NCBI RefSeq assembly: GCF_003055625.1 | Contig: NZ_CP028811.1 | Coordinates: 992,001-1,056,000 of the forward strand | Direction: 5' to 3' | Origin: Flavobacterium magnum | Lineage (GTDB): Bacteria; Bacteroidota; Bacteroidia; Flavobacteriales; Flavobacteriaceae | DNA: 64,000 nt | Shown: in pieces, positions 1 to 64,000 of the stretch | Numbering within the stretch: position 1 is the first letter of the stretch | Layout of the letters: each line of letters opens with the position of its first letter | Made by a program: the position numbers and the translations under genes | Notes under the pieces: generated by a model | The model's database searches: none | What the model saw: the letters and a program-made list of their open reading frames with translations, nothing else | Told to the model about the DNA's origin: nothing

Positions 1-365
1 TCGAGCCCTGCTACAATGACGCGGATCCCGGAATTCGCGAGGTCGTTGCAAACGCTGATGATCTCGTCGTCGAAAAACTGTGCCTCATCGATCCCTACGA
101 CCTCACAGCCCTGCGCAAGCAGCCGGATATTCGCAGCGGCAGGCACCGGTGTCGACCGGATTTCGTTGCTGTCGTGCGACACCACCATTTCGTCATGGTA
201 GCGGGTGTCGATGGCGGGTTTGAAGATTTCGACTTTCTGCTGCGCGAACTGCGCGCGTTTGAGCCGCCGGATCAGTTCCTCGGTCTTACCCGAAAACATC
301 GAGCCGCAGATCACTTCAATCCAGCCAAATTGCTCCTTATGGTTTACTGTGTTTTCGAGAAACAT
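1..365 (-). CDS. tdk: Thymidine kinase, 3' part cut by window edge
   Basis: The reverse strand from the ATG at 365 encodes the first 121 residues of a type II thymidine kinase, which phosphorylates thymidine to dTMP in the salvage pathway. A Walker A loop ([10 protein letters not shown], residues 21-30) and a Walker B/DEAQF motif (residues 93-97) are visible. The rest, including the expected zinc-binding C-terminus, lies outside the window (family members are about 190-200 residues). It is divergent from the gene at 561, with about 195 bp between them. The identification is firm from the motifs; only completeness is unknown. Confidence 0.95.
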
Positions 366-560
366 TTTTTATTTTTCTGCCCGTAAAAATGAATAGTTTT
401 TATTACTTTGTAGCACCAACAAACCGCATCGGGATGCTGTGGTTTGGCTGGTTTCAAATGTAGAAAAATTTTATGACGCTGACTTCTTTCGACTGCGAAA
501 TATCATGAGAAAGAAGTTAATTTTTAATACGACACGCCAAATTCCTTAGCACCGAAAACT

Positions 561-1595
561 ATGAAAAAAAAGCTGGAGGCTGACCTGATCAGCATCGCCC
601 ACCGGATCCTGAAATTGAAGAACAAGTCCGAAATCGACCAACTTTACCTTGAAGCCAAACAGCTTTATGAAAAATTAGCCGTATTGAAGTTTGTCGAAAC
701 GCATTTCTCAGATACCAGGCCGACCATTGGGCACCAGGAAGTGACTGAATCGTTACAGGCGATTTTTGATCAGGAAGAAGAAACCGTTTCGGAAAATAAT
801 GCGGATAGCGCTTCCGCGGAGGATACTCCGGACACCCCGACAACTGCCGCAGCGACTGCCGAACCGGAGGAAGAAACACCTGCGCCTGCCGAAGAGGAAG
901 AGGCGGTTGCAGTACCTGAAACGCTGCAGGAAGAAGCCGGCGCGACCGACTCGGAACACCGGGAGGAAGAGGCGGCAAATGAACAGGATACTGAAGAACA
1001 TGACCAAGCGGATCCTGAGACAGCAACACAGGAGGCTGCAACAGCAAAAGAAGACTTTAAACCCGCATTTGATCTTTCATTTGAAAAGAAAGAAGACGAG
1101 CCAAAGGAAACGCCAAAACAGATCTCATTCGAGGATTTCCTGGGCAATTATACCGAGCCCGTGTTTGAGAAAGTAAGCGACAGGAAGGAAGAAGCCCAGG
1201 CACCGGAGCCGGAAGACGACGCGACGCAGGAGGAAGAGCCGGCAGCGGAAACCACCGCGCCGACTCAGGCGCTACCATCCGACACCGGTCACGAAAAAGC
1301 TGAAGCCGCAGAACAAACCCCGGAGCCCGCTTACGAACCCGTGCAGCCCGCCACTGAAAAGCCATTGCGTTCGTTTACGTTCGGGCTGAATGACCGCATC
1401 GGTTTTGAAAAACACCTTTTTGGAGGCAGCAGCGAGGACATGAACCGTGTGGTGTCACAATTGAGTACTTTCGACTCGTTTGAAGAGGCGCGCAATTTCA
1501 TCGAGGACATGGTAAAACCCGACTACAACGACTGGGAAGGCAAGGACGATTACGCACAGCGGTTCCTGGATATTGTAGAGCGGAAATTCAACTGA
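561..1595 (+). CDS. Acidic low-complexity hypothetical protein
   Basis: This 344-residue protein has three parts. A basic, helical N-terminus (about residues 1-70, beginning MKKKLEADLISIAHRILKLK) resembles a short coiled coil. A long Glu/Ala/Pro/Thr-rich segment (about 72-270) should be disordered. A structured-looking C-terminus (about 272-344) begins FTFGLNDRIGFEKHLFGG. There is no signal peptide or membrane segment, so it should be cytoplasmic. The function is not recognised. Its place between tdk and rsmI, followed at once by a terminator, suggests a single-gene transcript. The composition would suit a tether or scaffold that links two folded ends, but that is inference. Confidence 0.85.
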   Translation: MKKKLEADLISIAHRILKLKNKSEIDQLYLEAKQLYEKLAVLKFVETHFSDTRPTIGHQEVTESLQAIFDQEEETVSENNADSASAEDTPDTPTTAAATAEPEEETPAPAEEEEAVAVPETLQEEAGATDSEHREEEAANEQDTEEHDQADPETATQEAATAKEDFKPAFDLSFEKKEDEPKETPKQISFEDFLGNYTEPVFEKVSDRKEEAQAPEPEDDATQEEEPAAETTAPTQALPSDTGHEKAEAAEQTPEPAYEPVQPATEKPLRSFTFGLNDRIGFEKHLFGGSSEDMNRVVSQLSTFDSFEEARNFIEDMVKPDYNDWEGKDDYAQRFLDIVERKFN

Positions 1596-1602
1596 CAATC
1601 AT

Positions 1603-1629
1603 AACCACGGGAAGCCGTGGTTTTCTTTT
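1603..1629 (+). terminator. Rho-independent terminator before rsmI
   Basis: An 8-bp perfect stem (AACCACGG/CCGTGGTT) with a GAAG loop is followed by a T-rich run. It closes the upstream acidic-protein gene. It ends only 2 bp before the rsmI start codon, so rsmI must either use read-through or be translated from an RNA carrying this hairpin at its 5' end. Confidence 0.85.
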
Positions 1630-1631
1630 AT

Positions 1632-2336
1632 ATGGGCAAGTTATACATCGTCCCGACACCGATCGGGAATCTCGAAGACATGACCTTCCGCGCCATCCGC
1701 GTCCTGAAGGAATCCGACCTCATTTTGGCTGAAGACACACGCACCAGCGGCAAATTACTCAAGCATTTTGAGATTGCCACACACATGCACAGCCACCACA
1801 TGCACAACGAGCACAAGACGGTTGAAAATCTTGTGGCACGGCTTAAAGGCGGTGAAACCATCGCCTTGATTTCCGATGCGGGTACGCCTGCCATTTCCGA
1901 CCCGGGATTTTTACTCACGCGTGCCTGTGTGGAACACGGCATTGATGTGGAATGCCTGCCGGGGGCTACAGCGTTTGTGCCCGCACTCGTCAACAGCGGA
2001 CTGCCAAATGACCGTTTTATTTTTGAAGGATTCCTCCCGGAAAAGAAGGGACGGCAGACACGCTTCCTGGCTTTGGCGGCAGAAACGCGTACGATGATTT
2101 TTTATGTTTCGCCGCACAAATTAGTGAAGACTTTGGCGGAGTTTGTACAGTACTTCGGTGCGGACAGGCCCATTTGTGTATCGCGCGAATTGTCGAAGCT
2201 GCATGAGGAAAATGTGCGCGGGAGTGCTGCGGCCGTTTTGAACCATTTCGAGGCTAAGGCGCCGAAGGGTGAGATTGTTGTGGTTGTCGGGGGAAACGTG
2301 GAGAAGAAGGAATTAAGGGACAAGGCCCAGGACTAA
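1632..2336 (+). CDS. rsmI: 16S rRNA (cytidine1402-2'-O)-methyltransferase RsmI
   Basis: This 234-residue enzyme 2'-O-methylates C1402 of 16S rRNA using S-adenosylmethionine. The N-terminus GKLYIVPTPIGNLEDMTFRA, the AEDTRTSGKLL segment and the glycine-rich SDAGTPAISDPG loop are hallmarks of the tetrapyrrole-methylase fold RsmI family. The start was placed at the ATG at 1632 rather than the in-frame ATG at 1617, because the conserved family sequence begins there and the region from 1617 overlaps the terminator T-run. The length is close to the family norm, without the longer C-terminal extension seen in proteobacterial forms. Confidence 0.95.
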   Translation: MGKLYIVPTPIGNLEDMTFRAIRVLKESDLILAEDTRTSGKLLKHFEIATHMHSHHMHNEHKTVENLVARLKGGETIALISDAGTPAISDPGFLLTRACVEHGIDVECLPGATAFVPALVNSGLPNDRFIFEGFLPEKKGRQTRFLALAAETRTMIFYVSPHKLVKTLAEFVQYFGADRPICVSRELSKLHEENVRGSAAAVLNHFEAKAPKGEIVVVVGGNVEKKELRDKAQD

Positions 2337-2415
2337 AGGATATTTCCGGAACAAAGGGTACGAGATACATTGTTCATAAATGCGAATCGAACAAAAAAGA
2401 GGGATAGTGTCATCG

Positions 2416-2847
2416 ATGAAAAAATATTTTTTAGCAGTTGCAATTTTAGGCGCCATGATTTCCTGTAGCAAAATTTCTCCGGGGTCATTTTGGACAAATT
2501 TCAGGAATCCTGAAATGATATCAACAGAAATAAACAATGGTCCATATGGAGGGACCACTGAAATACACTGGAAAGGCAAAACGGAAATTACCCGAGGCGA
2601 AGTGGTGCAGTTTGCCGAAATGAATGGCTGGAAATTCGTAAGGAAACCAGATTCCGGTTTAAGTTTTTCAAACCAAATCCTTGAACGGCGATTTGGCAAA
2701 ATGGAAAATAAAAGCATACAATATTTTAAATCAGATCTCCTGACGATTGACGAAGACCAGGGCTTGGAAACCCAGATTAACGGTTTCGCAATTATCACCT
2801 CTCAAAATCATCAACTGATTATATATCATCACTGGGGCGATTTTTAG
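2416..2847 (+). CDS. Small predicted lipoprotein, function unknown
   Basis: This 143-residue protein begins MKKYFLAVAILGAMISCSK, a lipoprotein signal with a candidate lipobox ending at Cys17. The start at 2416 was preferred over the in-frame ATG at 2380 because it gives a clean signal peptide. The mature part has no motif I recognise. A second small lipoprotein gene follows after 29 bp in the same direction, so the two may be co-transcribed. It may be lineage-specific. Confidence 0.75.
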   Translation: MKKYFLAVAILGAMISCSKISPGSFWTNFRNPEMISTEINNGPYGGTTEIHWKGKTEITRGEVVQFAEMNGWKFVRKPDSGLSFSNQILERRFGKMENKSIQYFKSDLLTIDEDQGLETQINGFAIITSQNHQLIIYHHWGDF

Positions 2848-2876
2848 GCTTTCCCCGTCAAACATTTTATTGGCGT

Positions 2877-3284
2877 ATGAAAAAATGGATAGCCATAGCG
2901 GTAATCTCTTATTTCCTGTTAGCCTGTGATCCCATCATAAGCTACAATTATTTTGTGGACAACCAATCTGACAAGTCTTTGGTATTCAGGTATAAGCACG
3001 GATATGCTGCCGCCAGGGACAGTCTCACTGTCTGCGCACCCCACAAAATAACGCTGATCGAAATCGTGGAAATGCGTGGCGCAAACCCGCACGATGAAAA
3101 AAAAGACTTTCTGTATCCATTTGATAAATTGAATGTAAAAACAATCGACTCAGGGCAGGTTTTTAAAGATATCCGCGACAGAAACAATTGGACTTATTCA
3201 AATGAAGTTAGAAAATTTGGCACCATAAAAGTTGGGGCAAACCACTACACCTTAAAAATAGATAATCAGGATTTAAAAAAATAG
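2877..3284 (+). CDS. Small predicted lipoprotein, function unknown
   Basis: This 135-residue protein has a lipoprotein signal, MKKWIAIAVISYFLLAC, with the lipobox LLAC. The remaining ~118 residues look like a compact beta-rich domain with no recognised family. It lies just after another small lipoprotein and is convergent with ade, with about 90 bp between them in which I see no other gene. It was called from its intact frame, signal peptide and normal codon use. Confidence 0.75.
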   Translation: MKKWIAIAVISYFLLACDPIISYNYFVDNQSDKSLVFRYKHGYAAARDSLTVCAPHKITLIEIVEMRGANPHDEKKDFLYPFDKLNVKTIDSGQVFKDIRDRNNWTYSNEVRKFGTIKVGANHYTLKIDNQDLKK

Positions 3285-3375
3285 GACACCGAACGTCGCC
3301 CCCTTACATGCAATTATCCAACTTTACGGTTCCATCGCATTCAGGTTATTGTTTTCAAAATCAACGGAATATTGG

Positions 3376-4998
3376 TTAAACCGCCAACCCCACAAATTCA
3401 AAACGCTCCCCACTAAACAAACCCTTATCCGATAATTTCAAATCGGGGATTACCAATAATGCCATAAACGACAACGTCATAAACGGCGCGTTCAATCGGC
3501 AGCCGAAGCTTTTTGCGAGTTTGTCAATTTCCTGATATCTCTTTCCGGTTTCCCAGCCGTCCAGGTCGCTGATGATGCCGGCGATGGGTAACGGAAGGAT
3601 TTTCCGGATTTTCCTGTCTACGGCACAGACGCCACCTTTGTTTTCAATGACAAGGTTTACGGCGTTGCAGATTTCCTCGTCGGAAACACCTATCGCGACG
3701 ATATTGTGGCAGTCGTGCGCGACAGAACTCGCTATCGCGCCTTTTTTCAGCCCGAAGTTTTTGATAAAGGCTACCGCGGGTGGGGCATCTTTTTCGTAAC
3801 GGTTTACAACGACCATTTTCAGGATGTCATTTTGCGTATCCGAAATAATTTTGCCGTCCTTGACCGAGGATTTCAGGTGCTGCTCTTTGGTGACCAATTG
3901 TCCTTCAAGTGCTTCAATCACGCGGATGTTTCCGCCGGAACCTGCCACTTCAAAATCGGAGGGATTTTTGGGATTTGCCTTGAAATGATTCGGTTTTTCG
4001 AAAACGACTTGTTCTATGAACGACTGTCCGTTTTCAGCGACGAGCTGCCCGTTGATGTAGGTTTGCAGCACCTTGAAATCAACCAGATCTTCTACGACAA
4101 TAAAATCAGCGGGATCGTTTTCCCGTAAAGACCCTACCGGGATATTATAATGCGCAATCGGGTTGAGGCACGCCGCCTGCAATACCTTGAATACGTCAAT
4201 GCCTTTGGATACGGCGCGGGCGCACAGCTCATTGATGTGCCCGAGGATCAGGTCATCAGGATGCTTGTCATCAGAGCAGAACATCATGTTCTCATAGTGT
4301 TTCGAAAGCAGGTAGACCAGCGCCTCGAAATTCTTTGCGGCGCTGCCTTCACGGATAATGACTTTCATGCCGAGCGCCAGTTTTTCCAGCGCTTCCTTAC
4401 TGGTAAAACATTCGTGGTCGGTGGAAATGCCGGCATCGATATATTTTTTCAGGGCCTCACCGCTTACGGCAGGGGCGTGCCCGTCGACAGGCTTTTGGAA
4501 ATGGTTTGCCCAGGCGATTTTTTTCAGCACTTCGGCATCATCATGGATCACGCCGGGATAATTCATCATTTCGGCCAGGTAATAGATGTCTGCGGAAGCG
4601 AGCAAATCCTTAATGCCTTCAGCATCAATCACTGCGCCGGCGGTCTCAAACGACGTCGCCGGCACGCAGGATGGCGCCCCGAAATGGAATTTGAACGGCA
4701 CTTTTTTCCCGTTCTCGATCATGTATTTCACGCCCTTGGCGCCCAGTACGTTGGCGATTTCGTGCGGATCGGAAATGGTGGCCACCGTGCCATGCGTTAC
4801 GGCAAGCCGCGCAAACTCAGACGGCACGAGCATCGAGCTTTCAATATGGATGTGTGCATCGATGAAGCCGGGCATGATGAAGCGTTTTTCAGCGTGCTGT
4901 CTGGCTTCAATGGCAGTGATTCGGCCTTCGTTTACCGTGACAATCCCGGGAAAAATGCGCTTGTTCCTGATATCGACGATTTGTCCTTTGAGTTCCAT
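3376..4998 (-). CDS. ade: Adenine deaminase
   Basis: This 540-residue enzyme converts adenine to hypoxanthine and ammonia in purine salvage. The amidohydrolase metal site HxH lies in [14 protein letters not shown] (His49, His51), followed by the [19 protein letters not shown] segment typical of Ade. Later conserved stretches include [19 protein letters not shown] and [11 protein letters not shown]. The C-terminal domain with [12 protein letters not shown] is also typical. Length matches the family. It stands alone, convergent with the lipoprotein pair and divergent from recJ. Long open frames on the opposite strand here are shadows. Confidence 0.96.
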
Positions 4999-5061
4999 CC
5001 GATTCGTTTTTTTAAAATTAAATTGTGGCGGTAAGAAACAAAAATTTTCGCGATTTTATGC

Positions 5062-5069
5062 TACTTTTG
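5062..5069 (+). promoter_or_regulatory. Candidate -7 promoter element of recJ
   Basis: TACTTTTG matches the Bacteroidota TAnnTTTG element and ends 31 bp before the recJ start. No TTG lies at the usual 17-23 bp upstream spacing, so only the -7 half is supported. Confidence 0.45.
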
Positions 5070-5100
5070 GAAGACTTATACACCATACAAAATCAACTCT

Positions 5101-6792
5101 ATGCGCTGGACACTCAAACCTTCACCGGCACCTGAAAAGGTGCAATCCCTTTCGCAGTCCTTACACGTCGAACCATTGGTCGCCTTACTGCTGATACAAC
5201 GCGGCATTGAAACCTATGACCAAGCGCGGCAATTTTTCAGGCCGAGTCTCGACGACCTGCACAATCCGTACCTGATGAAGGATATGGACAAGGCGGTGCT
5301 GCGGATTGAAAAAGCCATTGAAAACAGCGAAAACATCCTGGTTTTCGGCGATTATGATGTCGATGGCACCACAGCCGTTTCGCTCGTTTCCTCATACCTC
5401 AAGACGATTTACCCGAACGTGGCCACCTACATCCCCGATCGATACGCCGAAGGCTATGGCATTTCGTTCGCGGGCATCGACTATGCGGATGACAACGGCG
5501 TATCGTTGATTATCGCGTTGGACTGCGGCATCAAATCGGTGGAGCATGTCGCGTACGCCAAATCCAAAAACATTGACTTCATCATATGCGACCACCACCG
5601 CCCCGGCGATACCTTACCTGACGCAGTGGCCGTCCTGGACCCGAAGAGGGCCGACTGTCATTATCCGTACGACGAGCTTTGCGGCTGCGGCGTCGGATTC
5701 AAGCTGATCCAGGCGATGGGTGCCGGGCGAGGCCAGACCATTGATGATCTGCTGCCGTACCTGGATCTGGTGGCCGTAGCCATCGCTGCGGATATTGTCC
5801 CGATTACCGGAGAAAACAGGATCCTGGCGCATTTCGGATTGCAGGTAATCAATTCGTTCCCGAGAAACGGGATTAAGGCTTTGGTATATTTGTCCAAAAA
5901 ACAAAATTTCGACATCACTGATGTGGTGTTTATCATCGCGCCGCGGATCAATGCCGCAGGTAGGATCCGCCATGGGAACCACGCCGTGGAACTGCTTACG
6001 GAAGCAGACTTCGATCAGGCTGTCCTGTACGCTTCGGAAATCGAAAAATACAACGCCGACCGAAAGGAGCTGGACAAACAGATTACGACCGAGGCGCTGG
6101 CTCAGATTGAGCAAAACCGGGAACAGGAAGATTATACCACGGTGGTCTTCAATGCAGGCTGGCACAAAGGCGTCATTGGTATTGTCGCCTCGCGCCTGAT
6201 TGAAACCTATTACCGCCCGACAATCGTTTTCACTGAATCGGGTGAAAAATATGCGGCATCGGCAAGATCGGTGAGCGGTTTTGACGTATACGATGCGCTG
6301 GAGCGTTGTTCGGAGCACCTTGAACAATTCGGAGGGCACAAGTACGCTGCGGGCATGACGCTGAAAAAGGAAAGCTACTCCCGGTTCAAGACGGCTTTTG
6401 AGCAATGCGTGCGCGATACGATCCTGCCTGAACTGCGCACCCCCGAAATAGAAATCGATGCGGCGATTGACTTTTCGCAAATCACCCCAAAACTCACCCG
6501 GATCTTAAAGCAATTTGAGCCGTTCGGCCCGATGAACATGGCGCCGGTATTCGTGGCACGACAGGTGACCGATACGGGTTTTGCAAAGAAAATAGGGCAG
6601 GATGAGGCGCACCTGAAACTGTTTTTAAAGCAGGGTGATTCGGAAGGATTTGCCGCTATCGGATTCGGACTCGGAAAAAAGGCGGCTGTCGCTGCAGACC
6701 GCAAGCCGTTTGATGTTGTTTTCTGTATTGATGAAAACGAGTGGCAAGGCGCTGTGAGCGTGCAGCTGCGGGTGAAGGATATCGGGAACTAA
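5101..6792 (+). CDS. recJ: Single-stranded-DNA-specific exonuclease RecJ
   Basis: This 563-residue DHH-family 5'-3' exonuclease acts on single-stranded DNA in recombinational and mismatch repair. Motif I, FGDYDVDGTTA (Asp84, Asp86, Asp88), and motif III, CDHHRPG (Asp164-His165-His166), provide the metal-binding site. The DHHA1 domain contains WHKGVIGIVASRL and the FGGHKYAAGMTL motif. The C-terminal OB-like domain ends at VKDIGN. Length is normal for the family. Its stop codon overlaps that of the convergent lpxH by 4 bp, leaving no room for an intergenic terminator. Confidence 0.96.
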   Translation: MRWTLKPSPAPEKVQSLSQSLHVEPLVALLLIQRGIETYDQARQFFRPSLDDLHNPYLMKDMDKAVLRIEKAIENSENILVFGDYDVDGTTAVSLVSSYLKTIYPNVATYIPDRYAEGYGISFAGIDYADDNGVSLIIALDCGIKSVEHVAYAKSKNIDFIICDHHRPGDTLPDAVAVLDPKRADCHYPYDELCGCGVGFKLIQAMGAGRGQTIDDLLPYLDLVAVAIAADIVPITGENRILAHFGLQVINSFPRNGIKALVYLSKKQNFDITDVVFIIAPRINAAGRIRHGNHAVELLTEADFDQAVLYASEIEKYNADRKELDKQITTEALAQIEQNREQEDYTTVVFNAGWHKGVIGIVASRLIETYYRPTIVFTESGEKYAASARSVSGFDVYDALERCSEHLEQFGGHKYAAGMTLKKESYSRFKTAFEQCVRDTILPELRTPEIEIDAAIDFSQITPKLTRILKQFEPFGPMNMAPVFVARQVTDTGFAKKIGQDEAHLKLFLKQGDSEGFAAIGFGLGKKAAVAADRKPFDVVFCIDENEWQGAVSVQLRVKDIGN

Positions 6793-7547
6793 CCCTTGTA
6801 TTCCTTCAATTCAAAACGCTCCCCGTCGAAAACACCATACGTGAAATACCCAATCCAATCGCCTAAGTTTATGTAGGTCGCATTTTCGCCGACGGGAATC
6901 GTCATCGGCAAATGCCTGTGCCCGAACACGAAGTAATCGTAATGCCTGGTTTGCAGTTTCCGTTTGGCATAAAGCACAAGCCATTCCTTGTCTTCCCCTA
7001 AAAATTTCACATCGGCATCGCCGGAAATCAGCTTGTTTTTTACCGACAGGTATTGGGCAAGTTTCATACCCAGATCAGGATGCAGCCAGCGGTAGAGCCA
7101 CTTTGAGAATCGGTTTGTGAAGACCTTCTTCATCCGTTTGTACCCTTTATCGCCCGGACCTTTGCCGTCGCCGTGGCCGATCAGGAAAGTCTTTCCGCCA
7201 AAAGTATACTCCTGGTTGTCGTGATAAACGGGAATATTGAGCTCTTTTTCGAAGTAATCGTGCATCCACAAATCATGGTTCCCGACGAAAAAATAAATCG
7301 GTATGCCACTGTCGCGGATTTCGGCCAGCTTGCCCAATACCCTGATGAAGCCCTTGGGAACGACGGTGCTGTATTCAAACCAAAAATCGAAAAGGTCACC
7401 AAGCAGGAAGATGGCGCCGGCATCGGATTTTATCTCGTCAAGCCACCTCACAAACTGCTGCTCACGCGGGAAACTGAGTGCCCTGGTAGGCGCCCCAAAG
7501 TGCTGGTCGGAAGCAAAATAGATTTTCTTACCGTCGGATAGTGGCAT
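6789..7547 (-). CDS. lpxH: UDP-2,3-diacylglucosamine diphosphatase (LpxH family)
   Basis: This 252-residue calcineurin-like phosphoesterase cleaves UDP-2,3-diacylglucosamine to lipid X in lipid A synthesis, at the inner face of the membrane. Metal ligands are visible in SDQHFG (Asp14, His16), LLGDLFDFWFEY, VGNHDLWM, IGHGDGKG and FGHRHLP. It is convergent with recJ, sharing 4 bp at the stop codons. It could be a paralogue with a related substrate, but the DLFDFWFEY and GNHD spacing fits LpxH well. Confidence 0.9.
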   Translation of the reverse strand: MPLSDGKKIYFASDQHFGAPTRALSFPREQQFVRWLDEIKSDAGAIFLLGDLFDFWFEYSTVVPKGFIRVLGKLAEIRDSGIPIYFFVGNHDLWMHDYFEKELNIPVYHDNQEYTFGGKTFLIGHGDGKGPGDKGYKRMKKVFTNRFSKWLYRWLHPDLGMKLAQYLSVKNKLISGDADVKFLGEDKEWLVLYAKRKLQTRHYDYFVFGHRHLPMTIPVGENATYINLGDWIGYFTYGVFDGERFELKEYKG

Positions 7548-7735
7548 GTGTCGGAATTTGGATCCAAAGATAACAATTGTTGGGAAACGGGATCGGTATG
7601 CGGTTTACAGAAATTACGTTGTTAAAAGAAATCCTGTTAAAGATTGAGAATACGGCAGTAAAGTGTTACATATGGCTTCGATATTGAGGATTTTGTGAAA
7701 TATCCCGTTTTTTCTTTTTTTTATTTAAAATTAGT

Positions 7736-7743
7736 TAATTTTG
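7736..7743 (+). promoter_or_regulatory. Candidate promoter of giant T9SS protein 1
   Basis: TAATTTTG matches TAnnTTTG and ends 45 bp before the start codon at 7789. The 240-bp gap upstream (7548-7788) is AT-rich with no other feature I can support. The paralogue at 61683 has an equivalent element at an almost identical distance. Confidence 0.5.
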
Positions 7744-7788
7744 AGTTAACACCTCAACTGAAAATAATTCCTTAAATCTTTTCATTCT

Positions 7789-10700
7789 ATGAAAAAAATT
7801 ACGTTACTACTTACCTTCCTTCTTTTCTCTGCACTTGGTTACAGCCAGTTGGAGACTTTCGAAGGGGGGATCCCATCGACATGGGCCGTGATGAACGGTA
7901 CCAATGGCGCAGGGACCTTACAGCCGTGGATATTAAATACGACACCGTTTCCGACGTTCCGTTCTCCATACTGCGCGCACATCGACCCCGACTGTAACCT
8001 CAACGCGGCTTACGTAAACAATGAGCAGATCGGTATCGGAAATACGGAAGAGGACTGGCTCATCATGAACCAGCGGCTTATTCCGGCAAACGGGCAGCTG
8101 CAGTTCTGGACCAGGCTTACCACGGTCGGCGATCAGGGCACGGTGTATGAAATACGCGTTTCCACCAATGCCTCACAGACCAACCAGGCCGCTTACACCG
8201 TACTCCAAAGCTGGGGAGAGGATGAGATTATCGACCCGACCCTGCCATTGTTAGAATACCAGCAGGTTAAGGTTGATTTCCCGGCCGCATTGCAGGGGCA
8301 GAATGTATATGTAGCTTTCGTAAGAAAACACACCCAGATCGGTACCGGCCGGGACGGTGACCGTTGGCTCATCGATGATGTCAACATTATCGAAAAATGC
8401 GCTGATCCGTCGGGGCTTGAGGTCATTCCGACATCAATCGCTTCGACGAGCGTGACGCTATCGTGGCCCAACCCGCAATTGTCGACGACTTTTGAGGTAG
8501 CTGCGGTGCTTGCGACCGATGAGTTTAACAATATTGGAACACCGATAACAGTTCCGGCAACCAATCCGACAAACTACACCTATACCAACCTCCAGCCGGG
8601 ACTCACGTACAAATTCTATCTCAGGAGGGTTTGCGTGATCGGGACGGACACCTCTTATAGTGAATGGATCGGGCCGGTTATTTCCACGACGCTGCCATTA
8701 GGCTCAGTGTGTGCTGATCCCCTTGTCATCGGTGCCTTGCCGTTTCAGGAAGTCAACGGAAATACGGCACTTTATGGTGACGACATTGATACGCCGCAGG
8801 GGACCAATTGCGGTGCACAGCCGACAGGAACAAACTACCTTCAGGGGAATGAGGTCTTTTACAGCTATACGGCTGATGAGACCGGATTGATCAGTGTGAC
8901 GATGACACCCATCGGCGCGTCGTCGACCAATTCGTCGGTATTTGTTTACCAAGGGTGCGGTTCTGTTGGCGCAAACTGTCTCGCGGGAGCGGCAAGCTCT
9001 AATTTAAACGTGAGGACTTTTACGCTCAACGTCACTGCAGGGCAAACCTATACCATAGTAATCTCTTCGGGTGGTAATACGCAAACCATCGCGTACAACC
9101 TCTTGATACAGAAAGAAGATTGTACACCGAAACCTGCGAACCTGAATGCAACCGACATCCAGTTGACCCAGGCGACTTTATCCTGGGACAACCCGAACAA
9201 CTATACCTCATGGCAGGTCGCCGTACAGCCTTTAGGCGCTGCGGTGCCTTCAGGCCCAGGTGACGATATCGTAACAGGTACACCCGAGTTTGTCAAGACC
9301 GGGCTGACGGCAGCCACCCAATATCAATTCTGGGTAAGGGTGGAGTGCATCGCCGGTTCAGGGATTTACAGCGCATGGGCAGGGCCTTACGCCTTTAATA
9401 CATTGATTTGCGATCCGTCGCTGGCCTGTAACTACACTTTCCGCATGAGCAACACTACAAATGCCGGATGGGGTGCGACAAGGATGCAGGTAAGGCAGAA
9501 TGGGATCGTCGTTGCTACAATCGGCGCTACCGCTACAGGAACCGGGCCCGTTGAGGTGGTCGTTCCATTGTGTGACGGTATCCCTTTTGACCTTTTCTGG
9601 AGTGTTGCCGGCGCGAGTCCGCAACAACGTATTGTAGCGGTAGTCAACTCTTTCGGACAGACCATTTTCACAAAGCCAGCAGGAACCGGTGCGGTAAACT
9701 CCGTCGTCTACACCGATATTGTCAATTGTACTACACCGCGCTGTGATCTAACCCCGACAGGTCTTGCCGCAAATAACGTGCTGACCAACACCGCCGATCT
9801 GCTGTGGGTCGCGCCGGCAACGACGTCATGGGACATCTACCTGGTGACGGCGGGCAATCCGGCGCCTGATGTCGATACGACACCGACATACAACGACATC
9901 GATGAAAACCCTTATTCGGTAATAGGACTTGCTCCGGATACCGACTATGTGTTCTATGTACGTGTCAATTGCCCTACCGGAGATTCAGCGTGGGCGGGTC
10001 CTTTCCCATTCCACACACTGCCGACCTGCCCCAAGCCGACAAACCTGGGCGCTTCAAACATCACCACAACGAGCGCCGACCTGACCTGGATCAACGGTAC
10101 GCCTGCTGATACACTTTGGGAAATACTGCTCTTGCCCGGCCCTACACCACCGCCGGCTCCGGCACCATCACCAGCAGACCCTACAGTGCCTGCCGGCGGC
10201 TTTTTCTTTCAGACTACCAATTCACAATTGCATCCGATAACAACGCTTACTCCCGCGACAATCTATTATTTTTATATGAGGACAATCTGCCCGGGTAATG
10301 ACAAAAGTACCTGGTCAGGACCGTATACCTTCAATACGGTAACATGTGATGCGGCAGACAAGTGCAATTATAAATTTGTAATGACCGATTCAGGCAACAA
10401 TGGCTGGAATGGCGCCAGGATGCAGATCAGGCAGAACGGAATCATCGTACAAACCATTGGGCAGACCATTGGCGGAGGCGGCCCGATTACGGTAACCGTC
10501 GCGCTCTGTGACAACGTACCATTTGATTTGTACTGGAGTGCGGCCGGAACACTGCCGGACCAGGTGGGGGTATCGATCCAGAATCCGTTCACCGACGTGG
10601 TGTATACGAAATTGCCGGGACAAGGGACACCGCTGACCGTTTTGTACGCAGACAACATTTTAGGGAATTGCGTTCCACCGACCTGTCCGAAGCCGACCGC

Positions 10701-13700
10701 TTTGGATGTAAACGTGGCCGTTACTACCCAGAATTCCGTTGAGTTACAATGGACGGAAAGCGGCAGCGCCACCAAATGGGAAGTGTATGCCGTACCGGTC
10801 AACGGCGCTGTACCTCCAGTAAACGGGTCTCCGGTAACCGGAACGGGTGATTACCACATCACCACGTCGAATCCTTTTACACTCACGGGATTACAGCCGG
10901 GCACTACTTATATTTATTATGTTCGCGCCATTTGTTCAGACACCGACGTAAGTACCTGGACCATATTGAATCCGAAAACCTTTACGACCAAGCCGGTCAA
11001 TGACGAATGTGAATTTGCCACGACAGTACCGGTGAACCCGACGAGGGATTGTGTGCTGTCAGCTACCGGAAACACGCTCGGTGCCACGCGTTCGCTCCCG
11101 AATACGGCTCCGGCCTGTCCCGGAAACACCGACGACGATATATGGTTTACCTTCCAGGCGACCTCAACCGTCCACATCATCACGATCAGTGATGTGGTAT
11201 CGACGGTGGCCGCTGCGGATGACATCAACCACACTTTATATTCAGGCAACGACTGCGCTGCCCTCACCCAAATGTATTGCAGCAACCCGAATGTGAGTGT
11301 CGCGACGAATCTCGTCATTGGAAATTTCTATAAAATCAGGGTTTACACCAGTACGGGCAATGCGGGTCCTTCGGCATCATTTAAGATATGCATCACCACA
11401 CCACCGCCTGTGCTCAATGACGAATGTGCGGCTGCTACTCCGGCCGTCGTCAACACGGGCATCGAATGCTTAGTGTCCACACCGGGTTCTATCACAGGGG
11501 CTTCGGCGTCTGCGCAATCAAGCACCTGCTCGGGAACGGAGGACGATGACATCTGGTTTGAATTTACTGCCACGAGCCAAAAGCAGATCATCACATTATC
11601 AAACATTGTGGGTACCACCCAAAACCTAAACCACGCTTTGTATCATGGCGACCAGTGCGGCGCACTGACAGCGCTGTATTGCAGTGATCCAAACGAAAGC
11701 ATCGTCAACAATCTCGTCGTCGGCGATGTCTATAAGATCCGTGTATGGAGTTCTGAAGCCGTACTTCAGGATGTTACATTTGACCTGTGTATCGGACGCA
11801 TCCTTCCTCCGATCACAACCAATACCAACCAATATACCGTTCCGCAACTTGTACAGGATGTATTCCTTGGTTCGGATTGTGCTTTGGTGAGCAACGTGAC
11901 GTGGTCCACGGGATCAAATTTCGGTTCTACAAACGGCATTGGTTATTTCAATAAGGCTTTGTCTGATTTTGCCTACGATTACGGAATCATCCTGTCATCG
12001 GGTAATGCCCTGAATGTGCCAGGCCCGAATGATTCGACATTGAGTGACGGTAATTATGATTGGCCGGGAGATGAGGAACTCGAGGTAGCCACGAATATGG
12101 ATCAGCCTTCGCACAATGCCACCATCCTTGAGTTCGATTTCATTCCATATGGCGATGAATTGAACTTCCACTACAAATTTGCATCAGAAGAGTATGGAGA
12201 CTTTCAGTGTGGCTATTCGGATGCTTTTGCCTTCCTGCTTACCGATACAGTAACCAACACCACGACGAATATTGCGGTGTTACCTGATGGCACAGAGGTG
12301 TCGGTAACAAACGTCCGCAATGAGCTTTATAATGATTTTTGCGAATCTGCCCATGCGGATCAGTTCGATACCTATTATGGTGACAACGGCGTGAATCCGA
12401 TCGGCGCACCTATCGATTATGATGGTATTACCGTAGACCTGACCGCGCACGCCGAAGTAACGCCTGGGAATCTCTACCACATCAAGCTCGTTATTGGCGA
12501 CAGGGGGGACAACTCTTATGACTCCGTCGTATTTCTGAAAGGAGGAAGTCTTGACATCGGGAATGTGGAGTTGGGTAACGATTTCCTTGAGGCTGACGGC
12601 AGCGCGATTTGTACCGGCGATGCGGTTACGGTCACTTCCGGACTGAACCCTGACGAATATGATTTCGTTTGGCTGAAGGATGGCAATGTCATCCCGAATG
12701 AAACCTCGGAAAACCTTATCGTACATGAGGAAGGCGTCTATACCGTACAGGCGAATTATGAAAATACAACCTGTAACACGACTGATTCCGTGACGGTAGA
12801 GTACTTCCAGGATGCCGTTGCAGGTCAACCCGCGGATTTACTGGATTGCGACGCTTCAGGCACGTCCATCTTTGACCTGACGGTAAACGAAGCGGCCATT
12901 ATGCAGCCGTTTGCACCGGGAACACACGATATCCATTATTACCTTTCGCAGGAAGATGCGGATGGCAACGAAAATGAGATCACCAATCCGGAGGCATTCG
13001 AAGGGACCAACAATCAGACCATTTACGTCAGGATAAATAAACTCACGACGACTTGTCACCAGTTTGTAACCTTCACCTTGGGTGTGCAGGATCTCAGGCC
13101 ACAATTCACGCTGGACACCGATGATGCTACAGTCTGCCCGTTTGGCAGCACAACCCTTTTTGTAACACCATCCAATTTCAATTTGAATGATGCTTCGATT
13201 TCTTACGAATGGTATTACCAGGGTAACCTGATCGCGAATGAAAATGGTCCTACGCTCCTGGTGGCCGGAACAGCGCCGAACAACCCGGTGAATTACGGGG
13301 ATTATTCCGTTAAAGTGACTTATTCTGTCAACGGCATCGGACCAGGTTGTGACAATACCGGGCACATCGAAATCACCGGAGGCAGTTTTGACTGGACCGT
13401 AGATGTAACCGGTCCTACGCAACTTTGCCCGGGCGGATCCGGAGACCTGGTGGTTACCATTAATGGAAACACCAACAATCTTCCTGTAACGTATACTTAC
13501 CGATTGCTGCCTGACGGTGCGCCGGTATCTACCACAAGCAATTCGTTTACGATTTCAGGTCAGGCACCCGGCACTTATGAAATTGTGGCAGACATCCAGG
13601 GATGTATCAGTGATCCGCAGCAATTTACCATTAGCCAGACGACACAGGCTGATTACCACGTGGCATTTGGTGGCCCTTACAGTGGTTGTTTGGGCGAACC

Positions 13701-14388
13701 GGTGACACTGGCATTTGAGGCGGTTGATTTTGATATCAACGAGCCCTCAGCAGAGTATACCTGGCTGCTAAACGGGACAGTCGTCGGCTCAGGGCTTACC
13801 TACACAGCTGAGGTGACCGGCAACACAGATTATGACCTGTTAGTGAAAGTGTTCGGATGCGAAACCCTGTTCCCGGTGTCGGTTACGTTAAATACTTCAG
13901 CTATTGACATTGAATTTACCGCGGAATGCAACGGCAATGACTTTGTGATCACTGCGCTTCCTGTCAACGGATCGTTTGATCCGCAGCTTGCCGACTTTGA
14001 CTGGGATGGAGGGAACTTCACTCAGGGTCCAGTTCCGGGGTCAATCATCGCTACTTCTGCCCCTGCAACATACCATGTGACGGTAAGCCAGGATGGCTGC
14101 AGCTCAGAAGACGCTATTTCAGTTTCTGACATCTCCTGTGTAATCCAGAAAGGGATTTCCCCGAACAACGATACGAAGAACGATTCGTTCGACCTGACCG
14201 CGCTGAACGTGAAACACCTTTCAATCTTCAACCGCTACGGTACGGTCATCTACGAGTTTACCAACTACACCAACCAATGGGTAGGCCAGGACAACTCGGG
14301 CGATGAGCTTCCTGACGGCACGTATTTCTATGTGATCGACAAGGCCGACGGCGAGCAGAAGACCGGATGGGTTTACATCAACAGGTAA
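7789..14388 (+). CDS. Giant modular T9SS type B surface protein (FN3, choice-of-anchor J/L)
   Basis: This 2199-residue protein is predicted to cross the outer membrane through the type IX system and sit on the cell surface, probably as an adhesin or matrix protein. The order, in approximate residues, is: signal peptide 1-20; choice-of-anchor J-like domain 21-203 (ending WLIDDVNI); FN3-like 204-304; PPC-like domain 305-444; FN3 444-540; a repeated Cys-flanked module 540-647; FN3 648-745; FN3 745-853; a second copy of the module 853-965; FN3 964-1068; two NDEC-type PPC-like repeats 1071-1340; choice-of-anchor L-like domain 1343-1594; Ig-like repeats to about 2110; and a gliding motility-associated (type B) sorting domain about 2117-2199, starting KGISPNNDTKNDSFDL. 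A PorP/SprF-family gene follows, as expected for type B substrates. No catalytic domain was seen. A paralogue starts at 61683. Confidence 0.93.
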   Translation: MKKITLLLTFLLFSALGYSQLETFEGGIPSTWAVMNGTNGAGTLQPWILNTTPFPTFRSPYCAHIDPDCNLNAAYVNNEQIGIGNTEEDWLIMNQRLIPANGQLQFWTRLTTVGDQGTVYEIRVSTNASQTNQAAYTVLQSWGEDEIIDPTLPLLEYQQVKVDFPAALQGQNVYVAFVRKHTQIGTGRDGDRWLIDDVNIIEKCADPSGLEVIPTSIASTSVTLSWPNPQLSTTFEVAAVLATDEFNNIGTPITVPATNPTNYTYTNLQPGLTYKFYLRRVCVIGTDTSYSEWIGPVISTTLPLGSVCADPLVIGALPFQEVNGNTALYGDDIDTPQGTNCGAQPTGTNYLQGNEVFYSYTADETGLISVTMTPIGASSTNSSVFVYQGCGSVGANCLAGAASSNLNVRTFTLNVTAGQTYTIVISSGGNTQTIAYNLLIQKEDCTPKPANLNATDIQLTQATLSWDNPNNYTSWQVAVQPLGAAVPSGPGDDIVTGTPEFVKTGLTAATQYQFWVRVECIAGSGIYSAWAGPYAFNTLICDPSLACNYTFRMSNTTNAGWGATRMQVRQNGIVVATIGATATGTGPVEVVVPLCDGIPFDLFWSVAGASPQQRIVAVVNSFGQTIFTKPAGTGAVNSVVYTDIVNCTTPRCDLTPTGLAANNVLTNTADLLWVAPATTSWDIYLVTAGNPAPDVDTTPTYNDIDENPYSVIGLAPDTDYVFYVRVNCPTGDSAWAGPFPFHTLPTCPKPTNLGASNITTTSADLTWINGTPADTLWEILLLPGPTPPPAPAPSPADPTVPAGGFFFQTTNSQLHPITTLTPATIYYFYMRTICPGNDKSTWSGPYTFNTVTCDAADKCNYKFVMTDSGNNGWNGARMQIRQNGIIVQTIGQTIGGGGPITVTVALCDNVPFDLYWSAAGTLPDQVGVSIQNPFTDVVYTKLPGQGTPLTVLYADNILGNCVPPTCPKPTALDVNVAVTTQNSVELQWTESGSATKWEVYAVPVNGAVPPVNGSPVTGTGDYHITTSNPFTLTGLQPGTTYIYYVRAICSDTDVSTWTILNPKTFTTKPVNDECEFATTVPVNPTRDCVLSATGNTLGATRSLPNTAPACPGNTDDDIWFTFQATSTVHIITISDVVSTVAAADDINHTLYSGNDCAALTQMYCSNPNVSVATNLVIGNFYKIRVYTSTGNAGPSASFKICITTPPPVLNDECAAATPAVVNTGIECLVSTPGSITGASASAQSSTCSGTEDDDIWFEFTATSQKQIITLSNIVGTTQNLNHALYHGDQCGALTALYCSDPNESIVNNLVVGDVYKIRVWSSEAVLQDVTFDLCIGRILPPITTNTNQYTVPQLVQDVFLGSDCALVSNVTWSTGSNFGSTNGIGYFNKALSDFAYDYGIILSSGNALNVPGPNDSTLSDGNYDWPGDEELEVATNMDQPSHNATILEFDFIPYGDELNFHYKFASEEYGDFQCGYSDAFAFLLTDTVTNTTTNIAVLPDGTEVSVTNVRNELYNDFCESAHADQFDTYYGDNGVNPIGAPIDYDGITVDLTAHAEVTPGNLYHIKLVIGDRGDNSYDSVVFLKGGSLDIGNVELGNDFLEADGSAICTGDAVTVTSGLNPDEYDFVWLKDGNVIPNETSENLIVHEEGVYTVQANYENTTCNTTDSVTVEYFQDAVAGQPADLLDCDASGTSIFDLTVNEAAIMQPFAPGTHDIHYYLSQEDADGNENEITNPEAFEGTNNQTIYVRINKLTTTCHQFVTFTLGVQDLRPQFTLDTDDATVCPFGSTTLFVTPSNFNLNDASISYEWYYQGNLIANENGPTLLVAGTAPNNPVNYGDYSVKVTYSVNGIGPGCDNTGHIEITGGSFDWTVDVTGPTQLCPGGSGDLVVTINGNTNNLPVTYTYRLLPDGAPVSTTSNSFTISGQAPGTYEIVADIQGCISDPQQFTISQTTQADYHVAFGGPYSGCLGEPVTLAFEAVDFDINEPSAEYTWLLNGTVVGSGLTYTAEVTGNTDYDLLVKVFGCETLFPVSVTLNTSAIDIEFTAECNGNDFVITALPVNGSFDPQLADFDWDGGNFTQGPVPGSIIATSAPATYHVTVSQDGCSSEDAISVSDISCVIQKGISPNNDTKNDSFDLTALNVKHLSIFNRYGTVIYEFTNYTNQWVGQDNSGDELPDGTYFYVIDKADGEQKTGWVYINR

Positions 14389-14411
14389 CCGCGAACAGGA
14401 ACAAAGGATAT

Positions 14412-14429
14412 GCTGCCCTTCGGGGCAGC
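14412..14429 (+). terminator. UUCG hairpin between giant protein and sprF-like gene
   Basis: A perfect GCTGCCC-TTCG-GGGCAGC stem-loop lies 23 bp after the giant gene and 33 bp before the sprF-like gene. Only a short TTTC follows, so it is a weak or partial terminator, or an RNA-stability element, inside a likely operon. Confidence 0.55.
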
Positions 14430-14462
14430 TTTCACAACCAAATGAAATAACAAATCAAAGAG

Positions 14463-15383
14463 ATGAAGAAAATACAATTAGCCGCCTTATTATTCCTGCT
14501 TGCCCTGATTGATGCGAGTGCGCAGCAGGATCCCCACTATACGCAGTATATGTATAACATGAACGTGATGAACCCCGCTTATGCCGGATCCAAGGAAAAC
14601 CTGTCCTTTGGTTTGCTCTACCGCAAGCAGTGGGTCAATGTCGACGGGGCACCTTCCACGTTTTCATTTTCAGGATCTACTCCTGTGGGCAAGAACGTGG
14701 GCGTGGGTCTCTCGCTGATCTCCGATGAGATCGGTCCGGTGAAGGAGCAGAACGCATACGGCGACTTCTCCTATACGCTGAACCTTGGCGGTGAGCACCG
14801 CCTGGCACTTGGTCTTAAGGCCGGGGCGACATTCCAGCGGATCGGTCTTAACAGCGAGATTGCGCCGAGCCTTCCGGACCTTGACGACGACGCTTTCCGC
14901 GAGGACACCAACAATGTGTACCTGAACGTGGGGGCCGGATTCTTTTACTACACCGACCGTTACTACGTGGCGTTTTCGGTCCCGAACATGCTCAAGGCAA
15001 ACCACCTGGACTACAACGGGATCAAGTACGGTACCGAGACACAGCACTACTTCCTGACGGGAGGTTACGTGTTCCAGATCAACCCTGACCTGAAGCTCAA
15101 GCCGTTCGCGATGCTTAAGTCGGCTTTCAACTCGCCGAGCTCGCTTGACGTGTCGCTCAATGCGCTTTTCAGCGAGAAGTTTGAGATTGGGGCGACCTAC
15201 CGTGTGGATGACAGCTTCGGGGGTATGGTGAACTATGCGATCACGCCGAACCTTAGGATCGGTTATGCTTACGACCACATCATTTCGGATTTGAAGACAG
15301 TGACCACGTCCTCACACGAGATCATCCTGCTCTTCGACCTGAATTTCCCGAAAAAGGTATCACGTTCACCAAGATATTTCTAA
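14463..15383 (+). CDS. PorP/SprF-family type IX secretion outer-membrane protein
   Basis: This 306-residue predicted outer-membrane beta-barrel has a signal peptide (MKKIQLAALLFLLALIDASAQ). The signature QDPHYTQYMYNMNVMNPAYAGS is followed by barrel strands to the C-terminal region LFDLNFPKKVSRSPRYF. Proteins of this family partner with type B T9SS substrates; in Flavobacterium johnsoniae SprF is needed for surface SprB. Its position 74 bp after a type B giant protein fits that role. Codons here are strongly biased to G/C endings (AAC, GAC, TTC, AAG, CTG) compared with both neighbours; one 60-base line is about 58% GC. Confidence 0.93.
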   Translation: MKKIQLAALLFLLALIDASAQQDPHYTQYMYNMNVMNPAYAGSKENLSFGLLYRKQWVNVDGAPSTFSFSGSTPVGKNVGVGLSLISDEIGPVKEQNAYGDFSYTLNLGGEHRLALGLKAGATFQRIGLNSEIAPSLPDLDDDAFREDTNNVYLNVGAGFFYYTDRYYVAFSVPNMLKANHLDYNGIKYGTETQHYFLTGGYVFQINPDLKLKPFAMLKSAFNSPSSLDVSLNALFSEKFEIGATYRVDDSFGGMVNYAITPNLRIGYAYDHIISDLKTVTTSSHEIILLFDLNFPKKVSRSPRYF

Positions 15384-15402
15384 CATAAAAGCCAATCCGA
15401 TA

Positions 15403-17268
15403 ATGAAAAAATTATATATAGTATTGATTTTAGTATGCAGCGCTGTCCTCAATGCACAGAACAAGTATACGGAGGCAGCAGACAAATTGTACATCAGCCT
15501 CGAATACGTGGATGCCGCGGAGGCATACAAGAAACTCGTGGAGGACGGCAAGGGCGATCCGTACGTATACAGCCAACTCGCAGAAAGCTATTACAATGTA
15601 TTCAATTACAAGGAAGCCGCCCGCTGGTATGCCAAGGTGATCGAAACGCCGCAGGATGCCGAAACCTACTACAAATACGCCCAAATGCTTAAGGCCGACG
15701 GAAAATACGAGGAAGCCAACAAGCAAATGAGCGCGTTTGCTACCAAAGCGCCCAATGATCAGCGCGCGATTGAATTCAAAAAGGATCCGAATTATCTGCC
15801 GAAACTTCGCAGCCAGCAAAAGCTGTATGACCTCAAGAGCATGTCCATCAACAGTGAAAAATCGGATTTCGGCGCGGTATTGTCGGCCGACAACCACCTT
15901 TATTTCACTTCGGCAAGGAACAAAGGCAAGAAAAAGTACGGCTGGAACGAGGAGCCATTCCTCGATTTGTACAGTTCGGTCATGTCTGCCGACGGTACTT
16001 TCGGCGAACCACAGGCAGTGAGCGAAATCAACAGCAGGTGGCATGATGGCCCGGCGACGATCAGCGCTGACGGGAATACGATGTATTTTGCCAGTGAAAG
16101 CTTCAAGGAGAAGGAATCGGTTAAGGATAAGAAGAACAACCTCAAACAAGGACAGGTATACCTATTTAAAGCAACCAAAGACGGTGACAAATGGGGCAAC
16201 ATCAAGGAGGTTTCCTTCAACGACAAGAGCTATTCTGTAAGCAATCCAAGCCTGAGCAAAGACGGGAAAACGTTATACTTCTCCTCGAACATGCCGGCAG
16301 GAGAGGGAGGAAACGACATCTGGAAAGTATCGGTCGCGGCGGACGGCAGTTTTGGTACGCCCGAAAATCTTGGAAAAAATGTCAATACCGCAGGAAGCGA
16401 GAGCTTCCCATCCATCACCGATGACAACACCCTTTTCTTTTCTTCTGATGGGCGTAAGGGTTTTGGCGGACTTGACGTATTCATGCTGAAAGCCGGCGAG
16501 GCGGAAGCCAAGAACGTCGGCCTGCCCATCAATTCGCCCAAAGACGATTTCGCATTCAGCTTCAATACAGTGAAAAACATCGGATTCTTCTCGAGCAACC
16601 GAGACGGTAACGACAACCTGTATATAGCCAATCCGGTTTGTACCGTGGACGTGATTACGACCGTGAAAGATGCGTTGACCGGAAATACGCTCGAAGGCGC
16701 ACGCGTCGCCATTTTGGATGCCAAAAAGAACATCATCGAAACCAAAGATTCCGGAGCCAATGGCGAAGTGGTGTATACGGTGGACTGCGACAAGGAATTC
16801 AATGTACAGGTGACCAAAGACGGTTATGAAAGTGCAGTTTTCCCTGTTGCCAAAAGCAAGGGCGGGAAAATTAATGTGGACGCGTCGCTGCAGCCCATCG
16901 AGAAAATCATCGAGAAGGAAACCGTTGTGCTGAATGACATCTATTTCGAATACAACAAAAGCAATATTACCAAAGAAGGCGCGTACGAACTCGACAAACT
17001 GGTTCAGGCGATGACCAAATATCCCGAAATGGTGATCCTGGTAAAGTCGCATACCGACAACCGTGGATCTGATCAGTACAATATGGCACTGTCTGACAGG
17101 AGGGCGAAATCTACCGTACAATATGTCCTCTCACAAGGCGTGAAGAAAGACCGCATTTCTGGTAAAGGATATGGTGAAAGCGAGCCGAAGGTAGACTGTA
17201 AGGAAAACTGCACCGAAGAACAGCACGCGCAAAACCGCCGAAGCGAGTTCCTTATCGTCAAGCAGTAG
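15403..17268 (+). CDS. OmpA-family envelope protein with TPR and WD40-like repeats
   Basis: This 621-residue protein has a signal peptide (1-19, ending NAQ), TPR-like helices (about 20-130), a PD40/WD40-like propeller (about 150-410, repeats such as KTLYFSSNMPAGEGGNDIW), a CarboxypepD_reg-like domain (about 412-500), and a C-terminal OmpA peptidoglycan-binding domain (about 510-621). The OmpA domain has SHTDNRGSDQYN and LSDRRAKSTVQYV motifs. It follows the sprF-like gene by 19 bp. This triad (type B substrate, SprF-like, OmpA) is common in Bacteroidota, and the OmpA protein probably anchors the complex to the wall. Confidence 0.9.
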   Translation: MKKLYIVLILVCSAVLNAQNKYTEAADKLYISLEYVDAAEAYKKLVEDGKGDPYVYSQLAESYYNVFNYKEAARWYAKVIETPQDAETYYKYAQMLKADGKYEEANKQMSAFATKAPNDQRAIEFKKDPNYLPKLRSQQKLYDLKSMSINSEKSDFGAVLSADNHLYFTSARNKGKKKYGWNEEPFLDLYSSVMSADGTFGEPQAVSEINSRWHDGPATISADGNTMYFASESFKEKESVKDKKNNLKQGQVYLFKATKDGDKWGNIKEVSFNDKSYSVSNPSLSKDGKTLYFSSNMPAGEGGNDIWKVSVAADGSFGTPENLGKNVNTAGSESFPSITDDNTLFFSSDGRKGFGGLDVFMLKAGEAEAKNVGLPINSPKDDFAFSFNTVKNIGFFSSNRDGNDNLYIANPVCTVDVITTVKDALTGNTLEGARVAILDAKKNIIETKDSGANGEVVYTVDCDKEFNVQVTKDGYESAVFPVAKSKGGKINVDASLQPIEKIIEKETVVLNDIYFEYNKSNITKEGAYELDKLVQAMTKYPEMVILVKSHTDNRGSDQYNMALSDRRAKSTVQYVLSQGVKKDRISGKGYGESEPKVDCKENCTEEQHAQNRRSEFLIVKQ

Positions 17269-17287
17269 TTTGTAATTAATAAAGAAG

Positions 17288-17320
17288 AAAAAACCCGATT
17301 TGTGAAAATCGGGTTTTTTT
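17288..17320. terminator. Bidirectional terminator between OmpA gene and glyS
   Basis: A 14-bp perfect stem (AAAAAACCCGATTT with its complement), GTGA loop and flanking A and T runs can terminate both the OmpA gene (+) and glyS (-). Confidence 0.92.
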
Positions 17321-17336
17321 ATTTGAGCGTGTAAGA

Positions 17337-18878
17337 TTATATTTTCAAGAGCCAGTTTTTCATAGACACCTCGTTTTCGATGATGCCCCTTAGCTCCGAA
17401 ATGTTGACCCGGTCCTGCTTCATACTGTCGCGATGGCGGATCGTCACCGTCTGGTCTTCCAGCGTCTGGTGATCTACGGTAATGCAGAACGGCGTGCCTA
17501 AGGCATCCTGCCTGCGGTAGCGTCGGCCGACGGCATCCTTCTCATCGTAAGCCATATTGAAATCCCACTTCAAATCGTCAATGATGCGGCGTGCCACTTC
17601 CGGCAAGCCGTCTTTTTTGACCAGTGGCAATACCGCTGCCTTCGTTGGTGCGAGCACGGACGGCAGTTGCAGTACGGTCCTTACCGAACCGTCTTCCAGG
17701 GTTTCTTCCTTAAGCGAATTGGAGAATACGGCCAGGAACATACGGTCAAGCCCTACCGAAGTTTCCACGACGTACGGGGTATAATTCTTGTTTTCCTCGG
17801 TATCGAAATATTGCATCTTCTTGCCCGAATAACTTTCATGTGCCTTGAGGTCGAAATCGGTGCGGGAATGGATTCCTTCAAGTTCCTTGAAACCGAATGG
17901 GAAATTAAATTCAATATCTGCTGCGGCATTGGCATAATGCGCCAGCTTTTCATGGTCATGGAAACGGTAATTCTCTTTTCCTAGGCCCAAAGACAAATGC
18001 CAGTTCAAACGGGTCGTTTTCCAATATTCGTACCATTTCATTTCTTCGCCCGGCTTCACGAAAAATTGCATTTCCATCTGCTCAAATTCGCGCATGCGGA
18101 AAATAAATTGTCTCGCGACGATTTCATTTCGGAACGCCTTTCCGGTCTGTGCAATCCCGAATGGGATTTTCATACGGCCCGATTTCTGTACGTTCAGGAA
18201 GTTCACGAAAATACCCTGTGCCGTCTCGGGACGCAGGTATAAGTCCATAGCGTTTTCTGCGGAAGCGCCTAATTTCGTTCCAAACATTAAGTTGAACTGC
18301 TTGACATCAGTCCAGTTGCGCGAGCCGGTATCAGGATCGGCGATTTCGAGTTCCTCGATGAGCGCTTTCACATCATCCAGGTCACCCGAACCTAAAGAAC
18401 GGCCCATGCGCTCCAGGATTTCCTTCTTTCTGGAAAGGTATTCCATCACGCGCGGGTTGGTCGTTTCATATTGCGCACGGTCAAACGATTCCCCGAAACG
18501 GGCAGCCGCCTTCTCGATTTCCTTTTCGGCTTTCTGGTTCAGTTTTTCGGCATAATCCTCGATAAGGACATCGGCGCGGTATCTTTTCTTGGAATCCTTG
18601 TTGTCGATCAACGGGTCGTTAAACGCATCGACGTGCCCCGAAGCTTTCCAGGTTGTCGGGTGCATTAATATCGCGGCGTCAAGCCCAACGATGTTCTCGT
18701 GCATCTGCACCATCGATTTCCACCAGTATTCGCGGATGTTTTTCTTGAGTTCGACACCATTCTGCGCATAATCATAGACCGCGCTCAAACCGTCATAGAC
18801 TTCGCTCGACGGAAAAATAAATCCGTATTCCTTTGCGTGCGAAACTACATTCTTAAATAAATCTTCCTGTTTTGCCAT
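17337..18878 (-). CDS. glyS: Glycine--tRNA ligase (single-chain class II)
   Basis: This 513-residue enzyme attaches glycine to tRNA-Gly. It is the homodimeric single-chain type, not the two-subunit GlyQ/GlyS type. The N-terminus MAKQEDLFKNVVSHAKEYGF is the conserved family start. Class II motifs include YLRPETAQGIFVNF and FRNEIVARQFIFRMREFEQM, with a C-terminal anticodon-binding domain. The start codon lies only 8 bp from a good -7 promoter element, implying a nearly leaderless mRNA. The gene is monocistronic and ends at a shared terminator. Confidence 0.96.
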   Translation of the reverse strand: MAKQEDLFKNVVSHAKEYGFIFPSSEVYDGLSAVYDYAQNGVELKKNIREYWWKSMVQMHENIVGLDAAILMHPTTWKASGHVDAFNDPLIDNKDSKKRYRADVLIEDYAEKLNQKAEKEIEKAAARFGESFDRAQYETTNPRVMEYLSRKKEILERMGRSLGSGDLDDVKALIEELEIADPDTGSRNWTDVKQFNLMFGTKLGASAENAMDLYLRPETAQGIFVNFLNVQKSGRMKIPFGIAQTGKAFRNEIVARQFIFRMREFEQMEMQFFVKPGEEMKWYEYWKTTRLNWHLSLGLGKENYRFHDHEKLAHYANAAADIEFNFPFGFKELEGIHSRTDFDLKAHESYSGKKMQYFDTEENKNYTPYVVETSVGLDRMFLAVFSNSLKEETLEDGSVRTVLQLPSVLAPTKAAVLPLVKKDGLPEVARRIIDDLKWDFNMAYDEKDAVGRRYRRQDALGTPFCITVDHQTLEDQTVTIRHRDSMKQDRVNISELRGIIENEVSMKNWLLKI

Positions 18879-18885
18879 AGTGGTG

Positions 18886-18893
18886 CAAAAATA
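18886..18893 (-). promoter_or_regulatory. Candidate glyS promoter (-7 element)
   Basis: Read on the minus strand this is TATTTTTG, matching TAnnTTTG. It ends 8 bp upstream of the glyS ATG, so transcription would start at or within a few bases of the start codon. Confidence 0.5.
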
Positions 18894-19065
18894 GCAGTTT
18901 TTCTTAATAAAAATATTTTTCCCGATGCAAAGTATGCAGGCATGACACGTACGATGGCCCTTTCATAAATCACTCCGATGCCACTATTTTTAACAAATGC
19001 TGCGTACTTTCCACACATCAGACGTGCCGCTTTAGAGTAACTTGGGCAGATAAAATCCCGCTACG

Positions 19066-19749
19066 ATGTTCAAGAAACTCATTGATTTGTTTTTTCCAAA
19101 AATCTGCTGCGGCTGTAAAGAGGTGCTGTTGCAGCACGAAAATGTCATTTGTACCTGGTGCCGGCATGAAATCCCGCTGACCGAATTTTACAGAAACCCA
19201 GACAATGAAGCTGCGAAAAAGTTCTACGGGCGTCTGCCGGTGGAGCATGCCTCCGCATTCATGTATTTCAACAAAAAGGGCATTGTGCAGGAAATAATCC
19301 ACAGCCTGAAATACCGCGGGCATGAAGAAATCGGAACCGTCATCGGGAAGTGGTATGCGGAAGACTTAAAATCGATCGCGCTGGATCAGACAATTGACTG
19401 CATCATTCCCGTACCGCTCCATAAGAAAAGACTGCGGCAGCGCGGTTTCAATCAGGTGACGGCATTCGGAAAGGCGCTGTCGGAAACGTTGCAGGTGCAT
19501 TATGACCCCGGACTGTTGCTGCGTAAAATATATTCTGAAACACAGTCCCGGAAAAACCGCCAGCAACGCGCCTACGGCAGCGAAACTATTTTCGACGTCG
19601 TGTTTACAGACGAGCACCATGGCAAACATTTCCTGCTGATAGACGATGTCCTCACAACCGGCGCCACACTTGAATCCTGCGGAAAGGCCATACTGAAGAT
19701 TCCTGGTGCAAAACTCAGCGTGGTGACGATGGCGATGTCTCATTCATAG
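19066..19749 (+). CDS. comF: ComF-family amidophosphoribosyltransferase-like protein
   Basis: This 227-residue protein has an N-terminal zinc-ribbon-like cysteine set (CCGCKEVLLQHENVICTWC, about residues 12-32) and a C-terminal phosphoribosyltransferase fold with the PRPP loop LLIDDVLTTGATLESCG. ComF proteins are linked to DNA uptake and processing in competent bacteria; the exact reaction is unsettled. IIPVPLHKKRLRQRGFNQ is the typical family segment. It is monocistronic or leads into the gene at 19819. Confidence 0.9.
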   Translation: MFKKLIDLFFPKICCGCKEVLLQHENVICTWCRHEIPLTEFYRNPDNEAAKKFYGRLPVEHASAFMYFNKKGIVQEIIHSLKYRGHEEIGTVIGKWYAEDLKSIALDQTIDCIIPVPLHKKRLRQRGFNQVTAFGKALSETLQVHYDPGLLLRKIYSETQSRKNRQQRAYGSETIFDVVFTDEHHGKHFLLIDDVLTTGATLESCGKAILKIPGAKLSVVTMAMSHS

Positions 19750-19818
19750 GTTGTTTTTTTCTTAAAAGATTTCGCCAGCACTAAATATAATCGTTATTTT
19801 GTGGCAGAAAAATGCGGC

Positions 19819-21417
19819 ATGCTGAACAAGAGAATTTTTATCCTTTTTTTAATAATGGCTGCAGCCGTAATCGGTTGCGCCAAAAGGGGTACGATTACGG
19901 GCGGGCCTAAAGACACGCTGTCGCCTGTACTGCAGCGGAGTGAGCCTGAAAACGGCACGGTGAACTTCAACGCGAAAAACATCAGGCTGTATTTTGACGA
20001 ATATGTGAAACTGAAGGATGTAAGCAAGCAGCTTGTCGTATCACCACCGATGAATTCGGCGCCGGACATTACGCCTACCGTGGCCAGCAAATTCATCAAC
20101 ATCCGCATCACCGATACGCTGAAGCCCAATACGACCTACAGCCTGAATTTCGGGCAGAGCATACAGGACAACAACGAGGGAAATCCTTACCCGCAGTTCC
20201 GTTACGTTTTTTCAACGGGCAGTTATATCGATTCGCTAAAAATTGAAGGCAGCATCAAGGATGCGCTGGAAACAAAGACCGACAATTTTGTCAATGTAAT
20301 GCTGTATGAAATGGACGAGACATTCAACGATTCGGTCATTTATAAAGCAAAACCGCGTTATGTGACCAACACGCTGGACAGCCTCACCAGTTTTCAGATT
20401 GAAAATATCAAAGCCGGAAAATACCTGCTGATTGCGTTGAAAGACAATGTCGCCAACTACAAATTTGATCCTAAAAAGGACAAAATCGCATTTTACCCCG
20501 AACCCGTGGTGTTGCCTTCCGATCGTAAATACAACCTGCAACTGTTCAGCGAAGTACCCATATTCAAGGCACAGAAACCGACGCAGGCCGCCGGTGGCAG
20601 GCTGTTGATGGGGTATGAGGGCAGTCCGGCAGGGGTCAATGCGACCGTAAAGAACGGCAACGAGATCATCCCGTCAGTCGTGACGCGTTTCCCCGAAAAA
20701 GATTCCGTACAAATCTGGTTCAAGCCCATCAAAGCCGATTCGATTACCGTTCACGTGGATAAAGACAAATTCATGAAGGATTTTGTCGTCAGGTTAAAAA
20801 ACCAAAAGGTAGATTCGCTTGCCGTCACGCCGTCAAACACAGGCACGCTTCACCCAAGACAGCAATTCAGCCTGAGATTGTCTGTGCCGCTCGCCACTAC
20901 CGATACCACGAAAATAAGTGTCACCGATTTAAACAACAAGCCGGTACCATACAAAACCGCATACGACAGCTTTGAACAGCGGCTGAATTTCGGTTTTAGA
21001 CGCGACGAGGAGCAGAAGTATAAAGTGACATTACTGCCCGGAGCGCTGACAGATTTATATGACCATGCCAATGATACCTTGTCGTACACGCTGTCCACCC
21101 GGAAACTATCCGAATATGGAAACCTGATGATCAACCTCAAGGGCGTGAAGCAGTTTCCTGTGATTGTGCAGCTGACTGACGGGAAAGGCAAAGTCTTTGC
21201 TGAAGAATATGCTGAAAATTCCCCATTGGTAGAATTCATTGGCCTGGAGCCGAACAAGTTCACACTGCGGGTCATCTACGACACCAATAAGAACAGGTAC
21301 TGGGACACCGGGGATTTCCTCGAACGGCGTCTGCCTGAGGAGGTGATTTATTTCGCGGAGCCACTCGAAGTCCGATCGAATTGGGACGTGACCGAAGACG
21401 TCGATCTTGGAGGATAA
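19819..21417 (+). CDS. Ig-like domain-containing lipoprotein
   Basis: This 532-residue predicted lipoprotein has a signal with lipobox (AVIGC, Cys20 from the chosen start). An SbsA-type bacterial Ig-like domain follows (about residues 30-140, LSPVLQRSEPENGTVNF and FDEYVKL), then several beta-rich segments. The ATG at 19819 was chosen over the GTG at 19801 because the signal peptide starts there. Orthologues occur widely in Flavobacteriaceae as Ig-like domain-containing proteins. The function is unknown; a surface or periplasmic structural role is likely. It is 18 bp upstream of the DUF6263 gene and probably in an operon with it. Confidence 0.85.
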   Translation: MLNKRIFILFLIMAAAVIGCAKRGTITGGPKDTLSPVLQRSEPENGTVNFNAKNIRLYFDEYVKLKDVSKQLVVSPPMNSAPDITPTVASKFINIRITDTLKPNTTYSLNFGQSIQDNNEGNPYPQFRYVFSTGSYIDSLKIEGSIKDALETKTDNFVNVMLYEMDETFNDSVIYKAKPRYVTNTLDSLTSFQIENIKAGKYLLIALKDNVANYKFDPKKDKIAFYPEPVVLPSDRKYNLQLFSEVPIFKAQKPTQAAGGRLLMGYEGSPAGVNATVKNGNEIIPSVVTRFPEKDSVQIWFKPIKADSITVHVDKDKFMKDFVVRLKNQKVDSLAVTPSNTGTLHPRQQFSLRLSVPLATTDTTKISVTDLNNKPVPYKTAYDSFEQRLNFGFRRDEEQKYKVTLLPGALTDLYDHANDTLSYTLSTRKLSEYGNLMINLKGVKQFPVIVQLTDGKGKVFAEEYAENSPLVEFIGLEPNKFTLRVIYDTNKNRYWDTGDFLERRLPEEVIYFAEPLEVRSNWDVTEDVDLGG

Positions 21418-21435
21418 CAATTAGAAACACTTGAT

Positions 21436-22323
21436 ATGAAAAAATTCCTTAGCATTATCATCCTACTTTGCTGCAGCTGCCTGATGTCCGCACAAAAAGT
21501 GCAGCCGAAGCTCAATCTGGCCCAGGGCAAAACCTATAACCAGAATATGAAGATCGACGCGGAAATCGAGCAGAGTTTTGCGGGACAGAACTTAAAAATG
21601 AGAATGATGGCCGACATGCAATTGTCCTATAAGGTCAACGGAATTGAAAACGGCACCTTCAATCTCGAAGCGCGTTACAGGAAAATGACGTTATCGATGA
21701 CCATGCCTCAGGGAAATTTGAGCTTCGACTCTGAAAAAAAGGACACACAGGACGTTTTTTCTACGACACTCGGCGCCATCATTGACAAACCCTTTACGAT
21801 GAAAATGACATCGGCGGGCAAAGTGACGGAAGTCAGCGGCATCGAGGCGGTTTTTAACGCAGCAATCAGCCAGCTCAGCCAGGTCGATGACATGCAGAAA
21901 GAACAGATCATGGGCCAGCTCGAACAGTCTTACGGCAAGGAGTCCATCAGCAAAAACATGGAATCCTCATTTGCCATTTATCCCTCGAAGCCCGTGGCGA
22001 AGGGCGACAAGTGGACGGTGATGACCGTTATGGCAGCAGGCACGAACGCGCAAATCGAGACCGTATATGAATTGGCGGACATCACGCCTGAGTATTATCT
22101 GCTTAAAGGCAATGCGAAGGTTACGCCCGGAACTGCGAAATCTAATGAAGAAAACGAGATGACCAACGTCACCGGCACAATGGTTTCGGATCTTAAACTG
22201 AACAAAAAAACCGGTTGGGTTGCCGCATCGACGGTGGTGCAGGAAATCAAGGCCGTGGTCAGGACGGAAGGGGAAGAGCTTCCCGTTTCGATGAAAAACA
22301 CACTTACATTATCTGACCATTAA
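21436..22323 (+). CDS. DUF6263-like secreted protein
   Basis: This 295-residue protein has a signal peptide (MKKFLSIIILLCCSCLMSAQ; the cysteines do not form a convincing lipobox). The body (LNLAQGKTYNQNMKIDAEIEQ, later YPSKPVAKGDKWTV) resembles the flavobacterial DUF6263 family. The function is unknown; the fold is probably beta-rich and periplasmic. Its last 4 bases overlap the stop of the convergent nitrilase-family gene. Confidence 0.8.
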   Translation: MKKFLSIIILLCCSCLMSAQKVQPKLNLAQGKTYNQNMKIDAEIEQSFAGQNLKMRMMADMQLSYKVNGIENGTFNLEARYRKMTLSMTMPQGNLSFDSEKKDTQDVFSTTLGAIIDKPFTMKMTSAGKVTEVSGIEAVFNAAISQLSQVDDMQKEQIMGQLEQSYGKESISKNMESSFAIYPSKPVAKGDKWTVMTVMAAGTNAQIETVYELADITPEYYLLKGNAKVTPGTAKSNEENEMTNVTGTMVSDLKLNKKTGWVAASTVVQEIKAVVRTEGEELPVSMKNTLTLSDH

Positions 22324-23087
22324 AATACGATATCAAATCGGTCACGGTCATCGAGAAATGACATCTTAGCGCGCACATCCAGCATCGGTCCTTTTTGCAT
22401 TTCCGCAATGAGGACCGTTTCTTTTTCAGTAACCCCGCACAATGGATTCCCAAGGAAATCAAAAGCCTGTGAATGCCCTATGTAGTTGTGGTTGTTGGCA
22501 TCTTCCCCGACGCGGTTCACACCGATTACATAACACATATTCTCGATGGCACGCGCCTTCAACAGCGCATCCCAGGCGTTGATTCGTGGCTTGGGCCAAT
22601 TGGCGACATACAGCAGGACGTCGAAATTCTCAGTATTTCTTGAGAACACAGGAAAGCGAAGGTCGTAACACACCAGTGGGCATATCCGAAAGCCGCGGTA
22701 ATCGATGATCAGGCGTTGTTGCCCCTTTGTGTATACTTTGTCTTCGCCTGCCAGCGAAAACAGATGCCTTTTGTCGTAGGTGTGGATTTCCCCGGAAGGA
22801 TGTACGAATAACAGCCGATTGTAAAACTTGGCATTTTCCACGATGATGACGCTTCCCGTAACAGCGGCATTTTTGGACCTGGCGAGTGCCTTCATCCATC
22901 GAACCGTTTCGCCCTCCATCGTTTCGCCCGCATGCTCAGGGGCCATCGAGAAACCCGTCGTAAACATTTCAGGAAGTACGATCAAATCCACACTTTCGAT
23001 GATGGAATCAATCATTTGCTGAAAGTGCTTTCGGTTTGCTTCGGCATTTTCCCAGATCAGTGTGGCTTGAATCAGCGCTGCTTTCAT
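22320..23087 (-). CDS. Nitrilase-superfamily amidohydrolase (omega-amidase-like)
   Basis: This 255-residue carbon-nitrogen hydrolase shows the Glu-Lys-Cys triad: Glu in LPEMFTTGFSM, Lys in YDKRHLFS, and Cys in LVCYDLRFPVFSR. The FTTGFSM segment and overall length match the YafV/omega-amidase group, which hydrolyses alpha-ketoglutaramate and related omega-amides in metabolite repair. The exact substrate cannot be told from sequence. It lies 15 bp downstream of the GH92 gene on the same strand and may share its transcript. Confidence 0.88.
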   Translation of the reverse strand: MKAALIQATLIWENAEANRKHFQQMIDSIIESVDLIVLPEMFTTGFSMAPEHAGETMEGETVRWMKALARSKNAAVTGSVIIVENAKFYNRLLFVHPSGEIHTYDKRHLFSLAGEDKVYTKGQQRLIIDYRGFRICPLVCYDLRFPVFSRNTENFDVLLYVANWPKPRINAWDALLKARAIENMCYVIGVNRVGEDANNHNYIGHSQAFDFLGNPLCGVTEKETVLIAEMQKGPMLDVRAKMSFLDDRDRFDIVF

Positions 23088-23102
23088 GATAGTGTCTATT
23101 TG

Positions 23103-25928
23103 TTACCTGATTGAAATCTCATCGATAAAAATAAAAGCGTCGCCCCCATAACCCTGGTGCCATTCGGGAAGCGGCCCGTAATTGTATGCTTTTACCTTTA
23201 CATAGCGCGCTGTTACGGGAGTTATATTGCTTTTGAAATCGATGATTTTGGTGTCTGTAATTTTGGGATCCAAAGTGTTTTCGATGGTCTTGACCAAAGT
23301 AAAGCTGACATTGTCTGTTGATGTGTAAAATTCCACTTTTACAGGCATCAATATCCACGATCTTGAATCCTGAAGGAAATCGGCGGAAACTTCTGAAACC
23401 TTTCGCTGCTGCTGTAAATCGACAACCGCCTCAAAATCCTGTGACTGATAGCCCTGCCAGTCGCCTTTGCGCCAGTTATCGGAGCCGTTGATGCCGTCAA
23501 TCAAACCCTCAGGGCCGCCGGCTGCATACTGGCGGTTGTATTTTGATTTGATGTCGATCGTGTAGTTATTCGGTTTCTTAAAGAAGGTGGCCGAAATGGT
23601 GTCACTTACATTCTGCCCTTCCAAATCCTGCCGGCAATAAGCGTAAACCGTAGTGGATTTGTCGATTTCGAAAGGATTTGCATACAATCGAAAATCGGTA
23701 TCTCCATCGACCTTATAAAAAATCACAGGCTGCCTGTACTTCCCGTTAGAAAGGTTGTTGGCGTCCATGTCGATGGTTAACTTATCCTGAAACGATTTGC
23801 TTTTCGCATTGATGACGGGGACGGGGAGAATCGCTTGAAATTCTGTGGAGAATCGCTTTTCGCTGCCGGTTTCAGACAAATCCATTCCGAACGTCGATGA
23901 TATCATATCACGGTGTGGATTACCTGACGTCCCGTCTTCAAAATTTATCCTGAAATCTTTGAAGTAAGGAGCGGAGATGTTCCACTCGCTACAACCCGGA
24001 GTGACTGCATACATCCCAATCGAACTCAGCACATACCAGGCGCTCATCTGGCCACAATCCTCATTGCCTATGAGTCCGTCCGGCGCGTTTTTATAAAAAG
24101 TATCGAGGATGTATTTCACTTTTTCCTCCGTTTTTTTCCATTTTCCAACAAACTGGTACAGATAAGCCATATGATGTGACGGCTCATTGCCGTGGGCATA
24201 TTGCCCGATCAAACCTGTAACATCCGCTTGTTCACGCCCGGTCGTACCCGAATCGCTGTTGAACATTTGATCGAGTTTGGCTTCAAATTTTTCTTTTCCG
24301 CCATACGCTTCAATCATGCCCGGGATATCCTGTGGTACGAAAAAGGAATAGTGCCATGAATTGCCTTCTGTGAAATTATTGTCGATTTCCCTTTGGTCGA
24401 AAGGTTTTTTCCAACCACCGTTTTGTTTCGGGCGCATCGATAAGGTCTCGGGATCAAAGAGGTTTTTCCAGTTCTGGGAACGCTTCATGAAATAGGCATA
24501 GTCCTCTTTTTTGTCCAAAAGCCACGCCATTTGTGCAATACACCAGTCATCATAGGCATATTCCAAAGTTTTTGACACGCTTTCATGCTCGTCGTCAATC
24601 GAAATAAAGCCGTTTTTTTTGTACGCGTCCAGTCCGAGATGGTCTAACATGGCACTGTGCCGGGCGGCTTCAAACGCTTTTCCATAATCAAAACCTTTGA
24701 TGCCTTTTACCATTGCATCAGCCATGACGGAAACCGAGTGGTAGCCGATCATGCAATCGGTTTCATTGGAAGCGAGTTCCCAGACCGGCAATCTGCCGCC
24801 TTGTTCGTATTGTTTGATAAAGGTGTTGATGAAATCGGCGGTACGTTTCTTTTCGATCAAAGTGTACAATGGATGGGCCGCGCGGAATGTATCCCACAAC
24901 GAAAAGACGGAATAATAATCGAACCCTTCCGCAATGTGGATCTCATTGTCGCGCCCGCGGTATTTTCCGTCGGTATCCTGCGCGATATTGGGTTGCATCA
25001 TGGTATGGTATAAAGCGGTGTAGAAAACCGTTTTCTTATCCTTATCCGATGTTGTAATCTGGATTTTTGACAGTTCTTTGTCCCAGGCCTTCTCAGCGGC
25101 TTTTCTCGTTTTGTCGAAATCCCAGCCTGTGAGTTCCGACATGTTTTTTTTGGCGCCCTCGTAACCGGTGGGGGACAGGGCGACCTTTACGGATATGATT
25201 TCACCCTTTTTTACATCAGTGGAAAAGCTTAAGGCCAGGATGCTTCCGGCAAAGAATGTATCGGTGGTTTTGGCAGGTACAAACGCATTGTTGTTCACTC
25301 TGGTGATTGCCATCGGTTTGCTGAACTCGATTCGTGCGTACACATATTGGTCACGGGCCCAGGCTTCGCTTCGCCTGAGGACTTCGATGGTTCTGTTGTC
25401 AATGACCCTCACTTCGCCCATCAGCAATTTGTCGCGGTGGTTCAAATCCAGGATAATGTTGGCCTGACCGGGTGCATTAAAAGTATACCGGTGCAGTCCG
25501 ACACGCGTGGTTGCGGTCAATGCCACGTCAATGTTGTGCCTGTCCAGTTTTACGGAATAAAATCCGGCTGACGCTTTCTCGTTCTCGTGGGAAAAGGAGG
25601 AGGCGTATTGTTTGTTGTCCAATGACGGTTCACCCATGGTCGGCATGAGCATAATGTCCCCGAAATCGGAAACGCCCGTGCCGTTCAGGTGGGTGTGCGA
25701 AAACCCGTAGATTACGCTGTCGGAATAATGGTAGCCCGAACAGCCGTCCCAGCTGCCGTCCACTCTTGTATCAGGGGAAAGCTGCACCATTCCGAAAGGC
25801 AGCGTTGCGCCGGGAAAGGTATGCCCATGACCGCCCGTACCGATGAACGGGTTTACGGATTTGGAATAGTCCTGGGCGAAGAAAAACGATGAAATAAAAA
25901 GGGAGGCTAGGGAAAAATAAAATTTCAT
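23103..25928 (-). CDS. GH92-family glycoside hydrolase with C-terminal F5/8C-like domain
   Basis: This 941-residue secreted enzyme is of glycoside hydrolase family 92, calcium-dependent exo-acting alpha-mannosidases. After a signal peptide (MKFYFSLASLFISSFFFAQ) comes VNPFIGTGGHGHTFPGATLPFGM, then HTHLNGTG, GNEPSHHMAYLYQ and GNEDCGQMSAWYVLSSIGMY, all family hallmarks. About residues 790-941 form a discoidin (F5/8 type C)-like domain. The ATG at 25928 was chosen because the upstream in-frame extension to 26081 lacks family sequence and runs through a dispersed repeat. No SusCD pair or other glycosidase lies nearby, so it is not part of a visible polysaccharide-utilisation locus. Confidence 0.93.
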   Translation of the reverse strand: MKFYFSLASLFISSFFFAQDYSKSVNPFIGTGGHGHTFPGATLPFGMVQLSPDTRVDGSWDGCSGYHYSDSVIYGFSHTHLNGTGVSDFGDIMLMPTMGEPSLDNKQYASSFSHENEKASAGFYSVKLDRHNIDVALTATTRVGLHRYTFNAPGQANIILDLNHRDKLLMGEVRVIDNRTIEVLRRSEAWARDQYVYARIEFSKPMAITRVNNNAFVPAKTTDTFFAGSILALSFSTDVKKGEIISVKVALSPTGYEGAKKNMSELTGWDFDKTRKAAEKAWDKELSKIQITTSDKDKKTVFYTALYHTMMQPNIAQDTDGKYRGRDNEIHIAEGFDYYSVFSLWDTFRAAHPLYTLIEKKRTADFINTFIKQYEQGGRLPVWELASNETDCMIGYHSVSVMADAMVKGIKGFDYGKAFEAARHSAMLDHLGLDAYKKNGFISIDDEHESVSKTLEYAYDDWCIAQMAWLLDKKEDYAYFMKRSQNWKNLFDPETLSMRPKQNGGWKKPFDQREIDNNFTEGNSWHYSFFVPQDIPGMIEAYGGKEKFEAKLDQMFNSDSGTTGREQADVTGLIGQYAHGNEPSHHMAYLYQFVGKWKKTEEKVKYILDTFYKNAPDGLIGNEDCGQMSAWYVLSSIGMYAVTPGCSEWNISAPYFKDFRINFEDGTSGNPHRDMISSTFGMDLSETGSEKRFSTEFQAILPVPVINAKSKSFQDKLTIDMDANNLSNGKYRQPVIFYKVDGDTDFRLYANPFEIDKSTTVYAYCRQDLEGQNVSDTISATFFKKPNNYTIDIKSKYNRQYAAGGPEGLIDGINGSDNWRKGDWQGYQSQDFEAVVDLQQQRKVSEVSADFLQDSRSWILMPVKVEFYTSTDNVSFTLVKTIENTLDPKITDTKIIDFKSNITPVTARYVKVKAYNYGPLPEWHQGYGGDAFIFIDEISIR

Positions 25929-25985
25929 GATTTCGGTTTTGCATCCCAAATATACGGAATTCCCTTTTGGCTGGTGTCGCGTCAG

Positions 25986-26046
25986 GGACCGCAGCGGCAT
26001 CCTTTTGTGACGTGCAGCGGAACAAAAGATACAGCGGAGTGCCCGA
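25986..26046 (-). repeat. Dispersed hairpin repeat, copy C
   Basis: Read on the minus strand, this shares CCGCTGTATCTTTTGT and ACAAAAGGATGCCGCTGC with copies at 54661 and 60116, separated by a different core. ATCTTTTGT pairs with ACAAAAGGAT, leaving one bulged G. It lies upstream of the GH92 gene and has diverged most from the other two copies at its outer edges. Confidence 0.7.
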
Positions 26047-26061
26047 CCCGAAGGGTGACGC

Positions 26062-26099
26062 CAAAAAAAAGCCGCATTCAAATTAATGAACGCGGCTTT
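26062..26099 (-). terminator. Terminator of the sdh operon
   Basis: An AAAGCCGC/GCGGCTTT stem with additional TTCA/TGAA inner pairing lies 23 bp past the sdhB stop. On the minus strand it is followed by a run of eight T. Confidence 0.85.
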
Positions 26100-26121
26100 A
26101 CGAAATTCTTTTCTTGCTAAT

Positions 26122-26868
26122 CTATCCTTTGAGACTCGCTGAAAGGTATTCGCGATTCATCCTGGCGATATTCTCCAGCGAAATTCCTTTAGGGCATTCC
26201 ACCTCGCAGGCACCGGTATTGGTGCAGTTTCCGAAACCTTCCGCATCCATCTGGCGGACCATGTTTAGCACACGGTCGGCGGCTTCCACTTTTCCCTGGG
26301 GAAGCAACGCAAACTGGGACACTTTTGCAGACACGAACAGCATCGCCGAAGCGTTTTTGCACGAAGCGACACAGGCACCACAACCGATGCAGGTCGCGGC
26401 ATCAAACGCGCGGTCGGCATCATGTTTCGGGATTGGGATCGTATTGGCATCAATGGTATTGCCTGAAGTGTTGACGGAGATGAAACCCCCGGCATGCTGG
26501 ATGCGGTCAAACGAGCTCCTGTCGACAACCAAATCCTTGATCACCGGGAATGCTTTCGCACGGAACGGCTCGATGTAGATCGTATCGCCATCCTTGAACA
26601 TACGCATGTGCAACTGGCAGGTCGTTACGCCACGGTCCGGGCCATGGGCCTCTCCGTTAATGAACAGCGAGCACATCCCGCAGATGCCTTCGCGGCAGTC
26701 GTGGTCAAATGATACCGGGTCTTCGCCCTTGTTGATGAGCTGTTCGTTCAAAACGTCCAGCATTTCAAGGAACGACATGTCGGGTTCGATTCCATCGATT
26801 GGATAATCGACCATTTTTCCTGTGTCTTTGGCGTTTTTCTGGCGCCATATTTTTAATGTGAGTTTCAT
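26122..26868 (-). CDS. sdhB: Succinate dehydrogenase/fumarate reductase iron-sulfur subunit
   Basis: This 248-residue subunit B of respiratory complex II carries electrons from the flavin to quinone through three clusters. Cysteine groups are visible: CREGICGMC with a later TTC for [2Fe-2S], [11 protein letters not shown], and [15 protein letters not shown]. It is the last gene of the transcript from sdhC at 31202, but two secreted-protein genes lie between it and sdhA, 38 bp upstream. It is terminated by the stem at 26062-26099. Confidence 0.97.
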
Positions 26869-26906
26869 ACGCTCGGTATTAAATATTGTTTTTCGGAAGT
26901 CCGATA

Positions 26907-28025
26907 TTATTGCATGACAGCGGTGTAAGTGTATTGTCTGGGATTGCTGAGGTCCAACTCGATATAATAAGAAGCGGCGGCGTCAACGGACAGGTTTGCG
27001 CCATCATAGTCCATGAAATTGTCAGAGTTCGGGTTTAAGCCAAGATTTAACGTCCATTCGTTATTGGCACGGAATTTAAACTCTCCGCTGTTCATGGTAA
27101 CGACGCCAGTCCATTTTTTGGTCTGGGTATTGTAGGTCAGCGGCGTACTGTAATCCCAACCGCCTGGTGTGGCCGAACCGATTACGCCCCACGTTGTTAT
27201 TGGCGTCGTGGAATAAGTCAAGGATTGAATATTTGCTTTCACGAGATAATAACCGTCAGGAGCGGTGCAATTTGTTTCTCCGGGAAATGGCATTAGAGTA
27301 CCGCTAAAAGAGCCGTCATCACCGTATATCGGATTATTCCATTCAAAACTGCCTGTTGCGTTTGGAGCTACAAATTTGTACTCACCATCGAGGCTCATAT
27401 AACCTTCGTAGGTAGCGGTAGGGCCATCAAGCGCAACCTGATCTGCGGTGGCCGGGAGCCATCCCTGATGGTTGCCCGGGACAGCCAATCTCGAAAAGTA
27501 ATCCGGACAAGGTCCCCACGTGGGTACACCGTTACAAAAAGTCAATGTCTGGCCATTATATCCCGCAGGAACAGTTTGCCATTGGGTTCCGTTCCAAAAC
27601 AGCATATCTCCGGGGTTGTTTCCATTCGGCATCGCATTACCGGCAAACAAAGCATAAGGCACACTCATGAATTGTGTTGTTCCAAGGTTGACATAGCCAC
27701 TACCGGTATTAATCCCGATTCTGAGATATGTATTACCATGTGCCCAGTCAAGTTGACTGAAAGGCGTTCCTGCTTCAAAGTTACCTTGCCCGATTACAAA
27801 ACTTACCTGGCCAATATCATCAGTTGTAACGGTATGTGTCTCAAGATATTCAGTCTCCGAATTATCGGCGGTGTTCTTTACGATACCCATCCAAAAAGTC
27901 ACTTCATGATTTGCCAATACAATACCGTTTCCATCACGGACGACAGCCTGATAATTGAGTCCCTGAGGAATCTGGGCAGCAGCCACTGCGGAAATCAATA
28001 GAAAAAGGGATAACAGTTTTTTCAT
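26907..28025 (-). CDS. Secreted fibre-like protein with SusE/SusF-like C-terminus
   Basis: This 372-residue protein has a signal peptide ([18 protein letters not shown]). An N-terminal domain of about 110 residues ([21 protein letters not shown] to [13 protein letters not shown]) is common in Bacteroidota fibre- or collagen-like surface proteins. A short linker ([20 protein letters not shown]) leads to a C-terminal half (about 190-372) resembling SusE/SusF starch-binding modules, with paired motifs such as [14 protein letters not shown]. No sorting domain is seen. It sits inside the sdh operon between the T9SS gene at 28040 and sdhB. The glycan-binding role is inference. Confidence 0.8.
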
Positions 28026-28039
28026 GTTAAGGGGAAACA

Positions 28040-28519
28040 TCAGTTTTTAATTATTTTATAGGCATTGTTTTTGTTGCCGGGTAAAGCGATATTTACAATG
28101 TAAATTCCTTTGGAAAAATCACTTACATCAACACCGGACTGGGTTTCATTGGTTTTGGCGGACCTAAGCAATTGGCCGGTCTCAGAATAGATTGTCACCG
28201 AGAGTTCAAGTGCATTTTTATTGGCAATAAAAAGCTTATCAGTTGTTGGATTCGGATAAACCAACACTGCGGTTACGGATTGATCTTCAATGGAAAGTGC
28301 ACTCATATCCAACGCAGGTAAAAACCCACTGCTGAGCTGGCCTGAGGCCTCACTTCCGGTAAGCCCGGTGATAATCTCCCCCACGTTAGAGGTCAGTTTT
28401 ACAGATGAACTGCTCTGTGTTCCTCCAAAACTGTTGATCACACTTTTGGAAATGGTTTGTGCCTGTAGCGTAAGACTTCCAATTGCAAACAATACCGTAA
28501 AAAAGGATTTGTTTTTCAT
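28040..28519 (-). CDS. Small T9SS type A sorting-domain protein inside sdh operon
   Basis: This 159-residue secreted protein starts MKNKSFFTVLFAIGSLTLQAQ. A short domain (SFGGTQSSSSVKLTSNVGEII to LSSGFLPA) of a kind often seen beside NYQAVVRD proteins is followed by a type A sorting domain (about 82-159: VLVYPNPTTDKLFI to KNNAYKIIKN). The ATG at 28519 lies 4 bp after the sdhA stop, so translation is probably coupled to sdhA. An in-frame ATG at 28591 would overlap sdhA and lacks a signal peptide, so it was rejected. The next gene follows after 14 bp. Confidence 0.88.
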   Translation of the reverse strand: MKNKSFFTVLFAIGSLTLQAQTISKSVINSFGGTQSSSSVKLTSNVGEIITGLTGSEASGQLSSGFLPALDMSALSIEDQSVTAVLVYPNPTTDKLFIANKNALELSVTIYSETGQLLRSAKTNETQSGVDVSDFSKGIYIVNIALPGNKNNAYKIIKN

Positions 28520-28523
28520 GATA

Positions 28524-30524
28524 CTATTTATAACTGCGTTGTACCAGCTTAACATTATCAAAAACCAAAGGCTCTTTGTGCAGTACCGCATCGCTTGGTT
28601 TTCCTTTATACTCCCAGGCCGCTACATAGGCGAAATTCTCATCATCGCGTTGTGCCTCACCATCGGGTGTCTGGTATTCTTCACGGAAATGCCCGCCGCA
28701 GCTTTCGTTTCGGTGCAAAGCATCTTTGGCAAACAATTCTCCGAGTTCAAGGAAATCGGCTACACGCATCGCTTTCTCCAATTCCTGGTTGAAACTGTCG
28801 AGCGTTCCCGGAACTTTTACATCACGGTGGAATTCCTCTCGCAATGCGGCAATTTCCGAAATGGCTTCGGTAAGGCCTTTGGCGTTACGCGCCATACCGA
28901 CTTTATCCCACATGATTTTACCCAGTCTCTTATGGAAATGGTCAACAGAATGTGTGCCCTTGTTATTAATGAATTTTTCGAGTTGATCGCGGACTGCTTT
29001 TTCCGCTTCGTCAAATTCCGGTGTATTGGTTGGGATTTTTCCCATTTTGATATCAGGGGCTAAATAGTCTCCGATAGTGTATGGCAGTACGAAATAACCG
29101 TCGGCCAATCCCTGCATTAATGCGGAAGCACCGAGGCGGTTTGCACCGTGATCTGAGAAGTTGGATTCACCAATCGAGAAACATCCCGGGATGGTCGTCA
29201 TCAGGTTATAATCAACCCACGTTCCGCCCATAGTGTAATGCACCGCAGGGTAAATCATCATCGGGGTGACATACGGATTTTCGTCGACGATTTTCTCATA
29301 CATCTGGAACAGGTTGCCATACTTGCTTGCTACGACTTCTGTTCCTAATTTTTTAACCAAAGCGGCATCATTTTCATCCAGGTGCTTGATCCTGGCCTGG
29401 TCCTTTCCGTACCTTTCGATGGCGGAGGCAAAATCGAGATACACGGCTTCACCGGTCTTGTTTACACCGAAACCGGCGTCACAACGCTCCTTGGCGGCAC
29501 GGGACGCGATATCACGCGGCACAAGGTTTCCAAACGCAGGATACCTTCTCTCGAGATAGTAATCCCTTTCGTCTTCAGACAAATCGGTCGGTTTCTTGCG
29601 GCCTTCACGGATTGCCTTGGCATCTTCAAGAGATTTTGGCACCCAGATCCTTCCGTCATTCCGAAGCGATTCGGACATCAAAGTCAGTTTTGACTGATGG
29701 TCTCCGGACACCGGGATGCAGGTAGGGTGGATCTGCGTGTAACAAGGATTCGCGAAAAACGCCCCTTTTTTGTGGATTTTCCAGGCTGCAGTGGCATTGC
29801 TTCCCATAGCATTGGTAGAAAGGAAAAACACGTTCCCGTATCCTCCCGAACCAATGACCACAGCATGTGCAGAATGCCGTTCAATTTCACCGGTAATTAA
29901 ATTACGCGCAATGATCCCTCTTGCTTTGCCATTTACGACAACCAGCTCAAGCATTTCGTGGCGGTTGTACATCTTGATTTTCCCGCGGCCGATTTGGCGG
30001 TTCATCGCGGAATAGGCACCAAGCAGCAATTGCTGCCCGGTCTGTCCTTTGGCATAAAAAGTTCGGGAAACCAAAGTACCCCCGAATGAACGGTTGTCCA
30101 GCAATCCGCCGTATTCACGGGCCAACGGCACCCCTTGGGCAACGCATTGGTCAATGATGTTCGCCGAAACTTCCGCGAGACGATGGACGTTGGCTTCACG
30201 GGCGCGGTAATCGCCGCCTTTCACCGTATCGTAGAAAAGACGGAATGTAGAGTCACCGTCTCCCTGATAGTTTTTCGCAGCATTGATTCCGCCCTGCGCG
30301 GCAATCGAGTGCGCACGTCGCGGGGAATCCTGGAAACAGAACGCCTTTACATTGTAACCCAGTTCAGCCAGCGTTGCTGCTGCCGAACCGCCCGCCAATC
30401 CGGTACCCACCACGATGATGTCCAGGTTGCGTTTATTAGCCGGATTGACTAAGTTGATATGGTCTTTATAGTTTGTCCATTTTTCTGAAATTGGACCTTC
30501 AGGTATTTTTGAATCTAATGCCAT
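28524..30524 (-). CDS. sdhA: Succinate dehydrogenase/fumarate reductase flavoprotein subunit
   Basis: This 666-residue catalytic subunit of complex II oxidises succinate to fumarate. The FAD-binding motif [20 protein letters not shown], the [14 protein letters not shown] region around the flavin attachment, and a later QIHPTCIPV stretch are present. Length fits the longer Bacteroidota/epsilon-type SdhA. It follows sdhC after 12 bp. It is followed after 4 bp by a T9SS gene rather than by sdhB. Confidence 0.97.
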
Positions 30525-30536
30525 TATGAAATGATA

Positions 30537-31202
30537 TTAATGATTGAGGTGGTGAAACAAAGCGATGAAAATGAATCCTAGCGGTACAACCACCGCGAAA
30601 GCGTAAGCGAATTTGCTTAACGACCTTGAATATTTGTTGTTGAACCCGACCGATTGGAACGAGGAGGCAAAACCATGCCATAAATGCAATGCGAGCAGGA
30701 TGAAGGACACACAATAAATCCCTGTGCGTACCGGATCGTGGAACTTCTCGACGAGCTCTCCGTAATACCTTGTCGCGTCAGGCATTTCGGCCGCCACGTA
30801 TTTGAAATTGAGTTCAGGGAACCAGAAATCATAAAAGTGCAATCCCATGAAGGCGAGTACCACCAATCCCGTAATGATCATGTTGCGTGAAGGCCATGGC
30901 GCGTTTGCTGCCCCGTTGTTCCGGGCATATCGTACCGGGCGGGAATTGCGGTTCTGGATTTCGAGCACGATGCCCATGACGAAGTGAAAAATCACGCCCG
31001 CCGCCAGGATAGGCTGCATAACATATTGTATAATAGGGTTGTAGCCCATAAAATGCGAAGCGGTATTGAAAGCATCCTCGCTGAATACGGAAACCATATT
31101 TAAGGAAACGTGCAGCGCTAAAAATGAAATAAGGAAAAGCCCTGAAAGCGCCATTGCGACTTTCTTAGCAATGGAGGACTTCAAGATTGCAGTTTGTGCC
31201 AT
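30537..31202 (-). CDS. sdhC: Succinate dehydrogenase cytochrome b subunit
   Basis: This 221-residue inner-membrane subunit anchors complex II and passes electrons to quinone through haem b. About five hydrophobic helices are visible, with histidines in FLALHVSLN, GVIFHFVMG, MGLHFYDFW and ALHLWHGFAS that probably ligate haem. The start at 31202 (MAQTAILKSSIAKK) was chosen over 31259 because a well-spaced promoter lies between the two. It is the first gene of the operon. Confidence 0.94.
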   Translation of the reverse strand: MAQTAILKSSIAKKVAMALSGLFLISFLALHVSLNMVSVFSEDAFNTASHFMGYNPIIQYVMQPILAAGVIFHFVMGIVLEIQNRNSRPVRYARNNGAANAPWPSRNMIITGLVVLAFMGLHFYDFWFPELNFKYVAAEMPDATRYYGELVEKFHDPVRTGIYCVSFILLALHLWHGFASSFQSVGFNNKYSRSLSKFAYAFAVVVPLGFIFIALFHHLNH

Positions 31203-31228
31203 GTCGGTTAATTGTTTTAAAAAGCATA

Positions 31229-31259
31229 CAAAAATAGTGCTATTTGCGGTTTGCCGCAA
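31229..31259 (-). promoter_or_regulatory. sdh operon promoter with overlapping palindrome
   Basis: On the minus strand TTG, 20 bp, then TATTTTTG matches the Bacteroidota consensus (TTG-N17-23-TAnnTTTG) fully. It ends 27 bp before the sdhC start. A TTGCGG-TTTG-CCGCAA inverted repeat (31244-31259) covers the -33 element and part of the spacer, a natural place for an operator. Confidence 0.75.
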
Positions 31260-31298
31260 TGTTTTACGGCTTATTTATAATCAATATAAAATGTTTAA

Positions 31299-32150
31299 CT
31301 AGTACGTTTTGGTGACGTCTTCATCAATGACCAAAATGAAATCAGCCTTAGACAGATTTTCCTTTTCAAGACTAGAAATATTGGCCTGTGTCACCGTAGA
31401 AATGGTCAGGATTTTCAAATCCGGACGGCGCTGCCTGAGATACCAGAAAATCCCCTCAAAATCATCACTGTGGTATGAGCCGTTGTAATGCAGGAAGACC
31501 GAGCCGTCTCTCAGGTTCCTGAGTATGAAGTACGCCATGGTCGCGTCTTTTACCGCTTGCGCTTTCGGAAGATTGTCACCGCCGTGGCCGCCCATTTCAC
31601 GTACCATTTTCACATAGCCCGGAAGGTTCGCGTCGTATGCGATCGGCAGTGGCGCAATCCAATTTTTTTCTGCATCGGTCAGGGTTTCCAATGCCTCAAA
31701 ACCTTTTTTATATACCAGGCCGGCAAACCGCCGCGGGATGTTTGTCGCGACAAATGTGAATTTCTTTTCTTTCGCAAAATCAACCAACGGCTTGTAATCG
31801 GTTTTATAATTGGGCCAAAGCCGCGCGGTGCTGTCTATTTGCGCATCCTCTGAAGGATCCTGTAAATACCCGTCAAGCTGCGTTTGGTTGTCGGCTTCAA
31901 ACATTTCAGCGCCTAAAACCAATTTCGTCCGCTGCGCCAAATCCTTCGCAAGCTCAAGTTCGAGCCAGTGCGAAATGGCATTGTCATGGAATTCCCCAAA
32001 CAAAACGACTTCGGTTTTTGACGTCGCTTTGAGCATCCTGGCGTAAGTGGTTTCCCTGCCCGATTTGTCAAAAATCCGGTATGCCGGTTTCTGCTGGGAA
32101 AAAATCAACGCATGGGCGAGCAGGCACGCTAAAAAAGGAATGGACCTCAT
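31299..32150 (-). CDS. ChaN-family (haem-binding-like) secreted protein
   Basis: This 283-residue protein has a signal peptide (MRSIPFLACLLAHALIFSQ). The ChaN/DUF399-type domain has TEVVLFGEFHDNAISHWLELE, VLGAEMFEADNQ and VFLHYNGSYHSDDFEGI. Related lipoproteins bind haem cofacially in Campylobacter; here no lipobox is clear. It may act in iron or haem handling in the envelope. The ATG at 32150 was chosen because the longer frame from 32288 lacks a signal sequence. It is divergent from the mvaS-like gene, with 182 bp between the starts. Confidence 0.85.
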   Translation of the reverse strand: MRSIPFLACLLAHALIFSQQKPAYRIFDKSGRETTYARMLKATSKTEVVLFGEFHDNAISHWLELELAKDLAQRTKLVLGAEMFEADNQTQLDGYLQDPSEDAQIDSTARLWPNYKTDYKPLVDFAKEKKFTFVATNIPRRFAGLVYKKGFEALETLTDAEKNWIAPLPIAYDANLPGYVKMVREMGGHGGDNLPKAQAVKDATMAYFILRNLRDGSVFLHYNGSYHSDDFEGIFWYLRQRRPDLKILTISTVTQANISSLEKENLSKADFILVIDEDVTKTY

Positions 32151-32332
32151 GATGGGAATTATAGGAGTGCCGCTAAAATACTGCAAAAACGCCATTTTCA
32201 AAAATAATTCTTGAAGAATCGATAATTTCTCCGGGGTTGAATTTCCATATCCGTAAAAGTGCTTCGGAAATCTGGAATTTGCTGCCAAATCATGCCCATA
32301 GTCTTACATTTACACTTACAAAATCTGCACCC

Positions 32333-33664
32333 ATGATAACAGGAATCGAAGCAATCGCATTCGACGTGGCCAAAATCCACCTGCCCGTAAAAACCCTCGC
32401 TGACGCGCGTGGCATCGACGCTGAGAAACTCGAAAAAGGATTGGGATTGTCAAAAATGACTTTGCCCGACGCGCATCAGGACAGCGTGGTTTTTGCGGCC
32501 AATGCCCTGACCCGCCTGTTGTCGCAGCATAGCATCGATCCGAATGACGTGGCACGGATTTACGTAGGTACGGAAAGCGCTGTCGATGGTTCCAAGCCGA
32601 TCGCGTCATTTTTGATTTCGCTGATGGAACAGCAGTGGGGTGACGGGCGCTTCAGCCATTGCGACGCCGTCGACCTCACTTTTGCCTGTATCGGCGGGGT
32701 AGACGCGCTGCAGAATTGCCTCGACTTCGTCCGCCTGAATCCGCACAAAAAAGCCATTGTTGTTTGTTCTGACATTGCCAGATACGACCTCGGCTCTACC
32801 GGCGAATATACCCAGGGTGCTGGCGCGGTGGCGTTGTTGGTTTCGGCGGATCCAAAAATCATCGCGTTTACAGACAAATGGGCCGTGGATACCCAGGGCG
32901 TTTTCGATTTCTTTAAGCCGTATCATACGATTTCCAAATCTGAAATTACCGGAAATGGAGACAATGACGCCTGGTTCGGTCACCTGGAAGCCGAAATCCA
33001 AATCCACAAGGACCAGCCGGTTTTTGACGGGCAGTATTCTAACCAGTGTTATACGGACAGGACGCGGAATGCGTATTTCCGGTTTAAGGATTTGAAAAAC
33101 GATAAGGGAAACCTTCTCGATTCCTGGCACAGCGTCATCATGCACCTGCCGTACGCGTTTCAGGGGCGGCGCATGCTGCCGGGACTGTACGCGACGGAAG
33201 CCGGTGATGGCACGTTGGAAGATTTGAAATCCATCGCGAAGTCTGCAGGGTATCTCGATTTCGTTTCCAAAAAACTGCAGCCGGCAGAACGCGGATCTTC
33301 ATTGATCGGAAACCTGTATACCGCTTCTATATTCATGGGACTGCTTTCTGCGCTTTGCCATTTTTATGAGACCAATAGTGCAATTTCCGGAGCAACATTT
33401 GGTTTTATGGCTTACGGAAGCGGATCGAAATCGAAGGTTTTTGAAGGAGAAATTCAACAGGACTGGAAGCCATCGATTGAAAAAGTGAAGCTTTTTGAAA
33501 CGCTGGAACAAAGCCGTGAGATTGATTTCAGCACTTACGAAAAATTGCATAAGAAGGAGCAAAAAGGGAGTGTTGTGCCGCCGAAAGGCGAATGGATTCT
33601 CGAACGCATCGAAAAAGAAAATCCAAACCTCGTCGGTGCGCGTTATTACAAATGGATTTCCTGA
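32333..33664 (+). CDS. mvaS: Hydroxymethylglutaryl-CoA synthase family protein
   Basis: This 443-residue thiolase-fold enzyme is predicted to condense acetyl-CoA with acetoacetyl-CoA to HMG-CoA in the mevalonate route to isoprenoids. A catalytic Glu (YVGTESAVDGSKP, Glu81), the acyl-accepting Cys (LTFACIGGVDAL, Cys119) and a His in VIMHLPYAF are visible. The start at 32333 (MITGIEAIAFDVAKIHLP) matches the family N-terminus. Homologues in beta-branching modules of polyketide clusters exist, but no such cluster is nearby, so the mevalonate role is preferred. Confidence 0.9.
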   Translation: MITGIEAIAFDVAKIHLPVKTLADARGIDAEKLEKGLGLSKMTLPDAHQDSVVFAANALTRLLSQHSIDPNDVARIYVGTESAVDGSKPIASFLISLMEQQWGDGRFSHCDAVDLTFACIGGVDALQNCLDFVRLNPHKKAIVVCSDIARYDLGSTGEYTQGAGAVALLVSADPKIIAFTDKWAVDTQGVFDFFKPYHTISKSEITGNGDNDAWFGHLEAEIQIHKDQPVFDGQYSNQCYTDRTRNAYFRFKDLKNDKGNLLDSWHSVIMHLPYAFQGRRMLPGLYATEAGDGTLEDLKSIAKSAGYLDFVSKKLQPAERGSSLIGNLYTASIFMGLLSALCHFYETNSAISGATFGFMAYGSGSKSKVFEGEIQQDWKPSIEKVKLFETLEQSREIDFSTYEKLHKKEQKGSVVPPKGEWILERIEKENPNLVGARYYKWIS

Positions 33665-33687
33665 ATCAAATTCCATAGCTTTGTGTT

Positions 33688-34281
33688 ATGGTCGACAATC
33701 AGCAAACGGATCTATTCTTAAGCGCTTTACGGCAATTTGCTGATGGTAAAAGCGCTTCCGCAGACATGCTCCGGAAAGCCACAACGGCGTTTTCGAAAAT
33801 CACGCTTAAAAAAAATGAATTCCTTGTCAGGGAAGGCGGTATCTGTCCGTATTTCTGTTTTATTGAAAGCGGGATCCTGCAGCACGCGATCGAAATTTCG
33901 GGTAATGAGGTGACGACGTATCTTGCGCTGCGTCATACCTTCACCAGCTCATTAAGCAGTTTCCTGTTTCGGAAACCTTCCCGCAAAAGCATCAAGGCCA
34001 TCGCTGATTGTACGCTGTATGTAGCCGATTTAAAAACCTTTAAGGATCTGATCGAAAATAACGCGGCATTCCATCAATGTTATTACAACCTGATCGAAAA
34101 GCAAATTTGCCTGATTGACGACTACCGTATCGATTTACTGACGATGACCCCCGAAGAACGGTACACAAAGCTGCTGCAATCCGAGCCGAAACTGTTACAG
34201 GAAGTACCGCTGCATTACCTTTCTTCGTTTCTGGGTATTTCCGACAGGCACATGAGCCGGATCCGTAAAAACATAAAATAA
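33688..34281 (+). CDS. Crp/Fnr-family transcriptional regulator
   Basis: This 197-residue protein has an N-terminal cyclic-nucleotide-binding-like beta-roll (about 35-115; KITLKKNEFLVREGGICPYF) and a C-terminal helix-turn-helix (about 165-197; VPLHYLSSFLGISDRHMSRIRKNIK). No cysteine cluster of the FNR type is present. It is typical of the many Bacteroidota Crp-like activators with unknown ligands. It follows the mvaS-like gene by 23 bp and may be co-transcribed with it. Confidence 0.9.
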   Translation: MVDNQQTDLFLSALRQFADGKSASADMLRKATTAFSKITLKKNEFLVREGGICPYFCFIESGILQHAIEISGNEVTTYLALRHTFTSSLSSFLFRKPSRKSIKAIADCTLYVADLKTFKDLIENNAAFHQCYYNLIEKQICLIDDYRIDLLTMTPEERYTKLLQSEPKLLQEVPLHYLSSFLGISDRHMSRIRKNIK

Positions 34282-34351
34282 CGCCATTTGGCCGGATGGG
34301 GTTTCAATGGTTTGATTAATTTTGGTTTGTAATCCTTAATTCGCAATTCCA

Positions 34352-35644
34352 ATGAAATACCATCAAATCGACCGCAGCCTTTTCATCAAGAACCGCGCAA
34401 AATTTACGGCGCAGATGAAACCAAACAGTGTTGCCGTTTTCAATTCCAATGATATTTATCCGGTCTCGGCAGATTCGACTTTGCCTTTCGCGCAGCACCG
34501 TGATATTTTTTATCTTTCGGGTGTAGACCAGGAAGAAAGTATCCTGCTTTTGTTCCCGGACGCGCCGTATGCACACCAGAAAGAAATAGTATTCCTGAAG
34601 GAAACCAGCGAGCACATCGCCATCTGGGAAGGGGAAAAACTGACAAAGGAACGGGCATTTGAAGTGTCAGGAATCAAGACGGTGTACTGGCTTCAGGATT
34701 TTGAGAAGATCTTGTTCGAGCTGATGACCTACGCTGACACGATGTACATCAACACCAATGAACACTACCGGCAGTCCGTCGAAACTGAGACCCGTGAGGC
34801 GCGTTTCGTAAAATGGTGGAAAGAGAAATATCCGGCACATGCCGTGGCAAAAAGCAATCCAATCCTGCAAAGGATCCGGTCGGTGAAGGAAAGTGAGGAA
34901 CTCGATTTGATGCAGACGGCCTGTAATATCACTGAAAAAGGCTTCCGCAGGCTGTTGTCATTCGTGAAACCCAATGTCACCGAATACGAAATCGAGGCGG
35001 AGCTGATCCACGAATTCATCCGCAACCGTTCGAAAGGTTTTGCTTATACGCCGATCATCGCTTCAGGAAACAACGCCAACGTTTTGCATTACATCGAAAA
35101 CAACCAGCAATGTAAGGCCGGCGATCTGATCCTGTTGGATGTGGCCGCTGAGTATGCGAATTATTCCAGCGATTTGTCGCGTACGATCCCGGTTTCAGGA
35201 AAGTATACCGAAAGGCAGAAAGCGGTGTACAATGCCGTTTTACGCGTAAAAAATGAAGCTACGAAAATGCTCGTTCCCGGAACGCTTTGGAAACAATACC
35301 ACGTGGAAGTTGGTAAGCTGATGACGTCAGAATTGCTCGGATTAAAACTGATCGACAAAGCAGACGTGCAAAATGAAAATCCCGACTGGCCGGCATACAA
35401 GAAATATTTCATGCACGGGACATCGCACCATTTGGGCCTGGACACCCATGACTACGGACTTTTACACGAACCGATGAAAGCCAACATGGTATTCACCGTA
35501 GAGCCGGGTATTTACATTCCTGCAGAAGGTTTTGGGATCAGGCTTGAGGACAATGTGGTCGTTCAGGAACAGGGCGAACCTTTTAACCTGATGCGCAACA
35601 TCCCGATTGAGGCGGATGAGATTGAGTCGCTGATGAATTCCTGA
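34352..35644 (+). CDS. pepP: Aminopeptidase P family protein (Xaa-Pro aminopeptidase)
   Basis: This 430-residue M24 metallopeptidase removes N-terminal residues before proline. The N-terminal AMP_N domain (about 1-150; FYLSGVDQEESILLLFP) precedes the pita-bread catalytic domain. The five metal ligands are visible in LLDVAAEY (Asp), YSSDLSRTI (Asp), HGTSHHLGLDTHD (His), FTVEPGIYI (Glu) and IRLEDNVVV (Glu). A TAATTTTG element at 34317-34324 may be its promoter. It is cytoplasmic, with no signal peptide. Confidence 0.95.
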   Translation: MKYHQIDRSLFIKNRAKFTAQMKPNSVAVFNSNDIYPVSADSTLPFAQHRDIFYLSGVDQEESILLLFPDAPYAHQKEIVFLKETSEHIAIWEGEKLTKERAFEVSGIKTVYWLQDFEKILFELMTYADTMYINTNEHYRQSVETETREARFVKWWKEKYPAHAVAKSNPILQRIRSVKESEELDLMQTACNITEKGFRRLLSFVKPNVTEYEIEAELIHEFIRNRSKGFAYTPIIASGNNANVLHYIENNQQCKAGDLILLDVAAEYANYSSDLSRTIPVSGKYTERQKAVYNAVLRVKNEATKMLVPGTLWKQYHVEVGKLMTSELLGLKLIDKADVQNENPDWPAYKKYFMHGTSHHLGLDTHDYGLLHEPMKANMVFTVEPGIYIPAEGFGIRLEDNVVVQEQGEPFNLMRNIPIEADEIESLMNS

Positions 35645-35740
35645 ATGCCCCGTCCGGAGGAACTTGGCAGTATGACGGCGGCTAGACAGTTTTGATCCGA
35701 AAAATATCGGTCGCACCCTTCATATTGTCAGAAAATTTTT

Positions 35741-35748
35741 TAGATTTG
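35741..35748 (+). promoter_or_regulatory. Candidate promoter in the gap between pepP and pgk
   Basis: TAGATTTG matches TAnnTTTG inside a 513-bp gene-free gap (35645-36157). The nearest upstream TTG is 13 bp away, shorter than the normal spacing. It could start a non-coding transcript through the hairpins that follow. Confidence 0.35.
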
Positions 35749-35782
35749 CGTGATTTAGATTTTAAGATAAATAGTTTTTGAG

Positions 35783-35814
35783 AAACGGTGTGCTTCGGCA
35801 GGCCGTTTTTTTTT
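35783..35814 (+). terminator. Likely pepP terminator
   Basis: An AAACGG/CCGTTT stem with inner TGC/GCA pairs and a TTCG loop is followed by a run of nine T. It lies 139 bp after the pepP stop codon. Confidence 0.75.
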
Positions 35815-36050
35815 GGCGTAAGATACCGGATCCGAAAATCGGATGCGGGCTCAGAGCACAGTCCTGACGCCTTATTCTTACAAGCCGTAAAGTTTACCGC
35901 AAACTTTTATCCGTTTACCTCATTAATTTTCAGTGCTTTCTCATTTGCCTTTCCTTTGTCTCACTTTTAATAAGCACTCGCTGATAAAAGTAATTTCGTG
36001 ATTTTAAGGTTTTTTTGGTTAGGTAAACCCCGCTTCCCGGCGGGGTTTAC
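35815..36050 (+). ncRNA. Candidate structured RNA region (no ORF) before pgk
   Basis: No convincing protein frame is present. Several local inverted repeats are: GGCGT 35815-35819 with ACGCC 35867-35871, enclosing ATCCGA-AAA-TCGGAT (35830-35844) and GGGCT/AGTCC (35847-35864, one G-T pair) like a three-way junction; AAAGTTT-ACCGC-AAACTTT (about 35889-35907); and AGTGCTT 35932-35938 with AAGCACT 35972-35978. A strong hairpin at 36023-36050 ends the region. It could be a small RNA or just relic sequence; the strand is assumed from the terminators. Confidence 0.35.
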
Positions 36051-36054
36051 TTTT
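36023..36054 (+). terminator. Strong hairpin terminator upstream of pgk
   Basis: A perfect 11-bp stem (GTAAACCCCGC/GCGGGGTTTAC) with a 6-nt TTCCCG loop is followed by TTTT. A second terminator this far from pepP implies that a separate transcript ends here. Confidence 0.75.
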
Positions 36055-36114
36055 GTCACTGACCGCAATGGCTTCAGTTGAAATCCGTTCCGGACCCGAT
36101 TTAACGAAAAACCT

Positions 36115-36122
36115 TATATTTG
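36115..36122 (+). promoter_or_regulatory. Candidate pgk promoter (-7 element)
   Basis: TATATTTG matches TAnnTTTG and ends 35 bp before the pgk start codon. It lies downstream of the hairpin terminator, so pgk is probably transcribed on its own. No TTG lies at standard spacing. Confidence 0.55.
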
Positions 36123-36157
36123 TGGCGCTCTTAAAATATAAACAAACGACTTTGCCC

Positions 36158-37345
36158 ATGAAAACACTCAGCGACATCAATTTCAAGAATAAGAAGGCCT
36201 TAATCCGTGTGGATTTCAATGTGCCATTGGATGCGGAATTCAATGTAACCGACGACACGCGCATTGAGGCCGCGAAGCCTACCATCGACAAAATCCTGGC
36301 TGATGGCGGCAGCGTCATCCTGATGTCGCACCTGGGTCGTCCGAAAGGGGCAGAAGAAAAGTATTCGTTAAAACATATTGTCGGGAAAACGGCTGAAATT
36401 CTTGGCGCCGAGGTGAAATTTGCCGAGGACTGTATCGGCAGCAAAGCCAGTTCAGCTGCAGAAGCCCTCAAGGCCGGGGAGGTATTGCTGCTCGAGAACC
36501 TGCGTTTCCATAATGAAGAAGAAGCGGGTGATGTCGATTTCGCCAAAGCGCTCGCGTCGCTGGGCGATGTCTACGTAAACGATGCTTTCGGGACGGCACA
36601 CCGCGCACACGCCTCCACGACCATCATAGCACAGTTTTTTCCTGATGACAAATGTTTCGGGGCATTGCTCGCAAAGGAAATCGAAAGCCTGAACAAAGTG
36701 CTCAAAGATTCTCAAAAACCGGTAACAGCGGTATTGGGCGGCAGCAAGGTATCCTCAAAAATCACGGTAATAGAAAATATCCTCGACAAGGTCGATCACA
36801 TGATTATTGGCGGCGGAATGACTTTTACTTTCATAAAAGCGCTAGGCGGGAAGATCGGCGACTCGATCTGCGAAGACGACAAGCAGGACTTAGCGCTCGA
36901 AATCCTTGAAAAAGCCAAAGCCAAAAACGTACAGATCCATCTTCCGGTGGATGTGGTTGCTGCCGATGCTTTCTCAAAAGATGCAAACACGAAGATTGTA
37001 GACGTGCGTGAGATTCCTGACGGATGGCAAGGGCTCGATGCGGGGCCTAAATCCCTGGAGCAGTTTAAAAAGGTTATCCTTGAATCGAAAACCATTCTCT
37101 GGAATGGTCCGCTGGGAGTTTTTGAACTCGAGCCTTTTGCAAAAGGGACCATCGAACTCGGGAATTATATTGCCGAAGCAACCCAAACCGGGGCTTTTTC
37201 GCTCGTAGGAGGGGGCGATTCGGTGGCGGCCGTAAAACAGTTCGGATTGGAGCCGAAAATGAGCTACGTGTCCACCGGCGGCGGCGCCATGCTGGAGATG
37301 CTCGAAGGTAAAACGCTACCCGGAATTGCTGCTATAATCGATTGA
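36158..37345 (+). CDS. pgk: Phosphoglycerate kinase
   Basis: This 395-residue glycolytic enzyme transfers phosphate between 1,3-bisphosphoglycerate and [12 protein letters not shown] (about residues 19-27), [27 protein letters not shown] and the nucleotide-binding [20 protein letters not shown] are all present. The start at 36158 ([20 protein letters not shown]) is the family N-terminus; the frame extends upstream to 36053 but crosses the promoter. It is monocistronic. Confidence 0.97.
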
Positions 37346-37415
37346 TCAATATAGAATTAACAATTTTTCACACAATTTTAAGTTATAGAATACGGCGACT
37401 TTATTATAAGATTAC

Positions 37416-37423
37416 TATGTTTG
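37416..37423 (+). promoter_or_regulatory. Candidate promoter of the MltD-like gene
   Basis: TATGTTTG matches TAnnTTTG in the 207-bp gap after pgk. It would give an unusually long leader (about 120 nt) before the start at 37553. Confidence 0.35.
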
Positions 37424-37552
37424 CATTTTGCAATAGTTTGAAATATAGCATTTTGCTACCCCTAAGTTCTTTTTTATACAATGTAACCCAGACGAATTGA
37501 AGCTTTTGCTGTCCCCTGACATTGTCATGCAGAAGCCCTAAAAACGTAAATA

Positions 37553-39556
37553 ATGAATATAAAAAACATCACCTTAACTGCTCTTTTGATGGTTGCCGGG
37601 ACCATTTTTGCCCAGGACTCGACCAAAACCGCAGCTAATCTGCTGAAACCTGAAATCAAGATTTCCTACCTGGACTCCATAAAATCTACCTTTCGCCGCG
37701 ATGCCGTGGCTTCGTGCGTGGACAGCCTTTGGATGAAGGAACTTACAAACCTTGACCTGTTTGACAACCTTTCAGCCGATATCAAGAACATCAATCTGGA
37801 CCAGAAAGTAGATTATGAATTGTCGACTGAGCTCCTCAAGTCACGCCTTAAGGAAATGGATGCCAAGTCACCTTTCAATATAGAATGGAATCAGGGACTC
37901 GAGAACATCATCAAATCGTTCCTTAAAAACCGCAAGAAATCCTATGAAAGGCTCATGGCGATTTCGGAGTATTATTTCCCGATGTTCGAGGAATCTCTTG
38001 CAAGGCAGAACGTGCCTTTGGAAATTAAATACCTCGCCATTGTTGAATCGGCGTTGAACCCGAAAGCGGTGTCGAGGGTGGGCGCGACCGGACTTTGGCA
38101 GTTCATGTACCAAACCGGAAAGCAGTACAACCTGAACATCGATTCTTATGTAGACGAACGCAGCGACCCGCAGAAAGCGAGTGATGCCGCAGCACAGTAC
38201 ATGAGCAATATGTACAAGATTTTCGGCGACTGGGACTTGGTCCTGGCATCGTACAACTCGGGTCCGGGTAACGTGGCCAAGGCAATCCGTCGTTCCGGAG
38301 GGCAGCAGAATTTCTGGAATATCCGAAAGAACCTTCCGAAGGAGACCCAGGGTTATGTACCGGCATTCCTCGCTACAATGTACATTTATACTTATCATAA
38401 AGAGCACGGGATAGTGCCAAACCGCGCCATCATCAAGCATTTTGCAACAGACACGATTATGATCAAGCAGCAGATTTCTTTCAAGCAGCTTTCAGACCTG
38501 CTCGACGTGCCTGTGGCGCAACTGCAATTGCTGAACCCGTCTTACAAGATGAATGTCATTCCTTACTATAATAACGTACCCCATTACCTTAGGCTGCCTG
38601 CTGAAAAGATTGCGATGTTTGCCTCAAACGAGGATAAGGTGTATGCTTACGTGAAGCACGAAAGTGAAAAGAGGGAAAGGCCTTTTGAGCGCATCCGCCT
38701 GACAACGGCAAAGGATTCGACCGCCATCGCCTCCGCAGATTCTGTGCTGACTTCAGGATCGCGTACGAGATTCCATACCGTGCGTCGCGGCGACAACCTG
38801 AGTGAGATTGCTTCGAAATATGGCGTAACGATTGGCGAAATCAAAAGATGGAACAAGTTGCGGAGCAACAGCGCCCCGCTGGGAAGGAAGTTAAAGATTG
38901 TGGTTTCCGACAGTGAGAACAGCAGTATCGCCGCAACCACAAAAAAACCCGCAGCTGTAAGGGAGGAAAAAACCGCGTTGGCATCCAGGGAGGCAAAGAA
39001 TACCGAGATGGCCGAAACAACACCGGAGTTCTACACGGTGCAGAAAGGCGACAACCTTGGTTCAATCGCTAAAAGATATGGTGTTTCCATTGCCGATCTG
39101 AAAGAATGGAATAATATGGAAGATACCAATGTGCTTTTGGATACGAAACTCAAGATCAATAAGTCTAAAGTCGAAGTTGCAGAGTTAAAAGACGAGGCCG
39201 CTGCGTTGGTGCCTTCGTATTATGTTGTGCAGAAAGGAGACAACCTGAGCGCTATCGCTAAAAAGCAGGGCGTGACTGTCGCCCAGATCCAGGAATGGAA
39301 CAATATGGAGGATGCCAATGTGCAACTGGGCGCCAAACTGACCATCATGAAAGCACCTACAGCCGACAATCAGGTGGCCGCCAGGGTTAAAAAGGACAAT
39401 GCTGCAAAGCAGAGCCACTATTTGGTGAAAAAAGGCGACTCGCTGTTTACGATTGCGCAGAAGTATCCCGGTGTCACCGTTTCGGATATCAAGAAATGGA
39501 ACGGAATCAGCAGCAACAATTTAAAGCCGGGAATGAAATTGAAAATCAACGGTTAA
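37553..39556 (+). CDS. MltD-like lytic transglycosylase with four LysM domains
   Basis: This 667-residue secreted wall enzyme has a signal peptide (1-20, ending FAQ) and a helical region. An SLT-type transglycosylase domain (about 145-275) has the catalytic glutamate in YLAIVESALNP (Glu165), followed by ATGLWQFM and LVLASYNSGPGNV. Four LysM peptidoglycan-binding domains lie at about 407-451, 493-537, 556-600 and 622-667. It cleaves glycan strands to form 1,6-anhydromuramyl ends. There is no lipobox, unlike E. coli MltD. A terminator follows directly. Confidence 0.93.
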   Translation: MNIKNITLTALLMVAGTIFAQDSTKTAANLLKPEIKISYLDSIKSTFRRDAVASCVDSLWMKELTNLDLFDNLSADIKNINLDQKVDYELSTELLKSRLKEMDAKSPFNIEWNQGLENIIKSFLKNRKKSYERLMAISEYYFPMFEESLARQNVPLEIKYLAIVESALNPKAVSRVGATGLWQFMYQTGKQYNLNIDSYVDERSDPQKASDAAAQYMSNMYKIFGDWDLVLASYNSGPGNVAKAIRRSGGQQNFWNIRKNLPKETQGYVPAFLATMYIYTYHKEHGIVPNRAIIKHFATDTIMIKQQISFKQLSDLLDVPVAQLQLLNPSYKMNVIPYYNNVPHYLRLPAEKIAMFASNEDKVYAYVKHESEKRERPFERIRLTTAKDSTAIASADSVLTSGSRTRFHTVRRGDNLSEIASKYGVTIGEIKRWNKLRSNSAPLGRKLKIVVSDSENSSIAATTKKPAAVREEKTALASREAKNTEMAETTPEFYTVQKGDNLGSIAKRYGVSIADLKEWNNMEDTNVLLDTKLKINKSKVEVAELKDEAAALVPSYYVVQKGDNLSAIAKKQGVTVAQIQEWNNMEDANVQLGAKLTIMKAPTADNQVAARVKKDNAAKQSHYLVKKGDSLFTIAQKYPGVTVSDIKKWNGISSNNLKPGMKLKING

Positions 39557-39577
39557 TCAACCCTTCAAAATAAGAAG

Positions 39578-39609
39578 ACCCTGATAGAGATGATTTATCA
39601 GGGTTTTTT
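39578..39609 (+). terminator. Terminator after the MltD-like gene
   Basis: A perfect 9-bp ACCCTGATA/TATCAGGGT stem is followed by TTTTTT, 21 bp past the stop codon. It also shows that the downstream acetyltransferase starts at 39623, not at the in-frame ATG at 39590 inside the stem. Confidence 0.88.
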
Positions 39610-39622
39610 ATGGTTTATTTTT

Positions 39623-40069
39623 ATGGAGTTACAGCTAACAATCAAGCCTTTCAGCGAACTTTCAGTAATCGAACTGTATCAGATACTGCGCCTGCGCGAA
39701 TCGGTGTTCATCATCGAGCAGGACTGTATTTATCAGGATATTGACCATAAGGATCAGAAAGCGTGGCATGTCATCGGGAAATACGACGGAAAGGTAGTCG
39801 CGTACACCCGGCTGTTTAAGCGTGGTGATTACTTCGCGAATGCCTCAATCGGGCGCGTGGTCATTGATGCCGAATTCCGTGCCAGAAAGTGGGGATATCC
39901 GCTGATGGAGGCTTCCATTGGAGGTATCCTGAGGCATTTTGGCGAAAGCCGCATTGAAATTTCTGCGCAGCTTTACCTACAGCAGTTCTACGAAAACTGC
40001 GGATTTCACACGACAAGCGAAACCTATTTGGAAGACGGAATTCCGCACATCAGGATGATCCGGGATTAA
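39623..40069 (+). CDS. ElaA-like GNAT N-acetyltransferase
   Basis: This 148-residue protein of the GNAT fold matches the ElaA group: FSELSVIELYQILRLRESVFIIEQDCIYQDIDHKD is characteristic. An acetyl-CoA-binding region (IGRVVIDAEFRARKWGYPLM) follows. The acceptor substrate is unknown. The start codon follows a terminator by 13 bp, so a short leader or read-through is needed. Its last 4 bases overlap the convergent OmpA gene. Confidence 0.9.
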   Translation: MELQLTIKPFSELSVIELYQILRLRESVFIIEQDCIYQDIDHKDQKAWHVIGKYDGKVVAYTRLFKRGDYFANASIGRVVIDAEFRARKWGYPLMEASIGGILRHFGESRIEISAQLYLQQFYENCGFHTTSETYLEDGIPHIRMIRD

Positions 40070-40911
40070 AGCTTTGTGATGACAATTTCGACGCGTTTAT
40101 TGAATTTTTCCGCGACACCCGGTCTTGGGAATTTCCGCCCGAAACCTTTATAAGCCATGCGAGACTTGTCGATACCCTTCTCAATAAAATAATCGTAGAT
40201 GCGCTTCGCACGGTCCTCAGACAGGTTGTTTTTCCCCGTATAAATGTTGCGTGCGTCAAAAAAAGATTTCGAGATGCAGCAAACGTGACCGTGAATTTCA
40301 AAATTTATGCCAGGATTGGCCTTAAAATATTGTACATATCTTGACAGCTCGGTTTCACAGGCTTCCGCATCTTCAAAAACGGTTGTACTTGCTACAAAAA
40401 CCAACTGTCGCAATATGAGTTTGTCCCCTTCAGAAAGATTCTCTCCGGGCATCTTATAGCCTTCAAACAGGTCGACTGCTGCGGGCTGACTGCGGACTGG
40501 CTTTGGCTCTTCGGGCGCAACGGCGTAAGAAGCCACGACAGCGACCCTACGGTTGTGTTGGCGTTGTGACAGAGCGTCAGCAGCACTGTTTAATGCGATT
40601 TCACCTTTACCCGTCGCGCTCAGATCATGAATTGCAGCGTGCGTACGGATGTATTCGGCAACGCTTTCAGCCCTTTTGCGGGACAGCGCAAGGTTGTCGT
40701 ATTCCGTGCCGATATCATCGCAAAATCCTTCCACAGATACCGAATTTATAGTGAGGGAATCCGTAACGAACAGGGCATTAAGTGTGGAGGCGCCCTCAGC
40801 GGAGATGACATGGCTGCCCGAATCGAAGTAGACGAGGATTTCTTTCTGTCCGACCTGTGCGGACAATGTGCCTAGGTATAAAAGTGCGGCGTATAGGAAA
40901 TGGCGGCGCAT
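40066..40911 (-). CDS. Double-OmpA-domain protein (second of tandem pair)
   Basis: This 281-residue protein has a signal peptide (MRRHFLYAALLYLGTLSAQ) and two OmpA-like domains with no beta-barrel. Domain 1 (about 22-130) has GFCDDIGTEYDNLALSRKRAESV. Domain 2 (about 165-281) has IHGHVCCISKS and LSEDRAKRIYDYF, where the usual Asp after the HT turn is replaced by a Cys pair. The start ATG overlaps the stop of the upstream paralogue by 1 bp. It is the last gene of the S41-OmpA-OmpA operon. Confidence 0.88.
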   Translation of the reverse strand: MRRHFLYAALLYLGTLSAQVGQKEILVYFDSGSHVISAEGASTLNALFVTDSLTINSVSVEGFCDDIGTEYDNLALSRKRAESVAEYIRTHAAIHDLSATGKGEIALNSAADALSQRQHNRRVAVVASYAVAPEEPKPVRSQPAAVDLFEGYKMPGENLSEGDKLILRQLVFVASTTVFEDAEACETELSRYVQYFKANPGINFEIHGHVCCISKSFFDARNIYTGKNNLSEDRAKRIYDYFIEKGIDKSRMAYKGFGRKFPRPGVAEKFNKRVEIVITKL

Positions 40912-41726
40912 CAGACTTTGGTAATGACCAATTCGACGCGGCGGTCATATTCCTGGCCTTTCCCCAGCGGGACGGTATTGCCATACCCTTTAAATGTCAT
41001 GCGTGTCTTCGCGATTTTTTTGAAGATGAGGTATTTGTATACGCTTTCGGCACGATTTTGCGACAGTTGCCTTTTCTTCGTGTCGCGGTCTATGGCTTCT
41101 TTCTGATAGGGCGGTGTACAGCATACATGGCCCTGGATTTCAAATTCCAGGTTTTTGTACTTTGCCAAAAGGCGGGCGAGCTTATCCAGATCGGTTTTCG
41201 ATTTGAAAGTGAGCTTGCTGCTGCCGCGTTCAAACAACAGGTTTTCGAGGTAAATGTGGTCGCCAATCACGTGCTTCTTCTGAATCGATGTAAAGAAGCC
41301 CGGAATTTCGATGGCGGGCAGCGGCTTGAGGTTCAACACGACGTCCACGCGGCGGTTCTTTGATCGCACTTCGGGCAGGTTATCGACCACGTCGTCGTCA
41401 ATCAGGATGCGCCCTTTGCCTTCGATCGTCACGATAATCTTGTTTTTGATGCCTTGCTGGATCAGCTTGTCCCTGATGGTATTGGCGCGGTTTGTAGACA
41501 ATTTTCGGTTGTAGGATTCTTTCCCAAGGTCGTCGGTGTAGCCGAAAATCTGGATCGACTCAATTCGGGTGGAATCGGTTTTTTTAATAAATTCCACGAC
41601 TTCCCTGGCCTGTTTTTCATCAAGCGAATACTTGCTGGTCTGAAAATAGATGGATTGGACGACTTCCTCCTGTGCCTGCAGCGTGGCAAAAATAAAAAAC
41701 GGCAGTAACCTTAAAACCTTGAACAT
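40911..41726 (-). CDS. Double-OmpA-domain protein (first of tandem pair)
   Basis: This 271-residue protein has a signal peptide (MFKVLRLLPFFIFATLQAQ). Domain 1 (about 20-130) has IFGYTDDLGKESYNRKLSTNRA. Domain 2 (about 158-271) has IQGHVCCTPPYQKEA and LSQNRAESVYKYL. It is paralogous to the next gene. The start codon overlaps the stop of the S41 peptidase gene (TAATG), so translation is coupled. Peptidoglycan contact is likely for domain 1 and uncertain for domain 2. Confidence 0.88.
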   Translation of the reverse strand: MFKVLRLLPFFIFATLQAQEEVVQSIYFQTSKYSLDEKQAREVVEFIKKTDSTRIESIQIFGYTDDLGKESYNRKLSTNRANTIRDKLIQQGIKNKIIVTIEGKGRILIDDDVVDNLPEVRSKNRRVDVVLNLKPLPAIEIPGFFTSIQKKHVIGDHIYLENLLFERGSSKLTFKSKTDLDKLARLLAKYKNLEFEIQGHVCCTPPYQKEAIDRDTKKRQLSQNRAESVYKYLIFKKIAKTRMTFKGYGNTVPLGKGQEYDRRVELVITKV

Positions 41727-43369
41727 TATTTTTTCAGTATTTTATTGTACTCCGAAGTGTTGTCGAGCAGGGCAGTAGCCTTTTTGATTTCGGAATTGTT
41801 TTTGGTATAATATTGATACAAGCCCTCCTTGTACTGGTAACGCTGGATGATCTCGTCAAGGATGAGTTTCCTGATTTCTTTCTGATACAGCATGAGCTGA
41901 CCGTCCTCACTTTTCTGCAGGGAATTCAGCAACTGTTGGTATTCTGACGTAATGCTCTCGTCGAGTTTCTCCTTTTTCGCAGCTTCGAGCGTTTTTTTCA
42001 ATGCGATTTCGGTCTCTGTTTCGTACGTAATTTTCTGTGTTTTCAGGAACTGCCTGAAGTCGGCGTAATCCGTGTCAGTAATGGTCGGGATCTTATCGCC
42101 CAGGTTCGGGTTCTTGTAGTAATACGAAGTCACATAATCAAAAATCGCATCGTTTTTCTGCAAGGCCTGCGTAATGGCACTGAGTTTGGTCTCTTCGAGT
42201 TCGATATCAGGCTGGATGCCGCCGCCATCATACACGGTACGGCCTTTGCGGGTTTTAAAGGCATTGTATTTGGAAGCATCAGTCCGGATCGCTTTACCGT
42301 CAGCATCCTTATGGGCATAGTCCAACGCCTGGATGCACCTGCCCGACGGCGTGTAATAACGCGAAATGGTCACCTTGACCTGCGTGCCGTAAGTCAGGTC
42401 GATGGGACGCTGCACAAGCCCTTTCCCGAAACTCCTGCTGCCGATGATCACGGCGCGGTCGAGGTCCTGTAATGCCCCGGAAACAATCTCTGAGGCCGAG
42501 GCGCTTTTTCCGTCGACAATCACCACCAGTGGGATCTCAAGATCCACCGGCTCGTTGTTGGTTTTGTACGTGTTGTTGTGTTTTTCGACCTTTGATTTTG
42601 TGGTTACGATCACCTCACCTTTGGGGACAAACAGGTTGCAGATGTTGACGGCTTCCCCCAAGAGCCCGCCCGGATTGCCCCGCAGATCCAGTACGATCCG
42701 TTGTGCGCCTTCGCGCTTGAGCTGTTCCAACGCTTCCCTGGTTTCGGATGAGGCTTTCCGGTTGAACTGTGAAAGGACGATGTAGCCGGTTTTGTCATCG
42801 ATTTTGCCATAATAGGGCACCGCCTTGATGTCTACTTCATCGAGTACGAGCTGGGTGGAATTTATTTTTCCCTGACGCTTGTATTTGATGTCGAATTTGG
42901 CATTTTTCCCTCCTTTAAGCAGTTGAGAGGCATCGTCTTTGTAATCAGCGAGGTTCACATCGCCGATCTGGATGATTTCGTCACCAGCCTTGAGCCCGGC
43001 TTTGTCAGCGGGATAACCTTTATACGGCTCCTTCACGATTACGTGCCCGTTCTTTCGTGTCATCATGGCGCCGATTCCCGTGTATTCCCCGGTGTTGTTG
43101 ATCTTGAACTTGAGGACGTCCTGTTCGTTAAAATAATTGGTGTAAGGGTCGAGATCCGCAAGCATGGTCTTGATGGCTTTGTCCATCATTTCACCCGGGT
43201 TGGTCTGGTCGACATAGTTCATGTTGACGGTTTTGTAGACTTCGGTGAAAATCTCGATTTGTTTGGCAATCTCAAAGAAATCGTCCTTAAAGCTGGCGCC
43301 TACGTAAAAAATACCCGCGGCCGCGGCCGTAAGCACATATTTCTTCCTGAAAACGGTACTTATATTCAT
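41726..43369 (-). CDS. S41-family C-terminal processing peptidase
   Basis: This 547-residue envelope protease of the CtpA/Prc type has an N-terminal membrane anchor or signal (YVLTAAAAGIFYVGASF). A PDZ domain (about 85-165; GIGAMMTRKNGHVIVKEP) precedes the catalytic core with IVLDLRGNPGGLLGEAVNI, VIVDGKSASASEIVSGAL (nucleophile Ser) and GSRSFGKGLVQ (general-base Lys). A helical C-terminus of about 140 residues follows. The ATG at 43369 gives the anchor; the frame from 43417 does not. It is first in a tightly overlapping operon with two OmpA proteins. rnpA lies upstream. Confidence 0.93.
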   Translation of the reverse strand: MNISTVFRKKYVLTAAAAGIFYVGASFKDDFFEIAKQIEIFTEVYKTVNMNYVDQTNPGEMMDKAIKTMLADLDPYTNYFNEQDVLKFKINNTGEYTGIGAMMTRKNGHVIVKEPYKGYPADKAGLKAGDEIIQIGDVNLADYKDDASQLLKGGKNAKFDIKYKRQGKINSTQLVLDEVDIKAVPYYGKIDDKTGYIVLSQFNRKASSETREALEQLKREGAQRIVLDLRGNPGGLLGEAVNICNLFVPKGEVIVTTKSKVEKHNNTYKTNNEPVDLEIPLVVIVDGKSASASEIVSGALQDLDRAVIIGSRSFGKGLVQRPIDLTYGTQVKVTISRYYTPSGRCIQALDYAHKDADGKAIRTDASKYNAFKTRKGRTVYDGGGIQPDIELEETKLSAITQALQKNDAIFDYVTSYYYKNPNLGDKIPTITDTDYADFRQFLKTQKITYETETEIALKKTLEAAKKEKLDESITSEYQQLLNSLQKSEDGQLMLYQKEIRKLILDEIIQRYQYKEGLYQYYTKNNSEIKKATALLDNTSEYNKILKK

Positions 43370-43518
43370 AATGGATTGTGTCAAATTGATGCCTTTTGTT
43401 TCGGAAAAACAAGGCAACTAAAATAGTAATAAAACAGCACAAACAACAGTAATGACCATTATTTTAGCCGTTAGATAACGGAAAATTACCGATTTTTATT
43501 ACGGGTAGAGGAAAACAA

Positions 43519-43899
43519 TCAACGGATTGGCGTTGCATTTACCTGACTGACGAACTTCTCAAAAAGCTGGATCGTTTTCAGGTTGATTTCCTGGTAGGTA
43601 AGACGGTCTTTGGTCTGGTAAAAAAACATAAATGCGTACGGCCTGTCCAGATTATCAAGGATGGCCTTGTTGAGCCGATAGGTTTCCCGAAGCACACGCT
43701 TGTAATAGTTCCGGTCTACGGCTTTCTTAAAATATTTTTTGCTCACCGATACCCCCGCGCGCAAGGGACCATCGGCCTGATCGACAGGCATGTAAACCAA
43801 ACGCAGCGGATATTTCGACACCGATTTGCCTTCTGAGAAAAGCAGGTCGATCGTTTTTCGGCTTTTGAGTTTTTCGTTTTTCGGGTAACTGAATGGCAT
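43519..43899 (-). CDS. rnpA: Ribonuclease P protein component
   Basis: This 126-residue basic protein is the subunit of RNase P, which trims 5' ends of pre-tRNAs. The RNR motif region AVDRNYYKRVLRETYR and the N-terminal KNEKLKSRKTIDLLFSEGKS match the family. rpmH, its usual neighbour in many bacteria, is not adjacent here. Confidence 0.93.
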   Translation of the reverse strand: MPFSYPKNEKLKSRKTIDLLFSEGKSVSKYPLRLVYMPVDQADGPLRAGVSVSKKYFKKAVDRNYYKRVLRETYRLNKAILDNLDRPYAFMFFYQTKDRLTYQEINLKTIQLFEKFVSQVNATPIR

Positions 43900-43916
43900 A
43901 ACGCGGGTTTTCGGTC

Positions 43917-43924
43917 CAAAGTTA
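43917..43924 (-). promoter_or_regulatory. Candidate rnpA promoter (-7 element)
   Basis: On the minus strand this is TAACTTTG, matching TAnnTTTG. It ends 17 bp before the rnpA start. No TTG lies at standard spacing. Confidence 0.4.
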
Positions 43925-43994
43925 CAAAAGATGCCGGCGTACTTCCTGAAATTTGAGTACTTTTAGCCAAACCTTTCTAACCAAATAACAATTG

Positions 43995-44612
43995 ATGTAC
44001 CAGAAATTACGCTTTCTCGTGTGCGGATTGCTTGTCGTTTCAGGCAGTTTTGCACAACAGGTAAAAAAACATCCGATGGCTGTGGGCCTGCATTTCGGTT
44101 TTGGCGACGAAATCAGGAACACCGATTACACCTACACGAACCATTACATCAAGCCACAGCTCTATTGGCAACTTAAAAAAAGCAACCATTTCACCTACCA
44201 GATTCTGTTGCAGCCCGAAATCAATTTTGCGACGCACCAACTGATCAATTTGTATTTCGTTACACCCGAAGAGCCTGATTACGAAGCGAAACGGGCGAGA
44301 TATACCAAACTGAAGGACATCCGCGAATATGTCCTGAATGTCGGATTTCTGGTACGAAGACCGATTACCGAAAAATTCAGCATCTATGTTCTGGGAAGTG
44401 TAGGTCCGATGATCACCGATACGGAAACCGAAAGGCTGTCCCGAGGATTTGCATTTTCAGATGTGCTGTCGCTTGGTTTTTCGTACCGTGTAAATGGCGT
44501 TACGATTGATTTGCGTCCAAACCTCAGGCATACCTCAAACGCCGGCCTGCAAAGTTCGAATGCGGGTTTTAACACGGCCAATCTCGAATTTGGATTGTCA
44601 ATTCCGCTTTAA
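43995..44612 (+). CDS. PagL-like outer-membrane protein (possible lipid A deacylase)
   Basis: This 205-residue predicted beta-barrel has a signal peptide (MYQKLRFLVCGLLVVSGSFAQ). Near its C-terminus it carries RHTSNAGLQSSNAGFNTANL, close to the PagL active-site region (His, then Ser two residues on, in HxSNA). The third residue of the PagL triad, a Glu 14 residues after the His, is Asn here, so activity is uncertain. The start codon is the ATG at 43995, with an in-frame TTG just before it. It abuts the convergent gene at 44613. Confidence 0.65.
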   Translation: MYQKLRFLVCGLLVVSGSFAQQVKKHPMAVGLHFGFGDEIRNTDYTYTNHYIKPQLYWQLKKSNHFTYQILLQPEINFATHQLINLYFVTPEEPDYEAKRARYTKLKDIREYVLNVGFLVRRPITEKFSIYVLGSVGPMITDTETERLSRGFAFSDVLSLGFSYRVNGVTIDLRPNLRHTSNAGLQSSNAGFNTANLEFGLSIPL

Positions 44613-45023
44613 TCAGTTAACGTAGACATTGTAGACAATCCTGACGTCCTCAAAATTGATGTAAAACTGCTTGCGGTTGCCCTGTCCTTTGCGCGTGATG
44701 ATGAGTATCGTACACGCCCTGCCATCAGTCATCATACAGTTCAGCGGAATGGTCTCGTCATCACCACTGACGACTTTTTCACCGTAACTCATGATTTTGT
44801 ACACCTGAATTTCCTTTGACCCGATGACAATCCGGTCCTTTTTCCCATCAAGCGTAATGATGACGGTCGATTGCTCCGGTTCGGTCCATTTTCCCCAGCT
44901 GCCGTCCTCATTTTTTTCGGCAACACTAAAGCTGCTGGCCTTAAAACGATAGGTCTGCGCAACAGTCTTTGATGCTGATAACAACAGGACAAGGCATAGC
45001 AATACGGATTTGAGTGTGTTCAT
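44613..45023 (-). CDS. Small secreted hypothetical protein
   Basis: This 136-residue protein has a signal peptide (MNTLKSVLLCLVLLLSASKTVAQ). The mature part looks beta-rich (YRFKASSFSVAEKNEDGSWGK to YINFEDVRIVYNVYVN) and has no family I recognise. It is convergent with, and directly abuts, the PagL-like gene. The function is unknown. Confidence 0.78.
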   Translation of the reverse strand: MNTLKSVLLCLVLLLSASKTVAQTYRFKASSFSVAEKNEDGSWGKWTEPEQSTVIITLDGKKDRIVIGSKEIQVYKIMSYGEKVVSGDDETIPLNCMMTDGRACTILIITRKGQGNRKQFYINFEDVRIVYNVYVN

Positions 45024-45200
45024 TATCGTGAATTTTGTGTGGTAAAACTACAAATTCCGTTTTACATACCCGATAGTTAACGAAATTTTAAGTGCTAACG
45101 GATGGTGACGAAATTAAACGCGGGTTTCCCAATTCCGCACAGCTTAAAATTCTGTAAACCGCAATTGAAATTTTGAAATACACCTTTAGTATCAGTGCAT

Positions 45201-45208
45201 TATCTTTG
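45201..45208 (+). promoter_or_regulatory. Promoter element of a candidate small RNA
   Basis: TATCTTTG matches TAnnTTTG. A TTTTG lies upstream with a 25-bp spacer, slightly longer than the usual 17-23. No protein frame of note begins downstream before the terminator at 45301. Confidence 0.5.
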
Positions 45209-45213
45209 AAGTA

Positions 45214-45330
45214 TCAATACAGAAGCACTATCCGCGGGTTGAAGAAGCAACTGCCGGAAAAGCGGATAACTACATATTTTATGCGTTGGCATAAAAATAA
45301 AAACTCCCGAAGCGCAACGGGAGTTTTTTT
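45214..45330 (+). ncRNA. Candidate ~117-nt small RNA with own promoter and terminator
   Basis: In the gap between 45023 and 45365, a TAnnTTTG promoter is followed by three well-formed stems. These are TATCCGC (45229-45235) with GCGGATA (45262-45268), enclosing a GTTG-AAGAAG-CAAC hairpin; a perfect 8-bp TTTTATGC-GTTG-GCATAAAA hairpin (45277-45296); and an intrinsic terminator (45301-45326). I cannot assign it to a known RNA family; 6S, SRP and tmRNA do not fit by eye. The rest of the gap (45024-45200) is AT-rich, with nothing further seen. Confidence 0.55.
45298..45328. terminator. Bidirectional terminator (small RNA and M1 peptidase)
   Basis: AAACTCCCG/CGGGAGTTT, 9 bp, with an 8-nt loop and A/T runs on both sides. 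It serves the plus-strand small RNA candidate and the minus-strand M1 peptidase gene, whose stop is at 45365. Confidence 0.88.
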
Positions 45331-45364
45331 ATGGATTATGTTGAACCGCGACAGGCGGCTCAAA

Positions 45365-47239
45365 CTATTTTATTTCAATGACGTTGTTTTCTTTTTTCAC
45401 GTCGGCCATAAAACCGGCGGGGTCAATCTCAATTTTGCGGATACCGGCTTTTGCGGCGGGAATTTCAAATTCGTAGGTGGGATACGCCCATGCCCAATCA
45501 GGCAGCGTCGTCCTTTTTACCAACGGATTTTCATTTTCTTTTGAAAAACTCATCATGCGCAGCGGGATGTAGAAGTTTTCAGTCTTACCGTCCGTGTAGG
45601 TTACGGTGATGTCGATGGGCATCGGCATACGCCCGATCCGTTCAAGAGAAACCGCCGTTGTGCCGTTGCGTTCCGTCACTTCTTTAATGCCATAGTCAAT
45701 CGTGTTGGTGGTTTGTGTCCAATCGACAAGATACCAGTCGAGATTGGCTCCGGAAACCCGTTCGGCGGTGCGCTTAATATCGTTCGGCGTCGGATGTTTG
45801 AATTTGAAATCTGCGTAATATTTCTTTAGTGTCTTTTCCAGATTTTCTTTGCCGATCAGGTAACGAAGCTGCGCGAGAAAGACTTCACCTTTGCTGTAAG
45901 ACGTAATGCTGTAAACCCGGTTTTCATCAAAACGGTCAGCATGCGTGGATTGCGGAAGTTCCTTGCCTGAATTTGCCATCCCGATGTAGCCGGCATAAGC
46001 ACCTGCGTATGGATTGTCGACCGGTTTTGGCGCTATGCTGTTCAGCGCGCTGTCTTCAATAAATGACGTAAAACCTTCGTCCATCCATCCGTGTTTGCTT
46101 TCGTTTGATGCCAGGATGTGCTGAAACCAAGAGTGCCCCATCTCGTGTGTGGTCACGCCAAGGAGTCCGTCAAATTTGCCTTCGCCGAGGATCAGCGTGC
46201 ACATTGCATACTCCATGCCGCCGTCGCCCCCCTGGATGACCGAATATTGTTTGTACGGGTACGGCCCGACAAACTGATTGTAAAACTGCATGATCTTCAC
46301 CGTCTCCGGTTGCAGCTTTTTCCAGTTTTCAATGATTTTCGGGTTGTTTTTGTAAAGGAAATGCAGGGTCGCACCGCCCGGAACCACTGCGATATCATGC
46401 AGGTATTGCCTATCGGCAGCCCAGGTAAAATCATGTACCATCGGTGCTTTAAAATGCCAGGTCAATGTGGGCGTGTCCGGGCGTTTTACCGCCTTGCCCT
46501 TTTCTTCATAACCATAACCGATCTGGTTCGGGTTCTGGAGGTAACCTGTTCCGCCCAGAATGTAATTTTTATCAATAGTGATTTTCACGTCAAAGTCGCC
46601 CCAAACGCCGTGAAATTCGCGTGCGATGTACGGGTCGGCATGCCAGCCCTCAAAATCAAACTCAGCAATTTTCGGGTACCATTGCGACATCGACAGTTCG
46701 ACGCCCTCTGAATTATTGCGGCCCGAACGCCGGATCTGTATCGGTACCTGTCCGTTAAAGTCGAGTGTGAATGTGGTTTTTTTATGGGGTAAAATCGGTT
46801 TTGCCAAAGTCACCTCGAGGATTGTGCCGACCGTCTTGGTTTGGGCAGATTTCCCGTCCTGCTTAAAGTGGGTGATATTCAGAAACCCGATTTCGTCCGG
46901 CTTCAGGTTTTTGATACGGCTTACTTTGACGTCGTTACCATCAACTTTAGTTTTGGTCACCATACGACCGTCAGGATCCTTGATGGTTTGCAGGCGCGCG
47001 TCCATTTCGCTTCCTGGCTGGAAAGCGTTCGGATAAAGATGAAAGAAAACACGCTTCAAGGTGTCCGGTGAATTGTTCTGGTACACGAGTTTCTGGCTCC
47101 CCCTATATTGGTAGTTGGATACGTCCATAAACACATCCATCTTATAATCGACGTGTTGTTGCCAATAACCGGGATTTTTCTGGGCCGGCGCTTTGGCAAA
47201 TGCCAGACAAAGCAGGCAAAAGGTAAAAAGTCTTTTCAT
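45365..47239 (-). CDS. Secreted M1-family metallopeptidase
   Basis: This 624-residue zinc aminopeptidase-like enzyme has a signal peptide (MKRLFTFCLLCLAFAKAPAQ). The zinc site HEMGHSWFQH (HExxH) has a third ligand in WMDEGFTSFIE, and the exopeptidase-type motif appears as GGMEYAMCTL. The ATG at 47239 was chosen since the frame from 47269 adds ten residues without improving the signal. No T9SS sorting domain is seen, so it is probably periplasmic. The gene downstream of the S8 peptidase in the same direction, it is separated from it by a terminator hairpin. Confidence 0.93.
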   Translation of the reverse strand: MKRLFTFCLLCLAFAKAPAQKNPGYWQQHVDYKMDVFMDVSNYQYRGSQKLVYQNNSPDTLKRVFFHLYPNAFQPGSEMDARLQTIKDPDGRMVTKTKVDGNDVKVSRIKNLKPDEIGFLNITHFKQDGKSAQTKTVGTILEVTLAKPILPHKKTTFTLDFNGQVPIQIRRSGRNNSEGVELSMSQWYPKIAEFDFEGWHADPYIAREFHGVWGDFDVKITIDKNYILGGTGYLQNPNQIGYGYEEKGKAVKRPDTPTLTWHFKAPMVHDFTWAADRQYLHDIAVVPGGATLHFLYKNNPKIIENWKKLQPETVKIMQFYNQFVGPYPYKQYSVIQGGDGGMEYAMCTLILGEGKFDGLLGVTTHEMGHSWFQHILASNESKHGWMDEGFTSFIEDSALNSIAPKPVDNPYAGAYAGYIGMANSGKELPQSTHADRFDENRVYSITSYSKGEVFLAQLRYLIGKENLEKTLKKYYADFKFKHPTPNDIKRTAERVSGANLDWYLVDWTQTTNTIDYGIKEVTERNGTTAVSLERIGRMPMPIDITVTYTDGKTENFYIPLRMMSFSKENENPLVKRTTLPDWAWAYPTYEFEIPAAKAGIRKIEIDPAGFMADVKKENNVIEIK

Positions 47240-47260
47240 AAACAGATTATAAATGAATAA

Positions 47261-47290
47261 GCCTGCCAATATATAAAAATATTCGCAGGC
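47261..47290 (-). terminator. Hairpin after the S8 peptidase gene
   Basis: GCCTGC and AATAT pair with ATATT and GCAGGC across one mismatch, with a 6-nt loop. On the minus strand a T-rich but interrupted tail follows. It probably ends the S8 peptidase transcript upstream of the M1 gene. Confidence 0.65.
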
Positions 47291-47316
47291 CTCCTCATGG
47301 TTACACTCAGTGTCGG

Positions 47317-48909
47317 TTAGCCATTCAGCTTTTTTGTTTTCCCTTTTGACATTTTTTCAGCCATCATCAGGGCGTTGTAGGCATTGACGATGTGGCCCGA
47401 TTTTGAAAGCGCGGAAAACGGTTTTTTATCGGACTCGTTGCCGCCCACATTGACTTTCTCATCAATAACTGTCCCCGAATCCATAATGATATGTTTCACC
47501 TGTTTTGCAGTCAGGTTTGGATAATAAGAACGGATCAGTGCAGCCACACCGGCAGCATTAGGGGATGCCATTGAGGTGCCCTGCTCATATTTGAAACCAT
47601 TATTCGGGACAGTGGCATAAATTTGTACACCGGGAGCGAATACGTCTACATTTTCTTTTCCGTAGTTCGAGAAATCCGCGACCAGTTTGTCGCCGTAATG
47701 CACGTCCAAAGCACCAATCGTCAGCACATTGTCTGCAAATTCCTTTTTGCCGTCTTTGGAATCATTCGGAAAATTAGGCTCGACATCAATATCTTCCGCA
47801 TCGTTGCCGGCTGCATGTACGATCAGTACGTCTTTTTTCTCTGCATATTTGATAGCGTCATAAACCCATTGGCTGTGTGGCGAAAAACTTTTTCCGAAAC
47901 TGCCGTTAATGACCTTCGCGCCGTTGTCGACTGCGTAACGAATGGCAAGCGCAATGTCTTTGTCGTATTCGTCCCCATTTGGCACCGCTCTAACCGCCAT
48001 AATCTGTACGTTATCGGCAATTCCGTCACCGCCGATACCATTGCCTCTTTGCTGTGCAATAATTCCCGCTACGTGGGTACCGTGAAGCGCCTCTTTTTTG
48101 TCCGGGCCGTAAACGATGTTATTGCCATAAGACGTATCGTTGATGTCATCGGGATTGTCGCCAACTACTTTCCGGCCGTCAAACTCCGTGTTCAGGTTAT
48201 AGTCCAGCTGGCCATAAATATAATCGTGGTATTCCGTAACCTGGCTGACAAAATCCGGTCCGGCCTGGGCCGCCATGCTTAACATGATGCGCAGGCTCTT
48301 GTTGAGTTTGGGGTCGGTGGTCTGAATTTCTTTGAGGTCGGCGACGGTAAAATTATCTTTCTTCAGGTATTCTTTTACGGTATTGTAGGCGCCGTCAAGC
48401 ATGTCAACGGTTGGCTTTTGCGCTTTGGCATCCTTGAGCTTTTTGTCGAGCTCAGCTTTGGCATCCTTGTATGTTTGTGATCCGTCGTCGCCTTTTTTCA
48501 CGATGCGGGTCATTTCCAGGCTTTCGTTTACCGCATCGCCGAGGAAATTCCAGCCATGTATGTCATCAACATAACCATTCTTGTCATCATCGATGCCGTT
48601 TCCGGCAATTTCTTTTGGGTTTGTCCAGATGACGTTCTTAAGGTCGTCGTGTTCGATATCGACGCCTGAATCGACCACACCCACGATAACGGTTTTGCCT
48701 TTTTTGCCTTTGAGGAATTCGGAGTATGCCTTGTCGACGCTCATGCCCGGAACGCTATCCTTCACCAGGTCGAGGTGGCTCCAGCGTTGCAGTTCCGCTT
48801 CAGGAAGCGTGCCTTTCTTACCGATATATTTTACAGGGGTTTGCGCAGAGGCACCAAACGAAAGCGCAAAGGAGGCTGCGAGGAGCCAGGACGATTTTGT
48901 CATTTTCAT
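47317..48909 (-). CDS. Secreted S8-family (subtilisin-like) peptidase
   Basis: This 530-residue serine protease has a signal peptide (about 1-22). The catalytic triad is visible: Asp80 in VGVVDSGVDIEHDDL, His276 in HGTHVAGI and Ser446 in GTSMASPNAAG. The interval between Asp and His is about 196 residues, far longer than in subtilisin. It holds a charged helical insertion (about 130-235), as in other Bacteroidota S8 proteins. There is no C-terminal sorting domain, suggesting a periplasmic or outer-membrane-linked enzyme. It has a well-matched promoter at 48935-48967. Confidence 0.94.
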   Translation of the reverse strand: MKMTKSSWLLAASFALSFGASAQTPVKYIGKKGTLPEAELQRWSHLDLVKDSVPGMSVDKAYSEFLKGKKGKTVIVGVVDSGVDIEHDDLKNVIWTNPKEIAGNGIDDDKNGYVDDIHGWNFLGDAVNESLEMTRIVKKGDDGSQTYKDAKAELDKKLKDAKAQKPTVDMLDGAYNTVKEYLKKDNFTVADLKEIQTTDPKLNKSLRIMLSMAAQAGPDFVSQVTEYHDYIYGQLDYNLNTEFDGRKVVGDNPDDINDTSYGNNIVYGPDKKEALHGTHVAGIIAQQRGNGIGGDGIADNVQIMAVRAVPNGDEYDKDIALAIRYAVDNGAKVINGSFGKSFSPHSQWVYDAIKYAEKKDVLIVHAAGNDAEDIDVEPNFPNDSKDGKKEFADNVLTIGALDVHYGDKLVADFSNYGKENVDVFAPGVQIYATVPNNGFKYEQGTSMASPNAAGVAALIRSYYPNLTAKQVKHIIMDSGTVIDEKVNVGGNESDKKPFSALSKSGHIVNAYNALMMAEKMSKGKTKKLNG

Positions 48910-48934
48910 AAAAATGGAAATTTTTGAAATTGGT

Positions 48935-48967
48935 CAAAAGTAATCAAGAATGTTACAGCGGTGTCAA
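48935..48967 (-). promoter_or_regulatory. Promoter of the S8 peptidase gene
   Basis: On the minus strand TTG, a 22-bp spacer, then TACTTTTG matches both halves of the Bacteroidota consensus. It ends 26 bp before the start codon. Confidence 0.7.
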
Positions 48968-49019
48968 AATTAACGTTCTTTTAGCGTAAAAACGAATGCT
49001 TTCACAGCAACTGTTAGGA

Positions 49020-49073
49020 ACCCTGGCCCGAAACCCATGAAAAGTACACCGAAAATTCCGGCGAGGCCAGGGT
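49020..49073. repeat. Inverted repeat with 36-nt loop in S8-marR gap
   Basis: ACCCTGGCC (49020-49028) is perfectly complementary to GGCCAGGGT (49065-49073). It lies in the 217-bp gap between marR and the S8 gene. There is no adjacent T run, so a terminator is doubtful. The function is unknown. Confidence 0.5.
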
Positions 49074-49126
49074 ATAAACAGATTAGCGGTTAATTGCCCG
49101 TTTTTTTGATTGATGATTGATGATGA

Positions 49127-49555
49127 TTAATTGCAGTTTTGTATAATTTGGTTCAACGTCTGATTTAATGTTTGCAGCGCTTCCGCAGAAACGCCTCCGA
49201 GGGCTGCCTGACGGTTCTGCAGGACCAATGCCTGTACATTGTCAATGATTGTCCGGCCCGTCTCAGTGACCTTTAACACCGATCTGCGGCGGTCGTTCTG
49301 GTTGACTTCCCGTTCGAGATAGCCTGACTTCACAAGCAAATCAATAATCCGCGTAACCGATGCGTTGTCCTTAAAAACCAATCCGCCGAGATCCTGCTGC
49401 GAAATGCCCGGATTTTCCAATATCGACTTGATGATCAGCCATTGGTCGATCGTGATTTTGTAACCGTGTTCACGAAGTCGTTTCTGCGCAAATACCCGAT
49501 AACTCCGGATTGCTTTATCCATGTTGTAAAAGGTAATGTCCTTTAATTTCTCCAT
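49127..49555 (-). CDS. MarR-family transcriptional regulator
   Basis: This 142-residue winged-helix protein is predicted to bind DNA as a dimer. The core (residues about 35-95) shows ITIDQWLIIKSILENPGISQ, then the recognition helix area DNASVTRIIDLLVKSGYLE and the wing NQNDRRRSVLKVTETG. The ligand is unknown. An 18-bp perfect palindrome 38 bp upstream is a strong candidate autoregulatory site. The MBL-fold gene lies upstream on the same strand. Confidence 0.92.
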   Translation of the reverse strand: MEKLKDITFYNMDKAIRSYRVFAQKRLREHGYKITIDQWLIIKSILENPGISQQDLGGLVFKDNASVTRIIDLLVKSGYLEREVNQNDRRRSVLKVTETGRTIIDNVQALVLQNRQAALGGVSAEALQTLNQTLNQIIQNCN

Positions 49556-49569
49556 CCGGATTTTTCTAG

Positions 49570-49577
49570 CAAATTTA
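49570..49577 (-). promoter_or_regulatory. Candidate marR promoter (-7 element)
   Basis: On the minus strand this is TAAATTTG, matching TAnnTTTG, ending 15 bp before the marR start. The palindromic operator lies 15 bp further upstream. Confidence 0.45.
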
Positions 49578-49592
49578 AAAATGATTTATCAA

Positions 49593-49610
49593 TATTTGAT
49601 ATATCAAATA
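49593..49610. promoter_or_regulatory. 18-bp palindromic operator upstream of marR
   Basis: TATTTGATATATCAAATA is a perfect palindrome in the marR promoter region. MarR-family dimers bind AT-rich palindromes of this size, so autoregulation is likely. Confidence 0.75.
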
Positions 49611-49678
49611 AAATTTAACTAAAAATTTTTCCGCTGTTGTCGATGTCTTTTTGTTTAGTAGCGCCGGCCGGGAAAATG

Positions 49679-50536
49679 TTACAGTATGTCCGCACAACGA
49701 TAAACGTCGCGGAGTCGGACCCCCTTTTCAGTATTTTCGACTGTTATGATCTCATTGTGCGCATCGTGCTCAAGAAAAAGGTAATAGTGATGCTCGGCGG
49801 CGGCCTGCAGGAATTTTTCTTTCTCCGGCAGGGTAAGCAACGGCCGTGTGTCATAACCCATCACGTAGGGCAGCGGTAAATGGCCGGCAGTGGGCAGCAA
49901 ATCAGCCATAAAGCAGATGACCATGCCTTTGAAATGTATTTGTGGAAGCATCATCTTATCGGTATGCCCATCGGCGAAAAAAATCCCGAAACCCAGTTCC
50001 GATCCGGACACGAAATCATTTTGTGGCTTGTTTACGAATTGCAATTGTCCGGATTCCTGCATTGGCAGGATGTTCTCCGGCAGGAATGACGCTTTTTCGC
50101 GCGGATTCGGATGGACCGCCCATTGCCAATGGTCTTCATTGCTCCAGAATGTTGCATTTTTAAAAGCAGGCTCATAACCGGTTCGGTCTTTGTTCCACCG
50201 TACGCTGCCGCCGCAATGGTCGAAGTGAAGGTGAGTCATAAACACATCAGTGATGTCGTCGCGGTGGAAACCGTGCCTGGCTAACGAGTTGTCTATAGAA
50301 TGGGAGCCCCATAGCGAATAATAACCAAAGAATTTCTCAGACTGTTTGTCGCCCATTCCTGTGTCAATCAGGATCAGGCGCTTGCCATCCTCTATCAGGA
50401 GACAACGCGCTGCAAGGTCAATCAGGTTATTTCCGTCCGCGGGGTTGGTCTTGTTCCAGATGGTTTTGGGCACTACGCCAAACATGGCGCCGCCGTCGAG
50501 TTTGAAATTTCCGGCTTCGATAGGGTATAGCTTCAT
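49679..50536 (-). CDS. MBL-fold metallo-hydrolase
   Basis: This 285-residue metallo-beta-lactamase-fold enzyme shows the metal-binding motif THLHFDHCGG, an upstream LILIDTGMGD strand, and later ADGHTDKMM and EHDAHNE ligands. The family includes lactonases, thioesterases and sulfur-metabolism enzymes; YTxxM-type specificity cannot be read here. The ATG at 50536 (MKLYPIEAGNFKLDGGAMFG) fits family N-termini better than 50569. It is divergent from the suf operon and upstream of marR, which may share its regulation. Confidence 0.88.
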   Translation of the reverse strand: MKLYPIEAGNFKLDGGAMFGVVPKTIWNKTNPADGNNLIDLAARCLLIEDGKRLILIDTGMGDKQSEKFFGYYSLWGSHSIDNSLARHGFHRDDITDVFMTHLHFDHCGGSVRWNKDRTGYEPAFKNATFWSNEDHWQWAVHPNPREKASFLPENILPMQESGQLQFVNKPQNDFVSGSELGFGIFFADGHTDKMMLPQIHFKGMVICFMADLLPTAGHLPLPYVMGYDTRPLLTLPEKEKFLQAAAEHHYYLFLEHDAHNEIITVENTEKGVRLRDVYRCADIL

Positions 50537-50624
50537 GGTTTCAGGGTTATTCGGGCTTAAAACCCGCAATTTAAGAAAGCATAACCAAATTCTATCCGAT
50601 CATCGTTATAAAAATGTCTGCCGA

Positions 50625-50655
50625 TTGGCAAAACGCTTTAATTGTAATATCTTTG
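50625..50655 (+). promoter_or_regulatory. suf operon promoter
   Basis: TTG (50625-50627), a 20-bp spacer and TATCTTTG (50648-50655) match the full Bacteroidota consensus, ending 30 bp before sufA. ATTTAGA follows within 10 bp, a half-site shared with the sufS promoter. Confidence 0.75.
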
Positions 50656-50685
50656 CATATTAATTTAGACAAAATATAATTTGCC

Positions 50686-51015
50686 ATGATAAAAGTATCA
50701 GATTCAGCCAGCAGGAAAATCGTGGAGATGATGAAAGAAGACGGTTTTGATGCTGCCAGAGATTATGTGCGCGTGGGTGTGAAAAGCGGAGGCTGCAGCG
50801 GATTATCATACGAACTGAAGTTTGACAAAGCCCTGGGTGAAACCGATAAGGTGTTCGAGGACAACGCTGTACGCATTGCTGTTGAGAAAAAATCGTTCCT
50901 GTATTTAGCCGGTACGGTTTTGGAGTTCTCCGGCGGATTGAACGGAAAAGGCTTTGTGTTCAACAACCCCAACGCAACGAGGACCTGCGGTTGCGGAGAA
51001 TCGTTTTCACTTTAA
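50686..51015 (+). CDS. sufA: HesB/IscA-type iron-sulfur assembly protein
   Basis: This 109-residue A-type carrier or scaffold receives and passes on iron-sulfur clusters. Its three conserved cysteines are in SGGCSGLSYEL and the C-terminal TCGCGESFSL. It is the first gene of the suf operon, with a matching promoter upstream and sufB 80 bp downstream. It could equally be named iscA/erpA; the suf setting favours sufA. Confidence 0.92.
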   Translation: MIKVSDSASRKIVEMMKEDGFDAARDYVRVGVKSGGCSGLSYELKFDKALGETDKVFEDNAVRIAVEKKSFLYLAGTVLEFSGGLNGKGFVFNNPNATRTCGCGESFSL

Positions 51016-51095
51016 ATACCATTTGGATCATTAAGATTTAAATCGCCGGAAGTTAAAGTTCCCAACCTCTTAATTGGTTTAAAAAAACAAAAAAA

Positions 51096-52544
51096 ATGTC
51101 AAAATACACTGAGGACGATTTAAAAATTGAACTCGAAAATAAAGAGTACGAATACGGTTTTTATACCGATATAGAGTCCGATACGTTTCCCATCGGTCTG
51201 AACGAGGACATCGTTCGCGCCATCTCCACGAAGAAGGATGAGCCGCAATGGATGACCGACTGGCGCATCGACGCCTTCCGGGCCTGGCAGGAAATGACCG
51301 AACCCACCTGGGCTAACGTGCATTATGAGAAGCCGGACTTCCAGGCCATTTCATATTATTCTGCGCCCAAGCAGGTCGACCCGAACAAAACCCTCGATGA
51401 CGTTGATCCGGAGTTGTTGGCGATGTACAAAAAGCTGGGCATCTCGATCGACGAGCAGAAAAAAATGAACAACGTTGCAATGGATATTGTCGTTGATTCG
51501 GTTTCTGTAGCCACGACCTTCAAGAAAACCCTGGCCGAAAAAGGAATCATTTTCTGCCCGATTTCCGAAGCGATTAAAGAGCATCCGGAATTGGTCCAAA
51601 AATACCTGGGCACCGTAGTGCCGCAAAAAGACAATTTCTACGCCGCATTGAACTCGGCGGTTTTTTCCGACGGTTCTTTTTGTTATATACCGAAAGGGGT
51701 GCGTTGCCCGATGGAATTGTCCACGTATTTCCGCATCAACCAGGCCGGAACCGGCCAATTTGAACGCACACTCGTCATTGCCGATGCCGGCAGCTATGTC
51801 TCCTACCTCGAAGGTTGTACCGCGCCGAGCCGTGATGAAAACCAACTGCACGCCGCAGTGGTCGAACTCATAGCGCTTGACGATGCCGAAATCAAGTATT
51901 CGACCGTGCAGAACTGGTATCCCGGGAACAAGGAGGGCAAGGGCGGCGTATTCAATTTTGTGACCAAAAGGGGTTTGTGCGAGAAAAATGCCAAAATCTC
52001 CTGGACGCAGGTCGAAACCGGTTCAGCCGTGACATGGAAATATCCTTCCTGTGTGCTGAAAGGCGACAATTCGGTAGGCGAATTTTATTCGATCGCGGTG
52101 ACTAACAATTTCCAGCAGGCCGATACGGGGACCAAAATGATCCATTTGGGCAGGAACACAAAATCAACCATCATCTCCAAGGGAATCTCCGCCGGCAAAT
52201 CGCAAAACAGCTACCGCGGATTGGTGCAGATTGGCGCACGGGCTGAAAACGCAAGGAATTTTTCGCAATGCGACTCACTGCTGATGGGGAACAACTGCGG
52301 CGCGCATACCTTCCCGTACATTGAGAGCAAAAACACCACGGCGAAAATCGAGCATGAAGCTACAACCAGCAAGATCGGCGAAGACCAGGTGTTCTATTGC
52401 AACCAGCGCGGAATCCCCACCGAGAAAGCCATCGCATTGATCGTGAACGGCTTCAGCAAAGACGTGTTGAACAAATTGCCTATGGAATTTGCTGTGGAAG
52501 CACAGAAATTGCTTGAAATCTCACTTGAGGGTTCCGTCGGCTAA
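51096..52544 (+). CDS. sufB: Fe-S cluster assembly protein SufB
   Basis: This 482-residue core scaffold of the SufBCD complex assembles iron-sulfur clusters in the cytoplasm. The typical [60 protein letters not shown] and C-terminal [18 protein letters not shown] segments are all visible. Length is normal. sufC follows after 35 bp. Confidence 0.97.
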
Positions 52545-52579
52545 TCGTTTTATTTCTAATCATCTCATTTTCTAATTCA

Positions 52580-53332
52580 ATGCTACAGATCAAAAACCTT
52601 CATGCTTCAATCGAAGATAAAGACATATTAAAAGGAATCAATCTCACGGTCAACGCCGGTGAGGTACATGCCATCATGGGCCCGAACGGTGCGGGTAAAA
52701 GTACACTGTCCGCCATCATTGCCGGGCGTGAGGATTACGAAGTCACCGAGGGCGAAATCCTGCTCGAGCGCGAAAACATTTCAGAACTTTCCCCAGAAGA
52801 ACGCGCACACAAAGGAATATTCCTTTCCTTTCAGTATCCGGTGGAAATCCCCGGCGTTTCGGTGACCAATTTCATGAAGACCGCCATTAACGAAACACGT
52901 AAAGCGCAGGGCAGGGATGAAATGCCCGCCAATGAGATGCTCAAGATGATTCGCGAAAAATCAGAACTGCTCGAAATCGACCGCAAGTTTTTGTCCCGCT
53001 CGCTTAACGAAGGCTTCTCCGGAGGTGAGAAAAAACGGAATGAAATCTTCCAGATGGCGATGCTCGAGCCCAAACTCGCCATTCTTGACGAAACCGATTC
53101 TGGTCTGGACATCGATGCGCTACGGATTGTGGCCAACGGTGTCAACAGGCTCAAGAGCGAGCACAATGCCGTTCTCGTCATTACGCATTACCAGCGTCTT
53201 CTGGATTACATTATCCCGGATTTCGTACACGTGTTAATGGATGGAAAGATTGTGAAGTCCGGCGATGCGTCGCTGGCACTCGAACTCGAGGAAAAAGGAT
53301 ACGATTGGATCAAACAGGAAATCGAAGCGTAA
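52580..53332 (+). CDS. sufC: Fe-S cluster assembly ATPase SufC
   Basis: This 250-residue ABC-type ATPase powers the SufBCD scaffold. Walker A is [12 protein letters not shown] (about residues 34-45), the signature is [13 protein letters not shown] and Walker B is [16 protein letters not shown]. Its stop codon overlaps the sufD start (TAATG), so the two are translationally coupled. Confidence 0.97.
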
Positions 53333-54648
53333 TGGATTTAAAAGAAAAATTGATTTCTTCCTTCATGGCATTTGAGGAAAAGATTGACGTGCATTCCGAA
53401 CTGCATGACATCCGTACTTCGGCAATCAGGAATTTTGAAAATAAGGGTTTTCCCAGTAAAAAGGAGGAAGCCTGGAGATACACCTCGCTCAATGCGGTGC
53501 TCAAGAACGATTTCACCGTGTTTCCGAAAAGTGAGAATACGATTGAATTCAGCGAAGTAAAGAAATATTTCCTGCATGAGATCGACACATACAAAGTGAT
53601 TTTCGTCGACGGCGCGTTCAGTTCATTTTTGTCTTCGACAACCCACGACGGACTCGATGTCTGCCTGATGTCGTCAGCCCTGAACAAGCCGAAGTACAAG
53701 GAAGTGATTGAAAAATATTTTAATAAAATTGCCAATAAAGACGAATCGCTTACGTCGCTTAACACGGCATTCGCCTCTGAAGGGGCGTATGTAAACATCC
53801 CGAAAGGCAAGCTCGTCGACAAACCTATTGAGATCATTTATTTTTCAACAGGAAAAGAAAATGCCCTGATGGTGCAGCCGCGTAACCTCGTCGTAGTAGG
53901 CGAAAATGCGCAGGTGCAGATCATCGAGCGCCACCAGAGCCTCAATGAGAATCCGGTGTTGACCAATTCGGTTACTGAAATCTTTGCAGAGCCGAATGCG
54001 AACGTCGACTATTATAAAATCCAAAACGATCTGCTGTCCGCAAATCTGGTCGACAACACCTATATTTCGCAGCAAAGGTCTACCAAAGTCTCCGTGCATA
54101 CCTTTTCATTCGGAGGCAACATCACCAGGAACAACCTGAATTTCTACCATTTCGGCGAAGGCATCGACAGCACTTTGAAAGGCATCACGATTATCGGCGG
54201 CAAGCAACTCGTTGACCATTATACTTTGGTGAATCACGCCACGCCGCATTGCGAAAGCCACCAGAATTACAAATGCATCCTCAATGACAGCGCCACCGGT
54301 GTTTTCAACGGCAAGATTTTCGTCGAAAAAGAAGCCCAGAAAACAGACGCTTTTCAGCAAAACAACAACATCCTGCTCAGCGACAAGGCCACGATCAACG
54401 CCAAGCCGCAACTCGAGATTTTTGCCGATGATGTGAAATGCTCACACGGCTGCACCATCGGGCAACTCGACGAGAATGCGATGTTCTACATGCAGGCGCG
54501 CGGCATCCCCAGGAAAGAGGCCAAAGCGCTACTGATGTATGCGTTTTCCAACGAAGTCCTGGACAGCGTGCGGATTCCCGAACTCAAGCAACGCATCAAT
54601 AAGATTATCGCGCAAAGGCTTGGTGTGAATCTCGGATTTGATCTGTAG
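53332..54648 (+). CDS. sufD: Fe-S cluster assembly protein SufD
   Basis: This 438-residue partner of SufB shares its beta-helical fold. KKEEAWRYTSLNAVLK near the N-terminus and DDVKCSHGCTIGQLDENAMFYMQARGIPRKEA near the C-terminus are characteristic; the CSHG histidine is conserved. The start at 53332 overlaps the sufC stop; the in-frame start at 53305 lies inside sufC and was rejected. It is the last gene of the first suf block. Confidence 0.96.
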   Translation: MDLKEKLISSFMAFEEKIDVHSELHDIRTSAIRNFENKGFPSKKEEAWRYTSLNAVLKNDFTVFPKSENTIEFSEVKKYFLHEIDTYKVIFVDGAFSSFLSSTTHDGLDVCLMSSALNKPKYKEVIEKYFNKIANKDESLTSLNTAFASEGAYVNIPKGKLVDKPIEIIYFSTGKENALMVQPRNLVVVGENAQVQIIERHQSLNENPVLTNSVTEIFAEPNANVDYYKIQNDLLSANLVDNTYISQQRSTKVSVHTFSFGGNITRNNLNFYHFGEGIDSTLKGITIIGGKQLVDHYTLVNHATPHCESHQNYKCILNDSATGVFNGKIFVEKEAQKTDAFQQNNNILLSDKATINAKPQLEIFADDVKCSHGCTIGQLDENAMFYMQARGIPRKEAKALLMYAFSNEVLDSVRIPELKQRINKIIAQRLGVNLGFDL

Positions 54649-54660
54649 TTTTTAGAAGCT

Positions 54661-54735
54661 GATCCCGCTGTCCGCTATATCTTTTCCCTGCTGTGGCCAG
54701 CAGTGAAAAGGATGCCGCTACCATCGGGGCTAGCG
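54661..54735 (+). repeat. Dispersed hairpin repeat, copy A
   Basis: It begins GATCCCGCTGTCCGCT and ends near GCCATCGGGGCTAGC-like sequence (here CCGCTACCATCGGGGCTAGC), matching copy B. The core forms a long hairpin: ATCTTTTCCCTGCTG pairs with CAGCAGTGAAAAGGAT around a TGGC loop, with one bulged base and one mismatch. The stem bases differ from copy B but pairing is kept. The right edge overlaps the last codon and stop of the serine hydrolase gene. Confidence 0.8.
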
Positions 54736-56082
54736 ACCGGCGTGAAATCCCGCTAAAATTCCCTTCAGGAAACTGTTGAAGTCAAACTGGCTGTCATCGG
54801 TCAGGCCCATCCGGACAATCACGAGATCCATCGAGGGTATGATAAAAATCATCTGCCCCTGGAACCCATTGCAGGAATACAGGTCTTTCGGGGCATCCGG
54901 ATATTTCCCGCCGGCATTGAGCCAGAAATGCGCGCCGTATCGGCCGTTCGAGCCGTTGGTAGGCGTGGCCACATAGGTTGCCCAACTTTTATCGAAAAGC
55001 TGTTCACCGTTCCAATTGCCCTGATGCAGGTACAACAGTCCGAATTTGGCCCAATCGCGTGTCGTGGCCCAGCCATAGGAGGATCCGACGAAATTCCCGG
55101 CCATATCGCTTTCCACCACCATCGAGTGCATACCGATCTTGTCAATAAAGGCCGAGTACCAAAAGTCAAGATATTCCTGGTGTGTGCTGAATTGGCCTCT
55201 CAATATCCTTGACAGTAAGTTTGTCGTGCCCGAGGAATAATTCCAATGCGCATCCGGTGCGAAGGCTGCGGGTTTTTCAAGCTGCACCTTGCCCATGTCT
55301 TCGGCTTCGAAAAGCATTTTAGTGGCATCGCAGATCGTTTCATAGTTCTCCACCCATTCCAGGCCGCTGTTCATGTGCAGTAAATCATTAATTGTGATCC
55401 TCGCGCGCCGATCCCGTCGCCACTCGGCAACAGGTGCCGGTTTGTTGATGTCGATTTTGCCCATTTTCTGCAATACGCCGAACATCGTTGCGGTGATGCT
55501 TTTGGTCATTGACCAGCCGAGGATGCGCGAGTTTTTTGAAAATCCGGGCGCGTATTTTTCTGCAACGATATGGTCTTTATACACCACCAGCACCGATCGT
55601 GACCGTCTCGATTTTGCGCCGTCCTGATCAAATGCGGCTGCCACTGCCTGATTCAGCCGGGCGTAATTGACGTTGCTGAAGATTGTGTCCCTGGGCTCGA
55701 GGTTTCCGTAAGGAAACGGCAGTTTAATGGGAGCCAGTTTCCGTTTTGGAATGTCATAAGGCTGGCTTTCGTCAAAATCATCGTTGACCAATGTGGCGCC
55801 CAGCCCTTCCCTGTAGATGGCCTTTCTTTTCTTCAACCCGTAAAAGGTCGAAGTGGCAAATTTTCCGTCCGCATTGATTTCGTTTGTTGCGAGACGCACC
55901 AGTGCGATATCGTTGTCACCTGCCTCGATGACCGTCTGTGGGCGCCGGTCCAGGAAATGTGCCGACGCAATACTTTTGGCAGCAAAGCCTGAGATCAGGT
56001 CGAGTTTCGGGTAATTGGCGACAAAGCCATAAATGAGTAACGCCACCCCGGCCAGCAGCAGCAGCCGAACAAATTTTTTCAT
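54730..56082 (-). CDS. Serine hydrolase (class C beta-lactamase/DD-peptidase-like)
   Basis: This 450-residue envelope protein has an N-terminal membrane segment (FVRLLLLAGVALLIYGFVA). The beta-lactamase-like domain has the SxxK catalytic motif in GWSMTKSITATMFG, a YSSGTTNLLSR Tyr-x-Ser-type motif and a C-terminal CNGFQGQMIFI stretch. Such proteins range from esterases to DD-peptidases; no specific substrate can be given. It lies on the opposite strand between sufD and sufS. Its stop codon is the TAG within a dispersed repeat. Confidence 0.88.
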   Translation of the reverse strand: MKKFVRLLLLAGVALLIYGFVANYPKLDLISGFAAKSIASAHFLDRRPQTVIEAGDNDIALVRLATNEINADGKFATSTFYGLKKRKAIYREGLGATLVNDDFDESQPYDIPKRKLAPIKLPFPYGNLEPRDTIFSNVNYARLNQAVAAAFDQDGAKSRRSRSVLVVYKDHIVAEKYAPGFSKNSRILGWSMTKSITATMFGVLQKMGKIDINKPAPVAEWRRDRRARITINDLLHMNSGLEWVENYETICDATKMLFEAEDMGKVQLEKPAAFAPDAHWNYSSGTTNLLSRILRGQFSTHQEYLDFWYSAFIDKIGMHSMVVESDMAGNFVGSSYGWATTRDWAKFGLLYLHQGNWNGEQLFDKSWATYVATPTNGSNGRYGAHFWLNAGGKYPDAPKDLYSCNGFQGQMIFIIPSMDLVIVRMGLTDDSQFDFNSFLKGILAGFHAGR

Positions 56083-56160
56083 AGGAATTAAATTACAGTG
56101 ACATAAAAATAAGGCAATTATTAACAGCTCGCCGATAAAAATTTACCCATAAATTTTTAC

Positions 56161-56168
56161 TACTTTTG
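56161..56168 (+). promoter_or_regulatory. Candidate sufS promoter (-7 element)
   Basis: TACTTTTG matches TAnnTTTG and ends 24 bp before the sufS start. No TTG lies at normal spacing. Confidence 0.55.
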
Positions 56169-56169
56169 T

Positions 56170-56188
56170 ATTTAGATTTTTTCTAAAT
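56170..56188. promoter_or_regulatory. Palindromic candidate operator at the sufS start site
   Basis: ATTTAGA and TCTAAAT form a 7-bp inverted repeat separated by 5 bp, directly over the expected transcription start. The same ATTTAGA half-site follows the sufA promoter. This would suit a dimeric iron-sulfur or iron regulator acting on both suf blocks. Confidence 0.6.
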
Positions 56189-56192
56189 AATT

Positions 56193-57413
56193 ATGTTCGA
56201 CATCCAGAAAATCCGCGCTGATTTCCCGATACTTTCCCGACAGGTTCATGGCAGGCCGCTTGTTTATTTGGACAATGGCGCGACGTCACAGAAGCCCAAA
56301 GCCGTCATTGATGACATCGCCGAATATTACAATGAAATCAATGCGAACATCCATCGCGGGGTGCACACCTTAAGCCAGCTGGCCACCGATGCGTATGAAG
56401 CGTCACGCGAAAAAATCCGTGCGCACCTCAATGCAGAATTTGCTCACGAGGTGCTGTTTACTTCAGGGACGACCTTCGGGGTCAATCTGGTCGCGAACGG
56501 ATTCGCGTCGATCGTCAAGCCCGGTGACGAAATCCTCGTTTCTGCGCTGGAACACCACAGCAACATCGTGCCCTGGCAATTGCTTTGCGAGCGCACAGGA
56601 GCCGTGTTAAAAGTGATCCCGATCGATGAGCGCGGCGAACTGGTACTTACAGCGTATGAAGAACTGCTGTCGGACAAGACTAAAATTGTCGCGGTAAACC
56701 ACATCTCGAACGCATTGGGTACGATCAACCCGATCCGGTTCCTGATTGAGAAGGCCCATGAAAAAGGGGCAGCCGTGTTGATTGACGGTGCGCAGGCTGT
56801 ACCGCATATAAGGCCTGACGTGCAGGAACTGGATTGCGATTTTTATGTCTTTTCAGGGCACAAGATCTGCGGCCCGACGGGAACCGGGATCTTATACGGC
56901 AAGGAAGCCTGGCTCAATAGACTTCCGCCTTATCAGGGCGGCGGTGAAATGATCAGGGAAGTGTCTTTCGAAAAAACCACTTATGCCGACCTGCCCCACA
57001 AGTTTGAAGCCGGAACCCCCAACATAGCGGGCGGGATTGTGCTGGGTACTGCCATAGATTACCTGAATTCGGTTGGGTTCGAGAATATCCAGAAGCAGGA
57101 ACGCGATCTGTTGGCCTATGCCACCGAAAAATTGCTGGAGATTGAGGGCCTCAAAATTTTCGGGCCTGAAGATGTAAACCGCAAAACGTCGGTAATTTCG
57201 TTTAATATCGATGGCATCCATCCGTACGATATCGGGGCCATCCTGGACAAAATGGGCATTGCCGTGAGGACGGGGCACCATTGCGCCCAGCCAATCATGA
57301 GCTTTTTCTGCATTCCTGGGACCGTTCGGGTATCGTTTTCGTTTTATAATACGCGCGAAGAAGTCGATTTGCTCGTTGCGGGGATTAACAAGGCCAAAAT
57401 GATGCTATCTTAA
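56193..57413 (+). CDS. sufS: Cysteine desulfurase SufS
   Basis: This 406-residue PLP enzyme takes sulfur from cysteine for cluster assembly. The substrate and PLP regions GVHTLSQLATDAYE and LEHHSNIVPWQL, the Schiff-base lysine in VFSGHKICGPTGTGILYG, and the catalytic Cys in RTGHHCAQPIM are present. It is the group II type (SufS/CsdA). It heads the second suf block. Confidence 0.96.
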   Translation: MFDIQKIRADFPILSRQVHGRPLVYLDNGATSQKPKAVIDDIAEYYNEINANIHRGVHTLSQLATDAYEASREKIRAHLNAEFAHEVLFTSGTTFGVNLVANGFASIVKPGDEILVSALEHHSNIVPWQLLCERTGAVLKVIPIDERGELVLTAYEELLSDKTKIVAVNHISNALGTINPIRFLIEKAHEKGAAVLIDGAQAVPHIRPDVQELDCDFYVFSGHKICGPTGTGILYGKEAWLNRLPPYQGGGEMIREVSFEKTTYADLPHKFEAGTPNIAGGIVLGTAIDYLNSVGFENIQKQERDLLAYATEKLLEIEGLKIFGPEDVNRKTSVISFNIDGIHPYDIGAILDKMGIAVRTGHHCAQPIMSFFCIPGTVRVSFSFYNTREEVDLLVAGINKAKMMLS

Positions 57414-57422
57414 AACTAATCT

Positions 57423-57848
57423 ATGAAAATACTTACGATGATCTGCCTCACACTGCTCATGGCCAAAAGTTGTGACAAACAGCAGCAGGAGGAAATGAAA
57501 AATACGACTGTGGAATACAGTGCGATGTCGAGGGGATTTTACCTGAACATCAACGTGCATGATGACAAGCTGTCCATAGTTGACAAGCGCGATGGCACCC
57601 CACGCGAGTACATCCTTACGAATGCGGATTGGAAAGCACTGGCGGATCTTTACAAGACCATAAAGCCTGAAGAATTGCCAACGTACAAAGATCCGACGCA
57701 GAAGCGGTTTTACGACGGCGCCGCCATAGCGAGCCTGCGCATCATTTATGACGGGAAAACCTATGAGACCACGAGTTTCGACCACGGTTTTCCGCCAAAG
57801 GAAATTGAAGCCTTCGTAAACAAAATAGTCTCATTTGCAACACCATAA
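57423..57848 (+). CDS. Small lipoprotein between sufS and sufE
   Basis: This 141-residue predicted lipoprotein has the lipobox AKSC at Cys17 (MKILTMICLTLLMAKSC). The mature domain has no recognised motif (YSAMSRGFYLNINVHDDKLS). It lies 9 bp after sufS and 4 bp before sufE, so it is co-transcribed. A cytoplasmic Fe-S role is unlikely for an envelope protein, and its link to the pathway is unexplained. Confidence 0.85.
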   Translation: MKILTMICLTLLMAKSCDKQQQEEMKNTTVEYSAMSRGFYLNINVHDDKLSIVDKRDGTPREYILTNADWKALADLYKTIKPEELPTYKDPTQKRFYDGAAIASLRIIYDGKTYETTSFDHGFPPKEIEAFVNKIVSFATP

Positions 57849-57852
57849 CACA

Positions 57853-58278
57853 ATGACGATTAAGGAAATACAACAGGATATTGCCGATGAATTCAGCCTT
57901 TTTGATGAGGAAAACTGGGATGAGCGGTACCAATACCTGATCGACCTGGGCAAAACGCTGCCGCTGATCGATCCACAATACAAGACGGATGACAACCTGA
58001 TCAGGGGCTGCCAGTCTAAAGTATGGCTGCACGCGGACGAAGCGGATGGAAGGATTGTTTTCACGGCCGACAGCGATGCGATTTTAACCAAAGGCATCAT
58101 TGCAATCCTGATCCGGACATTCTCAAACCAGAAGCCATCCGATATCCTGGAGGCCGATACCCGTTTCATCGATGACATCGGGCTGAAGGAACACCTGTCG
58201 CCGACACGGGCCAATGGACTGGTTTCGATGATTAAACAAATTAAATTGTATGCACTGGCATTCCAGTCAAAAAATTAA
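57853..58278 (+). CDS. sufE: Sulfur acceptor protein SufE
   Basis: This 141-residue protein takes persulfide sulfur from SufS and passes it to the SufBCD scaffold. The acceptor cysteine is in DNLIRGCQSKVWLHA (about residue 51). The start at 57853 (MTIKEIQQDIADEF) was chosen over 57835, which overlaps the upstream gene. sufT follows after 6 bp. Confidence 0.95.
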   Translation: MTIKEIQQDIADEFSLFDEENWDERYQYLIDLGKTLPLIDPQYKTDDNLIRGCQSKVWLHADEADGRIVFTADSDAILTKGIIAILIRTFSNQKPSDILEADTRFIDDIGLKEHLSPTRANGLVSMIKQIKLYALAFQSKN

Positions 58279-58284
58279 AAATTT

Positions 58285-58608
58285 ATGGAACAGGAAATAG
58301 ACACGACCCAACTGGGTGAGGATATCGTAAAGAAACTCAAAACGATTTATGATCCGGAGATCCCGGTCGACATTTACGAACTGGGACTGATATATGACGT
58401 GATGGTCAACACGGATTATGAGGTAAAAATCCTGATGACGCTCACCTCACCGAACTGCCCGGTGGCCGAAACCCTGCCCAGGGAAGTGGAAGACAAAATC
58501 AAGGCCATCGACAACGTGAAAGACGTTGAAGTCGAAATCACATTCGATCCGCCGTGGAGCAAGGACCTGATGAGCGAGGAAGCGAAACTGGAACTCGGCA
58601 TGCTTTAA
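58285..58608 (+). CDS. sufT: SufT-like MIP18/DUF59 Fe-S assembly protein
   Basis: This 107-residue protein of the DUF59 family has the hallmark IYDPEIPVDIYELGLIYDV and LTSPNCPVAETLP. SufT proteins help mature Fe-S proteins under high demand. The suf operon position supports the name. It lies 6 bp after sufE and 31 bp before the DUF2480 gene. Confidence 0.93.
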   Translation: MEQEIDTTQLGEDIVKKLKTIYDPEIPVDIYELGLIYDVMVNTDYEVKILMTLTSPNCPVAETLPREVEDKIKAIDNVKDVEVEITFDPPWSKDLMSEEAKLELGML

Positions 58609-58639
58609 AAGCAAGGCCATAATCAAAACGTTTTTCGGC

Positions 58640-59146
58640 ATGGAAGAAATCGTAAATAAAGTCGCCAATTCCGCATTGGAAGTTTTTGACCTGGAGGACT
58701 ATTATCCGAAGGGCGATCGCCTACGCGTTGATATCGCGCAATGGCTTTACGAAGGTATAATATTGAGGGAAAAAGATTTCCGTGAAAGCCTCAAAAACCA
58801 CGACTGGACCCAATACCGGGATGCCTATGTAGCAGTATATTGCAGTAATGACGCGATCGTACCCGCTTGGGCGGCCGTCCTGGTCACGATCCAGCTGGCG
58901 CCTTTTGCCAAAAAAGTAATCGAGGGGAATTTAGAAGCCATTGATACGGCGATCTATCAGGAAATCCTCGAAAACCTGGATTACTCAGTTTATAAAGACA
59001 AGCCGCTGATCATCAAAGGTTGTTCGAGGAAGCCCGTCCCGATGAGCGCCTATGTACTTGCGGCGCAAAAACTGCAGCCGTTCGCGAAAAGCATCATGTA
59101 CGGCGAAGCCTGTTCGGCGGTGCCATTGTACAAGCGCAAGCAGTAA
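58640..59146 (+). CDS. DUF2480-family protein
   Basis: This 168-residue protein of a Bacteroidota-restricted family is of unknown function. Its consistent place after sufT suggests a link to Fe-S metabolism. Two cysteines in VYCSNDAIVPAWA and IKGCSRKPVPMSAYV, and a third in GEACSAVPLY, could matter for that. There is no signal peptide; it is cytoplasmic. Confidence 0.88.
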   Translation: MEEIVNKVANSALEVFDLEDYYPKGDRLRVDIAQWLYEGIILREKDFRESLKNHDWTQYRDAYVAVYCSNDAIVPAWAAVLVTIQLAPFAKKVIEGNLEAIDTAIYQEILENLDYSVYKDKPLIIKGCSRKPVPMSAYVLAAQKLQPFAKSIMYGEACSAVPLYKRKQ

Positions 59147-59182
59147 TTTGCGGATTGCAAAACGTATTCCGTACACATTCTT

Positions 59183-59190
59183 TATATTTG
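59183..59190 (+). promoter_or_regulatory. Candidate promoter of the DUF3078 gene
   Basis: TATATTTG matches TAnnTTTG and ends 22 bp before the start at 59213. A TTG lies about 25 bp upstream, a slightly long spacer. Confidence 0.5.
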
Positions 59191-59212
59191 CGGTAACCAT
59201 AAAAATACAGCT

Positions 59213-60094
59213 ATGAAGAAGATTTTTTCGGGAGTTTTGATCGCGGTCTACGCAATGAACGCGGCAGCGCAGCAGGCCCCTCCCACGGCCGCAGATACCA
59301 CACGGGCCTGGACCACGAAAGGGACCGCCACCGTGTTGTTCAATCAGTCCACTTTTGACAACTGGCTTGCCGGAGGAGAGAACAACATTTCGGGCAACAT
59401 CGGCATCAACTACGATTTTAACTACAAGAAGGCCGACTGGACGTGGGACAACAAGATCATCGCGTCTTACGGCCTCGTCAAAACCAAGACCAGCTCGTTT
59501 GCCAAGAAAACCGATGACCGCCTTGAGCTCAATTCACTTTTGGGCAAAAAAGCCGGCGGCAATTGGTATTATTCGGCATTCCTGAACTTCAAGACCCAAT
59601 TTACCGAGGGTTATATTTACGATAAAGACGCCAATGGTGTCGAGATCCGTACAAAATACACCGCATTCATGTCACCGGGTTACCTGTATTTCGGGCCGGG
59701 CATGCTTTGGAAAAAGAACGACAACCTGAAATTCAACCTGTCTCCGGCCACGTCCAAGTTTACTTTTGTAGACAAGAACCGTACGCTGCCCGAAGAAGCG
59801 TATTTCGGGGTCAAAGAAGGAGAAAGCCTGCGGTACGAATTGGGTTTCAACGCATCGGCATATTATAAAGTGGGCGTGATCGCGAACGTCTCGTTTGAAA
59901 ACATCCTGAACCTGTATTCCAATTACCTTGAGGATCCGCAAAACGTGGATGTCGACTACCAGCTGAATATCGTACTGAAGGTCAACCGCTACATATCGAC
60001 CAATATCTCATTCCAGGCGATTTACGATGACAATGCCTTCCCGGGCGTGCAGTTGCGCCAGGTCTTCGGGGTCGGGGCGACGTATGGATTTTAA
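59213..60094 (+). CDS. DUF3078 outer-membrane-like protein
   Basis: This 293-residue protein has a signal peptide (ending NAAAQ). Alternating hydrophobic strands end in FGVGATYGF, consistent with an outer-membrane beta-barrel. NQSTFDNWLAGGENNISGNI is the DUF3078 signature. The function is unknown. It has its own promoter candidate, although it follows the suf block by 66 bp. Confidence 0.9.
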   Translation: MKKIFSGVLIAVYAMNAAAQQAPPTAADTTRAWTTKGTATVLFNQSTFDNWLAGGENNISGNIGINYDFNYKKADWTWDNKIIASYGLVKTKTSSFAKKTDDRLELNSLLGKKAGGNWYYSAFLNFKTQFTEGYIYDKDANGVEIRTKYTAFMSPGYLYFGPGMLWKKNDNLKFNLSPATSKFTFVDKNRTLPEEAYFGVKEGESLRYELGFNASAYYKVGVIANVSFENILNLYSNYLEDPQNVDVDYQLNIVLKVNRYISTNISFQAIYDDNAFPGVQLRQVFGVGATYGF

Positions 60095-60115
60095 CTTTTG
60101 ATGGATCAGGAGCAT

Positions 60116-60192
60116 GATCCCGCTGTCCGCTTTATCTTTTGTTTTTTAAAGAAAAAAACAAAAGGATGCCGCTGCCATCGGGGCTAGCGTCC
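60116..60192 (+). repeat. Dispersed hairpin repeat, copy B
   Basis: It shares GATCCCGCTGTCCGCT and AAAAGGATGCCGCT plus CCATCGGGGCTAGCG with copy A at 54661. The core is ATCTTTTGTTTTTT pairing with a complementary A-rich arm around an AAAG-type loop, quite different in sequence from copy A but still self-complementary. Confidence 0.8.
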
Positions 60193-60204
60193 CTGCCACC
60201 ATCG

Positions 60205-60249
60205 AAAATTCCGGATTCCTGTTGTCAGAATGGGAATCCGGAATTTTTT
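60205..60249. terminator. Bidirectional terminator between DUF3078 gene and hflX
   Basis: A perfect 15-bp stem (AAAATTCCGGATTCC and its complement) with a 13-nt loop is flanked by T on the plus side and A/T on the other. It can end both convergent genes. Confidence 0.9.
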
Positions 60250-60262
60250 ATATGGGAACCGG

Positions 60263-61486
60263 TTATTCCTTATCGACCGCATCCTTATAGTCAGGATACA
60301 GGAATTTGTTGTACGGAAACCGCGTGATATGAATTTCCCTCACGGCTTCATACACCCGCTCGCGGAACTCCTCGAAATTTTCTTTATTAACCGCTGAGAT
60401 GAACAAGGCATTCTTCGCCCCAAGCTGGCTCATCCAGGTTTGTTTCCACTCCTCGAGCGTGTAGTGCTTCGTGGTTTTTTCGGTCATCAGATCGTCTTCA
60501 TCGATGGTGAGGTGCTTGTAGGCATCGATTTTATTGAACACCATAATGGTGGGTTTCCCGTCGCTTTTGATATCGGCAAGGATCTGGTTCACGGATTCGA
60601 TGTGGTCTTCAAAATCCGGGTGCGAAATGTCTACAACATGCAGCAACAGGTCGGCTTCACGCACTTCATCAAGCGTGCTCTTGAAGGAATCAACAAGTTG
60701 TGTAGGCAGCTTGCGTATAAACCCTACCGTGTCCGATAACAGGAACGGCAGGTTTTTGATGACGACTTTCCGTACCGTGGTGTCGAGCGTGGCAAACAGC
60801 TTGTTTTCTACAAAAACCTCGCTTTTGCTGATGACATTCATCAGCGTCGATTTGCCTACATTGGTATAACCCACCAGTGCCACGCGAACCATCGCGCCGC
60901 GGTTGCTGCGCTGCACTGACATTTGTTTGTCGATGACCTTGATCTTATCCTTGAGCAGCGAAATCCGGTCCCGCACGATACGGCGGTCGGTTTCAATCTC
61001 TGTTTCTCCTGGGCCACGCATCCCGATACCACCTTTCTGTCGCTCGAGGTGCGTCCACATCCCGGAGAGGCGCGGCAACAGGTACTGGCATTGTGCGAGT
61101 TCTACCTGGGTGCGCGCGTAGGAGGTTTCTGCCCTTTGGGCAAAAATGTCGAGGATCAGGTTTGTGCGGTCAAGGACCTTGCAATTCAGGATTTTTGTTA
61201 TGTTCTTCTGTTGTGACGGAGACAGCTCGTCGTCGAAGATTACGGTGGCCACGCCATGTTCTATAATATAGGAGTGGATTTCTTCCATCTTTCCGGTGCC
61301 TACAAAAGTTTTGGGGTTCGGGCGTTCCATCTTCTGTGAAAAACGCCGCACCACCTCGCCGCCTGCGGTGAAGGTCAGGAATTCGAGCTCGTCGAGGTAT
61401 TCGGTGAGCTTTTCCTCGCTTTGGGTTTGGGTAATAATTCCGACGATGACCGTCTTTTCAAAATTAATTTTTTCTTTCTCGAGCAT
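60263..61486 (-). CDS. hflX: Ribosome-associated GTPase HflX
   Basis: This 407-residue GTPase binds and splits stalled ribosomes. The N-terminal HflX domain (ETSYARTQVELAQCQYLLPRL and GGIGMRGPGETEIETDRR) is followed by the G domain. That carries G1 GYTNVGKSTLMN, G3 DTVGFI and G4 NKID. Length is typical. It is alone on the minus strand, with a TACCTTTG promoter element upstream. Confidence 0.95.
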   Translation of the reverse strand: MLEKEKINFEKTVIVGIITQTQSEEKLTEYLDELEFLTFTAGGEVVRRFSQKMERPNPKTFVGTGKMEEIHSYIIEHGVATVIFDDELSPSQQKNITKILNCKVLDRTNLILDIFAQRAETSYARTQVELAQCQYLLPRLSGMWTHLERQKGGIGMRGPGETEIETDRRIVRDRISLLKDKIKVIDKQMSVQRSNRGAMVRVALVGYTNVGKSTLMNVISKSEVFVENKLFATLDTTVRKVVIKNLPFLLSDTVGFIRKLPTQLVDSFKSTLDEVREADLLLHVVDISHPDFEDHIESVNQILADIKSDGKPTIMVFNKIDAYKHLTIDEDDLMTEKTTKHYTLEEWKQTWMSQLGAKNALFISAVNKENFEEFRERVYEAVREIHITRFPYNKFLYPDYKDAVDKE

Positions 61487-61505
61487 GGGGTATTTTTTCT
61501 AACTA

Positions 61506-61513
61506 CAAAGGTA
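61506..61513 (-). promoter_or_regulatory. Candidate hflX promoter (-7 element)
   Basis: On the minus strand this is TACCTTTG, matching TAnnTTTG, ending 19 bp before the hflX start. Confidence 0.45.
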
Positions 61514-61620
61514 TGGAATTTTAGCAGGAGAAGTATGGCTAAACCTTGTGCCAACTAAGACTCGGGATGAAAGTATTTCGTTAAATATTAAATTTTAGTT
61601 AGGATATTCTTAAAATTTTT

Positions 61621-61628
61621 TAAATTTG
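61621..61628 (+). promoter_or_regulatory. Candidate promoter of giant T9SS protein 2
   Basis: TAAATTTG matches TAnnTTTG and ends 54 bp before the start at 61683, in an AT-rich leader like that of the paralogue at 7789. Confidence 0.5.
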
Positions 61629-61682
61629 GGATTCTAAATTACGGAAAATACTATACTAAAACCCTCTTAAACTTTTCAGTCA

Positions 61683-64000
61683 ATGAAAAAAATTATTTTA
61701 TTATTCACCTTCTTACTGTGTTCCATGCTAGGTTTCAGCCAGTTGGAAACGTTTGAAGGGGGGATCCCATCAACATGGGCCGTAATGAACGGCACCAATG
61801 GTGTAGGTGCCGCGCAACCCTGGATACTGAACACCACGCCGTTTCCGGTTAACAGGTCTCCTTATGCTGCGCATAACGATACCACGCCACCGACATTAAA
61901 TGCTGCCTATGTGAACAGGGAGCAGATTGGTGCGGGCAACACTGAAGAAGACTGGCTGATCATGAATCAGCGACAGATTCCTGCCAACGGGCAGTTGCAA
62001 TTCTGGACACGTCTTACCCAGATCGCTGATCAGGGAACGATATATGAAATTCGTGTGTCGACCAATGCTTCGCAAACCAACCAGGCGGCGTATACCGTAC
62101 TGAAAACGTGGGGCGAAGACGAAATCATTGACCCGACGCTTCCAATTGGGGATTACCAACAGGTAAAGGTAGATTTCCCTGTGGCACTGCAGGGACAAAA
62201 CGTATACATAGCATTTGTCAGGAAATTTACTCAGGAGACAGGCCAGATTGGTGGAGACCGTTGGCTTATTGACGATGTCAATATCGTCGAAAAATGTGCT
62301 GACGTGACCGGTTTGGATTTTATTCCGGCCTCGATCGCCTCCACCCATGTAACTTTCACCTGGGCCAACCCGCAACTTTCGACCAGTTTTGAACTGGGTG
62401 TTGTTCCGGCAGCCGATGATTTTAATTTCGTTGGAACTCCGGTAACTGTTGCCGCGACCAATCCTGCGACCTACGCTTACAGCGGTGCGCCGCTGACACC
62501 AGATTCAACTTTTAAGGTTTATGTTCGAAGGGTTTGTGGTACCGGATCCGATACTACATACAGCGAATGGGCAGGTCCGTTTATCTTCACAACCCTGCCG
62601 CTCGGCTCGGTATGTATCGACCCGCTCGTAATACCAGCGCTTCCTTACCAGGAACTTAACGACAATACCGCGCTCTACGGAGATGAAGTGGATACGGCCC
62701 AGGCCGCAAATTGCGGAACTGTAACCCCTGCGAACGCCAATTACCTGCAGGGTAATGAGGTTTTTTACAGCGTTACGGCTACGTCCGATGTGCCTATTAA
62801 TGTGGTAATGACGCCTCTTGGTAATTCGCCAAATTCCTCCGTATTCGTTTACGAAGGCTGTATTGGTAATGGCGGTACCTGTTTGGGTGGTGTAGCGAAT
62901 AACACATTGAACGTAAGGAATTTTGTGTTCAATGCGGTGTCAGGACATACTTACACTATAATTGTGTCTTCCAGCACAACGCAGCCGATTGCTTACGGGC
63001 TTTTGGTACAGGAAGTGAAATGTACGCCGATGCCTGCTAATTTAGCTGCCAGTCCGGTCACTACCACCAATGCCCATTTAACATGGGATGCACAAAGTTA
63101 TTCTTCATGGCAGGTGGCAGTACAGCCTTTGGGTACTGAAGTTCCATCAGGTGATGGGGTTGCGGTAGCTACGAATGAATACGATGCACCTGTCGTTGCG
63201 GCCACGCAATACCAATACTGGGTACGTGCGGAATGCGCACCGGGCACTGATATCTGGACGCCATGGGCAGGTCCTTTTCCTTTCAATTCCGACATCTGCG
63301 AACCTGAGCACAAGTGCAACTACACTTTCAGGATTGGCAATAACGGTCCAAACGGCTGGGGTAACGATACTGTCGGAAGCCGGATGCAGATCAGGCAAAA
63401 TGGTATAGTCATTGCAACATTGGGCTCACAGCTTGCTACTGGAGCAGGACCTGTAGACGTTATTGTACCTATATGCGAAGGCGTGCCTTTTGATGTATTC
63501 TGGAGTAAATTAGGTTCCACTACGCAGCAACGTCAGTTGACCATCATCAACAACCACGGGCAGACTATTTTTACAAGACCGGCCGTTGCGGGTGTGTTAA
63601 ACAGCATTGTATATAGTGACGTGATTGCAGAGTGTGATACCCCACGTTGCGATCTTACGCCTACAAATGTCACAATACCTACCGCCAGCATCACGACAAC
63701 GGGTGCGACAATCAACTGGACGGCAGTGGCGACCACTTCGTGGGACATTTATATTGCTCCCGTGGGAAGCCCTGCTCCTGATGCAGATACCGTACCGACT
63801 TATGATAACATCACTGGTGCAACCACCTCGTTTACCACGACAGACCCATTACAACCGGATCACTGTTACGAGGTGTACGTTAGGGTGAACTGTTCACCAA
63901 ACCCATCTGCATGGTCAGCGTTGACTGCCGATTCGGATTTTTGTACATTGCCAACCTGTCAGAAACCGGTTAACCCACAGGTTACGGTATTGAGTACTAC
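61683..64000 (+). CDS. Giant T9SS-type surface protein 2, 3' end outside window
   Basis: The frame from the ATG at 61683 stays open to the window end (772 full codons). It is a domain-by-domain paralogue of the protein at 7789: signal peptide (ending GFSQ), choice-of-anchor J-like domain (TFEGGIPSTWAVMNGTNG to WLIDDVNIVEKC), FN3, PPC-like domain (PLGSVCIDPLVIPALPYQEL), FN3, one copy of the Cys-flanked module (about residues 538-653, starting CEPEHKCNYTFRIG) and further FN3 units. The first ~200 residues are highly similar. A type B sorting domain and a sprF-like gene downstream are expected but not visible. Confidence 0.9.
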   Translation, partial: MKKIILLFTFLLCSMLGFSQLETFEGGIPSTWAVMNGTNGVGAAQPWILNTTPFPVNRSPYAAHNDTTPPTLNAAYVNREQIGAGNTEEDWLIMNQRQIPANGQLQFWTRLTQIADQGTIYEIRVSTNASQTNQAAYTVLKTWGEDEIIDPTLPIGDYQQVKVDFPVALQGQNVYIAFVRKFTQETGQIGGDRWLIDDVNIVEKCADVTGLDFIPASIASTHVTFTWANPQLSTSFELGVVPAADDFNFVGTPVTVAATNPATYAYSGAPLTPDSTFKVYVRRVCGTGSDTTYSEWAGPFIFTTLPLGSVCIDPLVIPALPYQELNDNTALYGDEVDTAQAANCGTVTPANANYLQGNEVFYSVTATSDVPINVVMTPLGNSPNSSVFVYEGCIGNGGTCLGGVANNTLNVRNFVFNAVSGHTYTIIVSSSTTQPIAYGLLVQEVKCTPMPANLAASPVTTTNAHLTWDAQSYSSWQVAVQPLGTEVPSGDGVAVATNEYDAPVVAATQYQYWVRAECAPGTDIWTPWAGPFPFNSDICEPEHKCNYTFRIGNNGPNGWGNDTVGSRMQIRQNGIVIATLGSQLATGAGPVDVIVPICEGVPFDVFWSKLGSTTQQRQLTIINNHGQTIFTRPAVAGVLNSIVYSDVIAECDTPRCDLTPTNVTIPTASITTTGATINWTAVATTSWDIYIAPVGSPAPDADTVPTYDNITGATTSFTTTDPLQPDHCYEVYVRVNCSPNPSAWSALTADSDFCTLPTCQKPVNPQVTVLST

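Follow-up and report, generated by a model that had tools for sequence, protein, structure and literature searches.

The window, that is, the whole analyzed stretch of 64,000 nucleotides of Flavobacterium magnum DNA, carries three dispersed hairpins (copies A, B and C) that had been noticed in a sequence-only reading. Both the sequence and an Rfam scan bore out these copies with the coordinates and flanks given there, though the Rfam strand is the opposite of the one reported in all three cases. The scan also supplied the family name that had been missing, since all three are members of Flavo-1 (RF01705), their matches covering the whole length of the model and each exceeding its gathering score of 42. 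No fourth copy was found in the window at this threshold. The following features were located:

25965..26052, plus strand: Flavo-1 copy C, class II according to a text rule (43.7 bits, E 4.5e-6)
26063..26096, minus strand: ordinary terminator-like hairpin with a T run, upstream of copy C, read from the sequence
54657..54735, minus strand: Flavo-1 copy A, class I (67.5 bits, E 1.2e-12)
60112..60189, minus strand: Flavo-1 copy B, class I (77.0 bits, E 2.9e-15)
60205..60249, no strand assigned: terminator-like palindrome (AAAATTCCGGATTCC / GGAATCCGGAATTTT) next to copy B and separate from Flavo-1, read from the sequence; a similar palindrome occurs in the sister genome G190 without Flavo-1

Copy A lies between convergent gene ends, with a plus-strand ORF ending at 54648 and a minus-strand ORF ending at 54730; the gene on its left is presumably SufD, and the neighbor in the cluster presumably SufB. 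Copy B is also placed between convergent gene ends, while copy C is flanked by two minus-strand genes. Since the hairpin with a T run stands upstream of copy C, the latter is unlikely to act as the terminator of the preceding gene. The GATCCCGCT / GGGGCTAGC ends are missing from copy C, which falls into a second subfamily, class II. The arm AAAAGGATGCCGCT occurs three times in the window without mismatches and 18 times with up to three mismatches, compared with 7.99 occurrences expected from shuffling.

The supposition that three copies in one window meant many per genome was confirmed by a covariance-model search of the whole genome (one contig, 3.46 Mb), which returned 97 Flavo-1 matches at E ≤1e-3, 88 of them above the gathering score; 96 were used in the later analyses, the copy at 2965878 being left out. 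G190 (3.55 Mb, one contig) gave 109 matches. Under strict filters, which lose weak matches, Flavo-1 was present in 57 of 61 genomes of the genus, the other four giving no match, and under equally lossy filters, with at most the 15 best matches scored per genome, in 44 of 296 genomes and 22 of 139 genera of the phylum, as well as in none of 14 control genomes.

On the Rfam strand, class I copies read CTAGCCC-x-GAT-x-G...AGCGG..ATCCTTTT-core-AAAAGAT..AGCGG..AGC-x-GGA..AGCT, while the outer arms of class II are TGCGTTAGGGAT and AGCCCGGCC..GGCAACGCC. The text rule assigned 66 copies to class I and 30 to class II, and with two copies moved to class I by hand the figures became 67 and 29. The inner hairpin is made up of inner arms, a TTTT/AAAA clamp with a fixed bulge, a variable stem and, often, a TTCTTTA loop; among 27-base cores this loop is common (24 of 33 in the own genome and 23 of 41 in G190), with quite different stems. 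The single bulged G seen originally in all three copies (an additional C in Rfam's orientation) could be located within the conserved clamp ATCCTTT / AAAGAT, both motifs of which are present in 89 of the 96 copies. It gives the hairpin a polarity, as the bulge is found on one side only, which would also be in keeping with an RNA or with a protein specific for one strand. In four places (G190:C1 549831, 592483 and 654649, and the G190 interval of the own copy at 733892), one arm contains an extra insertion of about 25 to 60 bases near the AGCGG block, for example TCAGTTCGCTACGCTCGGGTG at G190 654649.

Pairing was quantified in 47 class I copies, picked by length and score out of the 96. In this set, 95.3% of cells were paired (80.6 in shuffles) and the covariation score was 0.382 (0.120 in shuffles), neither value being reached in any of 500 shuffles; compensatory changes, proposed earlier as a check, were found in the form of both-sided changes at 16 of the 22 consensus pairs. 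The notion of conserved flanks around a changing but paired core thus held well beyond chance. Among the arm pairs, the four richest in information (15-83, 19-79, 23-75 and 24-74) had changed on both sides 47 times and never on one side alone (G-U), and the internal-loop bases and the bulge were nearly invariant. Strong covariation together with these invariant bases would be expected if Flavo-1 were a true structured RNA (an sRNA or an untranslated-region element) whose fold is under selection, and Rfam does file the family as an sRNA. Against this stand the four arm pairs without a single one-sided change and the balance of wobble pairs elsewhere: in the arm pairs, the middle stem and the 27-base cores minus position 5 of both genomes, G.T was found 16 times and A.C 13 times (P 0.71), which fits a DNA structure. 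At core position 5, T.G was present in 25 of 74 27-base cores, and G.T or A.C never, so that the count including this position is 41 G.T to 13 A.C; the T.G at this position would suit an RNA, or else common descent of one core type.

The orientation of the copies also bears on this question. With genes predicted by a custom-made, simple codon-usage caller, 63 of the 96 copies were assigned to tandem, 16 to divergent and 13 to convergent gaps, these 92 having an overlap of at most 25 bases with any predicted gene; the remaining four overlapped further, and we take them for the result of misplaced gene starts. In tandem gaps, 27 copies were in sense and 36 in antisense orientation (P 0.31), i.e., independent of the neighboring genes. 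No replication-strand bias was seen either (31/25 versus 18/14 copies), with replichores guessed from the GC skew of the fetched pieces, the 1000-1200 kb bin (1 plus, 7 minus) excluded, and the last bin (a single piece with positive skew) grouped with its neighbors. For F. psychrophilum, the excerpted account of its transcriptome describes Flavo-1 matches that seemed to lie indistinctly in sense or antisense, many of them outside transcribed regions, which speaks against an RNA, and several 5' transcribed regions overlapping Flavo-1 matches, which speaks for one (PMC9723704). Selection on structure, when read as selection on an RNA, is therefore unsupported by orientation, and by the wobble pairs except at one core position. 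With the replacement of inner hairpins by unrelated ones (see below) added to the opposing evidence, a structured RNA appears quite improbable as the explanation of the family, an RNA function as such being possible.

A role as a transcription terminator or as a stabilizer of mRNA 3'-ends could be suspected from the convergent position of copies A and B. By number, the window contains 32 tandem, 9 divergent and 8 convergent gaps, and by length these comprise 4222, 1916 and 408 of 6546 bases; with 13 of the 96 copies, convergent gaps are thus richer in Flavo-1 than their length predicts. In addition, when the place of copy A, downstream of the gene on its left, was inspected in 80 Flavobacterium loci using motif rules, a simple terminator was found in 30, a CGCAAAG palindrome in 24, Flavo-1 in four (all above the Rfam cut-off) and something else in 20, two loci being too short; both the simple terminators and the 24 other palindromes would agree with a terminating function. 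The location of 16 copies in divergent gaps, the occurrence of tandem copies in both orientations and the separate terminator-like hairpins of copies B and C argue against it, and we regard such a role as very improbable. Flavo-1 as an intrinsic terminator in the strict sense (a GC hairpin and then a T run, 3' of genes) was rejected, as no T run follows the core and copies are neither confined to gene ends nor to one orientation. At the Flavo-1 place of locus L139 (7330-7435) stands another palindrome, TTTAACCGCAAAG..CTTTGCGGTTAA, into which an inner hairpin is nested; palindromes of this kind occur in 24 of the 80 loci, and the one in L139 had no Rfam match at the gathering threshold.

The history of individual copies was followed by in-depth comparison with one sister genome, G190, which is 81% identical to the source genome over a 3.5-kb stretch with three ORFs. 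For 63 of the 96 own copies, G190 has a like-oriented copy with matching flanks on both sides. The parser lost 7 of the 96 own and 6 of the 109 G190 copies, leaving 58 of the 63 shared pairs, 48 of them class I. In these 48 pairs, the outer variable pair was identical in 38 (16.7 expected, 0/2000 shuffles), pair 2 in 30 (18.7 expected), the inner-loop size in 32 (28.3 expected, reached in 160/2000 shuffles) and the core length in 17 (13.1 expected, 99/2000 shuffles). The core was less than 75% identical in 43 of the 58 parsed pairs, though in a few rows arm and core were mis-split (e.g., an empty left arm), so that cores may seem more different than they are. Cores of replaced pairs were mostly still self-complementary: when up to ten of the outer positions were scored, Watson-Crick pairs made up 70% or more in 73 of 86. 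Copy A itself occupies the same site in the same orientation in G190 with a core that is 60% identical, while in the 1299861/1399668 pair, 40-base flanks of 97% identity enclose cores of 64 and 27 bases. Among the alignments listed, the inner hairpin was often different and the outer arms retained.

In the 30 class I pairs with a core identity below 0.7, the outer pair was kept in 24 (11.8 expected, 0/500), and the adjoining 12 and 14 bases fitted the true ortholog better than shuffled ones (0 and 1 of 500). With a stricter cut of 0.5 (n=15), the excess in the 3' flank was non-significant (45/500) and that of the outer pair weaker (7/500). As the outer pair and adjoining bases still indicate the true ortholog at the 0.7 cut, Flavo-1 was evidently in place before its core changed. 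Pair 2 was unchanged in 15 of 15 core-kept pairs and in 21 of 43 core-replaced ones (changed in 22 of 43); because it was altered only when the core was replaced, the replacement seems to extend outward from the tip. Furthermore, 20 of the 33 site pairs with an identical core have different outer pairs. Since the outer pair is inherited at shared sites, cores differ and still pair, and identical cores recur in different arms, the earlier idea of a hairpin whose core is replaced was substantiated. Exact donors are mostly absent, as 77 of the 89 parsed own-genome cores are unique. Gradual change may contribute too, since mean core identity was higher than with shuffled partners (0.58 versus 0.50; 0/200 shuffles) and the core-identity histogram of the 58 pairs showed no sharp bimodality.

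In 100 of 126 cases, the clamp (8 or 7 bases) was fully preserved in the two orthologs alike, while 10-13% would be expected at an assumed identity of 75%, the 40-base flanks averaging 71% and 76% and the counted copies being covariance-model finds, which favors intact ones. The conserved clamp and bulge suggest either recognition by a putative protein or constant homogenization. The former would be in line with Flavo-1 being a functional binding site for a chromosome-organizing or DNA-processing protein, kept by purifying selection, with core turnover as an incidental matter. We find this possible and somewhat doubtful: such a protein is without a candidate, four of the 61 genus genomes gave no match, a third of the sites (33/96) are unmatched in G190, and homogenization, as well as the sampling of intact copies, would yield conserved clamps too.

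For 30 of these 33 unmatched copies (copy C is among the other three), a bounded G190 interval was available, and its content was classed by reading the segments by eye. Intervals are named by the own-genome copy where a position is given:

391986, 421050, 2022997, 2677746 and 3264665 (n=5): class II-like arms around another hairpin
417811, 681978 and 733892 (n=3): interrupted Flavo-1-like copies, absent from the match list
1189759 (n=1): interval extending to a Flavo-1 copy of the match list, one of whose flanks is altered
Six intervals: a different palindrome (folding z ≤-3.9 against 60 base-composition shuffles)
Interval of copy B (n=1): a terminator-like palindrome only, Flavo-1 being absent
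355813, 1288470 and 1728498 (n=3): short, element-free
Eleven intervals: long, unclear or without an element

In the G190 gaps L276, L283, L285, L297, L298 and L302, palindromes of the AAGTTTAAAGTTT, GGTACAGGGTTCAGG, GACTGTAAGATTTT and CTGGAAGTCCGGAAGAC types take the place of Flavo-1, and intergenic gaps look as if they were niches shared by palindrome families. At six further loci (L279, L290, L292, L299, L301 and L303), class II outer arms enclose inner hairpins other than those of Flavo-1 (AGCCC..GAGGACT and AAGCAAGGTGCC..GCACC types); these are 6 of 21 text-pattern matches over G190 stretches, overlapping stretches being counted twice.

Different copies at orthologous sites could also arise if Flavo-1 were a miniature element (MITE or REP-like) mobilized by a transposase and hitting the same gaps repeatedly. 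Its dispersal between genes, its two subfamilies with conserved ends, the three short element-free gaps and the absence of copy B from G190 are what such an element would leave behind. This explanation is unlikely in view of the 63 sites common to both genomes in one orientation, and of copies with differing cores that have nonetheless inherited their outer pair and the bases next to it. Moreover, reading the segments by eye showed no target duplication, although the G190 flanks have diverged so far that the ends are hard to place and one might be present, and copy B had no match in plasmid or phage collections. Within the transposase family searched, Y1 (PF01797), the own genome had no match, while 5 of 14 controls were positive; Y1 was also absent from 5 of 15 Flavo-1-bearing genomes (G000, G004, G011, G012 and G013), and over 21 genomes its presence did not correspond to Flavo-1 copy number by inspection, without a statistic. 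A connection with a REP-type Y1/RAYT transposase, as proposed at the outset, thus found no support.

Loss of the hairpin nuclease SbcCD was considered as a driver of the spread. Among the first 14 genomes, SbcD was above cut-off in one of seven Flavo-1-rich and six of seven poor ones. In the larger set of 61 genomes (G190, the 62nd, left out; counts taken from the best 64 matches per genome), it was above cut-off in 15 (Mann-Whitney P 0.035 for copy number) and in six of the seven genomes with at most one Flavo-1 copy (Fisher P 0.0005); six SbcD-bearing genomes had from 48 to at least 64 copies. This candidate lost its support once relatedness was controlled for (PGLS on a SufB tree, lambda 1, P 0.86).

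Taken together, we consider Flavo-1 to be, more likely than not, an interspersed intergenic DNA quasi-palindrome that is independent of transcription direction, its outer arms being inherited with the site and its inner hairpin exchangeable. A more specific version, which we put forward tentatively, would have it as a modular DNA hairpin rather than an RNA gene, with a fixed outer docking stem and inner hairpins exchanged as blocks from a genome-wide pool, perhaps by polymerase template switching or by a dedicated recombination activity. The arms of Flavo-1 offer little length for homologous recombination, and neither a recombination event nor the donor of a core came to light in the comparison. 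In the proposed mechanism, the hairpin would form in single-stranded DNA or as a cruciform and stall DNA synthesis. The nascent strand might then jump to its own arm, so that pairing is regained at a stroke, or to a different family member (by template switching or conversion), in which case the core and both arms would be swapped together. As template switching would alter both sides at once, it would account for covariation nearly free of wobble intermediates, and switching within and between copies for shared cores in different arms and for the indifference to strand. In E. coli, the perfecting of quasi-palindromes by template switching is documented, according to the sections of the source available (PMC7202029).

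A covarying stem is commonly accepted as proving that an RNA structure has a function. Should paired cores indeed be swapped by a DNA process, such a signal can come about where no RNA is functional, and further RNA families defined by covariation might have to be re-examined in this light; Flavo-1, with about 100 copies in such genomes, would lend itself to a direct test. It would, in addition, exemplify repeat evolution in which the site is kept and the core exchanged, differing from the insertion-and-decay picture of REP or MITE elements. At stake is thus the nature and mode of evolution of Flavo-1 and not the naming of the family, which is known; an inherited outer stem with an inner hairpin exchanged as a paired block is apparently new to us, and a literature search, mostly short of full texts, returned no published account of core exchange in Flavo-1.

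With regard to known systems, Flavo-1 (RF01705) goes back to Weinberg et al. 2010, as far as the accessible part of that report goes (PMC2864571). The window copies resemble it in being full-length, above the gathering score and in a Bacteroidota host; they differ in that Rfam types the family as an RNA, whereas the evidence here favors a strand-indifferent DNA element, and relatives in which the same outer arms surround a different inner hairpin escape the model. Like the REP / REPIN elements associated with RAYT (TnpA-REP), as portrayed in partial sources, Flavo-1 is a short, high-copy, imperfect palindrome (97 matches) of intergenic location (92/96). Unlike them, it resides in a genome without a Y1 transposase and swaps its inner hairpin while keeping the outer arms; a GTAG/CGTC tag at the foot is a mark of REP elements, named in the title of PMC3733652. 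The closest parallel in process is template switching at quasi-palindromes, likewise a DNA process that perfects imperfect inverted repeats in one step; in the consulted portions of PMC7202029 it is described within one palindrome, whereas our proposal for Flavo-1 adds an exchange between dispersed copies.
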